DNA of 64,000 nt from NCBI GenBank assembly GCA_019359435.1, contig JAHHHI010000065.1, positions 1 to 64,000 on the forward strand, given 5' to 3'. The translations under genes and the position numbers were made by a program. The DNA comes from Kaiparowitsia implicata GSE-PSE-MK54-09C. Its GTDB lineage: Bacteria; Cyanobacteriota; Cyanobacteriia; Elainellales; Elainellaceae. The notes under the pieces were generated by a model. That model was not told where the DNA came from and ran no database searches. It saw only the letters and a list, made by a program, of their open reading frames with translations. Below are positions 1-64,000 of this stretch, piece by piece (positions within the stretch are counted from its first letter, which is position 1; each line of letters begins with the position of its first letter).

Positions 1-57
1 GCCGTTCTTGGAAATATCATGAGACCCACAGGTCGGACAGGTCATCTCAATCGTCAT
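1..57 (-). CDS. IS1-type transposase InsA-like, N-terminal fragment (cut by window edge)
   Basis: Nineteen codons read leftward from an ATG at 57 to the window edge, giving MTIEMTCPTCGSHDISKNG. The CPxCGS....KNG pattern is the zinc-finger start of IS1-family InsA proteins, which bind the IS ends. The rest lies outside the window, so it is unknown whether the copy is intact. Seen: the motif. Known: the IS1 InsA N-terminus. Inferred: an IS1 copy begins here. Confidence 0.6.
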   Translation of the reverse strand, partial: MTIEMTCPTCGSHDISKNG

Positions 58-73
58 GGGCTCGACTCTCTTG

Positions 74-253
74 TCATCTCGATGGCTTAGTCTGATTTTC
101 CTCTGTCCCGTACACTAATGCACTACCCAGAGTTCTAACGAAACTACTCCCACTTTCCCCATAGGCACTATCGGCGAGAGCTAACTCAAACTGAAACCCC
201 AATTGACAGAGTTGTTGAACCATCGCGGCGGCGATAGCGGGTTTGGTGCAGCG
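74..253 (-). pseudogene. IS701-like DDE transposase fragment
   Basis: The minus strand encodes KPAIAAAMVQQLCQLGF followed by QFELALADSAYGESGSSF and about 25 more residues to a TGA at 74-76. The 'fELvLADSlYGES..F' pattern is typical of the catalytic core of IS701/IS4-type DDE transposases, where this Asp is one of the three catalytic acids. An in-frame TGA lies upstream near 257, and no N-terminal or C-terminal parts are present, so this is a remnant. It abuts the IS1 fragment. Confidence 0.5.
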
Positions 254-375
254 TCAGATGATCCGTGAGGCTGATGAATATTATCCTATAGATCCATCGA
301 GGTCTGGACAGTTTGGGCAAACGCTAGTTATCGAAAGAAGAACACCTCTTATGCCATTACGAAATTCAGTGCCAG

Positions 376-516
376 ATGGATTCTGCTGAATTTTTCACCA
401 AGTACAGTCAGAGCTCAACCACCAACGACAAGAACTTTGTTGAGTGGGCGGGCAACTACCAGTACTATTTTGCCCTGCATCAAGAGATCGAAGACAGGCT
501 GCAAAATGTTGCATAG
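376..516 (+). pseudogene. short antitoxin-like ORF, probable remnant
   Basis: A 46-residue ORF starts MDSAEFFTKYSQSS and contains DKNFVEWAGNYQYYFALHQEIEDRL. The reading frame is open a little further upstream (HLLCHYEIQCQ) to a TAG. The S-aeF..rY ... DFvEWa..Y..y..L...i..RL pattern resembles small antitoxins of type II toxin-antitoxin pairs, but no toxin gene and no ribosome site are visible. It ends 8 bp before the MITE at 524. Likely a decayed fragment; the family assignment is an inference. Confidence 0.3.
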
Positions 517-523
517 TGCTCTG

Positions 524-654
524 CTAGGGCGTGCCATCAATTCCAACTAAACGCCTTATGCTATGAGCGTTGCCACGCCCGACCCAAAAACCAGGCTAGG
601 GGCTGTGACTGTTGATTTCTGGGATATCAGAGGCTAATTGATGACAGCCCCTAG
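524..654 (+). mobile_element. MITE family A, copy 1 (IS5-like, CTAG flanks)
   Basis: A 131-bp element bounded by CTAG at 524-527 and 651-654. Inside the CTAGs the ends are imperfect inverted repeats, GGCGTGCCATCAATT on the left and GGGCTGTCATCAATT (reverse complement) on the right. There is no coding capacity. Six other copies occur in the window (11725, 25177, 29466, 36725, 36852, 45731). Four-base YTAR/CTAG target duplications and short terminal repeats fit an IS5-family parent. The right CTAG ends only 45 bp before the ATG at 700, so it may affect that gene's leader. Confidence 0.75.
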
Positions 655-684
655 CCTATTTTGAAGGCATTGACCTCCAGCATT

Positions 685-690
685 GAGGAA
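685..690 (+). promoter_or_regulatory. ribosome binding site deciding the ABC exporter start
   Basis: GAGGAA lies nine bases before the ATG at 700. The upstream in-frame TTG at 661 has no such site and sits seven bases beyond the MITE end. This favours initiation at 700. Confidence 0.55.
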
Positions 691-699
691 CAGCTTCCG

Positions 700-2472
700 A
701 TGACCCTTGCTACAGCCGCTCAGCCACCAGCAGATCCCAAGCCAAAGCTTTCAACGGTGAGGCGGTTTTTGCAGTACTTTGCCCCCTATCGGCAAGATCT
801 GCCGATCGCACTGCTGCTGGTAGCCATTGGGGCCACCACTCAGGCGATCGGGCCCCTGCTGATTGGCTGGTCGATCGACAACCTGATTTTGGCGGGCAAC
901 CTGCCGGGGTTGATGTGGATGCTGGTGGCCCTGACGGCAATCTATTTCGTCGGGGTGTGGGCGATTCGGGGGCAGATTTGGCGCATGGGGGGCATTGTGC
1001 AGCGGCTGCTAGGGCAGCTACGGCAGGATATTTTTGACAAGGTGCAGAGCCTCCCCGTCAGCTTCTTCGACCGCAGCGAGGCGGGTGATTTGATGAGCCG
1101 CCTGCTCAACGATGTGAACACGGTGAATCAGGCTTTTGGGCTAACTATTCCCCAGGTGCTGGGCCAAACTTTTAGCTTGGTAGGCATCATTATCGCCATG
1201 CTTTCCATCAATCTACAGCTGGGGCTGCTGAGCAATCTGGTGGTGCCGCTGATGATTTTTACCACGGGATTTTTCTCCCGCTGGGCGAGAAGCCGATTTC
1301 GGCTGACGCGGCAGACTATTGGCGACCTGTCGGCCAAGCTGGAAGAAGACATTGGCAGCGTGCGCGAGGCCCAGGCCTTTAACCGCACCCAGCTCAACAT
1401 TGAAGAGTTTGACAGCCTCAACGCGGCGAATCGCAAGGCTAATGTGCAAGCGGTGGCGGTGACGGCGGCGTTTTTGCCCTCCATCGATTTTCTCAATACC
1501 CTGGCGACGGCGGGGGTGATGGCCTACGGGGGGTATCTGGCGGTGACGGGGGTGATGACGGTGGGCACTGTGACAGCCTTTGTCCTTTACGTGCAGCAGT
1601 TCTTTCGTCCTATCCAAATTCTCAGCCAGTTTTACACCCAAGCGCAGTCGGCACTGGCGGGGCTAGACCGGATCTTTCTGCTGCTGGATGAGCCTGCTAC
1701 GCTGCAAGATGCGCTCAACGCTACCGAGATGCCGCCGATTCGCGGCGAGGTGCGGTTTGACTCGGTAGGGTTTGGCTATACGGCGAAACAGCGGGTGCTA
1801 AAGGATGTCAATCTCTGCGCCCAGCCGGGGCAGATGGTGGCTCTGGTGGGGCCAACGGGAGCCGGTAAGAGTACGATCATCAACTTGATTATGCGGTTCT
1901 ACGATGTGTCGGAGGGGGCGGTCAAGATCGACGGGGTAGATGTGCGGAGTGTGACCCAGGCCAGCCTGCGCCGCCAGATCGGCATTGTGCTCCAAGATAA
2001 TCTGCTGTTTAGCGGTACTGTGGCCGAAAATATTGCCTTTGGTGCCCATCATGCCAGCCAAGCCGACATTGAGGCGGCGGCCCAGGCGGCGAATGTGCAT
2101 GAATTTATTACCTCGCTGCCCCAGGGCTATAGCACCCGGTTAGGGGAGCGGGGCACTCCCCTGAGCCAGGGCCAGCGGCAGCTGGTGAGCATTGCCCGCG
2201 CGGTGCTGATTGACCCCAAAATTTTGCTGCTGGATGAGGCCACAAGCAGCATTGATACCCGAACGGAGGAGCTGGTGCAGGATGCGATCGCCACCCTACT
2301 GCATAACCGCACCAGTTTTGTGATCGCCCACCGACTCAGCACCGTCACCCAGGCCGACCAGGTGCTGGTGATTCAGCAGGGCGACATTGTTGAGCAAGGC
2401 ACCCACGCTGAACTGATGGCCCGCGAGGGCATCTATGCCAACCTCTACAGCCTACAGTTGGGGACCGATTAG
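700..2472 (+). CDS. ABC exporter, fused permease-ATPase (MsbA/LmrA type)
   Basis: A 590-residue half-transporter that should dimerise in the inner membrane and export a lipid or hydrophobic compound; the substrate cannot be read from sequence. An ABC exporter membrane domain with six helices spans roughly residues 30-310. The ATPase domain has Walker A GPTGAGKST (about 384-392), signature LSQGQRQL (about 488), Walker B ILLLDEATS (about 508) and the switch His in AHRLST (about 543), so it looks active. The start at 700 is chosen for the GAGGAA site; a TTG at 661 would add 13 residues. Downstream genes are on the other strand, so it is probably transcribed alone. Confidence 0.9.
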   Translation: MTLATAAQPPADPKPKLSTVRRFLQYFAPYRQDLPIALLLVAIGATTQAIGPLLIGWSIDNLILAGNLPGLMWMLVALTAIYFVGVWAIRGQIWRMGGIVQRLLGQLRQDIFDKVQSLPVSFFDRSEAGDLMSRLLNDVNTVNQAFGLTIPQVLGQTFSLVGIIIAMLSINLQLGLLSNLVVPLMIFTTGFFSRWARSRFRLTRQTIGDLSAKLEEDIGSVREAQAFNRTQLNIEEFDSLNAANRKANVQAVAVTAAFLPSIDFLNTLATAGVMAYGGYLAVTGVMTVGTVTAFVLYVQQFFRPIQILSQFYTQAQSALAGLDRIFLLLDEPATLQDALNATEMPPIRGEVRFDSVGFGYTAKQRVLKDVNLCAQPGQMVALVGPTGAGKSTIINLIMRFYDVSEGAVKIDGVDVRSVTQASLRRQIGIVLQDNLLFSGTVAENIAFGAHHASQADIEAAAQAANVHEFITSLPQGYSTRLGERGTPLSQGQRQLVSIARAVLIDPKILLLDEATSSIDTRTEELVQDAIATLLHNRTSFVIAHRLSTVTQADQVLVIQQGDIVEQGTHAELMAREGIYANLYSLQLGTD

Positions 2473-2494
2473 GTTCAGCCAGCTGCAATCAGGT

Positions 2495-3292
2495 TCATTG
2501 CTTCACGAGATAGTCGAGCCGCAGTTGGTGGTCGGGGCTGAGCAGACGGCGGTAGGCTAGCAGCACTACGCCAAAGATGCCTAGGGCGGCCCCGGCGGCA
2601 ATCATCAACACGATCACAATCTGGTAGCGCACGGCGTCGATGGGGTTGGCCCCGGCCAAAATTTGCCCGGTCATCATGCCCGGCAGGCTGACTAGACCCA
2701 TCACCATCATCGAGTTGATCGTGGGTATCATGCCAACGCGAATGGCCTCGCGCACGGTTTGATGAGCGGCTTCCCAGCGGGTGGCCCCTAGGGCCAGCAG
2801 CGTCTCGACCTGATCGCGCTGGGCGACTAGCCCCTCCATAAAGCGGTCTAGCCCCAGGGAAATGCCGTTGAGGGTGTTGCCTAGCACCATGCCTAACAGC
2901 GGAATTAAGTACTGCGGGTCGTACCAGGGCTGTACCCGAATGATGCCGACCGTGGCAAAGCCCGTCACCAGAGCCGAGGCGGTCAGCACCGACAGCAGGC
3001 TATGCCAGTAGATGCCCGCAAAGCGGCGCCGGGTGCGGTTGACGGCAGAGACGCCGGCGATCGCCGTCATCACCAGGGCAATGGCGACCACCACCAGAGC
3101 ATTGTCTTGAGTAAACAGCCACTCCAGCACAAAGCCAATCAGCAACAGTTGCAAAACCATACGCAGGGCGGCGATCAACAGCGACTGGGCTAGGCCCAGC
3201 CGCAGGGCCACTGACAGAGCTAGATTCACAACAATCAGCAGCGCCGAGAGGGCCAGCTGCCCGTAGCTAATGGCGATGTAGTTGCTTTCCAT
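2495..3292 (-). CDS. fetB: iron export ABC transporter permease FetB (UPF0014/YbbM)
   Basis: A 265-residue multi-spanning inner-membrane protein of the UPF0014 family, the usual length. The conserved block GMMTGQILAGANPIDAVRYQ (residues about 200-220) and LGLDRFMEGL, followed by ETLLALGATRWEAA, are characteristic. In E. coli FetAB is implicated in iron export and peroxide resistance; that role is transferred by family. The start codon overlaps the stop of fetA by one base (TAATG), which indicates translational coupling in a fetA-fetB operon. About seven hydrophobic segments are visible. Confidence 0.85.
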   Translation of the reverse strand: MESNYIAISYGQLALSALLIVVNLALSVALRLGLAQSLLIAALRMVLQLLLIGFVLEWLFTQDNALVVVAIALVMTAIAGVSAVNRTRRRFAGIYWHSLLSVLTASALVTGFATVGIIRVQPWYDPQYLIPLLGMVLGNTLNGISLGLDRFMEGLVAQRDQVETLLALGATRWEAAHQTVREAIRVGMIPTINSMMVMGLVSLPGMMTGQILAGANPIDAVRYQIVIVLMIAAGAALGIFGVVLLAYRRLLSPDHQLRLDYLVKQ

Positions 3293-3948
3293 TAGATGAA
3301 GTCCCCTAGGTTGAGCTGCCAGTGGGTGACGCGGCGGACTTGCTCGGCGTCGTGGCTGGTGAGCATGCAGGCGCGGTTAGACTGCTGGAGCCAGTGGTGC
3401 AGCAGGGCCTCAACCTGGGCCGTCGTAGCCGCATCGAGGGACGCAGTCGGTTCGTCGAGCAGCAGCACCTGGGGGTGGAGTTGCAAAGCCCGCAATAGAG
3501 CCAAGATTTGGGCCTCGCCGCCGGAGAGCCGAGCGCCCTGTAGATGCAGAAATTCTGGGCTGCGCCCGAGCTGCTCTAGCCAGGTGTGAATCACGGCTGG
3601 ATCAAAGCGGCGCTGGCTGTGAATGCCCAGCGCAAAAGCCCGTTTGAGGTTGTCTTCTACGGTGCCCTCAAAGGCCGTTGCCCGCTGGGGCACATACATG
3701 ACTCGGCAGCGATAGGCGGGTAGCCCCCACGCAGCGGGAGGCTTGCCCTCAAACCGTATTTTCCCCTGCTGAATCGGGTCGAGCATTACCAGGTTTCGCA
3801 TCAAAAGGGTTTTGCCCGCGCCAGAGGGAGCCACCAAGCCTAGGCAGTCACCCGCGTTTAGCTCAAGGCTTACTCCCCGCCACAACCATCTCTCAGCCAG
3901 TTGGCGACCTAAATTTTCTACAGACAGCAGGCATTGATTGGGCTCCAT
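3292..3948 (-). CDS. fetA: iron export ABC transporter ATP-binding protein FetA (YbbL)
   Basis: A cytoplasmic ATPase of 218 residues that should energise the FetB permease encoded immediately downstream. Walker A is APSGAGKT (40-47), the signature is LSGGEAQ and Walker B VLLLDEPTASLD, followed by SHD, so all nucleotide-binding elements are intact. ATG at 3948 is preferred; a TTG at 3960 would add four residues but has no properly spaced ribosome site, and a GAGG stands 13 bases before the ATG. The stop overlaps the fetB start by one base. Confidence 0.85.
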   Translation of the reverse strand: MEPNQCLLSVENLGRQLAERWLWRGVSLELNAGDCLGLVAPSGAGKTLLMRNLVMLDPIQQGKIRFEGKPPAAWGLPAYRCRVMYVPQRATAFEGTVEDNLKRAFALGIHSQRRFDPAVIHTWLEQLGRSPEFLHLQGARLSGGEAQILALLRALQLHPQVLLLDEPTASLDAATTAQVEALLHHWLQQSNRACMLTSHDAEQVRRVTHWQLNLGDFI

Positions 3949-4177
3949 TGTTGCTTGCAAACCTCTGCACTGGAGTCTTACGCGACTCGGGCCTCTCTAC
4001 AATACACAGCTAGGGATAGCTAGGGGAAAACCTGCAGTGGTTTCATGGGGTAGGGGCGATCGCAGGATCTGCGGAGCGTTAAAAGCGCTAGCGAGAGGTT
4101 AAGCGTTGGTCTTCTGAGCGGCTCAATCTATTGCAATCCATGGGCACTATCTTACCCAAGCGAGTCTGAACTCAAGA

Positions 4178-4213
4178 GCCGCTAAATCCACCAAAACTGT
4201 TGGATTTAGCGGC
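4178..4213 (-). terminator. hairpin downstream of trnW
   Basis: A perfect 13-bp stem (GCCGCTAAATCCA at 4178-4190 with its complement at 4201-4213) and 10-base loop lie just past the 3' end of tRNA-Trp on the minus strand. The T run (TTTT at 4214-4217) is on the plus side, so the minus-strand U tract is weak. It is probably the trnW terminator, possibly bidirectional. Confidence 0.55.
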
Positions 4214-4240
4214 TTTTAACTTAGCAGCTTTTGAGTGTGA

Positions 4241-4313
4241 CGCGCCCTGGAGGACTCGAACCCCCGACATCAGGTTTTGGAGACCTGCGTTCTACCAACT
4301 GAACTAAGAGCGC
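4241..4313 (-). tRNA. trnW: tRNA-Trp (CCA)
   Basis: A complete 73-base cloverleaf. The acceptor stem GCGCTCT pairs with AGGGCGC. The D arm is TTAGTTCAGTTGGTAGAAC, the anticodon stem-loop is CAGGT-CTCCAAA-ACCTG with anticodon CCA, and the T arm is GGGGGTTCGAGTCCTCC. The 3' CCA is not encoded. It lies downstream of rplS on the same strand, an arrangement common in cyanobacteria, although secE does not follow here. Confidence 0.95.
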
Positions 4314-4385
4314 TTGATGAAGTGGTCATAGACGGGCGATCGCCCAATACCATTCCTTAAAAGTGTAACAGGGTAAGGCAACGAA

Positions 4386-4433
4386 TCAAAAGCGGTGCTG
4401 AAATGTAATTTCACAGAACTCATTCAGCACCGC
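4386..4433 (-). terminator. rho-independent terminator of rplS
   Basis: On the minus strand GCGGTGCTGAA (4433-4423) pairs perfectly with TTCAGCACCGC (4402-4392). The stem is followed by TTTTGATT. It starts 39 bases beyond the rplS stop codon. Confidence 0.75.
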
Positions 4434-4471
4434 CGACCATGAACGCGGAAGAATAGGTTGACTTACTTAAC

Positions 4472-4837
4472 TTACTTAAGGGGACGATCGAAACGCTGCT
4501 TCACACGGGTTGCCTTACCAATGCGATCGCGCAGGTAATACAGCTTGGCGCGACGCACCTTGCCTCGGCGCAGTACTGTGATGCTGTCAACCCGGGGGGA
4601 GTGGAGTAAGAACACCCGTTCCACACCTACGCCCTGAAAAATGCGGCGCACAGTGATTGTTTCGTTAATGCCGCCGTTGCGCATGGCAATAATGGTGCCT
4701 TCATAAGGCTGCACCCGCTCCTTGCCGCCTTCTCGAATTCGCACACCTACTTTAATCGTGTCGCCTACGTAAAGCGTTGGCAAATCACTCTTAATATGAT
4801 CCGCTTCAACAGAGCGGATAATTTCTTGAACGTTCAT
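4472..4837 (-). CDS. rplS: 50S ribosomal protein L19
   Basis: A 121-residue protein of normal length for bL19, located at the 30S-50S interface of the ribosome. Diagnostic stretches are [45 protein letters not shown] and [45 protein letters not shown]. The start is the ATG at 4837. It has its own terminator before trnW. Confidence 0.97.
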
Positions 4838-4899
4838 GGTTATTCATCAAAACTCACAATCATCTATCATAGCGGGTGTCGTTGTAATTGGTCTAGAGG

Positions 4900-5799
4900 G
4901 TGACAGAGGTTTTCTATCCAGACAGGGGCGATCGCCCCCCGGCAACGCTCACGGAGCCCACCTCCCTAGCATTGCTCAATGCGATGCAGCAGCGGGCGAT
5001 CGCCCTATCATCACCCGTCGTTCCGGGAGCCATAGAGGTTAGCACCAACTATGTGCAGCAAGGGCAGGGCGACCCACCCATCCTGCTGCTGCATGGGTTT
5101 GACAGCTCCGTGCTAGAATTCCGCCGCCTGTTGCCGCTGCTTGCCACTCAGCACGAAACCTGGGCAATAGATTTGCTCGGGTTTGGGTTCACAGAGCGAT
5201 CGCCCCGTCTTGCCATTACCCCAGACACTATCGACGCGCATCTGTATAGCGTTTGGAACACGGTGATTCAGCGGCCAGTGGTGTTGGTGGGAGCTTCTAT
5301 GGGTGGGGCAGCGGCGATCGCCTTTACGCTCGCTCATCCCGATGCAGTGCAGCAGCTGATCCTAATCGGCAGCGCAGGTTATGGCGTGGGGCCTAATCTT
5401 AGCCGTTTATTCATTCAACCCTTGGGGCTATTAGCCACCCGCTTTTTGAGCAATCCCCGCGTGCGTCAGTCTATCTCTGAACGGGCTTATTTCGACCCGC
5501 GCTTAGCCTCCCCAGATGCAGCCGCCTGCACCAACCTACATCTGGCCAACCCGGGCTGGGCACAGGCGTTGATCTCCTTTACCCAGAGCGGCGGCTATCG
5601 CTCCTACAAACACCAGCTTCATCGCATTCAGGTGCCCACAACAATTGTGTGGGGACGGGGCGATCGCATCCTCGGCACGGGCGATGCTCTCCACTTCCAC
5701 CGTGCCATCCCCCAGAGCAAACTGGTGTGGATTGAGAACTGTGGGCATGTGCCCCATCTAGAGCAGCCTGAGAAGACTCAGTGGGGAATTCAGGGGTAG
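4900..5799 (+). CDS. alpha/beta-fold hydrolase
   Basis: A 299-residue hydrolase of the conserved cyanobacterial alpha/beta-hydrolase group; substrate unknown. The oxyanion motif is LLLHGFDSS (62-70). The nucleophile elbow is GASMGG with Ser133, the acid Asp is in WGRGDRILG (about 254), and the catalytic His is in NCGHVPHLEQPE (about 282). No signal peptide is seen, so it is likely cytoplasmic. The GTG start at 4900 directly follows AGAGG and is uncertain; an ATG at 4981 would shorten the protein without touching the fold. Confidence 0.8.
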   Translation: MTEVFYPDRGDRPPATLTEPTSLALLNAMQQRAIALSSPVVPGAIEVSTNYVQQGQGDPPILLLHGFDSSVLEFRRLLPLLATQHETWAIDLLGFGFTERSPRLAITPDTIDAHLYSVWNTVIQRPVVLVGASMGGAAAIAFTLAHPDAVQQLILIGSAGYGVGPNLSRLFIQPLGLLATRFLSNPRVRQSISERAYFDPRLASPDAAACTNLHLANPGWAQALISFTQSGGYRSYKHQLHRIQVPTTIVWGRGDRILGTGDALHFHRAIPQSKLVWIENCGHVPHLEQPEKTQWGIQG

Positions 5800-6031
5800 G
5801 GTCAAGCCATCCCCCACTGAAACTCCGCCCGAGCCCACCGCATCGCCTTCTCGCCGCACCCGATCCGCAGCTTTCAAATTCGCCACGTTACCATCCGTTC
5901 AGCAGCTATCTAAACCGTGCTGCTTGCGTTGCAGGTAGCGCAGTTTAGCTTTGCGCTGCGAGGCTGAAACAACGCGATCAAACTCACGCTACATTAATAC
6001 AATCTCTACACCCCAGCCCCTGCATCCCACC

Positions 6032-7471
6032 ATGATTTCTAACCTGCACCAAATTCTTTCCACTCTTGATTTCCCTGCGGACTGGGTGGGACTGCGGGCG
6101 CTGCGAGAAAGCAGCACCTACCGCGAACTGCGGGATGGGTTGCCCGAAGTGAACCATCGCTCGGTGGATGCCGGGGTGATGGTAGAAGTCATGGTGCAAG
6201 GGCAACTGGGCTATGGTGCGGTGAATTCCTTCGATCCGGCTCGAATTCGAGAAGCGGCCCAGCAAGCCTATGCCCAAGCCAACGCCGCCAGTCAGTGGGC
6301 CATTCACGCCATCACACCCAGCGTGCGACCCAAGGTGGTAGGGCACTATGCATCGCCCTTGGTGAAGCCGCTGAATGCGCTATCGCCAGGGGAAATTAAT
6401 GAGATTTTGGCGCGCATTTGCAAGCTGCTCAAGCAGTCCGATGCCATTGTGCGAACGAGCGCGCTGGCCACAACTCAGGAGATCGACACCTGGTTTGTCA
6501 GCAGCAATGGGTCTGAGGTGCATCAGCAGTTTTCGCTGATCGAGACGTATTATGGGGCGATCGCCCAAGAGGGTGCCCAGGTTCAAAAACGCAGCAACAA
6601 CGGCATGCTCGCCCACTGCTACCAAGGCGGTTGGGAAATGTTTTTAGACGACACGCTGTGGCAGCGGGTCGAGCAAATTGGAGCGCAAACCCTAGCACTG
6701 CTGACTGCTGAAGAATGCCCCACCGAGCGCACCACACTGGTGCTTGCTCCCGACCAGATGATGCTACAAATCCACGAAAGCGTGGGGCATCCGCTAGAGC
6801 TAGATCGAATTTTGGGCGATGAGCGCAACTACGCCGGGGGCAGCTTCGTCACGCTCGCCGACTTTGGCAACCTGTCCTACGGCTCTGAGTTGATGAACAT
6901 CACCTTTAACCCTACGGTAGCAGGCGAGTTTGCCAGCTACGGGTTTGACGACATCGGCAACCCTGCCACCCGAGAATACCTGATCAAAGACGGCGTGCTA
7001 CAGCGAGGTCTGGGTAGTTTAGAAAGCCAAACCCGCACCAACGTGCCTGGGGTTGCCTGTGCCCGCGCGTCGTCGTGGAACCGTCCCCCCATTGACCGCA
7101 TGGCAAATTTGAATTTGGAGCCTGGGACGGAACCTGCCGCTGCCATCATCGGCGATATTGAGCACGGCGTTTATATGGAGGCCAATCGCTCGTGGTCGAT
7201 TGACGATCAGCGCTACAAGTTTCAATTCGGCTGCGAATATGCTCAGCGCATCGAAAACGGAACGCTCACCAAACCCTTGCGCAACCCAAACTATCGCGGC
7301 ACGACACCCGAGTTTTGGCACAGCCTAGTGCGCATTGGCGCGGCAGACACTTGGGAAATGTATGGCACACCCTACTGCGGCAAGGGCGAGCCCAACCAAG
7401 CCATCCGCGTGGGGCACGGCTCGCCCCTATGCGCCTTTGACGGAATTGAAGTGTTTGGGGGTGGAGCTTAG
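6032..7471 (+). CDS. tldD: TldD/PmbA family metalloprotease (TldD)
   Basis: A 479-residue cytoplasmic protease subunit. In E. coli TldD carries the zinc site and pairs with TldE to cleave unfolded or modified peptides (microcin B17 processing, CcdA degradation). The metal motif HExxxH is present as HESVGH (His248, Glu249, His253) followed by PLELDRILGDE, so this is the catalytic partner. The ATG at 6032 matches the family start; an upstream in-frame codon at 5951 would add 27 low-quality residues. The partner tldE lies 2.1 kb downstream, separated by two unrelated genes. Confidence 0.9.
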   Translation: MISNLHQILSTLDFPADWVGLRALRESSTYRELRDGLPEVNHRSVDAGVMVEVMVQGQLGYGAVNSFDPARIREAAQQAYAQANAASQWAIHAITPSVRPKVVGHYASPLVKPLNALSPGEINEILARICKLLKQSDAIVRTSALATTQEIDTWFVSSNGSEVHQQFSLIETYYGAIAQEGAQVQKRSNNGMLAHCYQGGWEMFLDDTLWQRVEQIGAQTLALLTAEECPTERTTLVLAPDQMMLQIHESVGHPLELDRILGDERNYAGGSFVTLADFGNLSYGSELMNITFNPTVAGEFASYGFDDIGNPATREYLIKDGVLQRGLGSLESQTRTNVPGVACARASSWNRPPIDRMANLNLEPGTEPAAAIIGDIEHGVYMEANRSWSIDDQRYKFQFGCEYAQRIENGTLTKPLRNPNYRGTTPEFWHSLVRIGAADTWEMYGTPYCGKGEPNQAIRVGHGSPLCAFDGIEVFGGGA

Positions 7472-7522
7472 TTCAGGTGATATCGGCAATATCCCAGGCC
7501 ATTCAGCAAGGAGACGCTAGCG

Positions 7523-7864
7523 GTGGATACCATCTCTGAACGCAACTGGGGCATGTTCTGCCACTTAAGTTCCCTGGCGGGTTATCTGATTCCCTTTGGG
7601 CATATCATTGCGCCGCTGGTGATCTGGTTAATCAAGCGAGACGAGAGTGCCTTTGTGGATATCAACGGCAAAGAAGCGCTAAATTTTCAGATTTCGATCA
7701 CGATCTACGTGTTGGTATCGCTAGTGCTGACGCTGCTATTGGTAGGTATTGCACTACTGCTTGCAATTGGCATCGCAGATTTAGTATTAATCATCATTGC
7801 CGGTATCAAAGCAAGCAAAGGCGAAGCTTATCGCTACCCGCTGACAATCCGGTTCATTCAATAG
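7523..7864 (+). CDS. DUF4870 (Tic20-like) membrane protein
   Basis: A 113-residue membrane protein beginning DTISERNWGMFCHLSSLAGYLIPFGHIIAPLVIWLIKRD, with the family block FVDINGKEALNFQISI near residues 50-65 and three hydrophobic segments. Function is unknown; the family is distantly related to the Tic20 translocon component. GTG at 7523 is well supported as the start by AAGGAG at 7508-7513, nine bases upstream. It follows tldD by 51 bp and is probably co-transcribed. Confidence 0.8.
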   Translation: MDTISERNWGMFCHLSSLAGYLIPFGHIIAPLVIWLIKRDESAFVDINGKEALNFQISITIYVLVSLVLTLLLVGIALLLAIGIADLVLIIIAGIKASKGEAYRYPLTIRFIQ

Positions 7865-7943
7865 TTGGCCTTTTATTGCTTGAGTGAGACTATAAGGCGT
7901 GTCAAACCTAATTAATATATTTGAAGCTGATGGCACTGACAAA

Positions 7944-9143
7944 TTATTCAGAGTCTAAAGGTTTTGCCAGTTCATTGCTCGATTCCGCAATGTCGGATTT
8001 TTGCTTGAAAATCTCACGCAGTTTCCAAAACTCCTGACATTCCAGAATCTGCGTGAGAATAAGTTCGTTTGCCTGCATAAACCTGTCAACCTGTTCTTCA
8101 GAATTAGTAGTTCCGCAGAGCAATTCCAGCATTGGCTTTCGGATATGTATAGGAAGCCAACTACTTTTTTCACTTACTTGAGGATCATTAAGATAATCAT
8201 AGAAAAACCATCCATCATCTAGCAACTCTATTTTGGTTCTTAAAATTTTAACAAAGTCTCGATAAACTTCCATATTTGGGTATTCATTGCGAAAGTCTGA
8301 GAAGCGAAGAAACACAGAAAAATCTGGGCTCCTCACTCCTAGTATTGGAGGTATATGATATCCTTCCCAATCCAAGATAAATCCTGTAGTTAGGGACGGG
8401 CAGCCATTGGTGAGGAGCAGTAAAGCTACGCGGCCACTCATTTCGTAAACCACCTTACCCCTTCTCAACTCGTTATCAATGCTTATCCGAGAATCAATTT
8501 GATGCCAATCTCTCTTTGCCGCTTGTTTGACCAAGTCGATTACCTGTTCTTTAAAGTTCCTAGCGGAATAGTATGAGAGAATAGAATTGTGCGAGACAGG
8601 AGCTACTGGCCCCAATCCTTCTTCTCGTAAAAGATTTAAGAAATCCAAGAAGATAAAATCTGGCTTCTCTTCCTCTGATTGAAGCCATTCCTGAGTCCAA
8701 GTGTAAACGTCTCTCCAGCAGAGTGCCAGATCAGGATCTTGAAGATGCTGAGATTCATTAGCAGTTATAAGTATCAAATAAGAGTGCGAATACTTGACGC
8801 TAGAGAATTGCTTGTAGCTATCTAGTTGACCAGGATGTAATTGAGCCCAAACTTTATGTTCAAAAACAAGTAAAGTTCCATCATTCAGTTCTGCCACCAT
8901 ATCCGGAAAGATGCCACCAAAGTTCATTTGTGTGGCCCATTTACAGTCAAGATTTAGTTGTAAGTCAAGCCCAGAGGAAGAGTAAGGATGCAGACGTATT
9001 AGAATCTTTCTTAAGAAAGAATCAGAAAAATTTTTGTTGTTTTTTAAAAGCCACGCAAAAGCTTCTGTAATAAAGTTTTCTAGGGGATCTTGGTTTTCTC
9101 TAGGACGATATTTCCTGAGAGACGACAGAAGATTGTACTCCAT
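7944..9143 (-). CDS. PD-(D/E)XK nuclease family protein
   Basis: A 399-residue protein with a PD-(D/E)XK core near the N terminus: Asp81 in GIFPDMVAEL, then Glu95-x-Lys97 in LLVFEHKVWA, followed by QLHPGQLDSYKQF (Gln106, Tyr110), the usual order of this nuclease fold. The remaining 280 residues match nothing I recognise. Such stand-alone nucleases often act in phage defence or DNA repair, but no partner gene is present, so the role is open. The gene is AT-rich with a different codon use from the GC-rich genes on both sides and lies in opposite orientation between tldD and tldE, which points to horizontal acquisition. Confidence 0.7.
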   Translation of the reverse strand: MEYNLLSSLRKYRPRENQDPLENFITEAFAWLLKNNKNFSDSFLRKILIRLHPYSSSGLDLQLNLDCKWATQMNFGGIFPDMVAELNDGTLLVFEHKVWAQLHPGQLDSYKQFSSVKYSHSYLILITANESQHLQDPDLALCWRDVYTWTQEWLQSEEEKPDFIFLDFLNLLREEGLGPVAPVSHNSILSYYSARNFKEQVIDLVKQAAKRDWHQIDSRISIDNELRRGKVVYEMSGRVALLLLTNGCPSLTTGFILDWEGYHIPPILGVRSPDFSVFLRFSDFRNEYPNMEVYRDFVKILRTKIELLDDGWFFYDYLNDPQVSEKSSWLPIHIRKPMLELLCGTTNSEEQVDRFMQANELILTQILECQEFWKLREIFKQKSDIAESSNELAKPLDSE

Positions 9144-9623
9144 AGATTAAAGCAAATTAATTTGGGTTTTGAGCTGGGTGAGGGAAGGGAAAATTGAGTG
9201 CGATTGCTCCAGACCCTCCAATTGTTGGGCAAGATAGCAGCGCACATCCCCTTCTAAAGCAACTGCCCATTATCTTAGAACACCTACAAGACGAGAATCT
9301 CAAAAATAGCGTTCGACAGTTCGTTGCGGCATCCTGTGCGATCGCAATGTAGCCCACCCACTCTTGCAACAGATTTTAACTTCAGATCAGGAGATGAGCG
9401 ATCGCACAACAGTCCGCGCACTTTTGTCACAAGCGTAGTTGCTTAGTCGCAAAGTGTTTGGGGCGACTCTAATCAATTGAGAGCGATCGCCACCAAAGCC
9501 ATAAAAATCGAGCGAGTAGAAAATTCAGGTCGCCCAAATCTCGCTATCTCGCTAAGCTAAGAGTCAGCGCATTCACCTCTATGGGGTAGGGGCGCATCAA
9601 TAATCGTGGGTTTTGAGGCATCT
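9144..9623. other. intergenic region with ORF remnant
   Basis: This 480-bp gap before tldE holds no convincing gene. A 52-codon plus-strand ORF (TTG 9194 to TAG 9350-9352) reads LSAIAPDPPIVGQDSS and later LPIILEHLQDENLKNSVRQFVAASC, with AGGGAAGGG before it. It could be a truncated coding remnant or chance. It marks the right border of the AT-rich insert carrying the nuclease gene. Confidence 0.3.
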
Positions 9624-10958
9624 ATGCAGCAGGATTGGGAATCGGGGTTTGAGCAGGTGGCGGGGGCGATCGCCCACTCCCTCCAAAACGATGAGCAGTT
9701 CACCCTGTCCTTGGTGGGAGAGCACAGCCAGTTTATGCGGGTGAATCACGCGCGGGTGCGGCAAATAGGCAGTGTCGAAGATTGCAGCGTTACCCTGCAA
9801 CTGATGGGCAACCAGCGCACCGTCTCCCAGGGTTTTTCGCTGACTGGAGATGCAGCTCTCGATCAGCAGGCGGCACAGGCGGCAGTGGAGGAACTACGGC
9901 AGGAATTGGGACAAGTGCCCGCCGATCCCTATCAGGTGGTGCCATCGGGCAGCGCCATCAGTCGAGAGGTTTACCCCGGCGAGCTGCTGCCCGCAGAGGC
10001 CGTGGCAGCGACAGTGCTAGAGCCAGTGCAAGGGTTAGACTTTACTGGACTCTATGCAGGGGGGCAGGTGGTGCGGGGCTATGCCGACTCGGCGGGGCAG
10101 CGCCACTGGTTTGCCACCGATACCTTTGCGTTGGATTACTCCATTTTTACGGCAGATGGGCAGGCGGTAAAGGGGGCTTTGGCTGGCAACACTTGGGATG
10201 GCGACACCTACGCCGCTAAGCTAGCCGAATCAACGCTGCAGCTCGACCGACTGGCGCAGCCGCCTAAGTCCATTCCACGCGGCAGCTACCGCACCTACTT
10301 GGCTCCGGCGGCGATCGCCGACATCATTGCCATGTTCTCCTGGGGTGGCGTCAGCGAAGCCGCGCTGCAACAGGGAGATAGCGCCCTGGCATTACTGCAG
10401 CGAGGCGAAAAGCAACTGTCTCCCAAATTTACTCTAGAAGAAAACTTTAGCCGCGGAGCCGTGCCCCGCTTCAACGACTTGGGCGAAATTGCGCCTATCC
10501 AGCTTCCCCTAATTCAGCAAGGCAAGCTGGTGAATACGCTGGTGAGTTCGCGCACTGCTAAGGAGTATGGCAAGGAATCTAACGGTGCCAGCAGCGGTGA
10601 AGGGCCCCGATCGCCCGTAGTCCATCCGGGTCACCTCGACCCAGCCCAGGCGCTTCACGCTCTGGATACCGGGCTATACCTTTCTAATCTGCATTATTTG
10701 AACTGGAGCGATCGCCCCACTGGGCGCATCACCGGCATGACTCGCTATGCTTGCTTTTGGGTTGAACACGGCGAGATTGTGGCTCCCATCGAAAACCTAC
10801 GGTTTGACGAAAGTTTATATCACTGCCTGGGCGATCGCCTCGTAGACCTCACCACCACTGTCGAATTCATTCCCGAAGTAGGCACCTATGGCCACCGATC
10901 AGTAGGCGGCAGTTGGGTTCCCGGCTGCCTGGTTGATGACTTCACCTACACGTTATAA
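9624..10958 (+). CDS. tldE: TldE/PmbA family metallopeptidase partner
   Basis: A 444-residue member of the TldD/PmbA family that lacks the HExxxH zinc motif, as expected for the TldE subunit that completes the heterodimeric protease with TldD (6032-7471). Family blocks are present: SYRTYLAPAAIADIIAMFSWGGVSEAA, QQGKLVNTLVSSRTAKEYG, and near the end MTRYACFWVEHGEIVAPIENLRFDESLY. ATG at 9624 is supported by GAGG five bases upstream; GTG 9606 would add six residues. Confidence 0.85.
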   Translation: MQQDWESGFEQVAGAIAHSLQNDEQFTLSLVGEHSQFMRVNHARVRQIGSVEDCSVTLQLMGNQRTVSQGFSLTGDAALDQQAAQAAVEELRQELGQVPADPYQVVPSGSAISREVYPGELLPAEAVAATVLEPVQGLDFTGLYAGGQVVRGYADSAGQRHWFATDTFALDYSIFTADGQAVKGALAGNTWDGDTYAAKLAESTLQLDRLAQPPKSIPRGSYRTYLAPAAIADIIAMFSWGGVSEAALQQGDSALALLQRGEKQLSPKFTLEENFSRGAVPRFNDLGEIAPIQLPLIQQGKLVNTLVSSRTAKEYGKESNGASSGEGPRSPVVHPGHLDPAQALHALDTGLYLSNLHYLNWSDRPTGRITGMTRYACFWVEHGEIVAPIENLRFDESLYHCLGDRLVDLTTTVEFIPEVGTYGHRSVGGSWVPGCLVDDFTYTL

Positions 10959-10992
10959 ACCGTCCGTTATCGCTGGTATCACCGGAGACTCT

Positions 10993-11391
10993 ATGCAGCC
11001 ACGTTGGGTCATTGGAATTCTGCTCGGGGCAATCGTCAGCAGCCCGCATTACCCCGCCTTCAGCCGTGATGCTTCGCCGCTGTTAACCGAGGCCAACGTG
11101 TCGGCTCAGCTTCAGCAGATTCCGGGATGGATGCGTGATGGAGATGCACTGGTCTGTCGGTATACCTTTGCAGATTTCAAAGAGGCGATCGCCTTTGTGA
11201 CGCAACTAGTAGACCCGGCAGATGCCCTCGGGCATCATCCTGATATGGCAATCTCCTACAACCGGGTCGACTTCTACCTCACCACGCATGACGCAGGTGG
11301 GTTAACGCAACTAGACCTTGACTTAGCCCGTCAAATTGCAGCCCGGGCTCAAGCGGCATCCCCGCCTCACAGTTGTCTTCCGGTAAACTAG
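10993..11391 (+). CDS. pterin-4a-carbinolamine dehydratase-like protein, probably exported
   Basis: A 132-residue protein whose residues 28-120 match the PCD/DCoH fold (LLTEANVSAQLQQIPGWMRDGDALVCRYTFADFKEAIAFV), including the active-site pair HHPD at 81-84. PCD recycles pterin cofactors and is normally cytoplasmic, but this copy starts with MQPRWVIGILLGAIVSS followed by Ala-Phe-Ser, which resembles a signal peptide. ATG 10993 has GGAG five bases upstream, while the earlier ATG at 10933 overlaps tldE. Dehydratase activity is inferred by family, export from the N terminus. Confidence 0.75.
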   Translation: MQPRWVIGILLGAIVSSPHYPAFSRDASPLLTEANVSAQLQQIPGWMRDGDALVCRYTFADFKEAIAFVTQLVDPADALGHHPDMAISYNRVDFYLTTHDAGGLTQLDLDLARQIAARAQAASPPHSCLPVN

Positions 11392-11593
11392 GCGGAATTA
11401 CAGCGAATTCGGGGTTTATGAGGCACAGTAGCAGCAATATGTGAACCAATTTTTGAGGTGTTCAGGATTCATTAATTGAAGTGCTATTTTGGGTAGTGCA
11501 TTTTAGTAAAGGACAGAGGGAAAGATAGGCTCCTTCCTTTCTGCCAACTTCATCTCTGACTCGGCGATTGTAATCATGGATGAACATCTAAGT
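11392..11593. other. intergenic, no gene seen
   Basis: I see no ORF, RNA or strong hairpin here. The region leads into the family B and family A mobile-element scars. Confidence 0.5.
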
Positions 11594-11641
11594 AACCTAA
11601 GTTCGGGATAAGCTCAAACCCCCTTAACCCGAACTGACGTT
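11594..11641 (+). mobile_element. family B inverted-repeat element, palindrome-free 48-bp form
   Basis: It has the two termini of family B only (AACCTAAGTTCGGGATAAG and the complement of AACGTCAGTTCGGGTTAAG) joined by CTCAAACCCC. AAGT flanks it on both sides (11590-11593 and 11642-11645), a 4-base target duplication. It lacks the two long palindromes found at 20046, 31357 and 41201. Confidence 0.6.
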
Positions 11642-11724
11642 AAGTAGGCAGTTGAGATTAATAGCAAGAGCTTTTACAATGTACGCTAGCTCCACAGCAC
11701 TACCTGGCACAACCCAAGAAATCT

Positions 11725-11856
11725 TTAGGGGCTGTCATCAATTAGCCTCTGGATATTCCAGAAATCAACCGTCACAGCCCTTAGCCTGGTTTTTGGGTCG
11801 GGCGTGGCAACGCTCATAGCATCAGGCGTTTGGTTGGAATTGATGACACGCCCTAG
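11725..11856 (-). mobile_element. MITE family A, copy 2
   Basis: A 132-bp copy in the reverse orientation, running from TTAGGGGCTGTCATCAATT to the GTGTCATC end, bounded by TTAG on the left and CTAG on the right (11853-11856), both YTAR sites. It lies 47 bp beyond the 3' break of the Uma2 pseudogene. Confidence 0.75.
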
Positions 11857-11902
11857 CTGACTCCACTACTCCTAACGGATAATTACTTGTTTGGAGTACT
11901 CT

Positions 11903-12208
11903 TAGGGCGTCCCAGCGGCTTGCTTCAATCCAGGCAGCATCGGGGGAACGCTCGGCCCCGTTGGGCAGTTTGAAGCAGGTTGACGAGTCAAAGGTATAGC
12001 CGAGCTGGGTTTGGCGGTTCCACAGCCCCAAATCAATGGTGATATCGGCGTTACGGCGACCGCTCTCACCTCCGGTGGGCGCCATGATGATCAATTCTCC
12101 CTAGGCTGAACGCTCAAATTTCACGTCGGGGTTGGCTTGGCAAAGCTGGTAAAAGGCTTCGTCGGTGAGGGCACCAACGGGGTCAAGGGTGATGGTGAAG
12201 GCCGTCAT
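11903..12208 (-). pseudogene. Uma2-family (DUF820) endonuclease, broken
   Basis: From ATG 12208 the minus strand reads MTAFTITLDPVGALTDEAFY and then QLCQANPDVKFERSA, meets an in-frame TAG (12103-12101, codon 36), and continues GELIIMAPTGGESGRRNADI through FDSSTCFKLPNGAERSPDAAW to SRWDAL. Uma2 proteins have a PD-(D/E)XK-like fold and about 190 residues; here the Asp of SPDAAW is present but everything after SRWDAL, including the second catalytic block, is gone. A single C-to-T change of a CAG codon explains the stop. A MITE lies just downstream. Confidence 0.75.
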
Positions 12209-12468
12209 GGGCAAACTCCTGGGGCTATTTTGGCAAGGGCGTTGTCTAGTTCAACATTAGTCCGCATCGTTTGGCCTGTTTTGAGTATGGGCATAGACAC
12301 ATACGAGACGATCGATCATTCGCTCAGCCCGCCCAAATTTACTGTTGAGTGTAATAGCCCTATAGTTCAAATGTACTGATACCCAGATACCCAGATAGGG
12401 CTAATACTGCCCAATCTTTATAACGTTTCGGGTGCTGTAAGCGATCGCGCCATTTGCCCCACAAAGCG
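12209..12468. other. intergenic, no gene seen
   Basis: This contains only a short tandem duplication (ATACCCAG twice near 12379-12396) and the upstream side of the Uma2 remnant. I see no ORF with a plausible start. Confidence 0.4.
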
Positions 12469-12502
12469 AAACCCCCTGAAATCCCTTGATTTCAGGGGGT
12501 TT
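12469..12502 (-). terminator. hairpin terminator of trnT
   Basis: A perfect 14-bp stem (AAACCCCCTGAAAT, 12469-12482, with its complement at 12489-12502) with a 6-base loop, seven bases past the tRNA 3' end on the minus strand. No long U tract follows. Confidence 0.6.
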
Positions 12503-12509
12503 GACAAGA

Positions 12510-12582
12510 AGCTGGTGACAAGACTCGAACTTGCGACCGGCTGATTACAAATCAGCTGCTCTACCAACTGAGCTACACCAGC
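12510..12582 (-). tRNA. trnT: tRNA-Thr (TGT)
   Basis: A complete 73-base cloverleaf. The acceptor stem GCTGGTG pairs with CACCAGC. The D arm is TAGCTCAGTTGGTAGAGC, the anticodon arm is GCTGA-TTTGTAA-TCAGC with anticodon TGT, and the T arm has GTTCGAG. The CCA end is not encoded. Confidence 0.95.
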
Positions 12583-16428
<3,846 letters not shown>

Positions 16429-16454
16429 TGGTCTAGCTGTAGTGCGCCTGCGTT

Positions 16455-16497
16455 AAAAGTAGTAGAGCCCTCGCGATGCGGGGGCTTTACTACTTTT
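16455..16497 (+). terminator. rho-independent terminator of apcE
   Basis: Two 20-base arms (16455-16474 and 16478-16497) pair except for two positions and enclose a 3-base loop. The descending arm ends in ACTTTT. It starts 26 bp after the apcE stop and isolates the gene. Confidence 0.75.
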
Positions 16498-16535
16498 AGG
16501 GGACGTATGCCAGTTCAGCAAATGCCCAATACTTA

Positions 16536-16631
16536 CCAGGACTTACGCACTTCGTGCGGCATTCTGGAAACCTTCTGGAAACCTTAGGGAGGCTTAGCCT
16601 CCCTAAAATCATCCAATTGCGTAAGCCCTAG
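16536..16631. mobile_element. small inverted-repeat element (MITE-like), third type
   Basis: A 96-bp segment with 14-base ends CCAGGACTTACGCA and CTAGGGCTTACGCA (reverse complement of 16618-16631), 12 of 14 identical. The interior has a 10-bp hairpin TTAGGGAGGC-TTA-GCCTCCCTAA and a tandem TCTGGAAACCT. There is no coding capacity. One copy only is seen, so mobility is an inference. Confidence 0.4.
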
Positions 16632-16674
16632 CTACGTGAGTTTTTAGCTGAGTGCGGTTTAGGACTGCTGTCGC

Positions 16675-17853
16675 TTACAGTCGGCTCGGCGAGTTCTGGG
16701 TCTGTTGTCGCTGTAGGGCTGCATCTACGGCTTGCTGTTGGTCGCGTAGGGTAATCCAACGGTGGTAGGTGCGGGTGTGGATGGCGACGGAGTGGCCCAT
16801 CATTTTTGCTGCGACAGTATCGGGAATGCCCAGATGGATGGTGCGAATGGCCCAAGCATGGCGCAAATCGTAAGGCGAGAACGGGATGCCATAACGACGA
16901 AATTGGGTAGAAACTTGTTGCCCAATGCGTTGCAGGGTGGTTTGGCTGAGATCAGTGGTGAAGGGGGGCAGGTTGCCCTGCCGCAGGTTAAATTGATCGA
17001 CCCAATGGGGCGGGAAGGGCCACACTTGATGACTTCCAGTTTTGGTGGTTTCGAGTACTTCAATGATGGGAGTGCGATCGCCCGCTTTGAGTGCAGTCAA
17101 ATCACAGAAAAAGACTTCATGATTCCGCAGTCCATACGTGGCCATTAACCCATACACCATCTGCCAGGTTGGATTAGGAATCAAACCATAGGCCGCGAGA
17201 ATAGCGTCGTCATCAGGTAGATCACGCCGTTGGGTTTTGCTGGCGCCATAATCACCCCAATAGGTTTTGAGATCGATAGGTAGGGTGATTTGCAAGAAGG
17301 CGGCTAGGGCACTCATGGTCGTGCAACAGACTTGGCGGCTGCGGCTATGGGGCGTTGTCTGTTGCACGGTTAGGTAAATGATCTCAGGCAAACTCAAATT
17401 AGGGCGATCGCTCGCCAAATTCAATAATACTTTGCAGTAAGGAGCATAGGCCATCTCCCAAGTAGAACGGACTGAGCCTGGGTTACTGCCTCGCTGAGGA
17501 TGAGTCAGCACATGCACCTTAAATGCTTGAATTTGTTCTGGTAAATCCATCTGATGCAGCCGACCGCCATCCCCGCTTAAATAGTGGTGCCAATCAAACG
17601 TATGTTGAATCAGCTGGGCTGCAATAACCTTGGCTGCTTGCTCTGCTTGCTTGAGCCCAGCGGAGTTTGCGGGCAAATCTAAGGGCAAGCGCTGCTGATG
17701 CGGGCGAAGACGATGGCTCCCGGGCCGTGGCGGCAATGTTCCCCGCAGACTCAGCTTCTGTCCCCGGCGTTCCACCCGAAAGCCCATACGCGCCGCTTTC
17801 AGCCGCTGATTGGTTTTGGAGATATGCAGGTCGATAGTAGATGGATCTGCCAT
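16675..17853 (-). CDS. tyrosine recombinase / phage-type integrase (paralogue 1)
   Basis: A 392-residue site-specific recombinase that breaks and rejoins DNA through a 3'-phosphotyrosine. Catalytic residues are visible: Arg243 (YGLRNHE), Lys271 (TTKTG), Arg331 (SPYDLRHAWA), His354 (MMGHS) and Tyr363 (HTRTYHRW). The HxxR box reads YxxR, so its first His is Tyr. The N-terminal domain (residues 15-75) is closely related to the integrase at 60890-62095, as is the order of blocks throughout. No excisionase, cargo or att repeat is visible here between apcE and hemH, so it may be a stranded remnant that still looks intact. Confidence 0.8.
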   Translation of the reverse strand: MADPSTIDLHISKTNQRLKAARMGFRVERRGQKLSLRGTLPPRPGSHRLRPHQQRLPLDLPANSAGLKQAEQAAKVIAAQLIQHTFDWHHYLSGDGGRLHQMDLPEQIQAFKVHVLTHPQRGSNPGSVRSTWEMAYAPYCKVLLNLASDRPNLSLPEIIYLTVQQTTPHSRSRQVCCTTMSALAAFLQITLPIDLKTYWGDYGASKTQRRDLPDDDAILAAYGLIPNPTWQMVYGLMATYGLRNHEVFFCDLTALKAGDRTPIIEVLETTKTGSHQVWPFPPHWVDQFNLRQGNLPPFTTDLSQTTLQRIGQQVSTQFRRYGIPFSPYDLRHAWAIRTIHLGIPDTVAAKMMGHSVAIHTRTYHRWITLRDQQQAVDAALQRQQTQNSPSRL

Positions 17854-18263
17854 GGAGTGAATTAAACGTAGCCAGATGGGGGAATTCGTTTCTTATTTAT
17901 AACGCCGGTTCGGCAAATCCCTAGATCGGACTGCTCGTATTGCGGGCGGTACGGTTTAGCGTTATTTACAACAATCGCAATAGCGTTAGAGTTGAATAGG
18001 GGAAGGCCTGAACGATCCAAATACTACGATACCCACTCTAGTAAGATTGCAGAGCGTTTACCCGATGTCTCCTAACGTATATGGGGCAATCTCTGCGGTC
18101 TTTTAAGCTCTTTGAGGCCAGCATTTAGACCGAGTGGATAGGTGCTTGCTATTCGATGAGTTTCGAGTAAAGCTAATGCAAGAGGGGTTAACAATTTCCT
18201 AATATTGGGCATTAGTTGTTAAAATCAGTTACAAATGTTAAAGGTGAGAAAGCGGTAGCCATC
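17854..18263. other. divergent intergenic region between integrase and hemH
   Basis: This 410-bp gap has no convincing ORF. Near 17902-17990 it holds a degenerate stretch (ATAACGCCGGTTCGGCAAAT) similar to the ends of the family B/C elements. It must contain the promoters for hemH and the recombinase, but none is clear. Confidence 0.35.
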
Positions 18264-19427
18264 ATGGGTCGAGTCGGCGTTCTTTTACTCAACTTGGGTG
18301 GACCGGACAAGCTAGAAGATGTTCGGCCATTCCTGTACAACTTATTTTCCGACCCAGAAATTATCCGGCTGCCAGTGCCGCTGCTGCAAAAGCCGTTGGC
18401 TTGGCTAATTGCTAACTCGCGCGCTAGCAAGTCTAAAGAAAATTATCGAGAGATTGGTGGTGGTTCTCCTCTGCGCCGCATTACTGAGGAGCAGGCACAG
18501 TCTCTGCAAGAGCACTTGCGGCAGCGAGGGCAAGAGGTGCAGGTCTATATCGGCATGCGCTATTGGTATCCGTTTACAGAAGAGGCGATCGCTCGAATTA
18601 AACGGGATGGCATTGAAAAGCTGGTTATTTTGCCGCTATACCCGCAATTCTCAATCAGCACGAGTGGGTCTAGCTTTCGGCTGCTGCGGAGCTTGTGGGA
18701 CGACGACGCAGAATTGCAGCACATTGAGCACACAGTAATTTCTTCTTGGTACGATCGCCCTGGCTACCTGCAAGCGATGGCCGATCTGATCTCTCAACAG
18801 TTGGATCAGTTCCCCGAGCCAGAGCGGGTGCATGTCTTTTTTAGCGCTCATGGCGTGCCGGTTAGCTATGTTCAAGAAGCGGGTGATCCGTATCAGCGAG
18901 AGATTGAAGCCTGCACTCAGTTGATTATGGACACGCTTAACCGACCCAATGACTTTACCTTGGCCTATCAGAGCCGGGTTGGGCCTGTGGAGTGGTTGCG
19001 GCCCTATACCGAAGATGCGATCGCCGAACTTGCTGGACAAGGTGTAGCCGAGTTACTGGTGGTGCCCATTAGTTTCGTGTCAGAGCATATTGAAACTTTG
19101 CAAGAAATTGACATTGAATATCGAGAAATTGCTGAAGAGGCGGGAATCGAAACGTTTCAGCGAGTGCCTGCGCTGAACACCCACCCTACCTTCATGGCAG
19201 ATTTAGCTGACATGGTTGTGGATGCGCTGAATGCACCCAATGTAACGTTAGATGCGATCGCCCGCCCTGAGAAGCGCGTTAAAATCTACCCACCTGAGCG
19301 CTGGGAATGGGGCATCACCCCTGCAGCAGAAGTCTGGAATGGACGGATGGCGATGCTGGGCTTTATCGCGCTGATTCTAGAATTGATCAGTGGGCATGGC
19401 CCTCTACATTTTGTAGGACTGCTGTAG
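18264..19427 (+). CDS. hemH: ferrochelatase with C-terminal chlorophyll-binding helix
   Basis: A 387-residue enzyme inserting ferrous iron into protoporphyrin IX, the last step of heme synthesis. Typical blocks are [53 protein letters not shown] (with the catalytic His) and [15 protein letters not shown]. Residues about 350-387 ([26 protein letters not shown]) are the LHC-like CAB extension found in oxygenic phototrophs, which anchors the protein to the thylakoid and binds pigment. ATG 18264 gives the family start; an upstream TTG at 18216 would add 16 residues. Confidence 0.95.
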
Positions 19428-19726
19428 ACAGCCCATCTCAACGCTTCAATTGACCTGCCATAACCCACCTAGCTCAACAGACAAAGGGCTTAGCCTCTTG
19501 CTTGGTTAATGGCTGACTGACCGACGCATCTCTGGAAACCCCTGATTTTCTGTAAGAGACCTTGCTCGACAGCCCTTTAGACCAAGCCTTTCCGTTCTGG
19601 GTTATGCGCTCTAGCCTTAGCTCTAAATCAGCGTATTTTCAAGGCTTTTGGGACTTGTGTCAGGCAATCAGGGTTATGGTTCTGCGAAATGGATGTCAAT
19701 GTTCAGTGAGTCCCATACCTTGAACT

Positions 19727-19806
19727 AACGTCAGTTCGGCAAATTTCTAAAGCCGTGCTGCCCGCGACGCGGATAGCCCAGCTTTACGCTGATCAACCTG
19801 AGTTCG
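19727..19806 (+). repeat. partial family C repeat
   Basis: It begins AACGTCAGTTCGGCAAAT and runs through AAAGCCGTGCTGCCCGCG, the same hairpin arm as in the fuller copy at 41012-41127, then diverges. It ends near AACCTGAGTTCG, which resembles the other family terminus. Related degenerate starts occur at 31263. Confidence 0.4.
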
Positions 19807-20045
19807 ACAACAACCAAAGCTTGAAAGCCCTGCGAAATAAAGATCCTGAAGATTAAGGCTTCTTAGGCATCTGTCAATAAAAGCTTTTTGTTGAGAAAAT
19901 CGAATCAAACGCTCAATTGCGAGCCTTATTGACCCAAGGCTAATTGGGCAATGATTTCTGAACCCTTGATCCCATAGCAGATTCAGCGATTGAATCCCAT
20001 CGGACTCACGTCCCTGTCCCTCCAAGGTTCATCCCTTGATTCAGT

Positions 20046-20169
20046 AACCTGAGTTCGGGATAAGCTCAAACCCTTAATGTGCCGTGCGCGACGCGCACGG
20101 CACATTAAGGGTTTTGGGGCATCGCGCGTCGCGCGATGCCCCAAAACCCTCTTAACCCGAACTGACGTT
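20046..20169 (+). mobile_element. family B element, double perfect palindrome, copy 1
   Basis: A 124-bp element with ends AACCTGAGTTCGGGATAAG and (complement) AACGTCAGTTCGGGTTAAG, flanked by CAGT on both sides (20042-20045, 20170-20173). Two palindromes fill the inside: 23-base arms around A20091 (20068-20090 with 20092-20114) and 20-base arms around T20129 (20109-20128 with 20130-20149). They share GGGTTT, so the two hairpins overlap. No ORF. Confidence 0.75.
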
Positions 20170-20467
20170 CAGTAACGTTCAACACTGTTGAACCTACGTC
20201 AAATTGGTATCACGCCACGGTATCTGGTATTGCGAGGGGTGCCTGCACAACACGATCTAAGTACTTATCTAAACTCTGAGTGCTATTGCCGAGCTGATAG
20301 AACCATCGGCGTTGTGTGACTTTTGAGCAACGCGGATGACACAACGCTTAAAGCACAAGCTACAGTTCAAGCGCTAGAGAATATTAGACAACATGTATAA
20401 ACTCTAAATTTGAGTAGACCCTAGAGATCGGGTCTGGAATCCAGTTGAGTCAGGCTACTTTAGAAGT

Positions 20468-21901
20468 ATGAACTGTGGGGCGCCTATGCCGCTGTCAATT
20501 CCATTGGCTTCATCAATACCGTTGCCACAACCTCATTTATTGGTTGTGGATGACAGTATCACCAATCGATCGTTGTTATTTAATGCGTTGACTAATGTTG
20601 GGTATCAGGTGACGCTGGCCAGCAACGGAGCTGCGGCGTTGGAACTGGTGCAAGCGATTCCTGTAGATTTGGTGCTGCTGGATGTGCTGATGCAGGGCAT
20701 GAGCGGCTTTGAAACCTGTCGCTGTCTGCGGGCTAATCCTGCGACTCAAGATGTACCGGTGATTTTTATTACAGGTATTGATGATACGGAAAGTAAGCTA
20801 CAAGGTTGGGAACTAGGAGCCGTAGATTATATTACCAAACCGTTTGAACCTCAGGAGGCGATCGCCCGCATTAGCACCCATCTCAGGCTATGCCGGTTTG
20901 CCAAAGCGCTAGAGCAACAAAATCAACAGCTCAGAATTGAAGTAGAACAGCGAGAGCAGGCCGAGGCTAAACTGCGGCTGCTCAATGCAGAACTGTTGCG
21001 TCAGCGAGACTTGGCCCAGGTAACCCTCAACGCCATTGGGGATGCCGTGATCGCCACCGATGATCACGGCTGCATTCAAACCTTTAACCCGGTGGCGGAA
21101 CATCTCACCGGGTGGCGTGCAGCAGAAGCGCTGACCCGTCCATTGTCTGAAATCTTTCGAGTGGTGGATGAAGACACCCGCCAGCCTCTGCCGAATCTGG
21201 TGGAGCAGGTGCTGCAAGGACAAGATAGCGTCAGCAGCGCCGAAAATAACCGCTTGCTGCTCGCTGCCGACGGTGCTACGTTTGCGATTCACGAAACGGC
21301 CTCACCTATTCGCGCTGCCGATGGCTCGACTATTGGCGTCGTGTTAGTGTTTCGCGATGTCACTCAGGTTCGCCAACTGGTGAAACAACTGGCCTGGCAG
21401 GCCAGCTACGATTCCCTCACGCAACTGGTCAATCGCCGTGAGTTTGAACATCGGTTAGAGCTGGCGATCGCCATCAATTCTCTCTATACGCACCACACGC
21501 TGTGCTTTGTCGATTTAGACGACTTTAAACAGGTCAACGACTCCTGCGGCCATGCGGCAGGCGATGACGTGTTGCAGCAGGTCAGCCAAGTCCTACAAAC
21601 CAGCGTGCGCAAAACCGATCTGGTGTCTCGCATTGGGGGGGACGAGTTCGCCGTCTTGCTCTATGGCTGTGATACTACCCAAGCTCAGTGGATTGCTCAA
21701 AATCTCTGTCAAAATATAGCGGCTCATCCTTTTCAAACTCAAGATCGAGCCTTTCAATTAGGAGCCAGTGTCGGATTGGTCGAGATCTCTACCGCCGTTG
21801 GCAGCACTAGCCAATGGTTAAACGCCGCCGATGCAGCCTGCTACGAAGCCAAGCGACGCGGCGGCAACCAAATTTACATCGCCTCTGGCATAGCGTTTTA
21901 A
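20468..21901 (+). CDS. response regulator-PAS-GGDEF diguanylate cyclase
   Basis: A 477-residue cytoplasmic signalling protein that should make cyclic di-GMP. The receiver domain covers about 22-140 with phospho-acceptor Asp72 (LVLLDVLM) and a KPF switch Lys near 125. A short coiled coil (145-185) and a PAS domain (180-300; ending VVLVFRDVTQVRQ) follow, then a GGDEF domain (about 310-475). The active-site motif GGDEF (390-394) is intact and preceded by an RxxD inhibitory site, RKTD (381-384), so it is predicted active and product-inhibited. The start may be ATG 20468 or ATG 20486. The cognate kinase is not adjacent. Confidence 0.9.
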   Translation: MNCGAPMPLSIPLASSIPLPQPHLLVVDDSITNRSLLFNALTNVGYQVTLASNGAAALELVQAIPVDLVLLDVLMQGMSGFETCRCLRANPATQDVPVIFITGIDDTESKLQGWELGAVDYITKPFEPQEAIARISTHLRLCRFAKALEQQNQQLRIEVEQREQAEAKLRLLNAELLRQRDLAQVTLNAIGDAVIATDDHGCIQTFNPVAEHLTGWRAAEALTRPLSEIFRVVDEDTRQPLPNLVEQVLQGQDSVSSAENNRLLLAADGATFAIHETASPIRAADGSTIGVVLVFRDVTQVRQLVKQLAWQASYDSLTQLVNRREFEHRLELAIAINSLYTHHTLCFVDLDDFKQVNDSCGHAAGDDVLQQVSQVLQTSVRKTDLVSRIGGDEFAVLLYGCDTTQAQWIAQNLCQNIAAHPFQTQDRAFQLGASVGLVEISTAVGSTSQWLNAADAACYEAKRRGGNQIYIASGIAF

Positions 21902-21915
21902 CTGCAGCGCCTAAT

Positions 21916-22854
21916 CTAACGGCCTACTTCCATCTGGCGAAAAAAGTCTGCTGGGTTTTGGGCCACCCATCCCAAGTCTGAATTAGCGCGCACCTCAAAA
22001 TGGAGATGTGGCGTCGTGGCATCCCCGCTGCTGCCTACTGTCCCAAGGCGATCGCCCCGTTGCACGACTTGCCCCACCTGCGCCTCCATGCGCTCAAGCT
22101 GCGCATAGCGAGTTTGCGCCCCTTGAGCATGGTTGATCACAATCAAATTGCCGTAGTTGCCCTGAGAGCCCACAAAGGCGACGGTGCCATTTCCGACTGC
22201 CAGCACCGCTGCCCCAGCATCGGCCTCTAAATCAACGCCACTGTGAAACACTACCTGTCCCACTGCCGGGTTAAGCTGCCAGCCATAGCCCAGAAGCACC
22301 GACGCGGGTTCTGCGAGCGGGTAGCCCGACAGCACAGACTCAGCCACCGGCTGCACCGTGGGGGAACCCCCCTCGGGTGACCAGTTCACCCCTGGCACAA
22401 ACACCACTCGGGGGCTAGGCTGGCATCCGTTTACCTCAAACAGCACATCAGCCCGCACACCATAGCGCTCTGCCACATCTTGCCAGGTGCTGCCCGCAGG
22501 CACCTCAGCCCGAATGCCGTTATAGGGTGGAATCAAAATTTCTGTCCCCACTGGGGCCGCGCCACCGCGTAAGCTGGGGTTGAACCCCATCAACGTCGCA
22601 GGGATCAATTCATAGCGTTGTGCCAAGCTGACCAAGGTTTCTCCTGGGGCAATCCGGTGGCGCTGCAACCGAGACAGCGCCGGAGCTAGGCACAGGTCAT
22701 CGTTACGCTGCGCAACCTGTTGGGGAGACGGGTTCAGGCTGTCGGCACCCTGTGCAGACAGCACCAGTGCAGTGCCACTCAGCAGCAGCAAATATCCCAG
22801 CCGCCTGACTGGCTGCCTCAGATCTAGACCTCGGCATTGCGGAATCCAGTGCAT
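21916..22854 (-). CDS. LysM-containing M23 family metallopeptidase
   Basis: A 312-residue exported protein acting on or bound to peptidoglycan. The signal peptide is about residues 15-37 (LGYLLLLSGTALVLSAQGA). Two LysM-like modules follow (HRIAPGETLVSLAQRYELIPATLMGFNPSL and EVPAGSTWQDVAERYGVRADVLFEVN). The C-terminal M23 domain has HSGVDLEA, YGNLIVINH and TPHLHFEVR, giving the zinc His/Asp set, so it is likely an active endopeptidase. The open frame extends upstream to 23241 but those residues look non-coding; ATG 22854 gives a proper signal peptide. It converges with the diguanylate cyclase gene, 14 bp apart. Confidence 0.85.
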   Translation of the reverse strand: MHWIPQCRGLDLRQPVRRLGYLLLLSGTALVLSAQGADSLNPSPQQVAQRNDDLCLAPALSRLQRHRIAPGETLVSLAQRYELIPATLMGFNPSLRGGAAPVGTEILIPPYNGIRAEVPAGSTWQDVAERYGVRADVLFEVNGCQPSPRVVFVPGVNWSPEGGSPTVQPVAESVLSGYPLAEPASVLLGYGWQLNPAVGQVVFHSGVDLEADAGAAVLAVGNGTVAFVGSQGNYGNLIVINHAQGAQTRYAQLERMEAQVGQVVQRGDRLGTVGSSGDATTPHLHFEVRANSDLGWVAQNPADFFRQMEVGR

Positions 22855-23267
22855 CCAGCTGTGCCGTTGAGGCTGAATGCTCCGCGTTGGAGAAGACAGC
22901 CCTGTTCTAGAGCAAACGCTAATAGATTTAGTAAATTTAGTTGGATTCCCAATCGTGCGATCGCACAGCATTCCCTCGTCCATAGATTCTTGAGACGCTT
23001 GAGACACGGTAGAGTGATCGTGTCCATCGGCACGTTGGGATGGAATCTTCAGTTGGACACGGGTATGGGCAAAAATTATAGCCAAGAAACCAAGATCCAT
23101 TCCGAGATTATTTCTACCGTAGCAGAGCACTATTCTGTACGACATCACCCGAGATAGATTTAGTTCCCGGCGTGCGTCAGCAGAATTTGCGGCTTGACTT
23201 TGTAGGGCAGCGGCGTTCTCGTTTGGTGAAGCATGCCACAATTAGGAAAGTACTCAAGTACCGTGTC
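22855..23267. promoter_or_regulatory. divergent promoter region (M23 peptidase / HtrA protease)
   Basis: About 410 bp separate the two divergent starts. Open frames cross it on both strands but lack ribosome sites and family matches. No clear promoter boxes could be assigned. Confidence 0.3.
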
Positions 23268-24491
23268 ATGACTGGCCTTCTCAACAAACAAATTACCCTA
23301 GCGGCTGTGGTTCTCGCAGCGGGTTTAGGTGTGGGATGGGTCGGCAAGACCTATTTTAGCTCTGCCCTGCCTTCAGCTGGGCGGTTCATAGCGCCCACGG
23401 AGTTGCCCATCGCTCGAGAGCCTGACCGGGTGCCGCTTCAAACGCGGTCAGCCAATTCTGGAGAGAGCCGCAACTTTATTGCAGCAGCGGTGGAGCGAGT
23501 GGGGCCTGCGGTGGTGCGGATCAACACCAGCCGTCAGGTAACGCGTACCCTGCCCGACGAATTTGATAATCCATTTTTTCGCAACTTTTTTGGGGATGAG
23601 GGTGCGCCCCCGCCCTCTCAACGCCAGCAGGGGTCAGGGTCAGGGTTTATTGTGAGTGCGGATGGGCAAATTATTACCAATGCCCATGTGGTAGAAGGCG
23701 CTAGCCAGGTCAGTGTGACGCTGCGAGATGGTCGAGAGTTTGAAGGAACTGTCGTTGGAGCAGATCCGGTTACGGATGTAGCGGCCATTCAGATTAATGC
23801 TGAAGAGGTGCTGCCGACGGTGTCTCTGGGAGATTCGGATCAGCTGCAGCCGGGGCAGTGGGCGATCGCCATTGGGAATCCGCTCGGGTTAGACAACACG
23901 GTGACGGCGGGTATCATCAGCGCGATTGAGCGCCCCAGCAACCAAGTTGGCGTGCGCGATGGGCGGGTTCGGTTCATTCAAACCGATGCGGCAATTAACC
24001 CCGGCAATTCGGGTGGGCCATTGCTGAACGACCAGGGTGAAGTCATTGGCATTAATACTGCTATTCGCGCCAATGCTCAGGGATTGGGCTTCGCTATCCC
24101 CATCCGCACTGCCCAGCGTATTGCAACAGAGCTATTTGCGACGGGTAAGTTTGACCATCCCTACCTAGGGATTCAGATGGTTGATCTGACCCCAGAGATT
24201 CAGCAGGAAATTAATAATGAAGAAGAGCTACTGCCCTTTCAGATTCAGGCTGAGCAAGGGGTGTTGATTTTGGAGGTGCTGGAACAGACCCCAGCGGCTC
24301 GGGCTGGGCTACAGCCGGGGGATGTCATTCTCAATGTGGGCGGCGTTCCGGTGCTCACGTCGCTAGAGGTGCAGGAGCAGGTTGAGGCGAGTACGGTGGG
24401 CGATCGCCTGCTGCTTGAAATTGACCGCAATGGCGACCTGCAAACGGTTGAAGTGCGCCCCACGACGTTTCCTAGCAACGCGCGCAACTAA
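23268..24491 (+). CDS. HtrA/DegP-family trypsin-like serine protease
   Basis: A 407-residue envelope protease (HhoA/HhoB/HtrA group) for protein quality control. A signal peptide or anchor is at about residues 5-28 (ITLAAVVLAAGLGVGW). The catalytic triad is His near 140 (NAHVVEG), Asp near 170 (PVTDVAAIQI) and Ser near 248 (GNSGGPLL). A single PDZ domain covers about 300-395 (GVLILEVLEQTPAARAGLQPGDVIL). ATG 23268 fits the family; an upstream in-frame codon at 23172 would put 32 polar residues before the signal peptide. Which of the three cyanobacterial paralogues this is cannot be settled here. Confidence 0.9.
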   Translation: MTGLLNKQITLAAVVLAAGLGVGWVGKTYFSSALPSAGRFIAPTELPIAREPDRVPLQTRSANSGESRNFIAAAVERVGPAVVRINTSRQVTRTLPDEFDNPFFRNFFGDEGAPPPSQRQQGSGSGFIVSADGQIITNAHVVEGASQVSVTLRDGREFEGTVVGADPVTDVAAIQINAEEVLPTVSLGDSDQLQPGQWAIAIGNPLGLDNTVTAGIISAIERPSNQVGVRDGRVRFIQTDAAINPGNSGGPLLNDQGEVIGINTAIRANAQGLGFAIPIRTAQRIATELFATGKFDHPYLGIQMVDLTPEIQQEINNEEELLPFQIQAEQGVLILEVLEQTPAARAGLQPGDVILNVGGVPVLTSLEVQEQVEASTVGDRLLLEIDRNGDLQTVEVRPTTFPSNARN

Positions 24492-24634
24492 ATGGGTGCA
24501 AGCTTATTACAACGCTTTAGGGCGAATGATTTAGGGCGCATGCACAGAGACTAGCTACGGAACGAACTGATGCAGAGCGATCTACGTTCCTCAACTCTCA
24601 TCAACTCTGATGGGAATTGCCTGCTTAGCCGGGG

Positions 24635-24997
24635 TCAATCCTCATGCTCATCATCGGAGCGATCGCCATGAAAGGCTTCGGTCATGCTCGACTCTAGCTC
24701 CATTCGCTGCTCCATCCGGCGCAGAAAATAGCCAGTCATCATGGCAGAGGCCAGCAGCCCGGCCAGATTATCGCGATCGGTGGTGATTTGCGCGTTAAAG
24801 GCTCCCGATGGCAGCACCCCCACCAACCCCTGCACATTCTGCGAAATAATCTCCTTAATTTCTGGGCTAACCGACCGAGCCACTCGAGAGAGCACCTCGG
24901 GAGGTTGATGTTGCAGATAGCTGAGCAGTTGGTTGGCGTCTTCCTCAGGGTCGCCTTGACCCCCGAAGAAATCGCTACCGTCGGAATTAAAGATCAT
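24635..24997 (-). CDS. DUF760 domain protein
   Basis: A 120-residue soluble, acidic protein of the DUF760 family found in cyanobacteria and plastids (in plants linked to chloroplast protein turnover; function in bacteria unknown). The family core is LLSYLQHQPPEVLSRVARSVSPEIKEIISQNVQGLVGVLPS and DRDNLAGLLASAMMTGYFLRRMEQRMELE. It ends with an Asp/Glu-rich tail. It is transcribed toward the htrA gene. Confidence 0.85.
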   Translation of the reverse strand: MIFNSDGSDFFGGQGDPEEDANQLLSYLQHQPPEVLSRVARSVSPEIKEIISQNVQGLVGVLPSGAFNAQITTDRDNLAGLLASAMMTGYFLRRMEQRMELESSMTEAFHGDRSDDEHED

Positions 24998-25176
24998 AAT
25001 TGATCCTTGTACTTAACAAATTAGGTCTATTGTTACATTGAATCTTCGTTAACGGCAGTTTCCATCTGTCGCATCGGCCCTAGCATGCCCATCTATCCGA
25101 CCATTGTACCTCCGAGGTTATACGGAGCACCGCAGACGGGGATCAGCCCCAAGATACCGCACGCTGCGCAGCAGTG

Positions 25177-25306
25177 CTAGGGTCTGTCATCAATTAGCCT
25201 CTGATTCCCAGAAATCAACCGTCACAGCCCCTAGCCTGGTTTTTGGGTCGGGCGTGGCAACGCTCATAGCATCAGGCGTTTGGTTGGAATTGATGACACT
25301 CCCTAG
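25177..25306 (-). mobile_element. MITE family A, copy 3
   Basis: A 130-bp copy in reverse orientation with CTAG at both ends (25177-25180, 25303-25306). It lies in the gap upstream of the YdcF gene, ending 48 bp before its start, so it probably forms part of that gene's leader or promoter region. Confidence 0.75.
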
Positions 25307-25354
25307 GAGCCAAGGTAAGGTTAGCGTCGTCTTTATGTATGGGTCTTGCCTTCT

Positions 25355-26146
25355 ATGACGTTGTTTTTATCGAAACTGCTCCCGCTGTTTGTCTATCCGT
25401 TGGGGTTGGCCTGCATTTTGCTGGGGGTGGCGCTGCTGAGCGTATGGCGACGCCCAACCCGCGCTGTGATTTGCTTGGGGCTGGCGCTGGTCGTGTTGGT
25501 GGTGGGCGGCAATGGTTGGGTGGCTGTGGCGCTGACGCGATCGCTCGAAGCTCAATATCTGCCTGCAGCGTCCTTGCCGACTGCGGAGGCCATTGTGGTG
25601 TTGGGAGGTGGCATTAAGCCGCAGATCGCGCCGCGCCCTTGGATTGATGTGGCAGAGGCGGGCGATCGCGTCTTGCATGGGGCGCAGCTCTATCAGCAAC
25701 GCAAAGCACCGCTGCTGATTATGAGTGGTGGGCGGATTGATTGGAAGGGGGGTGGCCCATCCGAATCAGCAGATATGGCCACATTGACGGAAGCGCTGGG
25801 AGTGCCACCGGAGGCGATCGCCCAAGATCCCACCTCCCTGAATACCTATGAAAACGCCGTGAATGTTAAGGCGATATTGGAGCAGCGGGGCATCAATCGA
25901 GTGCTGCTCGTGACCTCGGCCCTGCATATGCCGCGATCGCTCCGCATTTTTCAGAAGCAAGGCATTGAGGCCATTCCCGCGCCTACCGATTTTTTAGTGA
26001 CGGCGCAAGATCAGCAAGAACTCACTAATAGCCTCGAAGGTGTGTTGCTCAACCTAATTCCCGATGCAGATCGGATGCAGCAGACTAGCCGCGCGCTCAA
26101 GGAATATATCGGCATGGGAATCTATCGACTGCGGGGTTGGCTCTAG
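25355..26146 (+). CDS. YdcF/DUF218 family membrane protein
   Basis: A 263-residue protein. Two to three hydrophobic helices in the first 65 residues are followed by a DUF218 domain from about residue 78 (AIVVLGGGI) with GDRVLHGAQLYQQRKAPLLIMSGG, ESADMATLTEALGVPPEAI, NTYENAVNVKAILEQRGINRVLLVTSALHMPRS. Relatives act in envelope functions (ElyC/SanA group), but the biochemical role is unknown. The start is ATG 25355 (TTG 25346 possible). The stop lies in the first copy of a 37-bp direct repeat. Confidence 0.85.
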   Translation: MTLFLSKLLPLFVYPLGLACILLGVALLSVWRRPTRAVICLGLALVVLVVGGNGWVAVALTRSLEAQYLPAASLPTAEAIVVLGGGIKPQIAPRPWIDVAEAGDRVLHGAQLYQQRKAPLLIMSGGRIDWKGGGPSESADMATLTEALGVPPEAIAQDPTSLNTYENAVNVKAILEQRGINRVLLVTSALHMPRSLRIFQKQGIEAIPAPTDFLVTAQDQQELTNSLEGVLLNLIPDADRMQQTSRALKEYIGMGIYRLRGWL

Positions 26147-26249
26147 GGTGAGCTTGGCAGGCTAGTGTTTGCTACTGATACAGCGAGTTATAGCGTATAC
26201 AGGTTTTCTGCTGTTGGCTCTAGGGTGAGCTTGGCAGGCTAGTGTTTGC
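26136..26249 (+). repeat. 37-bp direct repeat pair across the ydcF-like stop codon
   Basis: The same 37 bases (GTTGGCTCTAGGGTGAGC, continuing to GTGTTTGC) occur at 26136-26172 and 26213-26249, 77 bp apart start to start. The first copy includes the last codons and TAG stop of the DUF218 gene; the second is non-coding. This looks like a recent local duplication. Confidence 0.8.
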
Positions 26250-26347
26250 ACCAGTTGTTTAGACCCGCCTGGGAGGCAACCAGTCCGCACGCAAACTCGC
26301 GTTAGAATCAGCGACAACGATTCTCTTGTTGTTACGCCTGCGCCACC

Positions 26348-26578
26348 ATGCAAAACTGGCTGTTCCACCGCCACATTGTGACCCTGCCCCCCACAGAAAC
26401 TGAGGATGTTTTCTCAATGTATCGGGTGGCTTATGAGTTTCATCGCGAAGTCGATACGCGCACCAGCCTAGATGACTATTGTCAGTGGTATGAGCGCGTG
26501 GCCGAGCAGCACCAGCAAGAGCATCGCGCCATGCAACACGACATCAATATTCTGGGCTGGTTTTATCGGTCGCCCTAA
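26348..26578 (+). CDS. small conserved hypothetical protein
   Basis: A 76-residue soluble protein, rich in His, Gln and aromatic residues (MQNWLFHRHIVTLPPTETED, later RTSLDDYCQWYERVAEQHQQEHRAMQHDINILGWFYR). I recognise no domain. Composition, a clean ATG and a stop 14 bp before a convergent gene support it as real. Function unknown. Confidence 0.55.
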   Translation: MQNWLFHRHIVTLPPTETEDVFSMYRVAYEFHREVDTRTSLDDYCQWYERVAEQHQQEHRAMQHDINILGWFYRSP

Positions 26579-26591
26579 TTAACCGGGAGGG

Positions 26592-27530
26592 TTAGGAAAG
26601 CGGGGCGATCGCCCGTACCACCTGCTGAGCCACAAACGGCAAGAGCTGTTCGTTCTGACTGTGCTCCTTTCCTTCGGTAAAAGCCACCAGCAAAAACGGT
26701 GGGGCATCGGGCAGTTCTATGTAGGCCGCATCATGGCGGACGCGGCTGGTGAGTCCGGCCTTAGACCATAGGGTGGCAGAGGGGGGCAGTCCTGCTCCTA
26801 AAAAGCCCGTCACCTGATTTTCAGGATCGGCAGCTAACTCTGTAGCATCCAAGCTGCGGCGCATCAGCGACATCATGGCGTGCGATCGCCCAGGCGTGAC
26901 GGCAACCCCGCCCATGATGCTGTGCAGCAGCCGCGCCACTGCATCGGTTGTGAGCATATTGCGGTTGTCCATTGCTTCTCCTAAAAATGCCCGCTCCCGT
27001 CCGTAGGGGCCATCGCACCAGGTTTTTTGGTTCACATTGATAGTGGCGAATTCATCCCATTGGAGCGATCGCAGGTAGCGGTTGACAATGTTGCGCTGCT
27101 GCTGCCAGGTCTCAAAGGGGCCAGCGGGCAACTCCGGGCCGCTCGTTGTGCCCGACAGCACATCCACCACCAGCCCAGTCGCGTCATTGCTAGACTCCAC
27201 AATCATGTCGCGCGCCGCCCGCTCTAGTTCGGGTGAGGACGCAATCATCCCCGTTTCAAGCCATTCATGCATCGCCATCAGATAAAACAGCTTCACCACG
27301 CTAGCCGGATAGATGCGCTCGACTCCTCGATAAGAGAAGCCGCGAATCGGCTGTCGCCAAAACTCTTCTGGCGACAGCGCCCCGCCTGTATTCACGGGCA
27401 CTGGCGGAGTATAGACCAGCAGCGTGAGGGCAATTTGGTTTTGCGCCAGCGTGGGGAAGGTTTGCCAGGTGTTGTGAAGAATGCGATCGCCCAGGGCAGC
27501 TAAGTCAGCATCGCGGTTAAAAAAAGGCAT
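26592..27530 (-). CDS. serine hydrolase, class A beta-lactamase-like
   Basis: A 312-residue protein of the beta-lactamase2 fold. The nucleophile motif SxxK is Ser77-Val-Val-Lys80 (IYPASVVKLF), the SxN-type motif is in ESSNDATG (Ser114, Asn115 region), and the KTG box reads KAG (LWSKAGLTS). No signal peptide is evident (MPFFNRDADLAALGDRIL), unlike secreted beta-lactamases. Cyanobacterial relatives usually lack proven antibiotic hydrolysis, so the substrate is open. It converges with the small gene upstream. Confidence 0.8.
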   Translation of the reverse strand: MPFFNRDADLAALGDRILHNTWQTFPTLAQNQIALTLLVYTPPVPVNTGGALSPEEFWRQPIRGFSYRGVERIYPASVVKLFYLMAMHEWLETGMIASSPELERAARDMIVESSNDATGLVVDVLSGTTSGPELPAGPFETWQQQRNIVNRYLRSLQWDEFATINVNQKTWCDGPYGRERAFLGEAMDNRNMLTTDAVARLLHSIMGGVAVTPGRSHAMMSLMRRSLDATELAADPENQVTGFLGAGLPPSATLWSKAGLTSRVRHDAAYIELPDAPPFLLVAFTEGKEHSQNEQLLPFVAQQVVRAIAPLS

Positions 27531-27715
27531 GGTGACGTTGGAGGATGAGTTCGATGACGTTGAAGGCTTGCGGTCTGAATGCTGTCAAAGCTGTCAAAAT
27601 TGACGACCTAAAGGGTAGCTGGATGGGATAAGGTTTAACGTTAAACAGCCCTGAGATTGGGTGTGTTTTTGTGGGTTGTGCCCTCGTTCGTTCTTGGTTG
27701 TCCCTGGTTGTCCCT

Positions 27716-28441
27716 ATGGTCTCGTTTGCTGCGGTTCAGTCCTCTCATGTGGTGAATCCATCAGCGGAGTATCGCTGCACGGCCACGCTGAATTTATATG
27801 ATGCGCCCACCTTACACCGGTTGGCGACTCAGGCCGCGGCAGGGCGGCAACTGCGTATCTTACCACCGCAAGGTGACGGGGCTGACGGTGAGGCTCTCGC
27901 CGTGGTGCTCTGCGAAGACAACTATCCCGGATGGATATCTCTGGCAGATTTGGCCCAGTTAGAGCCTGCGGCGAGCCGCTATCGGGCGATCGCCCGCTCC
28001 ACCGCAAAGATTCGCCAAAGCCTGCCGCAGGTGTTGGCCTTTGCCACAGCGGCACTGCACCAGCCCAATGAATACCGCTGGGGGGGCACCACCGCGCCCA
28101 ACTACGACTGCTCGGGTCTGGTGCAGGCGGCGTTTGCCTCGGTGGGGGTGTGGCTCCCTCGCGATGCGTATCAACAAGAAGCGTTTGTGCAGCCCGTTTC
28201 CGTTGCAGACCGACAGCCCGGAGATTTAATCTTTTTTGGTCAGCCTGACCGCTGCACCCACGTGGCGCTGGCCTTAGAGGGCGATCGCTATCTCCATAGC
28301 TCTGGCAAAGATATGGGGCGCAACGGCATTGGCATCGATCGCCTGGCAGATTGTGAGGATGTCATCAGCCGCGCCTATTTTCGCCAATTGCGGGGGGTGG
28401 GGCGCGTGGTGGCTAGCTATTGCCCTAAGCCTGATCACTGA
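27716..28441 (+). CDS. NlpC/P60 (C40) peptidase with SH3b domain
   Basis: A peptidase of about 241 residues related to the gamma-D-glutamyl-diamino acid endopeptidases described from Anabaena and Nostoc, which act in cell-wall peptide recycling. The N-terminal SH3b-like part (EYRCTATLNLYDAPTLHRLATQAAAGRQLRIL) is followed by the catalytic domain with Cys in NYDCSGLVQAAF, His in CTHVALAL and His in YLHSSG. The start is uncertain: ATG 27716 resembles the family, while GTG 27671 would add 15 hydrophobic residues that could pass for a signal peptide. Confidence 0.85.
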   Translation: MVSFAAVQSSHVVNPSAEYRCTATLNLYDAPTLHRLATQAAAGRQLRILPPQGDGADGEALAVVLCEDNYPGWISLADLAQLEPAASRYRAIARSTAKIRQSLPQVLAFATAALHQPNEYRWGGTTAPNYDCSGLVQAAFASVGVWLPRDAYQQEAFVQPVSVADRQPGDLIFFGQPDRCTHVALALEGDRYLHSSGKDMGRNGIGIDRLADCEDVISRAYFRQLRGVGRVVASYCPKPDH

Positions 28442-28624
28442 CCTGATCGTTCATTGGTTTAACTAATCGGTTTCAAGGAACTTACAGCCTCTGCGATCGC
28501 CAGCCATCGAGAAAAGGGAAGAGATTTAGAGGGCGATCGCAAAAAAACGGTTGATTCTGAGCCAGAGCGGATAGATTAGAAGAACACACGCTCACCCCTA
28601 TCGCTGCCGACAGAGTATTACCCT

Positions 28625-29452
28625 ATGGGCATTGTCTACGTATTGGCGCTATTAGCGATTGGCTACCTGATTGGCTCCGTCAAGATCATTAACCAGGGGA
28701 ACGAAGCCCTAGTGGAGCGGTTAGGCAAATACCACAAAAAGCTCACGCCAGGGCTTAACTATGTGGTGCCGCTGCTCGATAACATCGTATTAGAGGAGTC
28801 AGTCCGAGAACGGATGATTGACATCGAGCCTCAGGATGCCATTACCTCCGATAATGTATCCGTTGTGGTGGATGCGGTGGTGTACTGGCGAATTTTGCAG
28901 CTCGAACGCACCTACTATCAAGTCGAAGATGTGGAAGAAGCGTTGGAAAACCTCGTCACCACAACCTTGCGCTCAGAGATTGGGCAAATGCAGCTCTCAC
29001 GCATCTTTTCATCCCGCAGTGAAATCAACCAATCCCTGCTGCATCAGTTGGATGACGCCACGGCGAGCTGGGGGGTGAAAGTCACTCGGGTTGAGGTGCA
29101 AAAGATTACGCCAGCCAAGGCCGTATTAGAAGCGATGGAGCTTGAGAAAGCCGCAGACAGTAAGAAAAAAGCGGCCATCTTTGAGGCTGAGGGCAAAAAA
29201 CAAGCCGCAATTGAGGAAGCTGAAGGCGCGGTGCAGTCTATGAAAATGATTGCCGAAGCGCTCAAGACTCATCCCAACAGCCGCGAAATTTTACGCTACC
29301 TTGTAGCGCAGCGCTATGTGGATGCAAACTATCGCCTCGGCGATAGCCCCAACTCAAAGCTCGTATTTATGGACCCGAAGGCGCTAACTGAAGCCCTGAG
29401 TGACCTCATTCCCCGAGATGGTGAAGGCGGCAACGGCCATACGGGCGTTTGA
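28625..29452 (+). CDS. SPFH/stomatin-like (paraslipin, QmcA-type) protein
   Basis: A 275-residue membrane-anchored scaffold protein. One N-terminal helix (residues 2-20) precedes the SPFH domain (GNEALVERLGKYHKKLTPGLNYVVPLLD, RERMIDIEPQDAITSDNVSVVVDAVVYWRI). A coiled coil follows (about 175-215, KAADSKKKAAIFEAEGKKQAAIEEAEGA). Relatives organise membrane microdomains and often regulate FtsH; no partner is adjacent. ATG 28625. Confidence 0.9.
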   Translation: MGIVYVLALLAIGYLIGSVKIINQGNEALVERLGKYHKKLTPGLNYVVPLLDNIVLEESVRERMIDIEPQDAITSDNVSVVVDAVVYWRILQLERTYYQVEDVEEALENLVTTTLRSEIGQMQLSRIFSSRSEINQSLLHQLDDATASWGVKVTRVEVQKITPAKAVLEAMELEKAADSKKKAAIFEAEGKKQAAIEEAEGAVQSMKMIAEALKTHPNSREILRYLVAQRYVDANYRLGDSPNSKLVFMDPKALTEALSDLIPRDGEGGNGHTGV

Positions 29453-29465
29453 TGGTTGATATAGG

Positions 29466-29600
29466 CTAGGGGCTGCTGTCATCAATTAGCCTCTGGACAT
29501 CCTAGAAATCAACAGTCACAGCCCCTAGCCTGGTTTTTGGGTCGGGCGTGGCAACGCTCATAGCATCAGGCGTTTGGTTGGAATTGATGACACGCCCTAG
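29466..29600 (-). mobile_element. MITE family A, copy 4
   Basis: A 135-bp copy in reverse orientation between CTAG at 29466-29469 and 29597-29600, 13 bp after the stomatin-like gene. The left end has a small insertion (GGGGCTGCTGTCATC). Confidence 0.75.
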
Positions 29601-29686
29601 GGCTACTCAGTCGGATTGGGTATTGCACCAGTCTTCCGCTCTGGCGTCGCGAGAGTGGGTTGTATTATTCTGAGCAGCGCGCTGGC

Positions 29687-30949
29687 TCATTCCAGGGCAA
29701 GGTTTTGGGGTCTGGGGCGCAGGTGCTTACGGCGCGATAGGTCAACATAGCTCTTCCAGTTCTGGGTTTTGTGCCGCAGTTGGGTTTTGAGGGCGGCGGC
29801 GGCTACGGCATAGCCACCATCTGCCGCATCAACAAAATGGATGTGGTTGCGAGCGCGGTCGAGCACCATGCAGGTGAGGAGGGCGCGATCGCTCACATGC
29901 AGCCCATAGGTTAACTCCCCAGCACGCAGCCCGTCGTGTAAAAATGCCCGTAGCTGTGCGGTTTGTTCAGGGCTGCTGGCAATCACCATCTGCAGCCGAT
30001 CGTCAAATTTTTGAAAATCGGTAGCGGCTACCATGTCCTGCTTATACGCCCCCCAGTTGATATGGCCTAGGGTTGGCCCCAATGCCATCAAGAGCCAGCC
30101 CAGCAGGTTTTCTAGCAGAACTTTGCCGAGGTAGCGCAACCGAGCCAAAGCCTGCTGGGAGTGCGATCGCAAGTCGGTTTCTGCCATCAGGCGGCGGGGA
30201 TTAAAGCTGAGGCGCAACGACTCTCGTCGCACAGGGCGGTAGCGATCTTCTGCACCATAGAGTGCTCGAATTTTGGTCAGCACCTTTTTGTAGATCAGGC
30301 TGGTAGACTGGCCGCTGCTCGGGCTGGCTAGCACAATCAGGCTCAGGGTTTGCCCTTGTGGGCTGGGAACATCTTGCCAGCGACACTCTATGCCAGTAAA
30401 GTCGGCGGGTATTGCGGTGTAGGTGTCTAGACGATAGAGATTGTCGGGGCGTGGATCTTTGACCAGCTTGGTGGCATAGGTCAGCCCGCCGCCGGTAAAG
30501 CTGGCCTGACAATAGCCGGGGGCGATCGCCGCCTTAGCGACTGATAAGTACGTGGTTTGGGTGAGCACGCGCTGAACGGGCACAATGCCCACGCGCAATT
30601 CTAGGTCAAACCGCTGCTTGGCGGCGGCACGGGTTGCCAACAGTGCATCGCGGGCCGCAGGCAGCACCGAGGGGGGCACCAGCAAGGTTGCGCCATCGCC
30701 GCCAAACACAAACGGGATGTCCCGATGTTCTACGGCATTGAGCACTGCTGCAATGGAGCTGGCGCCCAGCAGGTTTACATCTTTATACTGGCCGTTGGCG
30801 ATCGCCCGAGTGGAATTGACAATATCGGTCACCAGAATGTACCAATCCTCTGGCACGGGCACAAAGTGGTGGGGATCGGTCAGGTCAAAGAACCGCAGTT
30901 GGCACGGCAGCCGTTCATAAAAGGTTTCAGTCGAGCGCTCAATTGACAT
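29687..30949 (-). CDS. DUF3095 protein, class III cyclase-like N-terminus
   Basis: A 420-residue protein of family DUF3095. The N-terminal 150 residues read like a class III nucleotide cyclase: YILVTDIVNSTRAI supplies Asp42 in the first strand and FVFGGDGATLLVP supplies Asp85 in the hairpin, the positions of the two metal ligands in cyclases, followed by LELRVGIVPV. The rest (150-420) is specific to this family. Nucleotide cyclase activity is an inference from these motifs only. The DUF assignment is from memory of the family. Confidence 0.75.
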   Translation of the reverse strand: MSIERSTETFYERLPCQLRFFDLTDPHHFVPVPEDWYILVTDIVNSTRAIANGQYKDVNLLGASSIAAVLNAVEHRDIPFVFGGDGATLLVPPSVLPAARDALLATRAAAKQRFDLELRVGIVPVQRVLTQTTYLSVAKAAIAPGYCQASFTGGGLTYATKLVKDPRPDNLYRLDTYTAIPADFTGIECRWQDVPSPQGQTLSLIVLASPSSGQSTSLIYKKVLTKIRALYGAEDRYRPVRRESLRLSFNPRRLMAETDLRSHSQQALARLRYLGKVLLENLLGWLLMALGPTLGHINWGAYKQDMVAATDFQKFDDRLQMVIASSPEQTAQLRAFLHDGLRAGELTYGLHVSDRALLTCMVLDRARNHIHFVDAADGGYAVAAAALKTQLRHKTQNWKSYVDLSRRKHLRPRPQNLALE

Positions 30950-31577
30950 GATCCTAAAAAGGAGGGAACCGAAGCAGAAGTGCTGCGGGCACGATGCTCA
31001 GACCAATCGCTATTTCATCATTCAACCCAACCATCCAATTTCAGCACAGTGATCTGAGAAGCGGCTTAATTCATTGCACTTAGGTAATGCAAGGCGATGG
31101 GATAGAACGCCAAAAAGATGCCGATAGGTCAATTGATTTAGTTGCTATACGGTCAACACAGGGAATGTAGACGCGGCGTAAAGCCATGTTTTTTGTGCGC
31201 ATGAGATTAGGGATGGGGCGATCGCTCCTGCCGTGACCATCTGCAGGCGATTGTCTATAGACAACGTCAGTTCCGCAAATGTCTAAAACCATGCTGCCCA
31301 CTGTGCTATCAAGCTGAAGACGATCTGATCGGCATTTACCTGATTGGCATTAATCTAACGTCAGTTCGGGTTAAGAGGGTTTTGGGGCATCGCGCGACGC
31401 GCGATGCCCCAAAACCCTTAATGTGCTGTGCGCGTCGCGCACAGCACATTAAGGGTTTGAGCTTATCCCGAACTCAGGTTAATCTAGCGATGGCAAGGGG
31501 TTTATTGAGGATTGCTACAGTTTTGTTTTCCCAGCTTTCAGACGGCGTATATGTAAGGGTTCTACCAGAGTGAACCC
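30950..31577. other. intergenic region with repeat scars
   Basis: About 630 bp without a supported gene. It includes a degenerate family C start (31263-31310) and a complete family B element (31357-31480). Confidence 0.5.
31357..31480 (-). mobile_element. family B element, double perfect palindrome, copy 2
   Basis: A 124-bp element in the opposite orientation to copy 1, flanked by AATCT on both sides (31352-31356, 31481-31485). Both internal palindromes are perfect. Compared with copy 1 the arm GTGCCGTG has become GTGCTGTG and its partner CACGGCAC has become CACAGCAC, a compensated change. Confidence 0.75.
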
Positions 31578-32438
31578 ATGGCAGGACATAATCGCCAGAT
31601 TTGGCAAACAGAACTAGACGATTTAATGCGCGGCGTTGCAGGCGCATTTTTATTTGGTGCGCCGTTTCTTTACACGATGGAGGTGTGGTGGAAGGGCAAC
31701 TTCACCTCTCCGCGGCACATGATGCTGATCTTGGGCATTGCCTACCTGTCACTGGTGTTGCTCAACGTAAAGGGTGGGTTTCGCTCTGAGCAAGCGCGCA
31801 CCCTCGGGCAGATTTTGTCGGAAAGTGTGGAGGGCTTGGCGATCGCCCTCATCACCGCAACCTTAAGCCTGATTCTGATTGGCATTCTGCGGTTTGAGAC
31901 TGGGTTAGATGCCATCATGGGGCGAATTTTAACCGTGGCTTTGCCTTTTAGCATTGGCGTTGGGGTTGCCAATAATGTGCTGCAAGGCTCTGAAGATGAA
32001 CCCCAAACGCGATCGCGCGATCGCGACCGGGGCAACGCTTGGCGCCACACCCTGTCAGATACAGGGTCAACGCTGTTGGGGGCGATCGCTGTGGGTTCCT
32101 CCATTGCTCCCACCGATGAAATTCCCATGATCGCCAGCTCCCTGTCTCCGATACGGCTGCTTGCCATCATTGCCAGTTCACTTTTTATCTCCTACATCAT
32201 TGTGTTTCAGGCCAATTTTGGGGCGCAGCATAGACGGCGATCGCAACCCGGGCTGTTTCAAGGCCCCATTAGCGAAACCCTGGCCTCCTATCTCATTTCC
32301 TTAGCCATTTCTCTGTTGATGCTCTGGCTATTTCAGGTGGTTCGGCTAGACGATCCATTCAACCAGTGGGTGAGTTATGGGATCGTGCTGGGCTTTCCTT
32401 CTACCATTGGCGGCGCAGCGGGCAGATTGGCGATGTAG
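31578..32438 (+). CDS. TIGR02587-type integral membrane protein
   Basis: A 286-residue membrane protein with about seven hydrophobic segments, starting MAGHNRQIWQTELDDLMRGVAGAFLFGAPFLYTMEVWW, a pattern I associate with TIGR02587. Function unknown. It is followed after 186 bp by a gene of the TIGR02588 type in the same direction, the usual neighbour of this family, which suggests the two proteins work together in the membrane. Confidence 0.75.
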   Translation: MAGHNRQIWQTELDDLMRGVAGAFLFGAPFLYTMEVWWKGNFTSPRHMMLILGIAYLSLVLLNVKGGFRSEQARTLGQILSESVEGLAIALITATLSLILIGILRFETGLDAIMGRILTVALPFSIGVGVANNVLQGSEDEPQTRSRDRDRGNAWRHTLSDTGSTLLGAIAVGSSIAPTDEIPMIASSLSPIRLLAIIASSLFISYIIVFQANFGAQHRRRSQPGLFQGPISETLASYLISLAISLLMLWLFQVVRLDDPFNQWVSYGIVLGFPSTIGGAAGRLAM

Positions 32439-32624
32439 CGGTCAACGCGAGGGTGGATAAAGCGCCGACGCGTCTGGATCGGTTTGTGGAACCCGCGTGT
32501 CACGTGGGTTTCATAAACCGATCATTTCAGCTCATCTCAACTGTTGGAATGGATTGCTGCAATAAGCTGCCATAGGCAAGAGTTAAACCCGAGTTCACTA
32601 TGATTAAATCTGCTTGGTGTTGCA

Positions 32625-33005
32625 ATGACTAAACCTGATCCCCGCAATCGAGCCGAATCGGTTTCGTTGGGTATTTCGCTCACTTTATTAATTGGCGTTA
32701 TTGCAGCGGTGAGTTCACTATGGCTCAGCCCCTCGGTCAACCCGCCTCAGTTCACCATTCAGCGGGGTGTCATTCGTAGTGACGATGACAACGCCTACTA
32801 TTTGCCTGTTACTCTCACCAACGACGGGGATGCAACTGCCGCCCAGGTGATGCTGGAGGGCAGCTTAGACACCGCGGGTTCTGAGGAACTTTCGAGTACC
32901 ACGTTTGATTTTGTGCCTGCGCGATCAGCGGTGGAAGGCGTGCTGATCTTTAGTCAGGAACCCACCACTGTAACGTTGCGCGTGGTGAGCTACCAGCGTC
33001 CCTAA
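32625..33005 (+). CDS. TIGR02588-type membrane-anchored protein
   Basis: A 126-residue protein with one transmembrane helix (about 15-37, VSLGISLTLLIGVIAAVSSLWL) and an exported beta-rich domain (residues 43-125, PPQFTIQRGVIRSDDDNAYYLPVTLTNDGDATAAQVMLEG) resembling an immunoglobulin-like fold. Function unknown. Pairing with the gene at 31578-32438 is the main clue. Confidence 0.7.
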   Translation: MTKPDPRNRAESVSLGISLTLLIGVIAAVSSLWLSPSVNPPQFTIQRGVIRSDDDNAYYLPVTLTNDGDATAAQVMLEGSLDTAGSEELSSTTFDFVPARSAVEGVLIFSQEPTTVTLRVVSYQRP

Positions 33006-33009
33006 ACCC

Positions 33010-33498
33010 CTAGCCTGCTTTTTCTCGCGAAATGTTGCCCAGTGTGGCCTGTGTGGCCTGCATGTAATCGGCAGGCGCTAGCAACACTTGTAGCCCCCGC
33101 TGTCCGGCAGAGACCGAAATCACGTCGTATAGCTCAATCAGCTCGTCTACCACGACGGGATAGGGCTTTTTGCAGGCGAGGGCGGTGACGCCGCCGCGAA
33201 TATAGCCCGTCAAGGGTTGGATTTCTTTGAGAGCGACCACGTCGCAGGTGCGATCGCCCGAACACTTTGCTAGCGCTTTGAGATCAAGTTGGCGATCGCC
33301 CGGAATCACCGCCAACAACACTCCGGTTTTATCCCCACGCACCACCAGGGTTTTGAACACTTGCCCCAGCGGTAGCCCGATCTTTACTGCAGCCGATTCT
33401 GCGGCTAAATCGTCTGGGTCTACTGCGTAGGTTCGCAGCTCATAGGCAATGCCACGCGCATCCAGCAGGCGCACAGCGTTAGTTTTTGGGGGTTTCAT
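33010..33498 (-). CDS. ybaK: Cys-tRNA(Pro) deacylase YbaK
   Basis: A 162-residue cytoplasmic editing enzyme that hydrolyses Cys-tRNA(Pro) made in error by prolyl-tRNA synthetase. Family blocks are KTNAVRLLDARGIAYELRTYA, GLPLGQVFKTLVVRGDK (with the key Lys of the active site), VIPGDRQLDLKALAKCSGDR and LTGYIRGGVTALACKKPYPVVVD. Normal family length. It converges with the TIGR02588-type gene, 4 bp apart. Confidence 0.9.
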   Translation of the reverse strand: MKPPKTNAVRLLDARGIAYELRTYAVDPDDLAAESAAVKIGLPLGQVFKTLVVRGDKTGVLLAVIPGDRQLDLKALAKCSGDRTCDVVALKEIQPLTGYIRGGVTALACKKPYPVVVDELIELYDVISVSAGQRGLQVLLAPADYMQATQATLGNISREKAG

Positions 33499-33539
33499 CA
33501 GCGCTTAGAGTGGTCGAATTAATTAAGCATCTGCTGTAA

Positions 33540-33634
33540 GCCCTCACCCTCAGTCTTTTCCTAAAGGGCAAGGGACGTTGAGCACTTCGGCTCCCCTTCG
33601 CCCAAACTAAGAAAAGGAGTTGGGGGATGAGGGG
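33540..33634. repeat. imperfect long inverted repeat
   Basis: CCCTCACCCTCAGTCTTTTCC at 33541 on pairs imperfectly with GAAAAGGAGTTGGGGGATGAG ending near 33631. The region between has a second stem (AAGGGACG, CCCTTCG). This type of C-rich intergenic repeat is common in filamentous cyanobacteria. Only one copy is seen here. Confidence 0.4.
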
Positions 33635-33720
33635 CGGATGGATGATGTCTCTCATGGAATATGTTTAGGTCTGGCTGCTCATGCATGAATGCTGTTGCAG
33701 ACGGGACGATTCAAGCTTAA

Positions 33721-35445
33721 ATGAGAAAGGCAATCGGCGCACCTGCGCCCCGTCCTTCCCTCACTGGCGAACCCCCTGTGGCAGAATCTGAAAAACCAAC
33801 TCGAACGCTGGTCAACATCGCTGGAATTGTGGCAGCAGCAACGTTGATCAGCAAGCTGTTTGGGCTATTTCGGCAGCAGGCGATCGCCGCGGCCTTTGGC
33901 GTGGGGCCTGCGTTTGGGGCCTTTAACTTTGCCTATGTGATTCCGGGTTTCTTGCTGATTTTGCTGGGTGGCATCAACGGCCCCTTCCACAGCGCCATTG
34001 TGAGTGTGCTCAGCAAACACCAGCGCGAAGATGCCGGAGCCATTGTGGAAACGATTACCACGCTCGTGGTCGGCATTTTGCTGCTGATTACCATTGGGCT
34101 GGTTATGTTTGCCGAACCAATGATGCGGATCACGGCACCGGGGCTGTTTGTCTCGCTAGAGCAGTTTCAGGCGGCGGGGCAGTCGGTGGATACCTACGCC
34201 ACGCTAGAGCTGACGCGGGCGATCGCCATCGAGCAATTTCGCATTATGGCACCGCTAGCGGTGCTGGCTGGGCTGATTGGCATCGGGTTTGGCTCCCTCA
34301 ATGCCTCTGATCAATATTGGTTGCCTTCCATCAGCCCCATCTTTAGCAGCCTCTCTGTGATCTTAGGTTTGGGGGGACTTGCGTTTTATCTAGGGGGCAA
34401 TATCACCCGCCCAGAAAATGCCATTTTAGGTGGGTCTGTGCTGGCTTGGTCAATTGTGGCAGGCGCGGTGCTGCAATGGCTGGCGCAGATTCCGGCGCAG
34501 TGGCAAGCAGGGCTAGGGCGACTGCGGCTGCGGTTTAACTTTAACCAGCCAGAGGTAAAAGCCGTCTTGCGGATTATGGCCCCCGCCACCTTTTCCTCCG
34601 GCATGATGCAGATCAACGTATGGACGGATCTGTTCTTTGCGTCGTTTATTCCCAATGCGGCAGCAGCGGTGTCTGCCATGGGCTATGCTGGGCTGTTGGT
34701 GCAAACACCGCTGGGCATTTTGTCGAATGTGATTTTGGTGCCGCTGCTGCCTGTGTTTTCGCGCTTGGCGGCACCCGGGCAGCGAGACGAACTAAAAACC
34801 CGCATTCGTCAGGGCTTGATTGTAACGGCCATCACCATGCTGCCCATCAGCGCCCTGATGATTGCCCTAGCGGTACCCATCTCTCGCGTGGTTTACGAGC
34901 GCTACGCCTTTACAGAAGAGGATTCGTTCCTCACCGCCTCGGTGCTGATTGCCTATGCCGTGGGCATGTTTGTGTATTTAGGCCGAGATGTGCTGGTGCG
35001 CGTGTTTTATGGGCTGGGTGATGGCAACACGCCGTTTCGCATTAGCGTGGCCAATATTGTAGTCAATGTGGTGCTGGATGCGCTATTGGTCGGCCCCTAT
35101 GGTGCGGTGGGGTTGGTGCTTGCCACCGTAGGGGTCAACATTACCTCAATGCTGGCGATGCTGTGGGTGCTGAACCGTCGCTTGCAAGGTCTGCCCCTGC
35201 GACAGTGGAGTGTGGTTACGCTGGGCCTGACGCTGGGCAGTGTGGGAACAGGGTTTGCCGCCTGGGGGGTGTTGCGGCTAAGCCAGCAGTGGTTAGGCCG
35301 CAGCGGCTTTGGCATTCAGCTTGTGCAGATTGCGCTGGCGAGTGGGGTGGGGCTGGGGGTGTTTGCGCTGGTGGCCCTGCAATTGCGCCTGCCCGAGGTG
35401 GATTTGCTGGTGACGCGGGTGCGACAGCGCGTGCTGCGACGCTAG
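33721..35445 (+). CDS. murJ: lipid II flippase MurJ
   Basis: A 574-residue inner-membrane protein of the MVF superfamily with about 14 helices, moving lipid II across the membrane for peptidoglycan synthesis. Family landmarks are NIAGIVAAATLISKLFGLFRQQAIAAAFGVG near the N terminus, GGINGPFHSAIVSVLSK, IMAPATFSSGMMQINVWTDLFFAS and YALGRDVLVRVFYGLGDGNTPFRIS-like sequence in the second half. The first 28 residues (PAPRPSLTGEPP) are polar and could be shortened by using GTG 33778. Confidence 0.93.
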   Translation: MRKAIGAPAPRPSLTGEPPVAESEKPTRTLVNIAGIVAAATLISKLFGLFRQQAIAAAFGVGPAFGAFNFAYVIPGFLLILLGGINGPFHSAIVSVLSKHQREDAGAIVETITTLVVGILLLITIGLVMFAEPMMRITAPGLFVSLEQFQAAGQSVDTYATLELTRAIAIEQFRIMAPLAVLAGLIGIGFGSLNASDQYWLPSISPIFSSLSVILGLGGLAFYLGGNITRPENAILGGSVLAWSIVAGAVLQWLAQIPAQWQAGLGRLRLRFNFNQPEVKAVLRIMAPATFSSGMMQINVWTDLFFASFIPNAAAAVSAMGYAGLLVQTPLGILSNVILVPLLPVFSRLAAPGQRDELKTRIRQGLIVTAITMLPISALMIALAVPISRVVYERYAFTEEDSFLTASVLIAYAVGMFVYLGRDVLVRVFYGLGDGNTPFRISVANIVVNVVLDALLVGPYGAVGLVLATVGVNITSMLAMLWVLNRRLQGLPLRQWSVVTLGLTLGSVGTGFAAWGVLRLSQQWLGRSGFGIQLVQIALASGVGLGVFALVALQLRLPEVDLLVTRVRQRVLRR

Positions 35446-35463
35446 GTGCTATGACGCTAAACG

Positions 35464-35844
35464 CTATCGCCAGTCGTTGGCCGCTTGTTCTAGCACAAAG
35501 GCCGATACAGCCTCAATTTGCGCAGGTGTGAGGCGATCGCCATAGGCCGACATATTTCCCTTGCCCTGGGACACAAGCTGGGCGATCGCCCCCAAGGTGT
35601 CCACGCCATTCTTCTCTAGCGCTTTTTGTTTCAAATTTTTGCCCCGCCGGACAATGTTGCCGCCGTTAAGGTGGCAACCGGCACAGTGCAGCTCAAACAC
35701 TTGATGCCCCGTGGCGAGTGTGGCTGCGGCGTCTGGCTCTGCGGCATAGGCTGCATGGGTCAGGGGCACCCATAGGACGAACCCTGCGAGGGCGATCGCC
35801 AATAGCCAAGAAAACAGTCGGGTCATTGGGATGAGTGCCTTCAT
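35464..35844 (-). CDS. petJ: cytochrome c6 (PetJ)
   Basis: A soluble lumenal electron carrier from cytochrome b6f to photosystem I, an alternative to plastocyanin. The 126-residue precursor has a signal peptide (residues 8-35, cleavage after AAYA) and a mature part with heme site CAGCH (Cys54, Cys57, His58) and axial Met98 in GNMSAYGDRLT. The end VSAFVLEQAANDWR is typical. ATG 35844 is chosen; ATG 35826 would also keep the signal peptide. c6 genes are often copper-repressed; no such site was identified. Confidence 0.92.
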   Translation of the reverse strand: MKALIPMTRLFSWLLAIALAGFVLWVPLTHAAYAAEPDAAATLATGHQVFELHCAGCHLNGGNIVRRGKNLKQKALEKNGVDTLGAIAQLVSQGKGNMSAYGDRLTPAQIEAVSAFVLEQAANDWR

Positions 35845-36032
35845 AGAACAGTATTGTGCAGGGTGAGATTTCACAGGTGGGATTTCACGGGTGGGATTCG
35901 CAAGTTTTGATTTCACACGGTGTAAGCGGAGTAGCACGGGATAATGAGGGTCTGATCAATTCTGTTTGATGAATCTGCCTGATTAATCTGTTTAATTAAT
36001 TCTGACAGATCTAACCCGTTTGGATTGCTGCC

Positions 36033-36722
36033 ATGCCAGAGCCCGCCCCCGCCCACGCTCAACGCCTGCGATCGCTCATGGAGGCCGCAGGTATCTCAAG
36101 CCAGCGATCGCTCGCCCACACTGCCGAAGTCTCCGTCTGGCAGGTGCGCCAGCTCGCCGCAGGCAAGGTGGAAATGATGCGGGTGGACGTGCTGCGTCGC
36201 CTTAGCCAAGCGCTCAACGTTTCCCTGGTGGACTTGATTGACCATTGCTCAGAGGCAGCTTCCACAGGCAGCGCTCCGGCAGAGACAGGGGGCGATCGCC
36301 CTAGGTCTACCCATCCTGGTGTTGAGATTGCGGCGTTGCAGCAGGAATATCAGCGATTGCAGGCGCAGCTCACGCAGCAGCAGCAGCAGACCCAGCACGC
36401 GGTGCAGCGGGCTAGCTTAGACGTGCTGGAACCCTTGCTGGTGCAGCTCCCCACGGCGATTCATGCCGCCCAACAGCGAGACGACATCCCCGCCACTCGG
36501 CTGATTCCGCTATTGCGTCCCATTGAGCAATTGTTGAATCATTGGGGCATTGAGGCGATCGCCCCCGTGGGCACCATCCTTCCCTTCGATCCGCACCTGC
36601 ACCAGCCCATGGGCGGCAACCCCCAACCCGGCGACCCCGTGCGGGTGCGCTATGTCGGCTATTGCCAAGGAGAAACGCTGCTCTACCGCGCCAAGGTGAG
36701 CCCTGCAAAACCGGAGTCCTAA
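36033..36722 (+). CDS. HTH (XRE-type) protein with GrpE-like C-terminus
   Basis: A 229-residue fusion. Residues about 8-62 form a lambda-repressor-like HTH (RLRSLMEAAGISSQRSLAHTAEVSVWQVRQLAAGKVEMMRVDVLRRLSQALNVSLVDL). A Gln-rich coiled coil spans about 95-125. Residues 128-225 resemble the C-terminal half of GrpE (VLEPLLVQLPTAIHAA, GIEAIAPVGTILPFDPHLHQPMGG, GDPVRVRYVGYCQGETLLYRAKV). GrpE is the nucleotide-exchange factor for DnaK, so this could couple DNA binding to the Hsp70 cycle; that is an inference. No dnaK is adjacent; a tandem MITE pair follows. Confidence 0.7.
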   Translation: MPEPAPAHAQRLRSLMEAAGISSQRSLAHTAEVSVWQVRQLAAGKVEMMRVDVLRRLSQALNVSLVDLIDHCSEAASTGSAPAETGGDRPRSTHPGVEIAALQQEYQRLQAQLTQQQQQTQHAVQRASLDVLEPLLVQLPTAIHAAQQRDDIPATRLIPLLRPIEQLLNHWGIEAIAPVGTILPFDPHLHQPMGGNPQPGDPVRVRYVGYCQGETLLYRAKVSPAKPES

Positions 36723-36724
36723 GC

Positions 36725-36855
36725 CTAGGGCGCGTCATCAATTCTGACCAAACGCCTTGTGCTATAAGCGTTGCCACGCCCGACCCAAAAACCAGGCTAG
36801 GGGCTGTGACCGTCGATTTCTGGAACATCAGAGGCTAATTGATGACAGCTCCTAG
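36725..36855 (+). mobile_element. MITE family A, copy 5 (left of tandem pair)
   Basis: A 131-bp copy from CTAG 36725-36728 to CTAG 36852-36855. The right CTAG is also the left boundary of copy 6, so the two elements share one target site. Confidence 0.78.
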
Positions 36856-36983
36856 GGCGCGTCATCAATTCCGACCAAACGCCTTGTGCTATGAGCGTTG
36901 CCACGCCCGATCCAAAAAAACAGGCTCGGGGCTGTGACCATTCATTTCTGGGCCATTAGCGGCTAATTGGTGGCAGCCCCTAG
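36852..36983 (+). mobile_element. MITE family A, copy 6 (right of tandem pair)
   Basis: A 132-bp copy from the shared CTAG (36852-36855) to CTAG 36980-36983. It is more diverged than copy 5 (GCCCGATCC, GGTGGCAGCCCC). Its right CTAG supplies the stop codon of the deaminase gene on the opposite strand. Confidence 0.78.
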
Positions 36984-37453
36984 TCCCAAAAGCCTGCGTG
37001 AGCAGTGGCAGCTTCGGCTTCCATCGCGGGGCCAACCACTTCTACCACATGCTGCCCGCACCCTAGCACTTCACGACAGGGCAGCGACAGAGTGGGATTT
37101 TTAGGATTTTCCCCGGTCATCTCGATTAGGCTAGCTTCACTTAACCCAAACACCACCCGCCGGATATTGCTCCAATAGATCGCCCCAGCACACATGGCGC
37201 AGGGCTCGGTGCTGGTGTAAAGCGTGCAGTTGGCTAAAAAATCACGGTCGTAGCGGCGGGTGGCCAGACGCACTAGGTTTGTTTCGGCATGGCCGGTGGC
37301 GTCGCGCTCGGTCACAACGGTATTTTCTGCCTCCAGCAGCACGGTGCCTTCAGCATCTACCAGCAACGAGCCAAAGGGATGGTTGCCGTGGTCACGAGCA
37401 GTCTGAGATAGGGCGATCGCCCGTTTCAGCAGGGTTGGGTCTAGATCAGGCAT
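36980..37453 (-). CDS. nucleoside deaminase (cytidine/guanine deaminase fold)
   Basis: A 157-residue zinc deaminase with the canonical sites His55-Ala-Glu57 (TGHAETNLVR) and PCxxC (Cys85, Cys88, in STEPCAMCAGAIYW). Length and motifs fit small nucleoside or guanine deaminases rather than TadA, so the base is uncertain. The reading frame ends GFWD and stops at a TAG that is part of the CTAG boundary of MITE copy 6, so the original C-terminus may have been altered by that insertion. Confidence 0.8.
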   Translation of the reverse strand: MPDLDPTLLKRAIALSQTARDHGNHPFGSLLVDAEGTVLLEAENTVVTERDATGHAETNLVRLATRRYDRDFLANCTLYTSTEPCAMCAGAIYWSNIRRVVFGLSEASLIEMTGENPKNPTLSLPCREVLGCGQHVVEVVGPAMEAEAATAHAGFWD

Positions 37454-37667
37454 ATCAAAACACTAAGGGAAACTACGTGAATGATGCAGCCAGCGCCAGC
37501 GGCAACCCGTGGCATTGCTGCTGGCGCTGGCTTACGTCTAGTTAATAATACCGAGAGAATTATGAGGATTCGTTGAACTTCAACCAAACAGTCCATATTT
37601 TTTGGCGGCGCTAAGAAAAGGGGAGCAAGCAGATTTCTGTGTTGCCCCCATCGCCCCCCTAAGCCCT
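37454..37667. other. divergent gap between the deaminase and the membrane fusion gene
   Basis: About 214 bp with no gene. The frame of the downstream gene is open back to a TTG at 37602 but the residues look unlike its N-terminus. Confidence 0.35.
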
Positions 37668-40600
37668 ATGGATGTCTCGTTCATTTCATCCGTTCCCCTG
37701 CACCGGTTTCGCAAACTAATTCATCAATACCAACTCGATATTGGCGTTGCCCTTGCTCTTGCCCTGTTAGCTGGGGTGTTGTGTTATGTCGGCCAGCAAT
37801 CGCTCAACCCGGTGCTGAGTGAAAGCCATAACGCCGGAAGCGTATGGTTTGAAGCAGACATCTCGCGTGTCTATGCAAATCTGACTGATCGAGGGAGTGA
37901 TCATTATCGCACTAAGGTTCATCCCCTATTTTCTCTATTTGGCTATTTACCTACATTTGCGTTGGCAAAGCTGCTGAGTACCGATCGCATGACAGCAGTG
38001 CAGATATTTGTGGGGGCGATCGCCGCCCTGTGGATGACGGCTCTTTACACCCTATTGCGGATGCTGGGCTGTCTGCGGCTTGATGCAGTGGTTTTTAGCC
38101 TGCTTGCTGTCCCCAGTGCGGCTGCACTCTTTTTCTTCAGCGTCCCCGAGACTTACTCCATGGGGTCGCTTAGCATTCTTCTGGGGCTGGGGTTGGCGCT
38201 ATGGGCCGAGTCAGCTACCGTGCTTCCGGTGTGGTATGTGATCATCGGCATTGCCACCATCAGCATCACCATCACCAATTGGATGGTGGGCTTGGTAGCC
38301 GCCTGGGTCGAGTTTCCGCGTCGTCTATTTCTGCAAATTGCGACCAACACCTTCTGCCTAACGACATTGCTATGGGCTGTGCAAAAGTATATTTTTCCAA
38401 CAGCAGGATTTTTTCTCGGCGACGATGAAGAAAGAGCTTATGTGCTTAATCCTGAGTCGGGTGGGCCACTCGTGGTGTTACGATCGCTCATTACCCATAC
38501 GCTGGTGATGCCCCAGTTTTACCTCGTGCGCGAAGACCGAGACTGGCCGCTGATGCTCACTCAAATGGCGCTGCCGGGATCGGCGAGCTTGTGGGGGGCG
38601 ATCGCCGTAGGGCTGTGGGTGGGTCTGTTGGGGCTAGGCATTTGGGGATTCACCCGCCTAAACACGCATCCCAAATTCCGGCTAGTGTTTGGACTCTCGC
38701 TGCTGGGGCAAGTGCTGCTTCACCTGGTGTATGGCGAGGAAACATTTCTCTACGCGCTCCATTTTTTGCCCTTTCTGATTATTTTGGCAGCCATGAGCAG
38801 CCTGACGCGAGCCCGCGGGGTGGCGTTGGGGTTGACCACAGTGCTGATTGTGCTAGCTGGCGTCAATAACTTACAGGTATGGAATCAGGCTAGAGCCCAC
38901 CTCGACAACCACGGCACCCCTCGCCAACTGGTGCAAGGCCAAATTCGGCAGCGCCCGGCAGACCCGTGGCCCCGAGGGGAGGGGCATGTGGTGATGGCGC
39001 TACCCGGCACCCTAGAAGAAGACAAAGCCTATTACGAGCCCGGAGGCAGCTTTAGCCCAGCGGTCGGCAGCTTTGGAGTTAGCATTTGGCTATTAGATGC
39101 GGCTGGACAGATCGTAGCTACTAGCGATAGCATTCCGCTCGATCAGATGACGCAGCGGTTGGAGTATGGCAGTGGACAGCCCATTCCTGAATTGGTGACT
39201 GAGACGGAGTTTTATACAGCTCGGTGGCGTAGCACGGGGTTGGGGCAATGGCGGCTGACGCTGACGACCGCGCCCGACAATCCCCATCACCTCGCGGTGG
39301 CGTTGCGAAGCGTGGGGCCTGCTGGCGGGGCGATCGCCCAACTTCGCAAAGCAGATGAAACAGTTCGCATCAATGACCGCTGGCTCGTGCAGCCTTCAGC
39401 GGGAACTGCTACCACCACCCTTGGCTCAGAGACAGATGCGAACTGGATCACCGCTCAGTCAGACGTGAGCGAATGGACAGACGATCAGGGTTGGGGCTAT
39501 GCCCGCCTTGACCTGGCAGACGCCGACACCTGGAGTTTGGCGATTAAGGATCTCACCCTTCCCCAATCGCCCCAGCTAACGGCAACCCAAGTGCAATCCA
39601 CCGTCTCGGTCGATCTACCCGACACGCGCTTTGCCGATAGCCTAAATGCCCAAGTGGCCCACATGATGATGGGGCTCGTGGGGCAGCAAACCCGCCCTGG
39701 CGAACCAACCAACTACCCCCTAGCGTGGCAGCGCGATGGCACCTATGAGCTGGTTGCGCTGGCGCAAGCGGGGCAGCTTGAAGTCGCCAAGGCGCTGGCG
39801 GTGGACTTTGCCGAGCGAGACTTTTTTGGAGGATTTGGGGCAGAAGCCGATGCCCCCGGGCTAGCGATTTGGGCACTAGAGACGGTGGCCGAGCAAGTGG
39901 CAGACCCTGCCTATGATCAGTGGCTCTGGCCCCATATTCAGCGTAAGGCCGTGCTGATTGAGACTATGCTAACCACCAATGACTGGATCTATCAAACGTT
40001 TGAGGGGCCAATGGTGCCCGCCATGCGCGACAAGCTTTACGAAGAAGCGGCGAAGATTGCAGGACCTACCCGCGATGGGCTGATTATTGGAATGATGGAT
40101 CATCAATATCCACTGCTGTTTATTAATGCGGTGAGCTATCGCGGCTTAATGGATGCGGCGACTTTGGCTGAGCGGGTGAACCAACCCACAGAGGCTGAGC
40201 GATGGCGATCGCGCGCCCAATCTATTCAAGCGGCATGGACACGGGAGCTGCAAAAGCAGCCCAGTGGGCTAAAAGAATCGCTTAAGCAGTTGCTCTCTCA
40301 ATGGTTTGGCTTAACCTTTAGAGAGGCGATGGAGTCGGCCAATGAGCGCACCTATATCAGCGGCCTCTGGCCGAGTTGGGTGGCTACCCAAGCGATCGAC
40401 ACCTATGAACAAAATTTGGGCGATCGCTGGTCTACTCTGCGCGATGATCAAGGGGCATTCCGCAATACGCCGTTGTGGACTTATTTTGATGTGGCAGAAG
40501 CGCATCAGTGGCTCTACTTGGGGCAAGCCGATCGAGTTTGGGCCACCGTGGAATGGTTCTGGCAGCACCAAGTCTCGCCAGGGCTCTATACCTGGTGGGA

Positions 40601-40970
40601 GGGCGATGGCGAAGAGAACGCCTCTGGGCGATGGGAGCGGGTACGGGGCTGGCTCGACCCCGCTCATGTCACTCCCCACTACTGGACGGCCTCTGAGATG
40701 GTGCTGCTGCAACTGGATATGTTGGCCTATGGCGATCGCACCACCGATACTCCCACGCTAGTAATTGGCGCGGGTATCCCGGCAGACTGGGTGAGCCAAC
40801 CCATGCGTGTAGACGGACTGCATGTGCTCGGGCGGCAAGTCGACTGGGCTTGGGATGGGCAGCAAATGCAGGTGCAAGTGACTGGCGAGCCGCTTCCGGT
40901 GAAATTGGGAACGGCGTTTGGCGCAGAAACGCCGCTGCTGGTTTCTACAAACGATACAAGCACGACCTAA
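37668..40970 (+). CDS. large membrane protein: GT-C-like N-terminus fused to six-hairpin glycosidase-like domain
   Basis: An 1100-residue protein. The first 420 residues hold about ten hydrophobic helices with a GT-C-like early loop (WFEADISRVYANLTDRGSDHYRTKVHPLF). A beta-rich exported part lies at about 430-640. The C-terminal 450 residues look like an (alpha/alpha)6 glycosidase: YPLAWQRDGTYELVALAQAGQ, DFFGGFGAEADAPGLAIWALE, LIIGMMDHQYPLLFINAVSYRGLMDAATLAERV, PLWTYFDVAEAHQWLYLGQ. Joining a polyprenyl-sugar transferase-like domain to a glycan hydrolase-like domain suggests a role in a surface polysaccharide, but both assignments are by pattern only. ATG 37668 is preferred to the upstream TTG at 37602. 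Confidence 0.6.
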   Translation: MDVSFISSVPLHRFRKLIHQYQLDIGVALALALLAGVLCYVGQQSLNPVLSESHNAGSVWFEADISRVYANLTDRGSDHYRTKVHPLFSLFGYLPTFALAKLLSTDRMTAVQIFVGAIAALWMTALYTLLRMLGCLRLDAVVFSLLAVPSAAALFFFSVPETYSMGSLSILLGLGLALWAESATVLPVWYVIIGIATISITITNWMVGLVAAWVEFPRRLFLQIATNTFCLTTLLWAVQKYIFPTAGFFLGDDEERAYVLNPESGGPLVVLRSLITHTLVMPQFYLVREDRDWPLMLTQMALPGSASLWGAIAVGLWVGLLGLGIWGFTRLNTHPKFRLVFGLSLLGQVLLHLVYGEETFLYALHFLPFLIILAAMSSLTRARGVALGLTTVLIVLAGVNNLQVWNQARAHLDNHGTPRQLVQGQIRQRPADPWPRGEGHVVMALPGTLEEDKAYYEPGGSFSPAVGSFGVSIWLLDAAGQIVATSDSIPLDQMTQRLEYGSGQPIPELVTETEFYTARWRSTGLGQWRLTLTTAPDNPHHLAVALRSVGPAGGAIAQLRKADETVRINDRWLVQPSAGTATTTLGSETDANWITAQSDVSEWTDDQGWGYARLDLADADTWSLAIKDLTLPQSPQLTATQVQSTVSVDLPDTRFADSLNAQVAHMMMGLVGQQTRPGEPTNYPLAWQRDGTYELVALAQAGQLEVAKALAVDFAERDFFGGFGAEADAPGLAIWALETVAEQVADPAYDQWLWPHIQRKAVLIETMLTTNDWIYQTFEGPMVPAMRDKLYEEAAKIAGPTRDGLIIGMMDHQYPLLFINAVSYRGLMDAATLAERVNQPTEAERWRSRAQSIQAAWTRELQKQPSGLKESLKQLLSQWFGLTFREAMESANERTYISGLWPSWVATQAIDTYEQNLGDRWSTLRDDQGAFRNTPLWTYFDVAEAHQWLYLGQADRVWATVEWFWQHQVSPGLYTWWEGDGEENASGRWERVRGWLDPAHVTPHYWTASEMVLLQLDMLAYGDRTTDTPTLVIGAGIPADWVSQPMRVDGLHVLGRQVDWAWDGQQMQVQVTGEPLPVKLGTAFGAETPLLVSTNDTSTT

Positions 40971-41011
40971 CGGCTGTTGACCCTGTCATTGGTGCTGTCA
41001 TTGACTGGGTT

Positions 41012-41127
41012 AACATCACCAGTTTGGCACCTGCCCAAAGCCGTGCTGCCCGCGTCGCGGGCAACACGGCTTATCGGTGTTGCAGCTCCGCAGCGCTGGG
41101 CTGCAACACCGCTGTTGAACTCACGTT
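41012..41127 (+). repeat. family C double-hairpin repeat
   Basis: A 116-bp element starting AACATCACCAGTTTGGCA and ending in the complement of AACGTGAGTTC. It holds two hairpins: 17-base arms around T41055 (41038-41054 with 41056-41072, one mismatch) and 11-base arms (41076-41086 with 41100-41110). The architecture copies family B with unrelated arm sequences. Partial copies lie at 19727 and 31263. Confidence 0.5.
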
Positions 41128-41200
41128 TGGTTAGGATTGACGACATTGGAGGATTTTGGAGGATTTTGGAGACACTAAACTCCCAAAAATCCTCTAAATA

Positions 41201-41325
41201 ACCTGAGTTCGGGATAAGCTCAAACCCTCAATGTGCCGTGCGCGATGCGCACGGCACATTGAGGGTTTTGGAGGCACCGCGCGTCGCGCGGTGCCTCCAA
41301 AACCCCCTTAACCCGAACTGACGTT
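41201..41325 (+). mobile_element. family B element, double palindrome, copy 3
   Basis: A 125-bp copy flanked by AAAT on both sides (41197-41200, 41326-41329). The first palindrome has 22-base arms around GAT, the second 21-base perfect arms around T. Changes against copy 1 (TTAATG to TCAATG, GCATCG to GCACCG) are matched on the opposite arms. Confidence 0.75.
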
Positions 41326-41500
41326 AAATACTCTAAATATTTTCAGGACATTGCAGAACATGCGTCAGTCCTGTTCGTGCCTATTCGAGATGGTCTCAAA
41401 ATCAGCCCGTGCACCCCGCTCAAGACTCGGTAGGATAGAGATAGTATCCGGCGTGACAAACGCCCAGCATGAGATCCCCGCTGAGTAGGAGAGCAGACCG

Positions 41501-42526
41501 ATGGATTTGGTGACGTTGCAGGGTTGGTTAGATAACGCATCCTTTGGGGTGTTGTTTGCCACCATGTTGGTCTATTGGGGCTGCGTGGCCTTTCCGACTG
41601 CGCCCTATGTGCAGACTGTGGGCAGTACGGGGATGGCGATCGCCAATCTCAGCATTGCCGCCCTGCTCGGCGCTCGGTGGATCGACGCGGGCTACTTTCC
41701 CCTCAGCAACCTTTACGAGTCGCTCTTTTTTATTGCTTGGGGCATCACGGCAGTACACTTCATTGCCGAAAGCATGAGCCGCAGCCGCCTAGTGGGGGCA
41801 TTCACAGCACCCACAGCGATGGCGATTACCGCGTTTGCTGCGCTGTCTCTGCCCGATGCCATGCAGCATGCCGAGCCGCTGGTGCCCGCGCTCAAGTCCA
41901 ACTGGCTGATGATGCATGTCAGTGTCATGTTACTGAGCTATGCCTGTTTGATGGTGGGCGCGCTGCTGGCGATCGCCTTTCTCATTGTCACCTGGGGCCA
42001 GACTGTGGAACTGCGGGGCAGTTCGGTTGGCACGGGGGCCTACCGCGATGCTAAATATCGCCTCCGCCGCAACGGGGCTGCTGTTACCCTTCCTGTGGCT
42101 CCAGCCTCGCTCGCGCCATCGGGTGGCACTGCCGTTCTGCCGACAACCGCCCCATCCGTCACGGCGAGTTCTACGTCAGGCGCGGTTACGCTATCGCCTC
42201 AGCGCCTCACTCTCGCAGACACGCTAGACAACATCAGCTATCGCATCATTGGCCTTGGTTTTCCGCTGCTCACGGTTGGCATTATTGCGGGTGCAGTATG
42301 GGCCAACGAGGCGTGGGGCTCCTATTGGAGCTGGGACCCTAAAGAAACCTGGGCGCTAATTACGTGGCTTGTGTTTGCTGCCTATCTGCACGCGCGCATC
42401 ACAAAGGGATGGCAGGGCCGTCGCCCCGCCTTGCTGGCGGCGTCGGGGTTTGCAGTGGTGTGGATTTGCTATCTCGGGGTTAACCTGTTGGGCAAAGGGC
42501 TGCACAGCTACGGCTGGTTTTTGTAG
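41501..42526 (+). CDS. ccsB: c-type cytochrome biogenesis protein CcsB (CcsA-type, system II)
   Basis: A 341-residue membrane protein that delivers heme for attachment to lumenal c-type cytochromes such as cytochrome c6 and f, together with Ccs1/ResB. About eight helices are visible. The tryptophan-rich heme-handling motif is [29 protein letters not shown] near residue 270. A 75-residue low-complexity loop (about 170-240) separates the two membrane halves. Known in chloroplasts as CcsA. ATG 41501. The gene at 42554 follows by 27 bp. Confidence 0.92.
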
Positions 42527-42553
42527 CACGGCCCTTTCACCCCTGCGATCGCC

Positions 42554-43051
42554 ATGAAGCCCAGAATCACAGATGCCACCGCCTGGCACCAGGCTGAGCT
42601 ACTGATGCAGCCGGTGTTCATTCGTCTGATCGATAACCTGCGCAAAGCGCTGGATGAGTCGAGTTGGACGGGAACCTATCGGGAAGACGTGGTGTGGGCT
42701 GAGGACGTCAGCCCGGCAGAACGGCAGCAGGTGATACAGCTTCAGCAGCAGTTTGCTGCCGCTGCCCCAGCAGCCAAAGCTGCGATCGAAGCGGAATTAG
42801 CGAAGCTGCCGCAGCCCACGCCGATCTATTCTCTATGCCTGCAACAGGGCGATCGCACTCTGACCATTGATCTGTGGCAAGTCTGCTACCAAATCTGCTT
42901 CAAAAACTACAGTCCTGTGGTGAATTGGGCCGACGCCGTCGATGTTGAAATCGACATGAGCCTGCTGGATCAGTTTGGGGATGTAGATTGGCAGCGACTG
43001 GATGCCAAGACCAGGCATATCGTAGAGCAAGTATTCGCCAGCCTTGCCTAA
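42554..43051 (+). CDS. conserved hypothetical protein
   Basis: A 165-residue soluble protein starting MKPRITDATAWHQAELLMQP, with ALDESSWTGTYREDVVWAED and the block PTPIYSLCLQQGDRTLTIDLWQVCYQICFKNY (about 90-120). I recognise no catalytic motif. It lies 27 bp after ccsB in the same direction and is probably co-transcribed. Function unknown. Confidence 0.7.
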   Translation: MKPRITDATAWHQAELLMQPVFIRLIDNLRKALDESSWTGTYREDVVWAEDVSPAERQQVIQLQQQFAAAAPAAKAAIEAELAKLPQPTPIYSLCLQQGDRTLTIDLWQVCYQICFKNYSPVVNWADAVDVEIDMSLLDQFGDVDWQRLDAKTRHIVEQVFASLA

Positions 43052-43175
43052 CGCTGGCTCAACAGGTTCGGTGAATTATAGGCGATCGCACACCCTCTTT
43101 CCTCCCCTGTAAGGATGCCCCTAATACTGAGCTTAATCAAATCCGTTCACCCCCCCCTCCAAGCCTGAACCCTGT

Positions 43176-44189
43176 ATGCAGTGGCTGTTTCGTCCCTATC
43201 ACCGCCAATTTCAGCAACCATTGCAAACGCAGCATGGGGCATGGGCTGTGCGGTCTGGGGTGCTGCTGAAGCTAGAAGACGAAGAACGCGTCGCCTTTGG
43301 CGAAATTACGCCATTGGATTGGTTTGGCACGGAGACCCTGACCACGGCACTGGCGTTTTGTGCGCAGTGGCAGGCGACTAGGGTGGCAGGCGAGGTCGAT
43401 CGAGCAGACAGTGGCGATGGCCTAGAAGCGGAACTGGCGGCGATTCCCGACCATTTGCCCGCGTGTCAGTTTGGGTTTGGGATGTTGTTAGAGCAATGGT
43501 TCTATCCCCAACCAGAGCGATCGCCCGAGTCACAGCCGAAGCATTCCATCGCCTATCTGTTGCCCACGGGGGCTAGGGCGATCGCCCATCTCAGCCAACT
43601 CACACCCCCAATCAACGACTCGTCCCCCTGCTTTAAGTGGAAGATTGGAGTAGCGACCTGGGCAGATGAATTAGCCTGGTTCCGGCAGGTGATGGCCGCG
43701 CTGCCGCCCGGTGCGCGGGTGCGGCTAGATGCCAACGGTGGGCTGAGTTGGGATGCGGCCTGTGCGTGGTTAGCGGTTTGTGCCGACTATCCAGCAGTAG
43801 AATTTTTGGAACAGCCGCTCGCCCCAAATTCGGTGCGAGAGATGCAGCAGTTGGGCGATCGCTACCCCACTCCGATTGCGCTGGATGAATCGGTTGCCAC
43901 AGTGCGGCAGTTAGAGCAATGCCTAACCGCTGGCTGGCGGGGTGTGGTAGTGATCAAAGCGGCGATCGCCGGATCACCCCAACGACTGCGGCAGGTGTGC
44001 CAGCGGTATCAGCCCGATATCGTGTGGTCGTCTGTCTTTGAAACGGCGATCGCCCGTGATTATCTGCTTAGTCGGTTAATCCCGAGCCTGACGCCCCAGC
44101 CGCGCACCTTAGGGTTTGGCACTGAGCACTGGTTTGCCGATGCGGCCAGTTCTGGGCGATCGCCCCAGGCGCTTTGGGAAACCCTATGA
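43176..44189 (+). CDS. menC: o-succinylbenzoate synthase
   Basis: A 337-residue enolase-superfamily enzyme dehydrating SHCHC to o-succinylbenzoate in the menaquinone/phylloquinone pathway; in cyanobacteria the product leads to the photosystem I cofactor phylloquinone. Active-site pattern: Lys in FKWKIG, Asp in RLDANGG, Glu in EFLEQPL, Asp in IALDES and Lys in VVIKAAIAG, all present. The stop codon overlaps the start of menE (ATGA). Confidence 0.93.
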   Translation: MQWLFRPYHRQFQQPLQTQHGAWAVRSGVLLKLEDEERVAFGEITPLDWFGTETLTTALAFCAQWQATRVAGEVDRADSGDGLEAELAAIPDHLPACQFGFGMLLEQWFYPQPERSPESQPKHSIAYLLPTGARAIAHLSQLTPPINDSSPCFKWKIGVATWADELAWFRQVMAALPPGARVRLDANGGLSWDAACAWLAVCADYPAVEFLEQPLAPNSVREMQQLGDRYPTPIALDESVATVRQLEQCLTAGWRGVVVIKAAIAGSPQRLRQVCQRYQPDIVWSSVFETAIARDYLLSRLIPSLTPQPRTLGFGTEHWFADAASSGRSPQALWETL

Positions 44190-45712
44190 TGTCTAGACCC
44201 TCGAATCGACCAACTCCATCCCATCTCCTGCCTCCATCCCATCTCCTGACTTCGTTAGAGCAGACGGGGGCTGTTGCAAATCCAGCCCTCGACGCTGCGA
44301 TGGACGTGGCTGCGTTGCTCCAGCATCGTCTTGCAGAATCGTGGCTGGTGGGCGTCGATGCTGCCCGAGTGCGCCACCTCACGCAGCAGCGACTTGCCGA
44401 ACTGGCCGATGCGCCGCCCACCGCCTGCATTTTGCTTGCGGATTCAGATCCGGCTGCGCTGTTGGCGGGCCTCTTTGCTGCAACCCTGGCTCGCTGCTCC
44501 CTCGCATTGGGGAATCCTCAGTGGACGGCGACAGACTGGCACCGGGCGATCGCCCTGCTTCATCCCACTCATGATTGGCGTTCTCCCGAACTCTCCTCTG
44601 TTTCGCTCCCTCCCGCTCAGCCTCCCCACCCCCCCTCACGGCTCCCTCTCCAACCCCATCTCCTGATCCCCACAGGCGGCACCTCGGGCCAACTGCGCTT
44701 TGTCATCCACACCTGGGAGACGCTGAGCGCATCAGCATACGGGTTTCGGCAATTTCTTCAGCGTGAATTGGTCAATAGCTGCTGCGTGCTGCCGCTGCAC
44801 CATGTCAGCGGGTTGATGCAGCTCGTGCGATCGCTCCTCTCAGGCGGAACCTTGACCGTCCATGACTACAAAGCCCTGCTCCAGGGCAATCTGCCTCCAA
44901 TTCAGCCCGCCGACTATGTGATTTCGCTGGTGCCCACCCAACTGCAACGGTTGCTAGACCAGCCCCACACTCTAGACTGGCTACGGCAGTTTCACACGGT
45001 GCTGCTCGGTGGCGCACCCGCTTGGCAAGCACTGCTCGACGCGGCGCAGCAGCAGCGCCTTCCGATTGCCCTCACCTATGGCATGACAGAAACCGCCTCC
45101 CAGGTCGCCACTCAGTCGCCTGAGCATTTTTTGCAAGGGCAGCGAAGTTGTGGTCTGGCTCTGTCCCACGCCCGCATCCAGATTTGGGATGCTCACGGGC
45201 AGTTGTTACCGCCGCTGCAGGTCGGGGAGGTGCGGGTTGAAGCAGCCTCGCTGGGGCTGGGATATTTGCCTCTAACTGCCCTGCCGTCCCCCTTCCCTAC
45301 CGATGACATGGGCTATGTGGATGAGGCGGGGCGGCTTTGGATCGTGGGGCGCAGCAGCGACAAAATTATTACCGGCGGCGAAAATGTGTTTGCGTCAGAA
45401 GTGGAGGCGGCAATTCGCGCTACGGGTCTAGTGCAGGATGTAGCCGTGCTGGGCGTGAGCGATCGCCACTGGGGCGAAGTGGTCACGGCGGTTTATGTGG
45501 CTCAGTCTTCTAACAACTCTCAACCCGGCGGCTCTCAACCTGACGGCTCTCAATCCGGCGATAGAGCGGAGCTAGAGACGGCGATCGCCCAACACCTGTG
45601 CACCACCCTAGCCCCTGCCAAACGTCCCAAGCGCTGGGTGGCGCTTGATCAGTTGCCGCGAAACCAGCAGGGGAAACTAAACCGGGCCGCCCTAAAGGCG
45701 CTGTTAGAATAA
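44186..45712 (+). CDS. menE: o-succinylbenzoate-CoA ligase
   Basis: A 508-residue adenylate-forming enzyme that activates o-succinylbenzoate with ATP and CoA, the step after MenC. Motifs: IPTGGTSGQLRFV (phosphate loop), TYGMTETASQ, DDMGYVDEAGRLWIVGRSSDKIITGGENV and the catalytic Lys in NQQGKLNRAAL. ATG 44186 overlaps the menC stop by four bases, so the two are translationally coupled. A low-complexity stretch of SQP(G/D)GS repeats (about residues 445-463) is an odd insertion in the C-terminal domain. Confidence 0.92.
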   Translation: MMSRPSNRPTPSHLLPPSHLLTSLEQTGAVANPALDAAMDVAALLQHRLAESWLVGVDAARVRHLTQQRLAELADAPPTACILLADSDPAALLAGLFAATLARCSLALGNPQWTATDWHRAIALLHPTHDWRSPELSSVSLPPAQPPHPPSRLPLQPHLLIPTGGTSGQLRFVIHTWETLSASAYGFRQFLQRELVNSCCVLPLHHVSGLMQLVRSLLSGGTLTVHDYKALLQGNLPPIQPADYVISLVPTQLQRLLDQPHTLDWLRQFHTVLLGGAPAWQALLDAAQQQRLPIALTYGMTETASQVATQSPEHFLQGQRSCGLALSHARIQIWDAHGQLLPPLQVGEVRVEAASLGLGYLPLTALPSPFPTDDMGYVDEAGRLWIVGRSSDKIITGGENVFASEVEAAIRATGLVQDVAVLGVSDRHWGEVVTAVYVAQSSNNSQPGGSQPDGSQSGDRAELETAIAQHLCTTLAPAKRPKRWVALDQLPRNQQGKLNRAALKALLE

Positions 45713-45730
45713 GATGGGCGATCGCTCGTT

Positions 45731-45861
45731 CTAGAGGCTGTCATCAATTAGCCGCTGATGGCCCAGAAATCAACGGTCATAGCTCCTAGCCTGCTTTTTT
45801 GGTCGGGCGCGGCAACGCTCACAGCACAAGGGGTTTGGTCGGAATTGATGACACGCCCCAA
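45731..45861 (-). mobile_element. MITE family A, copy 7
   Basis: A reverse-oriented copy from CTAG 45731-45734 to about 45861. The left end reads AGGCTGTCATCAATTA. At the right end the expected CTAG has decayed to CCAA, so this is the oldest-looking copy. Confidence 0.7.
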
Positions 45862-46004
45862 CCCAATTGCGTTTGTCTGCGACCGATCCTACTGGATAAA
45901 CTGCAGCACTTTGGATGAAATCGTTTAAGATCACGATAGTTAGACTATAAGCCATTAATTTCAATCGGCCCATCCGTCTTTCGTCTTTTCTATACCCCAG
46001 TTGC

Positions 46005-46292
46005 ATGAACAGTACAGTAATGCTGGTTGCCAGTTCTCTGGCCACATTTGTCCAAATCTATTCACTGCTAGTAGTGGTGCGTATTCTGTTGACTTGGTTT
46101 CCCAACATTGACTGGTCCTCGCAGCCCTTTGCCATTGTGAGTCAGTTGACCGATCCCTACCTCAATGTCTTTCGGGGATTTATTCCACCGCTGGGTGGGC
46201 TTGATCTGTCGCCTATCCTAGCGCTCATTCTGCTTCGAGTGCTGAGTTCGACGCTGGGTACTGCGGCAATAGCATCGGCTGTCCCGTTTTAG
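46005..46292 (+). CDS. YggT family membrane protein
   Basis: A 95-residue protein with two membrane segments (about 5-28 and 65-90) and the family motif RILLTWFPNIDW plus DPYLNVFRGFIPPLGGLDLSPILALILL. Relatives (YlmG/YggT) affect cell division, nucleoid or thylakoid organisation and ion balance; precise function unknown. It converges with the PBP2 gene. Confidence 0.9.
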   Translation: MNSTVMLVASSLATFVQIYSLLVVVRILLTWFPNIDWSSQPFAIVSQLTDPYLNVFRGFIPPLGGLDLSPILALILLRVLSSTLGTAAIASAVPF

Positions 46293-46322
46293 CAGACACG
46301 CTCGCCCGCAACGTCTGACTGG

Positions 46323-46363
46323 CAAAAACAACGATGAGGCTGATAGATTCCTACCAGCCTCAT
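46323..46363 (-). terminator. terminator of the PBP2 gene
   Basis: ATGAGGCTG (46334-46342) pairs with CAGCCTCAT (46355-46363), plus TAG/CTA inside a single mismatch. On the minus strand the stem is followed by CGTTGTTTTTG, a fair U tract. It may also stop transcription from yggT. Confidence 0.65.
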
Positions 46364-46414
46364 TATGTCTGCGGTTATTTAGCTAGCGCTGCCAAATCCT
46401 GTTGCGGCTAGAGC

Positions 46415-48232
46415 CTAATCTGAACGCACATTCGCCACCCCAGCCTGGTCATCGGGCTGAACATTATTAAAATGGGCGTTCAACACCTGCTGGACGATAG
46501 GGCCTGCCACCCTACCTCCGCCCCCGCCCGAGTTTTCGACAAACGCCACCACCACCACTGTTGGTTCATTAGAGGGGCCGTAGCCTCCAAACCAAGCATG
46601 GGTGTCTCGGGGTGGGTCTTCTGCGGTGCCACTCTTCCCGGCAACAGGAGGCAAGTCTTTAACATTAAGAGCACCGCCTGTGCCATTCGTGACCACGCGC
46701 CGCAGCCCATCCCGGAGCACTGAGATAGTAGAAGGCTGAAGATCGAGCGATCGCCGCCACGTTCGAGCTTCCTCCCCGTCCTTCAGCAGATGGGGCGTTA
46801 CCAGATACCCCCCGTTGGCTGGCACTGCAAACATGCGAGCGACCTGGAGCGGTGTTGCCTGCATCGCGCCTTGCCCAATCGACATATTAATGGTGTCACC
46901 CACATACCACCCTTCATCAAATACTTCTTGCTTCCAAGCTTCGTCGGGCACCAGCCCACTCGATTCTTCTGACGAAATTTCAATTCCCGTCTTGCGGCCA
47001 AACCCATAGCGCTGCGACCAGTCAATTAGGGTCTCGCCCCCAATCCCCATTCCCACTTGCCCAAAGAACGTGTTGCTGCTCCAGGCCATCGCACCCGGAA
47101 AGCCTAGCGAGCCAAACCCAGCCCGGTTCCAGTCCCAAAATTGGATGCCGCCCACGTTGAGGTAAGGCATCGTTCGCAGCACTGAACCAGGGCCATAGCG
47201 TCCTGATTCAAGCCCGGCAGTCGCGGTCACAATCTTGAAAGTGCTCGCGGGTGGAAAGCCCTGCAAAGCCCGGTTTAGAAAGGGATAGGTCTGACCCTGT
47301 AATTGATCCCACTGTTCAGGGCTGATGCGAGTCGAGAAAATGTTGGGGTCAAACGCCGGGCGGCTGACCATGGCTAGCACAGCACCATTGCGTGGATCAA
47401 TTGCAACCACCGCGCCCATGCGGTTGCCTAACGCAGTTTCGGCAGCGCGTTGCAAGTCTAAGTCTAGAGTTAGCTGCACGGTGTTGCCAGCCCGAGCAGG
47501 CTTTTCGCCCAACACTCGGAGCACTTGCCCTGCGCCGTCTACCTCAACCTGCTGCCCACCCCATTCGCCCCGCAGACGTGATTCAAAGGCGGCTTCTACA
47601 CCCATTTGCCCTACGATGTCGCCCAAGCGATACCCATTGGCTTCGCGCTCTGTGAGTTCTTCATCGCTAAGCTCTCCGGTGTAGCCCAAAATGTGGGCGG
47701 CCAGATCCCCGTTGGGATAATAGCGCACGGCTTCGCCCTCGACCTGCACGCCTTTGAGGTCGCGATTATGTTCGGCCAGAGCTGTGATTTGCGCTGGAGT
47801 AATGCCACGCGCAATCCGAACGAGAGAGGGTGAGTTATAACCTGCTTGCTCTAGGCGACTGCGAATGTCGTCTGTAGGTTCATTCAGAATTGTGGACAAC
47901 CGCTCAATAATCGGCTCCCACTCGTGCTGGCGATTTGCAATGGGCCAGAGAAAAACGGCATGGGAGAGACGGCTACCGGCCAGGATTCTACCGTGGCGGT
48001 CGGTTACGCGACCCCGCTCGGGCTGACGGGGAATGAGGCGAATGCGGTTGCTGTCGGCCAGTTGGCGATTGTATTGGCCCTGAATTAATTGAAGGTAGGC
48101 TAGGCGCGTCCCAATGCCACCCATCAAGGCAATGGTAATTAGCGCAATGACCAAAATGGACTGGTACTGACGACCTACAGTGCGATCGCCCGGTTTTGTT
48201 GGAATTCGGGATGAGGGTCGAGAGAGTGCCAT
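46415..48232 (-). CDS. mrdA: penicillin-binding protein 2 (transpeptidase)
   Basis: A 605-residue class B PBP that cross-links peptidoglycan during lateral growth, in the periplasm with one anchor helix (about 27-47). A pedestal domain (50-230) is followed by the transpeptidase domain with SxxK (PPASTFK, Ser near 329), SxN (WSSNTF, near 385) and KSG (GKSGTAE, near 527). The N-terminus (RTVGRQYQSILVIALITIALMGGIGTRLAYLQLIQG) and RGRVTDRHGRILA are typical. The rodA partner is not adjacent. Confidence 0.93.
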   Translation of the reverse strand: MALSRPSSRIPTKPGDRTVGRQYQSILVIALITIALMGGIGTRLAYLQLIQGQYNRQLADSNRIRLIPRQPERGRVTDRHGRILAGSRLSHAVFLWPIANRQHEWEPIIERLSTILNEPTDDIRSRLEQAGYNSPSLVRIARGITPAQITALAEHNRDLKGVQVEGEAVRYYPNGDLAAHILGYTGELSDEELTEREANGYRLGDIVGQMGVEAAFESRLRGEWGGQQVEVDGAGQVLRVLGEKPARAGNTVQLTLDLDLQRAAETALGNRMGAVVAIDPRNGAVLAMVSRPAFDPNIFSTRISPEQWDQLQGQTYPFLNRALQGFPPASTFKIVTATAGLESGRYGPGSVLRTMPYLNVGGIQFWDWNRAGFGSLGFPGAMAWSSNTFFGQVGMGIGGETLIDWSQRYGFGRKTGIEISSEESSGLVPDEAWKQEVFDEGWYVGDTINMSIGQGAMQATPLQVARMFAVPANGGYLVTPHLLKDGEEARTWRRSLDLQPSTISVLRDGLRRVVTNGTGGALNVKDLPPVAGKSGTAEDPPRDTHAWFGGYGPSNEPTVVVVAFVENSGGGGGRVAGPIVQQVLNAHFNNVQPDDQAGVANVRSD

Positions 48233-48862
48233 AGCGATCCGAACAGAACAAAAATCTGACTGACAATAAATTAATTAGTAGAGTTTAGCTGCTATGCTCA
48301 AACCCTAAATCATATTCATCATACGCGAGTCTTCAGTTGTCGTCTGGAGAGCGACCATAGAATTTCGCTGCCCCAGGGAAGCTAGCCTGTCATTTTACAA
48401 GGAATGAACAGGTCAACAAAACTGACGATGGTTAGGGCGATCGCCCCAACCGCGTCCCAAACCGTATTCTGCACTACTGCTGGTCGTCCCAAACTCATCA
48501 AGAATCGAGGTGAGCGTTAGATTACTTACACCAGAGTTTATTCAGCCCCGCTTCCCCTACAGAAGATCCTGCACGTTGAAGTGCTGACTTTAAGGGCTGA
48601 CTTCTCTCAGGCTGAGTCTCGGGCTTAGCTTTAAATAATCGAAAATCGAACGATCTAGGATCAAACGATCTAGGAGCGAACGATCTAGATTATTTGGGTC
48701 TAGCCTAAATGAAGTCGGCATAAAACTTTAGAGAGGGGTTAAGTTTAGATCTTCAGCCTCGCTTGCACCTGTTTGTCCCGAGCGAGATGCATTAATCTAA
48801 CTAAAGTAATCGGGAAGTAATCGGGAACTCTATCGCTATCCGCACATTGGGGTAACTGCTTC
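48233..48862. other. divergent 630-bp gap between mrdA and potA
   Basis: No gene is supported. It contains three tandem 15-bp repeats (48646-48690) and otherwise unique AT-rich sequence with presumably both promoters. Confidence 0.4.
48646..48690 (+). repeat. three tandem 15-bp repeats, possible operator upstream of potA
   Basis: Three head-to-tail units TCGAACGATCTAGGA, TCAAACGATCTAGGA and GCGAACGATCTAGAT, one to three differences each. They lie 173-217 bp before the potA start. Regular 15-bp spacing could be binding sites for one regulator in a row; no other evidence. Confidence 0.5.
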
Positions 48863-49987
48863 ATGGCTCAATCTGTTACACAAGATCGTCCCCTTACTGA
48901 AATCGACACCAAAAACGATGTGGAGCTGAAATCAGTCGTTAAGCGCTTTGAAAGCGAAACGGCAGTGGACGGGATTGATCTCACCGTTCGGCAGGGCGAA
49001 TTTTTTAGCATTTTAGGCCCATCGGGATGTGGCAAAACCACAACCCTTCGTTTAATTGCGGGGTTTGACTCGCCCACCTCTGGGGAGATTTATATCCGCA
49101 GCAAAAACATGGCTGGGGTTCCCCCCTATCGTCGCCCGATCAATACGGTATTTCAGAGCTATGCCCTATTTAGTCACATGACTGTTTGGGACAATATTGC
49201 CTTTGGGCTGCGGCTAAAGCGGCTAGGAAAGACAGAAACGCGCGATCGGGTTGCAGAAGCCCTGCGCTTAGTAAAAATGGACGCCTTTGCGCGACGCCTT
49301 CCCAGTCAGCTTTCTGGGGGGCAACAGCAGCGGGTAGCCCTAGCGCGGGCGCTGGTCAACCGGCCTACAGTGGTGCTACTTGATGAACCGCTGGGCGCGC
49401 TTGATTTGAAGCTGCGAAAAGAAATGCAGGTGGAACTCTCGAACCTCCACAAAACGCTAGGCGTGACCTTTGTAATGGTGACGCACGATCAAGAAGAAGC
49501 CCTGAGCCTCTCAGATCGAATTGCCGTGATGAATAAGGGATTGGTAGAACAGATCGGGAGCCCCAGCGATATTTACGAAAACCCCCAAACGGCGTTTGTT
49601 GCTGATTTTATTGGTGACACCAATCTATTTCAGGGGTTTGTGGATACGATAGAGCCCACAATGCTCACGATTGTGACGGAGCAGGGCAACAAAATGTATG
49701 TGAAGCCTACTGATACGTGGCGAAGTACGGCAGGCAATGCGGCGGTGGTGAGCATTCGTCCTGAAAAGGTGCATGTTAGTCAGGAGCCACCCAACGCAAT
49801 GAACGTGTTTGAAGGCTATTTGAAGCATCGGATGTATCTGGGCACCCATGTTCATTACCTCATTGAGCTGCGCTCAGGGGAATCAGTGACGGTGCTTCAG
49901 CCCAACCGAATGCAGGCATCTTGGAGCGAAGATACCCCTGTGTATGTGCACTGGGATGCAGTCGACTGTCTGGCTCTACCCGTTTGA
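48863..49987 (+). CDS. potA: spermidine/putrescine ABC transporter ATP-binding protein
   Basis: A 374-residue cytoplasmic ATPase driving polyamine uptake by PotBC. Walker A is GPSGCGKTT (52-60), the signature LSGGQQQRVALARAL, Walker B VVLLDEPLGALD and the switch THDQEEALSLSD. A C-terminal TOBE domain (about 290-370) matches PotA/FutC-type importers. The substrate is inferred from the neighbouring potD, potB and potC genes, which start 624 bp downstream in the same direction. Confidence 0.9.
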   Translation: MAQSVTQDRPLTEIDTKNDVELKSVVKRFESETAVDGIDLTVRQGEFFSILGPSGCGKTTTLRLIAGFDSPTSGEIYIRSKNMAGVPPYRRPINTVFQSYALFSHMTVWDNIAFGLRLKRLGKTETRDRVAEALRLVKMDAFARRLPSQLSGGQQQRVALARALVNRPTVVLLDEPLGALDLKLRKEMQVELSNLHKTLGVTFVMVTHDQEEALSLSDRIAVMNKGLVEQIGSPSDIYENPQTAFVADFIGDTNLFQGFVDTIEPTMLTIVTEQGNKMYVKPTDTWRSTAGNAAVVSIRPEKVHVSQEPPNAMNVFEGYLKHRMYLGTHVHYLIELRSGESVTVLQPNRMQASWSEDTPVYVHWDAVDCLALPV

Positions 49988-50611
49988 GCCGAGCTGTAGC
50001 CGCAGAGTCCTGCGCCCTCGAGCTTGGCCTATCCCGACTGATTCCCAGGCCAAGAGCTTTATCCTATCGGAGCATCGAACAGCACCGAGCAGCAATGGCT
50101 CTATGGCTCTGAGATCTATCGCTAATACTTTCTAGCGACAGGGCCACTCTCATTATCTTGAATTTCATTCTCTTAAATTTGCTGCACTTAATTCTGCACT
50201 AAACGCATGAATAGGGGCTGCTGGATTGAGGCATGAATTTGTGTGGCCGTGTGCCGCCTATGAGAACCATTGATGCTTAAATTCATACTCGTATTCAGCA
50301 ACAACACATTTACTTGGTAGTCTTAATACTTTTTGCCAAAGAGTTCACAATGCACCAAATCAAGGGTGCGTCAGTGATTCACTTAGGTAAAAATCTTGGC
50401 TTGACTTAGCTTGACTTAAAGTAATAGAGGTTGAGCCAGCCCTGTAGGCTTGACTAAATTCTCTGACCAGTTTTTTCTAGCGTGAGGTTTGTTGTAGCGT
50501 TTAATAAAAGTTGCTGGTGAGAGCAGTGATCACAAGAAGGGTTTAACCCAGCGGGTTTGTTGATGATTGTCGGGTTCGCGTTTTAGTTCCGTTGAGTTTA
50601 GGAGTGTACTC
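49988..50611. promoter_or_regulatory. 620-bp gap between potA and potD
   Basis: No gene is supported. TTGACTTA occurs twice, ten bases apart (50401 and 50411), and a GGGTTTAACCC palindrome lies near 50539-50549. Together with the strong ribosome site before potD this suggests potDBC has its own promoter, but no matching -10 box was found. Confidence 0.35.
50600..50604 (+). promoter_or_regulatory. ribosome binding site deciding the potD start
   Basis: AGGAG lies seven bases before ATG 50612. The earlier open frame start at 50567 has no such site and would place 15 extra residues before the Tat signal. Confidence 0.65.
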
Positions 50612-51754
50612 ATGCCGCTTAGAGGTTCCCGGTCTTCCCACCGGTATCGACAAACCGCTCATCGTCTGTCTTCCAGTCGTCGTCGTTTTTTGCAGCTTTC
50701 GACTGCAGCCCTGGCAGGTACTGCGTTGACGAACTGTGCACGTAACTTGAGCACGGGGGGCACGTCAGAGCAGGCGTCGGGTAGCGATGCTGACACGCTC
50801 CATGTTTATACCTGGTCAGCTTATGTCGACGATGATTTGGTGCAACGGTTTGAGGAAGAAACAGGCATCGAAGTCATTTTTGATATTTATGACTCGAATG
50901 AGACGATGCTGGCGCGGCTTCAGGCCGGAGGGGGCTCTCAATATAGCGTTATCTATCCCTCAGACTATATGGTCGAGATCATGATGGAGCTTGATCTGTT
51001 GACGCCGCTGGAGAGCGATCGCCTGCCATCTACCAGTGACTTATTCGATCAGTGGCAGAGTCCGGCCTACGACCCCGGCAATGAGTTCAGCTATCCCTAT
51101 GCCTGGGGCACGACGGGTTTGATCTACAACGAAGCCGAACTGGGTGACGTGGAGGACTGGGATTTTTTATGGGATAACCAAAGCGATCTGTCGCGGCAGA
51201 TGACATTGCTCAACGATGTGCGCGAAGTCATGGGGATGTCGCTTAAGTCTCTGGGCTATTCCAATAACTCTACCGACCCCGATGAAATTGAAGAAGCCTA
51301 CGAAAAGCTAGTAGAACTGCGATCAGACATTAACTCGTTCACCACGGATGGCTGGCGTGACCAAATTGTAGTGGGTGACTTGCTGATTGCCCATGCTTAT
51401 TCAGTAGATGCAATCGACATCATAGGAGAAAATCCTGATCTTCAATACGTGGTGCCTAGCAGCGGTGCTACGGTCTGGACGGATGGGGTGGTGATTCCGA
51501 GTACTGCGCCGAACGTAGAAGCGGCCTATGCCTGGTTAAACTACATTTTGGAGCCGGAGACCGCAGCCCCAATTTTGTCTCGGCTGCAGTTTGCGACTCC
51601 GAATAAGTTGGCATTTGACAAGATGCCTGAAGCTCTCAAATCTGACGTAACCCTGTTTCCACCCGACGATGTGCTGGCAAACTGCGAAGAACTGGGTGAT
51701 ATTGGCGATGCGGCAGATCTCTACGACCGCTATTGGACACAACTCACAAGCTAA
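50612..51754 (+). CDS. potD: polyamine ABC transporter substrate-binding lipoprotein, Tat-dependent
   Basis: A 380-residue binding protein delivering spermidine or putrescine to PotBC. The N-terminus has a twin-arginine motif (SRRRFLQLS, 22-30) and a lipobox (LTNC, Cys42), so it is probably exported folded and lipid-anchored. The mature part matches PotD/PotF: LHVYTWSAYVDDDLVQRFEEETGIEV, YPSDYMVEIMMELDLLTPL, YAWGTTGLIYNE, VPSSGATVWTDGVVIPSTAPN. potB starts 14 bp after the stop. Confidence 0.9.
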   Translation: MPLRGSRSSHRYRQTAHRLSSSRRRFLQLSTAALAGTALTNCARNLSTGGTSEQASGSDADTLHVYTWSAYVDDDLVQRFEEETGIEVIFDIYDSNETMLARLQAGGGSQYSVIYPSDYMVEIMMELDLLTPLESDRLPSTSDLFDQWQSPAYDPGNEFSYPYAWGTTGLIYNEAELGDVEDWDFLWDNQSDLSRQMTLLNDVREVMGMSLKSLGYSNNSTDPDEIEEAYEKLVELRSDINSFTTDGWRDQIVVGDLLIAHAYSVDAIDIIGENPDLQYVVPSSGATVWTDGVVIPSTAPNVEAAYAWLNYILEPETAAPILSRLQFATPNKLAFDKMPEALKSDVTLFPPDDVLANCEELGDIGDAADLYDRYWTQLTS

Positions 51755-51768
51755 CGGACTGTTCAGCT

Positions 51769-52695
51769 ATGACGACGCAACTGCCGCTGTCACCTCCGCC
51801 AGAGTCTGCAGATGAGGGGCGGGGCGATCGCCCCCCAGGTTGGCTTTCTAAATTACTGGGGCCGTTGCTGCTGCTGGCGCCAGCCGGGGTGTGGCTGCTG
51901 CTGCTGTTGGTTGTGCCCACCGTGATGATTCTGGAGCTTAGCCTCATTCCTGGCTTTCGGCCTGGCACGGGCACGGTGAGCCCCTACGGCCTAGGCAACT
52001 TTTTGACAATTTTTCAGCCGCTCTACCTGCGAGTCATTGCCCGTTCGATTCTGTTTGCGGTGCTGTGTACGCTGTTCTGCCTGCTGCTGGGCTTTCCGGT
52101 GGCTTATTGGATTGCGATTTTGTCGCCCCGGCGGTGGCGTAATCTGCTGCTGGTGAGCTTTGTGCTGCCGCTGTGGACCTCTTCTCTACTGCGCTCCTAC
52201 GCTTGGATTACGATTTTGCGTCCCTCGGGGGTGCTGAATGGGGTGCTAGGTCTCGTGGGCGCGCCTCGGGTCGATATCCTCAATACTCAGCTCTCAGTGA
52301 TGATTGGGCTGGTCTATAACTTTTTGCCCTATATGGTGTTGATTCTCTATGCCTCGCTTGAGAAGTTAGACCTGCGATTGCTCGAAGCGGCGGCAGACCT
52401 AGGCGCTACGCCGCGCGAGGGCTTTGTCAAGGTGACGGTGCCTCAAACCTTACCGGGAATCGCGGCAGGCTGCCTGCTGGTGTTTATCACCAGTTTGGGC
52501 GATTTTGTTGTGCCCGAGCTGCTCGGGGGGGCGTCGAGCATGACGATGGCGAGATTAATCTATAACCAGTTTTTAGGGGCAACGCGGAACTGGGGCTTTG
52601 GCTCAGCGCTAAGCATGATTTTGATTTTGGCGGTGAGCGTGTCGATTGCGCTGCTGCTGAAGTATGGCGATCGCGATGTAGAGAAAACGGTGTAG
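51769..52695 (+). CDS. potB: spermidine/putrescine ABC transporter permease PotB
   Basis: A 308-residue inner-membrane permease with six helices. The EAA loop contacting PotA reads LLEAAADLGATPREGFVKVTVPQTLPGI. ATG 51769 is chosen because the longer frame from 51733 overlaps potD and adds 12 unlikely residues. The stop is two bases before the potC start, so potD-potB-potC form a tight operon. Confidence 0.92.
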   Translation: MTTQLPLSPPPESADEGRGDRPPGWLSKLLGPLLLLAPAGVWLLLLLVVPTVMILELSLIPGFRPGTGTVSPYGLGNFLTIFQPLYLRVIARSILFAVLCTLFCLLLGFPVAYWIAILSPRRWRNLLLVSFVLPLWTSSLLRSYAWITILRPSGVLNGVLGLVGAPRVDILNTQLSVMIGLVYNFLPYMVLILYASLEKLDLRLLEAAADLGATPREGFVKVTVPQTLPGIAAGCLLVFITSLGDFVVPELLGGASSMTMARLIYNQFLGATRNWGFGSALSMILILAVSVSIALLLKYGDRDVEKTV

Positions 52696-52697
52696 CG

Positions 52698-53564
52698 ATG
52701 AGTGATTCCAAAGCCGCAAGAACGACCCCGGCTTCTCCCATTGGGCCGACTGCCCCTGCCGCTCTGCCATCGCGGTGGCAGCTGCCCTCTTGGCAGTTGG
52801 GGTTAACGCTGGTGATGTTTGGGTTTATGTATTTGCCGGTGCTAGTCCTGGCCTTTTTTAGCGTCAACGAATCTCGATTTAGCGCCCAGTGGACGGGCTT
52901 TTCGCTGCGGTGGTATCAGCAAATGCTGGGCGATCGCCGCATTTTGGCTGCGTTGCAAGATAGCCTATCCGTCGCCATTATTTCAGTCATCATCGCGTCG
53001 GTGCTGGGAACACTGATGGCCGTCGGGCTATCGCGCTATGAGTTTCGGGGTAAGGGCCTCTATCGCGGCATCTCATACTTGCCGCTGATTATTCCCGATA
53101 TTGCGATCGCCGTTGCCACACTTGTCTTTTTGGCGTCGCTAGCGGTGCCCCTGAGCTTGTGGACTGTGGTGTCGGCCCATGTCGTGTTTTGCATTGCCTA
53201 CATTGCGGTGGTGGTGTCTACCCGGCTGTCGGGGTTAGATCCCCATTTACAAGAGGCCGCGCTCGACCTCGGCGCCACGCCTACTCAAGCGTTTATCAAA
53301 GTGCTGCTGCCCGAACTCATGCCTGCGATTGTGTCGGGCGGTTTGCTCGCCTTTGTGCTGAGCATGGATGATTTGTTGATTTCGAGCTTTACTGCCGGTG
53401 GCGGCACCACCACCCTGCCGATGGAAATTTTTAGCCGGGTGCGCACGGGGGTTCGCCCTGATATTAATGCGCTGAGTGTGGTGCTGATTTTGGGCTCTGG
53501 GGCGATCGCATTTATGGCAGAGTTTATTCGCTATCGCAGCGACCAAAACCGGCTAAACGGCTGA
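52698..53564 (+). CDS. potC: spermidine/putrescine ABC transporter permease PotC
   Basis: A 288-residue second permease of the polyamine importer, six helices. The EAA loop is LQEAALDLGATPTQAFIKVLLPELMPAI; FVLSMDDLLISSFTAGGGTTTLPMEIFSRVRTGVRPDINA is typical of PotC. The first 40 residues are a Pro/Ala-rich cytoplasmic extension. Last gene of the potDBC operon. Confidence 0.92.
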   Translation: MSDSKAARTTPASPIGPTAPAALPSRWQLPSWQLGLTLVMFGFMYLPVLVLAFFSVNESRFSAQWTGFSLRWYQQMLGDRRILAALQDSLSVAIISVIIASVLGTLMAVGLSRYEFRGKGLYRGISYLPLIIPDIAIAVATLVFLASLAVPLSLWTVVSAHVVFCIAYIAVVVSTRLSGLDPHLQEAALDLGATPTQAFIKVLLPELMPAIVSGGLLAFVLSMDDLLISSFTAGGGTTTLPMEIFSRVRTGVRPDINALSVVLILGSGAIAFMAEFIRYRSDQNRLNG

Positions 53565-53791
53565 TTCCCAATCTGCTTGGCATCATTAGCGGTTTAGGCT
53601 TGGTGAGCGAACCCCTCGCCTGAACCAATGCGCACTTTGCATCACTTTGCATCAATAATACACAGGCTGGCTCAGCTCTCGGCGACACCATCCACAGCAC
53701 CAAAGCGCCAGAATGCAAAAGCACCCACTTGCGAGGCTTGAAAGTTTTAAGCAAAATAGTACAATTGGCCTATCCCGCTTGAGGCAAGGCC
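53565..53791. other. intergenic, no gene seen
   Basis: About 227 bp after potC. A TGCGCACTTTGCATCACTTTGCATC stretch carries a short tandem duplication (near 53626-53652). Nothing else stands out. Confidence 0.3.
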
Positions 53792-54337
53792 ATGTCGATT
53801 GAACAAACCAGCCAGTTGATTCAGCTCTTGCTCAATTCGGTGCTGACGGTGATTGCCTGCGGTATGGTGCTGATGGGGTTGGTCAATCGTCAAACGGCGA
53901 TCGCCCTGCAGTTACAAACCCTACGCAGCCTTCGACGCGATCGGCGCGATCGCCCCTCTAGTGCCGAGCGCATGGCCCAGCGCCAGCGGCTCGCGCGGTT
54001 GCATCGGCAGCAGCGCACCTGCCAAACCAGCAGCCTAATCGCCCATTGGGCGTTGGCCTTGCTGTTGGCAAACTTGCTAGTCCTGTCGCTCCGCACCGTA
54101 TGGAATCAGAGCGGGTTGATTCACGCCTCATTTTTCTTGTTTATCGGCGGCGTGGCGCTGCTCTTCATCACGACGGGGTTGGTGTTGCTAGATTGGAGCC
54201 GCGCTCCTTCGGCGATGCTGCAAATAGGGCCGTGGTCGTCGTTGCCAACATCACGCCCTGCCGCCTTGCCTCTAGCGCGATCGCCCATCACCCGGCGGCG
54301 TTCACAGGGTGCCCAGGTTTCTCAGCGCCGTGCTTAG
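53792..54337 (+). CDS. hypothetical membrane protein
   Basis: A 181-residue protein with three hydrophobic segments (about 10-32, 84-104 and 110-132), a highly basic stretch between the first and second (LRRDRRDRPSSAERMAQRQRLARLHRQQR) and a basic C-terminal tail. I recognise no family. Topology and codon use support a real gene; function unknown. Confidence 0.6.
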   Translation: MSIEQTSQLIQLLLNSVLTVIACGMVLMGLVNRQTAIALQLQTLRSLRRDRRDRPSSAERMAQRQRLARLHRQQRTCQTSSLIAHWALALLLANLLVLSLRTVWNQSGLIHASFFLFIGGVALLFITTGLVLLDWSRAPSAMLQIGPWSSLPTSRPAALPLARSPITRRRSQGAQVSQRRA

Positions 54338-54397
54338 ATCCTGTAAGGCTAGAAGCTTGCTAAAGGGCCTGTTGAACGAACTATATTTCCTTGTCCC

Positions 54398-55060
54398 ATG
54401 ACCTCTGCGTCTACGACTCAATGGCTTAACCACCTGCAACGGTCACGGGCGATCGCTGTGATTCGGTCTGATCAGGTGAATCAGGGCGTGGCAATGGCCA
54501 CGGCAGCCGCAGCGGGCGGCATCCGGCTGATTGAAATCACGTGGAATAGCGATCGCCCTGCACACCTGATTGCGCACTTGCGATCGCACTTGCCCCATTG
54601 TCTAATTGGCGCAGGAACGCTGCTCACAGTCGCCGCCGTGCAGGAGGCTGTCGCGGCGGGGGCTCAGTTTTTGTTCACGCCCCACACCAGCCCGTCGCTG
54701 ATTCAGGTAGCTCAGGCGATGGAGGTGCCCTTGGTGGCAGGTGCCCTCAGCCCTACAGAAATTGTAACTGCATGGCAGGCGGGCGCCGCCTGTGTCAAAG
54801 TATTCCCAATTCAGGTGGTGGGGGGCGTGGCCTATCTGCGCGCGCTGCAAGGGCCCCTAGGGCACATTCCCCTCATTCCCACAGGTGGCGTGACGATAGC
54901 TAACGCTCGCGACCTGATTGCCGCTGGGGCGATCGCCGTTGGGCTCTCGGGTGAACTGTTCCCGAAGGGGGCGATCGCCCAGCAAGATTGGGGTTGCATC
55001 ACCCAGCGGGCACAGCAATTGCAGGCAGCACTCACCCCGACGATGCCGCATCGGGGTTGA
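54398..55060 (+). CDS. eda: KDPG / 2-keto-4-hydroxyglutarate aldolase
   Basis: A 220-residue cytoplasmic aldolase cleaving 2-keto-3-deoxy-6-phosphogluconate to pyruvate and glyceraldehyde-3-phosphate (Entner-Doudoroff pathway). Family blocks are RAIAVIRS, GIRLIEITWNSDRP (Glu), GAGTLLTVAAVQEAVAAGAQFLFTP, ACVKVFPIQVVGG with the Schiff-base Lys, and PTGGVTIANARDLIAAGAIAVGLSGELF. The phosphate-pocket PGV...TPTE motif is slightly altered (AGALSPTE). Confidence 0.88.
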   Translation: MTSASTTQWLNHLQRSRAIAVIRSDQVNQGVAMATAAAAGGIRLIEITWNSDRPAHLIAHLRSHLPHCLIGAGTLLTVAAVQEAVAAGAQFLFTPHTSPSLIQVAQAMEVPLVAGALSPTEIVTAWQAGAACVKVFPIQVVGGVAYLRALQGPLGHIPLIPTGGVTIANARDLIAAGAIAVGLSGELFPKGAIAQQDWGCITQRAQQLQAALTPTMPHRG

Positions 55061-55094
55061 GACTCACCTGACCTCACCTGGCCTGTTGAACCGT

Positions 55095-56360
55095 TCAGGG
55101 CAGAATAGCACCGGTCAGCAATCCGGCGATCGCCCCACCCAGCACCAGCGCCCAGGCCGGCTGTCGAAACCGCACCAAGGCGATGAGTGCAGCCAGCGCA
55201 ATAGCAAGGGCGATCGCCGTGCCCGTCGCCGTCTCCTGAATTAAAGACGCCTGAGCCAGCAAAATAGCAGTCGCGGCGATCGCCCCCAACGCCGCAGGCG
55301 TAATGCCACGCAAAAAGCTGCGTACCCATAGATTCTGCCGGAGTCGCACCAGCACAGGCGATGCCAACATAATGAACAAAAATGACGGGGTAAACATCGA
55401 AATCGTCGCCACCAGCGCCCCTAAAAGCCCTGCGACCTTATAGCCAATAAACGCAGCTGTGATGACCACTGGCCCCGGCGTGAGTTCCCCTACCGCTATA
55501 GCGTCGATAAACTCGCTGCGCGTCATCCACTGCAACTGATCCACCACCTCCGCCTCCATCAGCGGCACAATCACCAGCCCACCGCCAAACACAAGGCTGC
55601 CAATCCGTAAGAAGAAGCCAACCAGCGGCAACCCATAGGCCTGAAGCCGATCGATACTCCAAAAGTGGCTAGCAGAGACCACAGCCCAGGGGAGCGTTGT
55701 GAAGAGGCTGCCTCCCACCGCACTCCAAAGAGCTTGACCAAACAACAGCGGCAAAAACGTAATGCTGGCTCGGGATGCCCCCGAGGGCGGCGGTGTCGAT
55801 CGGGGATGGTAGAGCCCGACGCCGACGAGCCCCCCCAGCAGAAATAGCAGCAGCACATTGAACGGCGTCAGCAAAGACAGGAGGAAGACCCCAAGGGCGA
55901 TCGCCACCCCACCCCCATCGCGAATTACCCGCCGTCCCAGCTTCCAACAAAACCCCAGAATCAGCGCAATCACCACAGGCGACACACCAAAAAACAAATT
56001 CCCCACTTGGGGCACCTGCTGAAACTGGTAATACGCCCAGGCCAGAAGCACCACTAAGCAAAACGCTGGCGCAATAAAGCACAGCCCCGCCACCAGCGCC
56101 CCCACCTGCCCCGCCCGAACATAGCCCGTATAAATGCCCAACTGAGTGGAGGCAGGCCCTGGCAGCATTTCACAAATGGCCAACCCTTCTGCAAATTCTT
56201 CTTGGGTCATCCAGCCGCGCCGCACCACCGCTTCATCGTTAATCATGGCGATATGCGCCTGGGGTCCCCCAAAGCCCAACAGCCCCAAACGACCAAACAA
56301 CCGCGCCAACTCCCAGAGCCGCGCAGTAATCGAGACCGTTGGTTCAAGCGGCGAACCCAT
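55095..56360 (-). CDS. chrA: chromate efflux transporter ChrA
   Basis: A 421-residue inner-membrane protein with two CHR domains (about 15-195 and 225-420). Signature GFGGPQAHIAMINDEAVVRRGWMTQEEFAEGLAICEMLPGPASTQLGIYTGY occurs in the first half and FGGGLVIVPLMEAEVVDQLQWMTRSEFIDAIAVGELTPGPVVITAAFIGYKVAG in the second. Homologues export chromate by proton antiport; the physiological substrate here is unknown. ATG 56360 (MGSPLEP) is preferred; the frame extends to 56438. Confidence 0.9.
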   Translation of the reverse strand: MGSPLEPTVSITARLWELARLFGRLGLLGFGGPQAHIAMINDEAVVRRGWMTQEEFAEGLAICEMLPGPASTQLGIYTGYVRAGQVGALVAGLCFIAPAFCLVVLLAWAYYQFQQVPQVGNLFFGVSPVVIALILGFCWKLGRRVIRDGGGVAIALGVFLLSLLTPFNVLLLFLLGGLVGVGLYHPRSTPPPSGASRASITFLPLLFGQALWSAVGGSLFTTLPWAVVSASHFWSIDRLQAYGLPLVGFFLRIGSLVFGGGLVIVPLMEAEVVDQLQWMTRSEFIDAIAVGELTPGPVVITAAFIGYKVAGLLGALVATISMFTPSFLFIMLASPVLVRLRQNLWVRSFLRGITPAALGAIAATAILLAQASLIQETATGTAIALAIALAALIALVRFRQPAWALVLGGAIAGLLTGAILP

Positions 56361-56845
56361 AATAGACAACCCCAGGGATGAATCACTCGGGATAGCCTCC
56401 CGCTTTTGCCCTCTTACCGTACCGCGCTCATCCAGCAAAAACTAGTGCCGCCGATACATCGCTCAGCGCCCAATACGAAGGACGAGGCCATGTTCTAGAC
56501 CTGTGTTTTGCGACAGAGTAGAACAGATTTATAAAAGCTAAATGTTGAGTTCAGTTGCGTTGTTTTTAGCGATACCAATTTTCGGTTGGTGGGCATTCTA
56601 GGACGACTGTGCGATCGCCCACAGAGCGTCACTTATCTTGCATTTGAAACTCAGTTAATTTACCGATTTCTGAGCAACGTGCCTTACAGTACATTGCTTC
56701 TGAAAAGATATATATTTTCTCCTGTTTAAGTAATATCCAATAGTTTTTCACGGTTGAAATTTTTAGATTAAATAGTTGGGACGTTAGGGACTGGCGATCG
56801 CACCACCATAGGACAACTTACATCTGCCGGAGGAATAACTACATC
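56361..56845. promoter_or_regulatory. divergent AT-rich gap (chrA / TPR gene)
   Basis: About 485 bp without a supported gene, unusually AT-rich for this genome (for example AAGATATATATTTTCTCC near 56705). It should hold both promoters; none could be assigned. Confidence 0.35.
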
Positions 56846-57742
56846 ATGTCGATCGCAGTATTTATAGCACTCGTGCTGGTGATTGTGGGAGGGTTGATGT
56901 CGGCTAGTGGCAACGTTTGGGGCCTTGTTCTCGCCTTTCAAGACAGCATTCTGTGGGGGTTGGCTTATCTATTGATTCCGTTTGCAGCGCTTGTGTTTAT
57001 ACTCAAGCGCTGGAGCCGAGCCGGTGCTCGAAACGCCTTCTGGCTGCAATTCGTAGGAGCGGGAGTTTCAATGCTGGGAGTCGTGTTCAAGATTGCATTG
57101 GAGGCTGCGATCCCATTTGGCAATTCCAATTCTCCCCCAATTACGCAGCACCCAACCGATACCAGCTTGAATCGTTCTATGGAGGTGGCCAGTGGCAGCT
57201 TAGAACCAGTCAGCCCTTGGGAGTCCCGATCCATTGTTTCATGCCGCATTTCAGAAACCCCTCCGTCGGGTTCTTCTGGTGAAATGTCCCCTCCGTACTA
57301 CAGCAGTAGCCCATACAAACCATTTACCAAATTTGATGTTCAGGAATGTATGAGATTGGGAGATGAGGCGTTTGAGCAACAAGATTATGAAAGGGCTGAG
57401 GTTTACTACAGACGAGCATACGATGCTGAACCGTTTGGCGAACATAATGCTTTTGAGGCTCTGGGCAGAGCACATAGCCTTGCAGCCCAGCAGCAATTTG
57501 AGCAGCACAGAGCAGAGATGCGAGGATCTCGTCCAATCGCTCGACCTGCCCGGTATACCTATCAGGAAACGATGCGAGTGGGCTACGCCGCGTTTCAACA
57601 AAAGGATTATCAGACGGCGTTGATTAATTTTGAGCGGGCAATCGAGGTACGGCCGGGCGATCGCCTCGCGTTAGAAGCCATCAACAACACCCGCAGCATT
57701 ATTCAGCAGCAACAAGCTAGCGGCACCAGCAGCACGCGTTAG
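56846..57742 (+). CDS. membrane-anchored TPR-repeat protein
   Basis: A 298-residue protein. Three hydrophobic helices lie in residues 1-85, then a variable linker (95-160), then two TPR-like units (about 163-200, CMRLGDEAFEQQDYERAEVYYRRAYDAEPFG; and about 243-285, TMRVGYAAFQQKDYQTALINFERAIEVRPGDRLALEAI). TPRs bind proteins; the partner is unknown. ATG 56846 has GGAGG 13 bases upstream. Confidence 0.7.
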   Translation: MSIAVFIALVLVIVGGLMSASGNVWGLVLAFQDSILWGLAYLLIPFAALVFILKRWSRAGARNAFWLQFVGAGVSMLGVVFKIALEAAIPFGNSNSPPITQHPTDTSLNRSMEVASGSLEPVSPWESRSIVSCRISETPPSGSSGEMSPPYYSSSPYKPFTKFDVQECMRLGDEAFEQQDYERAEVYYRRAYDAEPFGEHNAFEALGRAHSLAAQQQFEQHRAEMRGSRPIARPARYTYQETMRVGYAAFQQKDYQTALINFERAIEVRPGDRLALEAINNTRSIIQQQQASGTSSTR

Positions 57743-57960
57743 GCTGCAACCGATTGCGGCAATACCAAGCGATCGCCCACGTCCCAACTCAGTACGACAA
57801 TGATCACGTGGGTGAAGCAAGTCGGCGAATGATGGATGCCCCGAAGCTTACGATCCTGGCACCACGACCTCACGACACGGAGCCAGAACAACGCCAAATT
57901 GTTGTGCCACAACACGGGCAGAAGGGGTTTATCTAGTTGCCGAGCTGACATTTAGCTCAA

Positions 57961-58002
57961 TAAAAAGCAGCGGAGCGTTTGCCTAACCAACGCTCTGCTG
58001 CT
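57961..58002 (-). terminator. terminator of the porin gene
   Basis: On the minus strand AGCAGCAGAGCGTT (58002-57989) pairs with AACGCTCCGCTGCT (57979-57966) with one wobble, followed by TTTTTA. It lies 45 bases after the porin stop. Confidence 0.85.
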
Positions 58003-58046
58003 GCAGTCTGAACCTGCCGAAGCGTTCAGATCCGCTTACACCTGCG

Positions 58047-60113
58047 CTAGAAGCCAAACTGCAATCGCATGTTGCCCACATAAACAGTGGGATTGCTCTC
58101 AAAGTTGTTGGCATTCCAGATGGCATAGAACGCAGGCACCAGCGACACGTTGGCGTTAACCGGGTAGCGATAAGACACTTCCAGCTCATATTGGGTGCCC
58201 CCATCGCCACCACCCGACAGCAAAAACTCCCGTCCGCCTAGATAGTCGTGAGGGATCAGGAACGACACCACCCCTAGCGCCCCTGGCTTGCCCAAGTCAG
58301 GAAAACCCAGCCCCACCTGGAACGATTGCACCCGCACATTGCCCCCAGCCCGCGCCGCATCCACCGGATCAATATTGACATCGCCATAGGAGTAGCGCCC
58401 AAACAAGCCCACCCAGTCGGCAAACGTCCAGTCAAAGTTGGCAAGAATGGTGTTGGCGCTGGCGGTATTGAGGTTGCCCCCAAAGCCATCATCCGCAAAG
58501 CCATAGGGCAACGGCTCACCCACTGCACCCCCAATAAAGCCGTTATAGGGCTTGATGTTGGAATAGGCATAGAGCAACCGCAAATTCAGGTTTGGATCAG
58601 GCGAATAGGACAGTTGCCCGATCAGCATATTGGTGGGGCCAAAGAAGCCATCGTTGGGGTTTTCTGCTGTGTTGAAGAAAGGTGCATCTAAAAACTCAGT
58701 GCTCTCTGCCAAATAGGCCAGCGCTAAATTAAAGTTGCTGCCTAACCCTACGCGGGCTACAGCCCCTGCACCCCGATCAATCGTAGAAAATAGGGTGCTG
58801 CCAGAGGCATTAAAGCTGCTGGCCCCCGTTTGAAAAAAGGTGTAGCGATTGCCGTCGAAGTAGCGGTATACGTTAAGCCGTGGCCCTACATCTAGCTGCA
58901 GATTATTGCCTACAGGGAAGGAATAAAACAGCTCTCGTACGAGAACCCGGGGCGCGTTGCCAATCAAACTGCCTTGATCGGTAAAGGGCACCCCCCAAGA
59001 GTTGAAAAAGCCCGAGGAAACCAGCTCATTGGCGGGTGAGTTACCTGTGCCGAATGCCAACTGCGCCACCAGTGCATCTCGCCCCGTAAACGAGGTGTTG
59101 AAATTGAAATTGGCATAAACACTGAGGGTGGCCTGAGGCGACGATCGCTCTACGATGGTAGGTACATTATTGGCATCTCGCGTTGGCGCAAAGATGGTGC
59201 CCCCCGGTGTGGCAAGATTACGCTCGGCCAGCACGGGGCCAGAGGTAAACGCCTGAGTCAGGTTAAACCACACGTTGGCCTGCAGCACCGTCGTTGTCGA
59301 AAACTGCTGAGCATTGAGCGTGGCGACTTGGTCTTCTAACAAATCAACGCGCGATCGCAGCAATGCTAGTTCGTCTGAAAACTCCGTTTGAAGCTGTTCT
59401 AATGCCAATAGATCAAGCCCAGGCTCAGTCTGCGGCAGGGCATCCAGGCAGGCTGCTAATCCTGCTGCAAACTCATAGCGAGTCATGGGGCGATCGCCCC
59501 GAAAGGTTCCGTCAGGATACCCTTCTAGGCAGTCATACTCTTCTACCAACAGGCGCAGCGCTTCATAGGCCCAATCTGTCGGCTGCACATCGGAAAGCTG
59601 CGTCACAGAGGTGACTTGCCCCAACAGGGGCCGAAACGTCGGATCAGAGACCTCCGCAAGCTGCGGATCGATGGAATCGAGCGTGATTGTTGAGAGCGAC
59701 AGCGGCTCTGTTCGAGTAGACTCCCCTTCAGGGCGAACAGGCGCAATAGTCAGACCCTCCAAAGATTCTGCATCCGCTTCACTTAACAGACGAGTTGCAT
59801 CTGACGACACAACGTCTGCCTCAGCCAAGGTGAGGGCTTGGGCCATTTCCCCTGCTGGCGTTGCGGCCCCATCACGCGCCACTCTTTCTGAAAGCACTGC
59901 TGGGGCCGCACCTGCATCCGAGACCTCTGCGACTGAGGCTGACCGAGACGCGTTTGCTGACTGGGGTGACTCCAGATCAGGAGCAGACTTAACAGCTTGC
60001 ACTAACGGCTCAGACGATGATGGATGGGAAGCAGCGATCGCCCCATCAGCCATTCCCAAAGCACTCAACGCCACCCACGGGGTAGTCAATAGCAACCAAA
60101 TAAAACGATTCAC
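58047..60113 (-). CDS. SLH-domain OprB-type outer membrane porin (iron uptake porin group)
   Basis: A 688-residue outer-membrane protein. The signal peptide is residues 1-28 (ending GAIAAS). An unusually long Ala/Ser/Glu-rich spacer (29-165) precedes the SLH domain (about 170-228, VQPTDWAYEALRLLVEEYDCLEGYPDGTFRGDRPMTRYEFAAGL), which binds the peptidoglycan polysaccharide. A coiled coil (232-268) and an OprB beta-barrel (275-688) follow, ending in Phe (MRLQFGF), the outer-membrane assembly signal. Related to cyanobacterial SomA/SomB and iron-uptake porins. Followed by a strong terminator. Confidence 0.9.
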   Translation of the reverse strand: MNRFIWLLLTTPWVALSALGMADGAIAASHPSSSEPLVQAVKSAPDLESPQSANASRSASVAEVSDAGAAPAVLSERVARDGAATPAGEMAQALTLAEADVVSSDATRLLSEADAESLEGLTIAPVRPEGESTRTEPLSLSTITLDSIDPQLAEVSDPTFRPLLGQVTSVTQLSDVQPTDWAYEALRLLVEEYDCLEGYPDGTFRGDRPMTRYEFAAGLAACLDALPQTEPGLDLLALEQLQTEFSDELALLRSRVDLLEDQVATLNAQQFSTTTVLQANVWFNLTQAFTSGPVLAERNLATPGGTIFAPTRDANNVPTIVERSSPQATLSVYANFNFNTSFTGRDALVAQLAFGTGNSPANELVSSGFFNSWGVPFTDQGSLIGNAPRVLVRELFYSFPVGNNLQLDVGPRLNVYRYFDGNRYTFFQTGASSFNASGSTLFSTIDRGAGAVARVGLGSNFNLALAYLAESTEFLDAPFFNTAENPNDGFFGPTNMLIGQLSYSPDPNLNLRLLYAYSNIKPYNGFIGGAVGEPLPYGFADDGFGGNLNTASANTILANFDWTFADWVGLFGRYSYGDVNIDPVDAARAGGNVRVQSFQVGLGFPDLGKPGALGVVSFLIPHDYLGGREFLLSGGGDGGTQYELEVSYRYPVNANVSLVPAFYAIWNANNFESNPTVYVGNMRLQFGF

Positions 60114-60674
60114 AGACTCAAACTCCTCACAACAATCCGCAATACCAGCGCCATCCGCGACCTAAGCGCAACAGCACAGCAGACCCAGGGATGACCACCG
60201 CTTGCATACTGCACACAGTTAACGGTAGAGATCTGGAGGAGGCTGTATCCTACACTACGACTGAAGCAGTTTTTCTTTTAGCCTGAGAAATAATGGCTAG
60301 ACGTGGAGTGAGCGCTAAAAATTGGGATACACCCGCAAGAGTTTCACCAACCCCCCTATCTGCCATCTCCAAGAAGCAACGCCATCGCGGCTACAAGTGA
60401 CAGATTTGGTTATATAATCGAGAGCATAGTGCTGAATCGCACAGCGTTGCTTCAGTACCTCTCAAACTCGTTAGGCTAGCTTGACTAGTGACCGGGTCTT
60501 GAGGGTATCTCCTGGTTGGAGCATGTTCTTGCTTAATGGTGGGAATCATCCTAACCGTTCGACAACATCGCAGGGCTTGTAAGTCTGTAGTATCTACTGA
60601 CTTACAACCTGGCTGGCTCAGCAAACGTTCGACCGCTACTAGGAACAGTGGGATACCTGATACGTAAAAAGTTG
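60114..60674. other. intergenic region between porin and trnE
   Basis: 560 bp, the porin promoter side on the left and the trnE promoter on the right. A minus-strand open frame (60391-60681) has no ribosome site, no family pattern and overlaps the trnE promoter, so it is not called. Confidence 0.4.
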
Positions 60675-60703
60675 TTGACAACTTCTTCTATCTTTCCTAT
60701 CCT
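60675..60703 (+). promoter_or_regulatory. sigma-70 type promoter of trnE
   Basis: A perfect -35 box TTGACA (60675-60680), a 17-base spacer and the -10 box TATCCT (60698-60703). Transcription would begin near 60710, about 13 bases before the mature tRNA. Confidence 0.8.
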
Positions 60704-60722
60704 AGTAAAGGCGAAAAGACTT

Positions 60723-60795
60723 GCCCCCATCGTCTAGAGGCCTAGGACACCTCCCTTTCACGGAGGCGACGGGGATTCGAATTCCCCTGGGGGTA
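60723..60795 (+). tRNA. trnE: tRNA-Glu (TTC)
   Basis: A 73-base cloverleaf. The acceptor GCCCCCA pairs with TGGGGGT (one G-T wobble), the D arm is CGTCTAGAGGCCTAGGACA, the anticodon loop CTTTCAC carries anticodon TTC, and the T arm is GGGGATTCGAATTCCCC. In cyanobacteria this tRNA also feeds glutamyl-tRNA reductase for heme and chlorophyll synthesis. An integrase gene begins 95 bp downstream. Confidence 0.96.
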
Positions 60796-60814
60796 CTTAA
60801 TTAGGGCAACGTCA

Positions 60815-60858
60815 CACTAACACCGCGAGGCTTAAACGCCTTGCGGTGTTAGTGTTTT
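60815..60858 (+). terminator. rho-independent terminator of trnE
   Basis: CACTAACACCGC (60815-60826) pairs perfectly with GCGGTGTTAGTG (60843-60854), with an inner AGGC/GCCT stem, followed by TTTT. It lies between trnE and the integrase gene. Confidence 0.85.
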
Positions 60859-60876
60859 GGGATTCCACACGAATTC

Positions 60877-60909
60877 CAAACATACGTAAATGAACCAAAA
60901 CATACGTAA
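60877..60909 (+). repeat. tandem TACGTA-centred repeats at the integrase start
   Basis: CCAAACATACGTAAATG and CCAAAACATACGTAAACG stand head to tail across the integrase ATG (60890). A third ATACGTAAA occurs at 60660-60668 before the trnE promoter. They could be integrase arm sites or an att core. Confidence 0.45.
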
Positions 60910-62095
60910 ACGACGGGCAGAATTTAGGCAAGATTTAGGCAAGCCGATCGATGGGCGAATTTCTCAGGCGAATGGACGACTAAAATCTGCTAACGCGGGA
61001 ATCGCAATCGAGCGTCACGGTCAGCGGTTATGTTTGCGGGCCACACTGCCACCTAAGCCGGGAACCCACAAGACGCGCCCCTATCAGCAGCGCCTGGCGT
61101 TGAACTTGCGAGCTAATCCAGAAGGGTTAAAGCAGGCTGAGGCTAGAGCTAGAGAAATCAGCGGTCTGATAGCGTCTGAGCGGTTTACGTGGGCAACATA
61201 CGCCAAAGTCACTGAACCAGACTGGCAGACTTGTGCCGATTGGGTGAGCCAATTTGAAGAGCGATACTACGCCGGTGGTGGCAGTGAAACCACATGGGCC
61301 GGTGACTATCTAAAAATCTATAAGCGGTTGCCCGCCGGTGAGCCGTTGACGGCCCCGCTGGTTGAGAAAACCATTCTCTCAACCGAACCCAACACCAAGA
61401 CCCGTAAACGGGCGTGTATGGCGCTTAAGGCGCTGTGCGACTTTGCAAAATTGGAGTATGACCCAGCGCCCCTGGCAGGGAACTACGGCCCTAGCCAGGT
61501 CAACCCGCGCGATTTGCCGAGTGATGCTCTGATTCTGGAGTGCTATAGCCTCATTCAGAACCCGGCCTGGCGCTGGATCTATGGGGTGATGGCTACGTAT
61601 GGCCTGCGCAATCACGAAGCCTTTAGGCTTGATTATGAGCGGCTTGCAGCAGGCGATCGCGTGGTGGCTATCTTAGACAACACAAAGACCGGCTATCACG
61701 AGGCATGGGCATTCTACCCAGAATGGTTTGATGAGTTCGACCTACAAAATGTGTTCTTGCCCAATGTAGACATCACCCGCTCTAACTCCAGCGTTGGGCA
61801 CAGTGTGACCCAATATTTCAAGGCTGTTGGCATCCCGTTCTCACCCTACAATCTGCGCCATGCGTGGGCCGTTAGGACGTTGAACTTTAACTTGCCCTAT
61901 GAGCTGGCAGCAATGCAGCAAGGGCACAGTGCCGAAGTCCACAAGCGCACCTATCACCGCTGGATTAAAGGCGACATCCATCAGCGGTTTTACGAACTCA
62001 TCACATCGCGGCCTGATCGGCCTCATCCACCGGCAATAGAGCGGGGTCTGAGTTCCACAGACGCTCAATTCGAGGGACGTTGTACTGATAGCTGA
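60890..62095 (+). CDS. tyrosine recombinase / integrase of a trnE-linked element (paralogue 2)
   Basis: A 401-residue phage-type integrase. Catalytic residues: Arg240 (YGLRNHE), Lys266 (NTKTG), Arg323 (SPYNLRHAWA), His346 (QQGHS) and Tyr355 (HKRTYHRW); as in paralogue 1 the HxxR box reads YxxR. The N-terminal block ERHGQRLCLRATLPPKPGTH and the RPYQQRLALNLRANPEGLKQAE region match the protein at 16675-17853. Position next to a tRNA gene, convergence with an excisionase-like gene (overlapping by 95 bp) and a primase behind it indicate the integration module of a mobile element. Confidence 0.85.
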   Translation: MNQNIRKRRAEFRQDLGKPIDGRISQANGRLKSANAGIAIERHGQRLCLRATLPPKPGTHKTRPYQQRLALNLRANPEGLKQAEARAREISGLIASERFTWATYAKVTEPDWQTCADWVSQFEERYYAGGGSETTWAGDYLKIYKRLPAGEPLTAPLVEKTILSTEPNTKTRKRACMALKALCDFAKLEYDPAPLAGNYGPSQVNPRDLPSDALILECYSLIQNPAWRWIYGVMATYGLRNHEAFRLDYERLAAGDRVVAILDNTKTGYHEAWAFYPEWFDEFDLQNVFLPNVDITRSNSSVGHSVTQYFKAVGIPFSPYNLRHAWAVRTLNFNLPYELAAMQQGHSAEVHKRTYHRWIKGDIHQRFYELITSRPDRPHPPAIERGLSSTDAQFEGRCTDS

Positions 62096-62237
62096 GCCTT
62101 GCTGCGTTGGGGTTTGTCACGCGGTAGTGATGGCCCCGTTCAAAGTCGCCAGCGGCCCGGCGATCGCGCAGATATCTCGTAGACTTGCCCAGTGCTTTAG
62201 CTGCGTCCTTCGCATCCATCCAAGGTGATCTGTTCAT
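62001..62237 (-). CDS. excisionase/AlpA-like small HTH protein
   Basis: A 78-residue protein with a helix-turn-helix region MDAKDAAKALGKSTRYLRDRRAAGDFERGHHYRVTN (about 7-42), the form of MerR/AlpA-type excisionases that bend DNA and set integrase direction. Its 3' end overlaps the integrase gene by 95 bp on the opposite strand, and its start overlaps ORF98 by 41 bp. Excisionase function is inferred from motif and position. Confidence 0.65.
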   Translation of the reverse strand: MNRSPWMDAKDAAKALGKSTRYLRDRRAAGDFERGHHYRVTNPNAARLSYQYNVPRIERLWNSDPALLPVDEADQAAM

Positions 62238-62493
62238 TGGCCCTCAGTTTCTCGTCTAACGCTCTAATCGCCCCATTGGGCAGGTTCACTCGTACCCATC
62301 GCCAGCGCAGCGCTGGTTGCCATTGCGCCCACACCGCAGGCAATGCGACAGCAACACCGCGATCGCGCTCTATCGCAATCAGCCCCCAGGCGATTAAACG
62401 GGGGTATGGGTCGCGGTTTTGGCCTACTTCTGACTTGGCCCACACGTCGATCGCCGCTAAGCAATCAATCAGGTCGCGGTTTTCCACAATCAC
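62197..62493 (-). CDS. hypothetical protein of the mobile element (ORF98)
   Basis: A 98-residue protein (MIVENRDLIDCLAAIDVWAK, later RDRGVAVALPAVWAQWQPALRWRWVRVNLPNGAIRALDEKLRANEQI). No family is recognised. It overlaps the primase gene upstream by 29 bp and the excisionase-like gene downstream by 41 bp, the packing of a phage-like operon. The GTG start at 62493 abuts a run of nine C (62493-62501). Confidence 0.5.
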   Translation of the reverse strand: MIVENRDLIDCLAAIDVWAKSEVGQNRDPYPRLIAWGLIAIERDRGVAVALPAVWAQWQPALRWRWVRVNLPNGAIRALDEKLRANEQITLDGCEGRS

Positions 62494-63949
62494 CCCCCCC
62501 CGGATCGGTATCTAAATCGCTAGAACCCTTATCAGACGGTTCATTACACCCTGTACTTAGCTCCCACCCCTCCCAAAACGGCCTAGAATCCGCTGGTAGA
62601 GCGGCATTACAGCCGCGATCGCCTAATAAGCTTTTGTGCATTTGCGGCAAGGGCGTCTTAAAACGCCCTTTGCCGCTCTTAAACTCTTTATCGTTGGGGG
62701 GGTGCGGGGGGGTATTTCCGAGCGCTGTCGCGTTGGGATGCCAGTACTGCTGATGTCGGTAAAGAGTCTGACCGCTAAAGCCGTAACCCAGCGTCAGATA
62801 CTCGAACCGTTCGAGGGTGCCCGCGGGCAACACGCCCCGCAGCTGCGCGTCTGCCACACACCATTTCAGGCGAAGCACTGCTTCTTGCTCCTGGAGCGCA
62901 TTCCAGGCGATTTGCTCCGGCTCTACAGCTGCCGCCGGCGGCGCTGGTTTGCCCTTGCGATAGGGGTAATATCTGGGGCAAGCTGCAGCGCAACGCGCCC
63001 ATTCCTCGGCGCGGTTCCAAATGTCGGTTTGATGGCCGCAATACTCTTTGAATCCCGGCAAGCGTTGCGCAGTGGCGACGATATCGCCCACCAAACAATC
63101 GCCCTCTAGTGGCGATTGCTTCTTGTGCAGCACATGCCCAAAAATGTAGCTGCGTAGGGTGATTCGCCCCAAAAGGAAGTTGGTCTGACCATCACCCGTC
63201 CAGCCCAGCTCGATCTCGCGGTTGAGGTCTTCTAAGAATTTGTGCGCCTTATAGCTGAGTCTCAATCGCCGTCGGTTAAACTTTTCGGCAGCCTGGTCGA
63301 TTGCCTCTAGCTCTGGCAGGTTTCGCGCCGTGGCATGTTGCCACCGGCGCACAAATTCGGCTGATGTGGTGTGTGTCAGCTCCCAGGCATCATTAAGCAG
63401 ATAGCTGCCGGGTTGCAACGGCAGGCGATGCCCATTAAAGAGAGACGGCCTGCCATCTTCCCAGGTGCGCACGTTGGGAAAGACTTCAAGAGTTCCACCC
63501 TCTACCGTCACCCCTGCGAGGTTGAACATTTGATGCGCGGCGCTGGCAATCACCCAGCTCTCTATCTCAATGCCGAATGGAAAATAAAGATGGATGCCCC
63601 CGCTGTAGCTGCTGGTGACGGCGATGCTCTCACACAGGCCCAGGCGCTCAAGTGCTGCTCGGATGCGATGGATTGCCAGCCGATCGCCCTTGACCGGGTG
63701 ATAGGGTGAACCCGCATCGATGTCGATCATGAGATATTTAGTGGCAGGCCCAAACCGAACGCCAAGCAACCGGCCCCCGTCGAGAACTGCCCGATCGCTC
63801 AATGGGTAACGGCCCTCGGTGTGCCATTGTGGTTTATCACCGGGGCGTGGGTGCGCTGAATGCAGCCAGTCCCACCGGTGAGGCCAAAGGCTCAAAAATT
63901 TGTCTTGTATTTCCGGGATGCCCCCGGTTAAAGTTGTATTGATTGGCAT
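62465..63949 (-). CDS. PrimPol/AEP-like primase of the mobile element
   Basis: A 494-residue replication protein. The N-terminal 170 residues carry the archaeo-eukaryotic primase pattern: DxD at Asp76 and Asp78 (YLMIDIDAGS), SGGIH with His120 (TSSYSGGIHLYFPF), then LEVFPN (about 154-159). The middle (about 215-330) has conserved-looking basic helices; the last 70 residues are polar, ending in DTDPGGGDCGKPRPD. Such enzymes start replication of plasmids, phages and satellites. Its position behind int and xis supports that role. No helicase domain is visible in this ORF. Confidence 0.6.
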   Translation of the reverse strand: MPINTTLTGGIPEIQDKFLSLWPHRWDWLHSAHPRPGDKPQWHTEGRYPLSDRAVLDGGRLLGVRFGPATKYLMIDIDAGSPYHPVKGDRLAIHRIRAALERLGLCESIAVTSSYSGGIHLYFPFGIEIESWVIASAAHQMFNLAGVTVEGGTLEVFPNVRTWEDGRPSLFNGHRLPLQPGSYLLNDAWELTHTTSAEFVRRWQHATARNLPELEAIDQAAEKFNRRRLRLSYKAHKFLEDLNREIELGWTGDGQTNFLLGRITLRSYIFGHVLHKKQSPLEGDCLVGDIVATAQRLPGFKEYCGHQTDIWNRAEEWARCAAACPRYYPYRKGKPAPPAAAVEPEQIAWNALQEQEAVLRLKWCVADAQLRGVLPAGTLERFEYLTLGYGFSGQTLYRHQQYWHPNATALGNTPPHPPNDKEFKSGKGRFKTPLPQMHKSLLGDRGCNAALPADSRPFWEGWELSTGCNEPSDKGSSDLDTDPGGGDCGKPRPD

Positions 63950-64000
63950 AAGAATAAAAACAAGTGGGGGGCCGATCGCCAGATCTGCCCCCCGTTTCCC
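63950..64000. other. leader of the primase gene, window edge
   Basis: GGGGGGC (63966-63972) can pair with GCCCCCC (63987-63993), a GC-only hairpin just upstream of the primase start. It may be an attenuator or the terminator of the next gene; the sequence ends here. Confidence 0.35.

Follow-up and report, generated by a model that had tools for sequence, protein, structure and literature searches.

The window analyzed here is a 64,000-nucleotide stretch of contig JAHHHI010000065.1 from the cyanobacterium Kaiparowitsia implicata GSE-PSE-MK54-09C. It contains three copies of a short repeat built from two overlapping palindromes. Copy 1 occupies positions 20046 to 20169 on the forward strand (124 bp), copy 2 lies at 31357 to 31480 on the reverse strand (124 bp), and copy 3 at 41200 to 41325 on the forward strand (126 bp). 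An earlier note, made from the letters alone, had described three such copies; all are present, with copy 3 corrected from a start at 41201 and a length of 124 to 125 bp. Each copy starts with AACCTGAGTTCGGGATAAGCTC and finishes with CTTAACCCGAACTGACGTT. In element coordinates, hairpin 1 covers positions 23 to 69 and hairpin 2 positions 64 to 104, with bases 64 to 69 belonging to both. The arms are 22 bases long in hairpin 1 and 19 bases long in hairpin 2 (20 in copy 3), and every loop has 3 bases. In copy 1, hairpin 1 runs from 20068 to 20114 (loop at 20090 to 20092) and hairpin 2 from 20109 to 20149 (loop at 20128 to 20130), 20109 to 20114 being common to the two. The corresponding hairpins lie at 31412 to 31458 and 31377 to 31417 in copy 2, and at 41222 to 41268 and 41263 to 41305 in copy 3. 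Folded as DNA, copy 1 reached -55.6 kcal/mol (z = -13.9), a value equaled by none of 200 shuffles. Copies 1 and 2 differ at 2 of 124 sites, element positions 38 and 54, which pair with each other (C-G in one copy, T-A in the other).

Each copy is flanked by its own short direct duplication. The three reported previously, CAGT, AATCT (AGATT on the other strand), and AAAT, were all found, and they lengthen to TCAGTA, TAGATTA, and TAAATA once one base is trimmed from each element end. For copy 1, TCAGTA stands at 20041 to 20046 on the left and at 20169 to 20174 on the right. The trimmed element starts 5'-AC, and under the IS982 5'-AC rule the mobile unit of copy 1 is 20047 to 20168. A 48-bp form with both ends but without the hairpins lies at 11594 to 11641 on the forward strand, flanked by a TAAGTA duplication; it is a fourth family member in the window, beyond the three noted before. 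Rfam also placed three tRNA genes in the window (4241 to 4313, 12510 to 12582, and 60723 to 60795).

The family is large and shows the marks of mobility. The window genome (G000), a draft of 6.72 Mb in 109 contigs, contains 285 ends that match AACNTNAGTTCGGGNTAAG with no more than one mismatch; the reversed control matched once. Exact left ends number 88. From 103 loci of this genome (the window, fetched stretches, and two transposase loci) we recovered 131 elements, of which 82 measure 124 bp and 15 measure 48 bp, with other lengths for the rest. The 124-bp length was the commonest in all three genome samples, namely, G000, Leptolyngbya sp. FACHB-8 (G003), and what is apparently, from the agreement of one locus together with its flanks, the metagenome-assembled Synechococcales cyanobacterium M55_K2018_004 (G013). 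Copies were collected through near-exact ends (in G013 mostly through a left-arm pattern), so old copies are undersampled. All pair and loop counts below refer to 124-bp copies that align without gaps and are at least 85% identical to a reference (81 of 82 in G000, 63 of 65 in G003, and 44 of 46 in G013); elements of other lengths, which were excluded from these counts, made up 49 of 131, 14 of 79, and 30 of 76, respectively. Duplications of at least 4 bp flank 68 of 81 copies in G000, 54 of 63 in G003, and 18 of 44 in G013, where shuffled flanks would be expected to give 3.3, 2.5, and 1.0. After trimming, 63 of the 81 G000 copies carry duplications of 6 to 7 bp. A paralogous empty site could be aligned for one 124-bp copy (L040:14472 versus L146), and empty sites were likewise found for two copies of a relative (L129 versus L276; L267 versus L253) and for a 48-bp copy of another relative (L204:7693 versus L234). 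The duplications and empty sites thus support the description of a mobile element with its own duplications. Flanks lacking duplications, which would have spoken against it, are not the rule in the window genome, although 26 of 44 G013 copies have no duplication of at least 4 bp. Most elements lie between genes: of 81 empty sites, 6 fell within an open reading frame (ORF) of at least 200 amino acids, compared with 983 of 1,492 random positions, and in a second set 1 of 56 fell within long ORFs, compared with 983 of 1,500.

A parent with the same ends, the search for which had been proposed along with the original description, was found in an IS982-family insertion sequence represented by degenerate copies. 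Two degenerate insertion sequences of 981 bp bear the family's ends. The ORF at L032:9612-10124 (170 amino acids) reached 149.3 bits with NF033520, the NCBIfam model for IS982 transposases (cutoff, 130); the reading frame is interrupted upstream, and a 64%-identical copy yields an ORF of 231 amino acids. Among 10 protein matches in the draft window genome, none could be recognized as an intact full-length transposase gene, some copies being cut by contig ends. The 124-bp element itself consists of two hairpins between its ends, with no transposase gene of its own, and no transposase remnant was noticed in the interior between the ends. The IS982 sections of a published review give ends that start 5'-AC and list a Nostoc member with 6-bp repeats (PMC7335449). 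Because its ends match those of IS982-type insertion sequences, and given the duplications and empty sites, the element is an IS982-type MITE, ordinary in kind but unusual in its double-hairpin interior. Judging from the same three features, it would be a non-autonomous element moved by IS982-family transposases that recognize its ends.

We screened 60 genomes drawn as relatives, the window's own among them, scoring up to 14 candidates in each. Matches of any kind occurred in 7, and full-length matches in 3: the window genome, G003 (75 to 77% identity among the matches listed), and G013 (86 to 90%). In a sample of the class, 20 of 388 genomes had matches, and near-full-length matches occurred in the same three genomes only; further carriers may have been missed in this sample because 2 candidates per genome were scored. 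A scan of a genome collection with a window-type pattern returned no match, the window's own records perhaps lying outside that collection, and a looser pattern led to two carriers. Three cyanobacterial plasmids had the ends only, and a second plasmid search gave no match. In other genomes, the ends enclose interiors without the two hairpins. We assembled a hairpin-less set of 20 such elements from 11 genomes in 6 families, drawn from 27 loci after exclusion of those without a simple end pair or of other makeup; 18 are 100 to 104 bp long, and two are identical in sequence. Six hairpin-less elements folded as DNA at -10.3 to -17.5 kcal/mol, compared with -52.9 to -59.8 kcal/mol for five double-hairpin copies.

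Several related repeats came to light in these surveys. One genome of the class sample, G322 (2 contigs; 236 first-look candidates), has loci L291 and L302, which hold one hairpin-less 103-bp element; it would be a good near-complete genome in which to study the hairpin-less form. At loci L115 and L121 of G034, a relative, repeats matching hairpin 2 lead into another hairpin, and their ends are of the TTCGGCAAAT kind. A further repeat family, whose ends (AACGTCAGTTCGGCAAAT) are related to those of the present element without being the same, occurs in the window at 19727 and 31263 and elsewhere at L058:12508, L098:8962, and L105:6362; 24 such ends lie within one mismatch in the window genome. 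By eye, several of its copies have two hairpins, whose arms vary among copies yet appear matched, and this family is perhaps an independent double-hairpin MITE.

The hairpin-less elements bear on how the hairpins arose. When the 20 elements were compared with the G000, G003, and G013 consensus sequences, they matched the left arm of hairpin 1, in the same place, at 13.3, 11.4, and 12.4 of 22 positions (at most 7.2 when shuffled), a comparison that is biased because the set was found by left-end similarity to a query. The right arm of hairpin 1 was matched at 6.2, 5.0, and 4.8 positions, inside the shuffled range. The right arm of hairpin 2 was weakly matched (7.0, 7.5, and 6.5 of 20, against at most 6.5, 6.6, and 6.0 when shuffled), and the left arm of hairpin 2 showed no match (4.3, 4.2, and 4.1). 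That the likeness of the hairpin-less relatives is confined to the outer arms suggests that inverted copying made the hairpins. Most likely, a hairpin-less IS982-type MITE would have had its outer parts copied inverted toward the middle, giving two overlapping hairpins; the course may also have run in reverse, as hairpin loss. Shortened forms exist as well. The 48-bp form lacks the stretch between the AAACCC repeats, and in two 86-bp forms the two hairpins are joined at their centers, which fits palindrome instability. Two further loci had other interiors: at L093:858-1104 (247 bp) a different repeat is apparently inserted in hairpin-element sequence, and at L101:6846-6993 (148 bp) the interior is a different palindrome.

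Within the double-hairpin copies, the arms match each other more closely than chance would predict. Paired cells numbered 3,299 of 3,321 (99.3%) in G000, 2,411 of 2,583 in G003, and 1,677 of 1,804 in G013, whereas column shuffling left paired fractions of 0.951, 0.879, and 0.872. When 26 haplotypes were picked at random from each of the three genomes and the resulting 78 were aligned without gaps (the structure counted excluded the outer six pairs of hairpin 1), 98.3% of 2,730 cells were standard pairs, compared with 83.8% after shuffling. Two-sided changes occupied 415 cells of this alignment, against 133.8 in shuffled columns and at most 41 with the partners slid. The compensated arm changes seen among the three window copies are statistically supported in the copies analyzed and exceed chance. 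Matching is nonetheless incomplete. Between nearest-neighbor haplotypes, each of the three genomes had more one-sided than compensated arm differences (20 to 10 in G000, where the 81 analyzed copies represent 55 distinct sequences; 66 to 16 in G003; and 124 to 36, plus 2 triples, in G013), and G000 has 9 private one-sided arm changes in its 81 copies. In G003, hairpin 1 is largely unmatched toward its outer end, with pair 25-67 unpaired in 58 of 63 copies and pair 26-66 in 59 of 63. Uncompensated arms, which the earlier note had named as evidence against its reading, are thus not what prevails in the window genome, though one-sided changes are frequent, chiefly in the two relatives.

We defined a private change as a base found in one copy of its set. 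Private changes matched on the opposite arm numbered 7 in G000, 4 in G003, and 5 in G013, compared with 0.1, 0.1, and 0.2 in shuffled columns (in total 16, where chance would give about 0.4). Transversions make up 10 of the 16; they count against compensatory substitution because a G-U intermediate is impossible for them. One-sided private changes, at 39 transitions and 13 transversions, differ from the matched set (P = 0.013); relative to changes outside the hairpins (44 to 29), the transversion excess of the matched set was not significant (P = 0.16). In some copies, the three arms that share bases 64 to 69 also change jointly. The joint states are AAAGCC in 5 G000 copies; AACCCC in 3 G013 copies, with AAACTC and AAATCC in 1 copy each; and AACAGC in 1 G003 copy. 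All three arms agree in only 20 of 44 G013 copies and 3 of 63 G003 copies.

The three-base loops occur in both orientations. Loop states form reverse-complement pairs in each genome: GAC/GTC, GGT/ACC, and GAT/ATC in G000; AAA/TTT, GAA/TTC, AAC/GTT, and others in G003; and CCG/CGG, CCA/TGG, CTG/CAG, and others in G013. When the columns of loop states were shuffled, closure was met or exceeded in 257, 2,000, 1,596, 78, 1,306, and 1,022 of 2,000 shuffles for the six loops, mostly a nonsignificant result. We judged this test weak because the column makeup is itself symmetric under inversion, and we used near and far pairs of copies and identical backgrounds in its place. In pair counts that are not independent, because pairs have copies in common, exact three-base inversion of G003 loop 2 accounted for 68 of 75 near pairs (copies separated by no more than 2 differences outside the loop) against 87 of 922 far pairs, and inversion of G003 loop 1 for 29 of 98 against 45 of 940; G000 loop 1 gave 38 of 44 against 110 of 502, all of the near cases but 1 being single A-T exchanges; G000 loop 2 gave 46 of 63 against 263 of 272, with no enrichment among near pairs; and G013 offered one near pair only. 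As a bound, a loop coexists with its reverse complement in 12 backgrounds that are identical at the 118 other sites. The 9 such backgrounds in G000 involve only single A-T exchanges; the 3 in G003 involve only three-base inversions. In one G000 background of 22 copies identical at the 118 sites, the states of loop 1 stand at 20:2 and those of loop 2 at 14:7:1. Since the G000 loop differences are mostly single A-T exchanges, point mutation could produce them. Among G003 haplotypes separated by at most 5 differences, three adjacent differences occurred 45 times at loops, every one an exact inversion, and 8 times outside loops, always at positions 44 to 46. In G000 there were 3 such triples at a loop, 1 of them an inversion, and none elsewhere.

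What we observe are footprints, namely, private changes matched on both arms, loops exactly inverted, concerted changes of three arms, and deletion forms, from which we infer replication events. Taking these together, we consider it likely that the element is a MITE moved by an IS982 transposase, that its hairpins came from inverted copying, and that its arms are kept alike mainly by template switching. Under this mechanism, known as quasi-palindrome correction, one arm would mutate, and a later template switch during replication would copy arm onto arm, so that the mutation either disappears or is transferred to the opposite arm; the loop too would be inverted by a switch that crosses the hairpin tip. 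The earlier note had offered two causes, hairpin-templated repair and selection acting on an RNA hairpin or cruciform, without choosing between them. Of these, the templated branch is favored by the exact loop inversions, the mostly transversional private matches, and the three-arm changes, and selection alone explains these less well.

Selection on the fold, in which an RNA hairpin or DNA cruciform would serve the host or transposition and the matched changes would be ordinary compensatory substitutions, would account for the retention of pairing across three genera despite arm divergence, for the prevalence of the 124-bp length in all three samples, and for the mostly intergenic positions. 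It sits poorly with matched changes that occur in single copies and are mostly transversions with no G-U route, and with the exact loop inversions. Nor did one strand consistently favor G-U intermediates: outside the shared arm, G.T and A.C mismatches numbered 7 to 2, 11 to 23, and 34 to 33 in the three genomes. Rfam 15 at gathering score returned three tRNAs only for the whole window, with no family at the element, and a scan of 19900 to 20320 revealed no terminator-like site within the element at copy 1. A selected structural RNA was rejected as a candidate on these three negative results, which further favor a templated cause. We regard selection on the fold as improbable as the source of the matching, though selection may favor hairpin copies as such.

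Two other processes could in principle shuffle alleles among copies. Short-read assembly of palindromic repeats might mix alleles and loop orientations, and short repeats could be misassigned in this way in all three assemblies, which are drafts of 109, about 100, and about 360 contigs; when k-mers do not span a palindrome, its two orientations, loop included, follow a single path through the assembly graph. However, hairpins of 41 to 47 bases are shorter than a usual read, private matched changes are present in one sampled copy only and so are not alleles borrowed from other sampled copies, and three genomes from different projects agree, which makes a sequencing or assembly artifact very unlikely. 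Ectopic gene conversion, in which matched alleles would spread among copies without the arms of a copy templating each other, is the least probable explanation. Identical alleles are indeed common to many copies, as the 55 distinct sequences in G000 reflect, but the single-copy matched changes have no known donor among the copies examined, and conversion by itself would leave the loops uninverted.

Template switching within the element, the reading that we prefer, may extend further. In its strongest form, template switching in replication would have created the hairpins out of a hairpin-less MITE and would since have driven the compensated evolution of their arms, with loops inverting faster than other sites are substituted and without selection on the fold. 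We advance this version tentatively, at somewhat below even chances; if it is true, the element is a natural system in which covariation arises through mutation alone. Covariation of paired bases is widely read as evidence of selected RNA structure, and much of the covariation in this element appears to stem from copying error instead. Because the insertions represent largely independent lineages, the copies from three genera form a natural mutation record of bacterial template switching, and an unusually clear one of this kind of copying error. These data also carry a warning that bacterial hairpin repeats should not be called functional RNAs on covariation alone.

No earlier description of the element appeared among the openly licensed papers that our searches listed, but several known systems resemble parts of it. 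REPINs and REP elements are likewise short, palindromic, intergenic, and present in many copies. They are defined, in the case of REPINs, by RAYT transposases (HUH tyrosine transposases), and the present element is set apart from both by its target duplications and IS982-type ends. A review (PMC10969869) names Nezha and further MITEs of cyanobacteria, which are likewise non-autonomous repeats. Closer are the IS982 insertion sequences and MITEs, which in the sections concerned share 5'-AC ends (as in our trimmed element), duplications of variable length, and ends common with an insertion sequence encoding an IS982 transposase (PMC7335449, PMC9769881). The IS982-derived MITE of Cardinium is given there as about 240 bp and derived from its insertion sequence (PMC9769881), whereas ours is 124 bp. 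The double hairpin that forms our element's interior is absent from those sections of the Cardinium description (PMC9769881) and the IS982 review (PMC7335449).

For the mutational process, the nearest counterparts are template-switch mutations in yeast genes (PMC8604942) and rRNA (PMC8794818). The relevant portions of these studies describe arm homogenization and spacer inversion as outcomes, and the cases are alike in that arms are made alike, the loop is inverted, and several bases change together. Relative to the cases set out in those portions, ours differs in being a multicopy bacterial MITE whose two hairpins share one arm and whose events are known from footprints only. In the part of the rRNA work that sets out its test, a compensatory change combined with loop inversion is treated as the strongest possible support and is extremely rare (PMC8794818). 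In the element described here, by comparison with that account, loop inversions are common and mostly occur without a simultaneous arm change.
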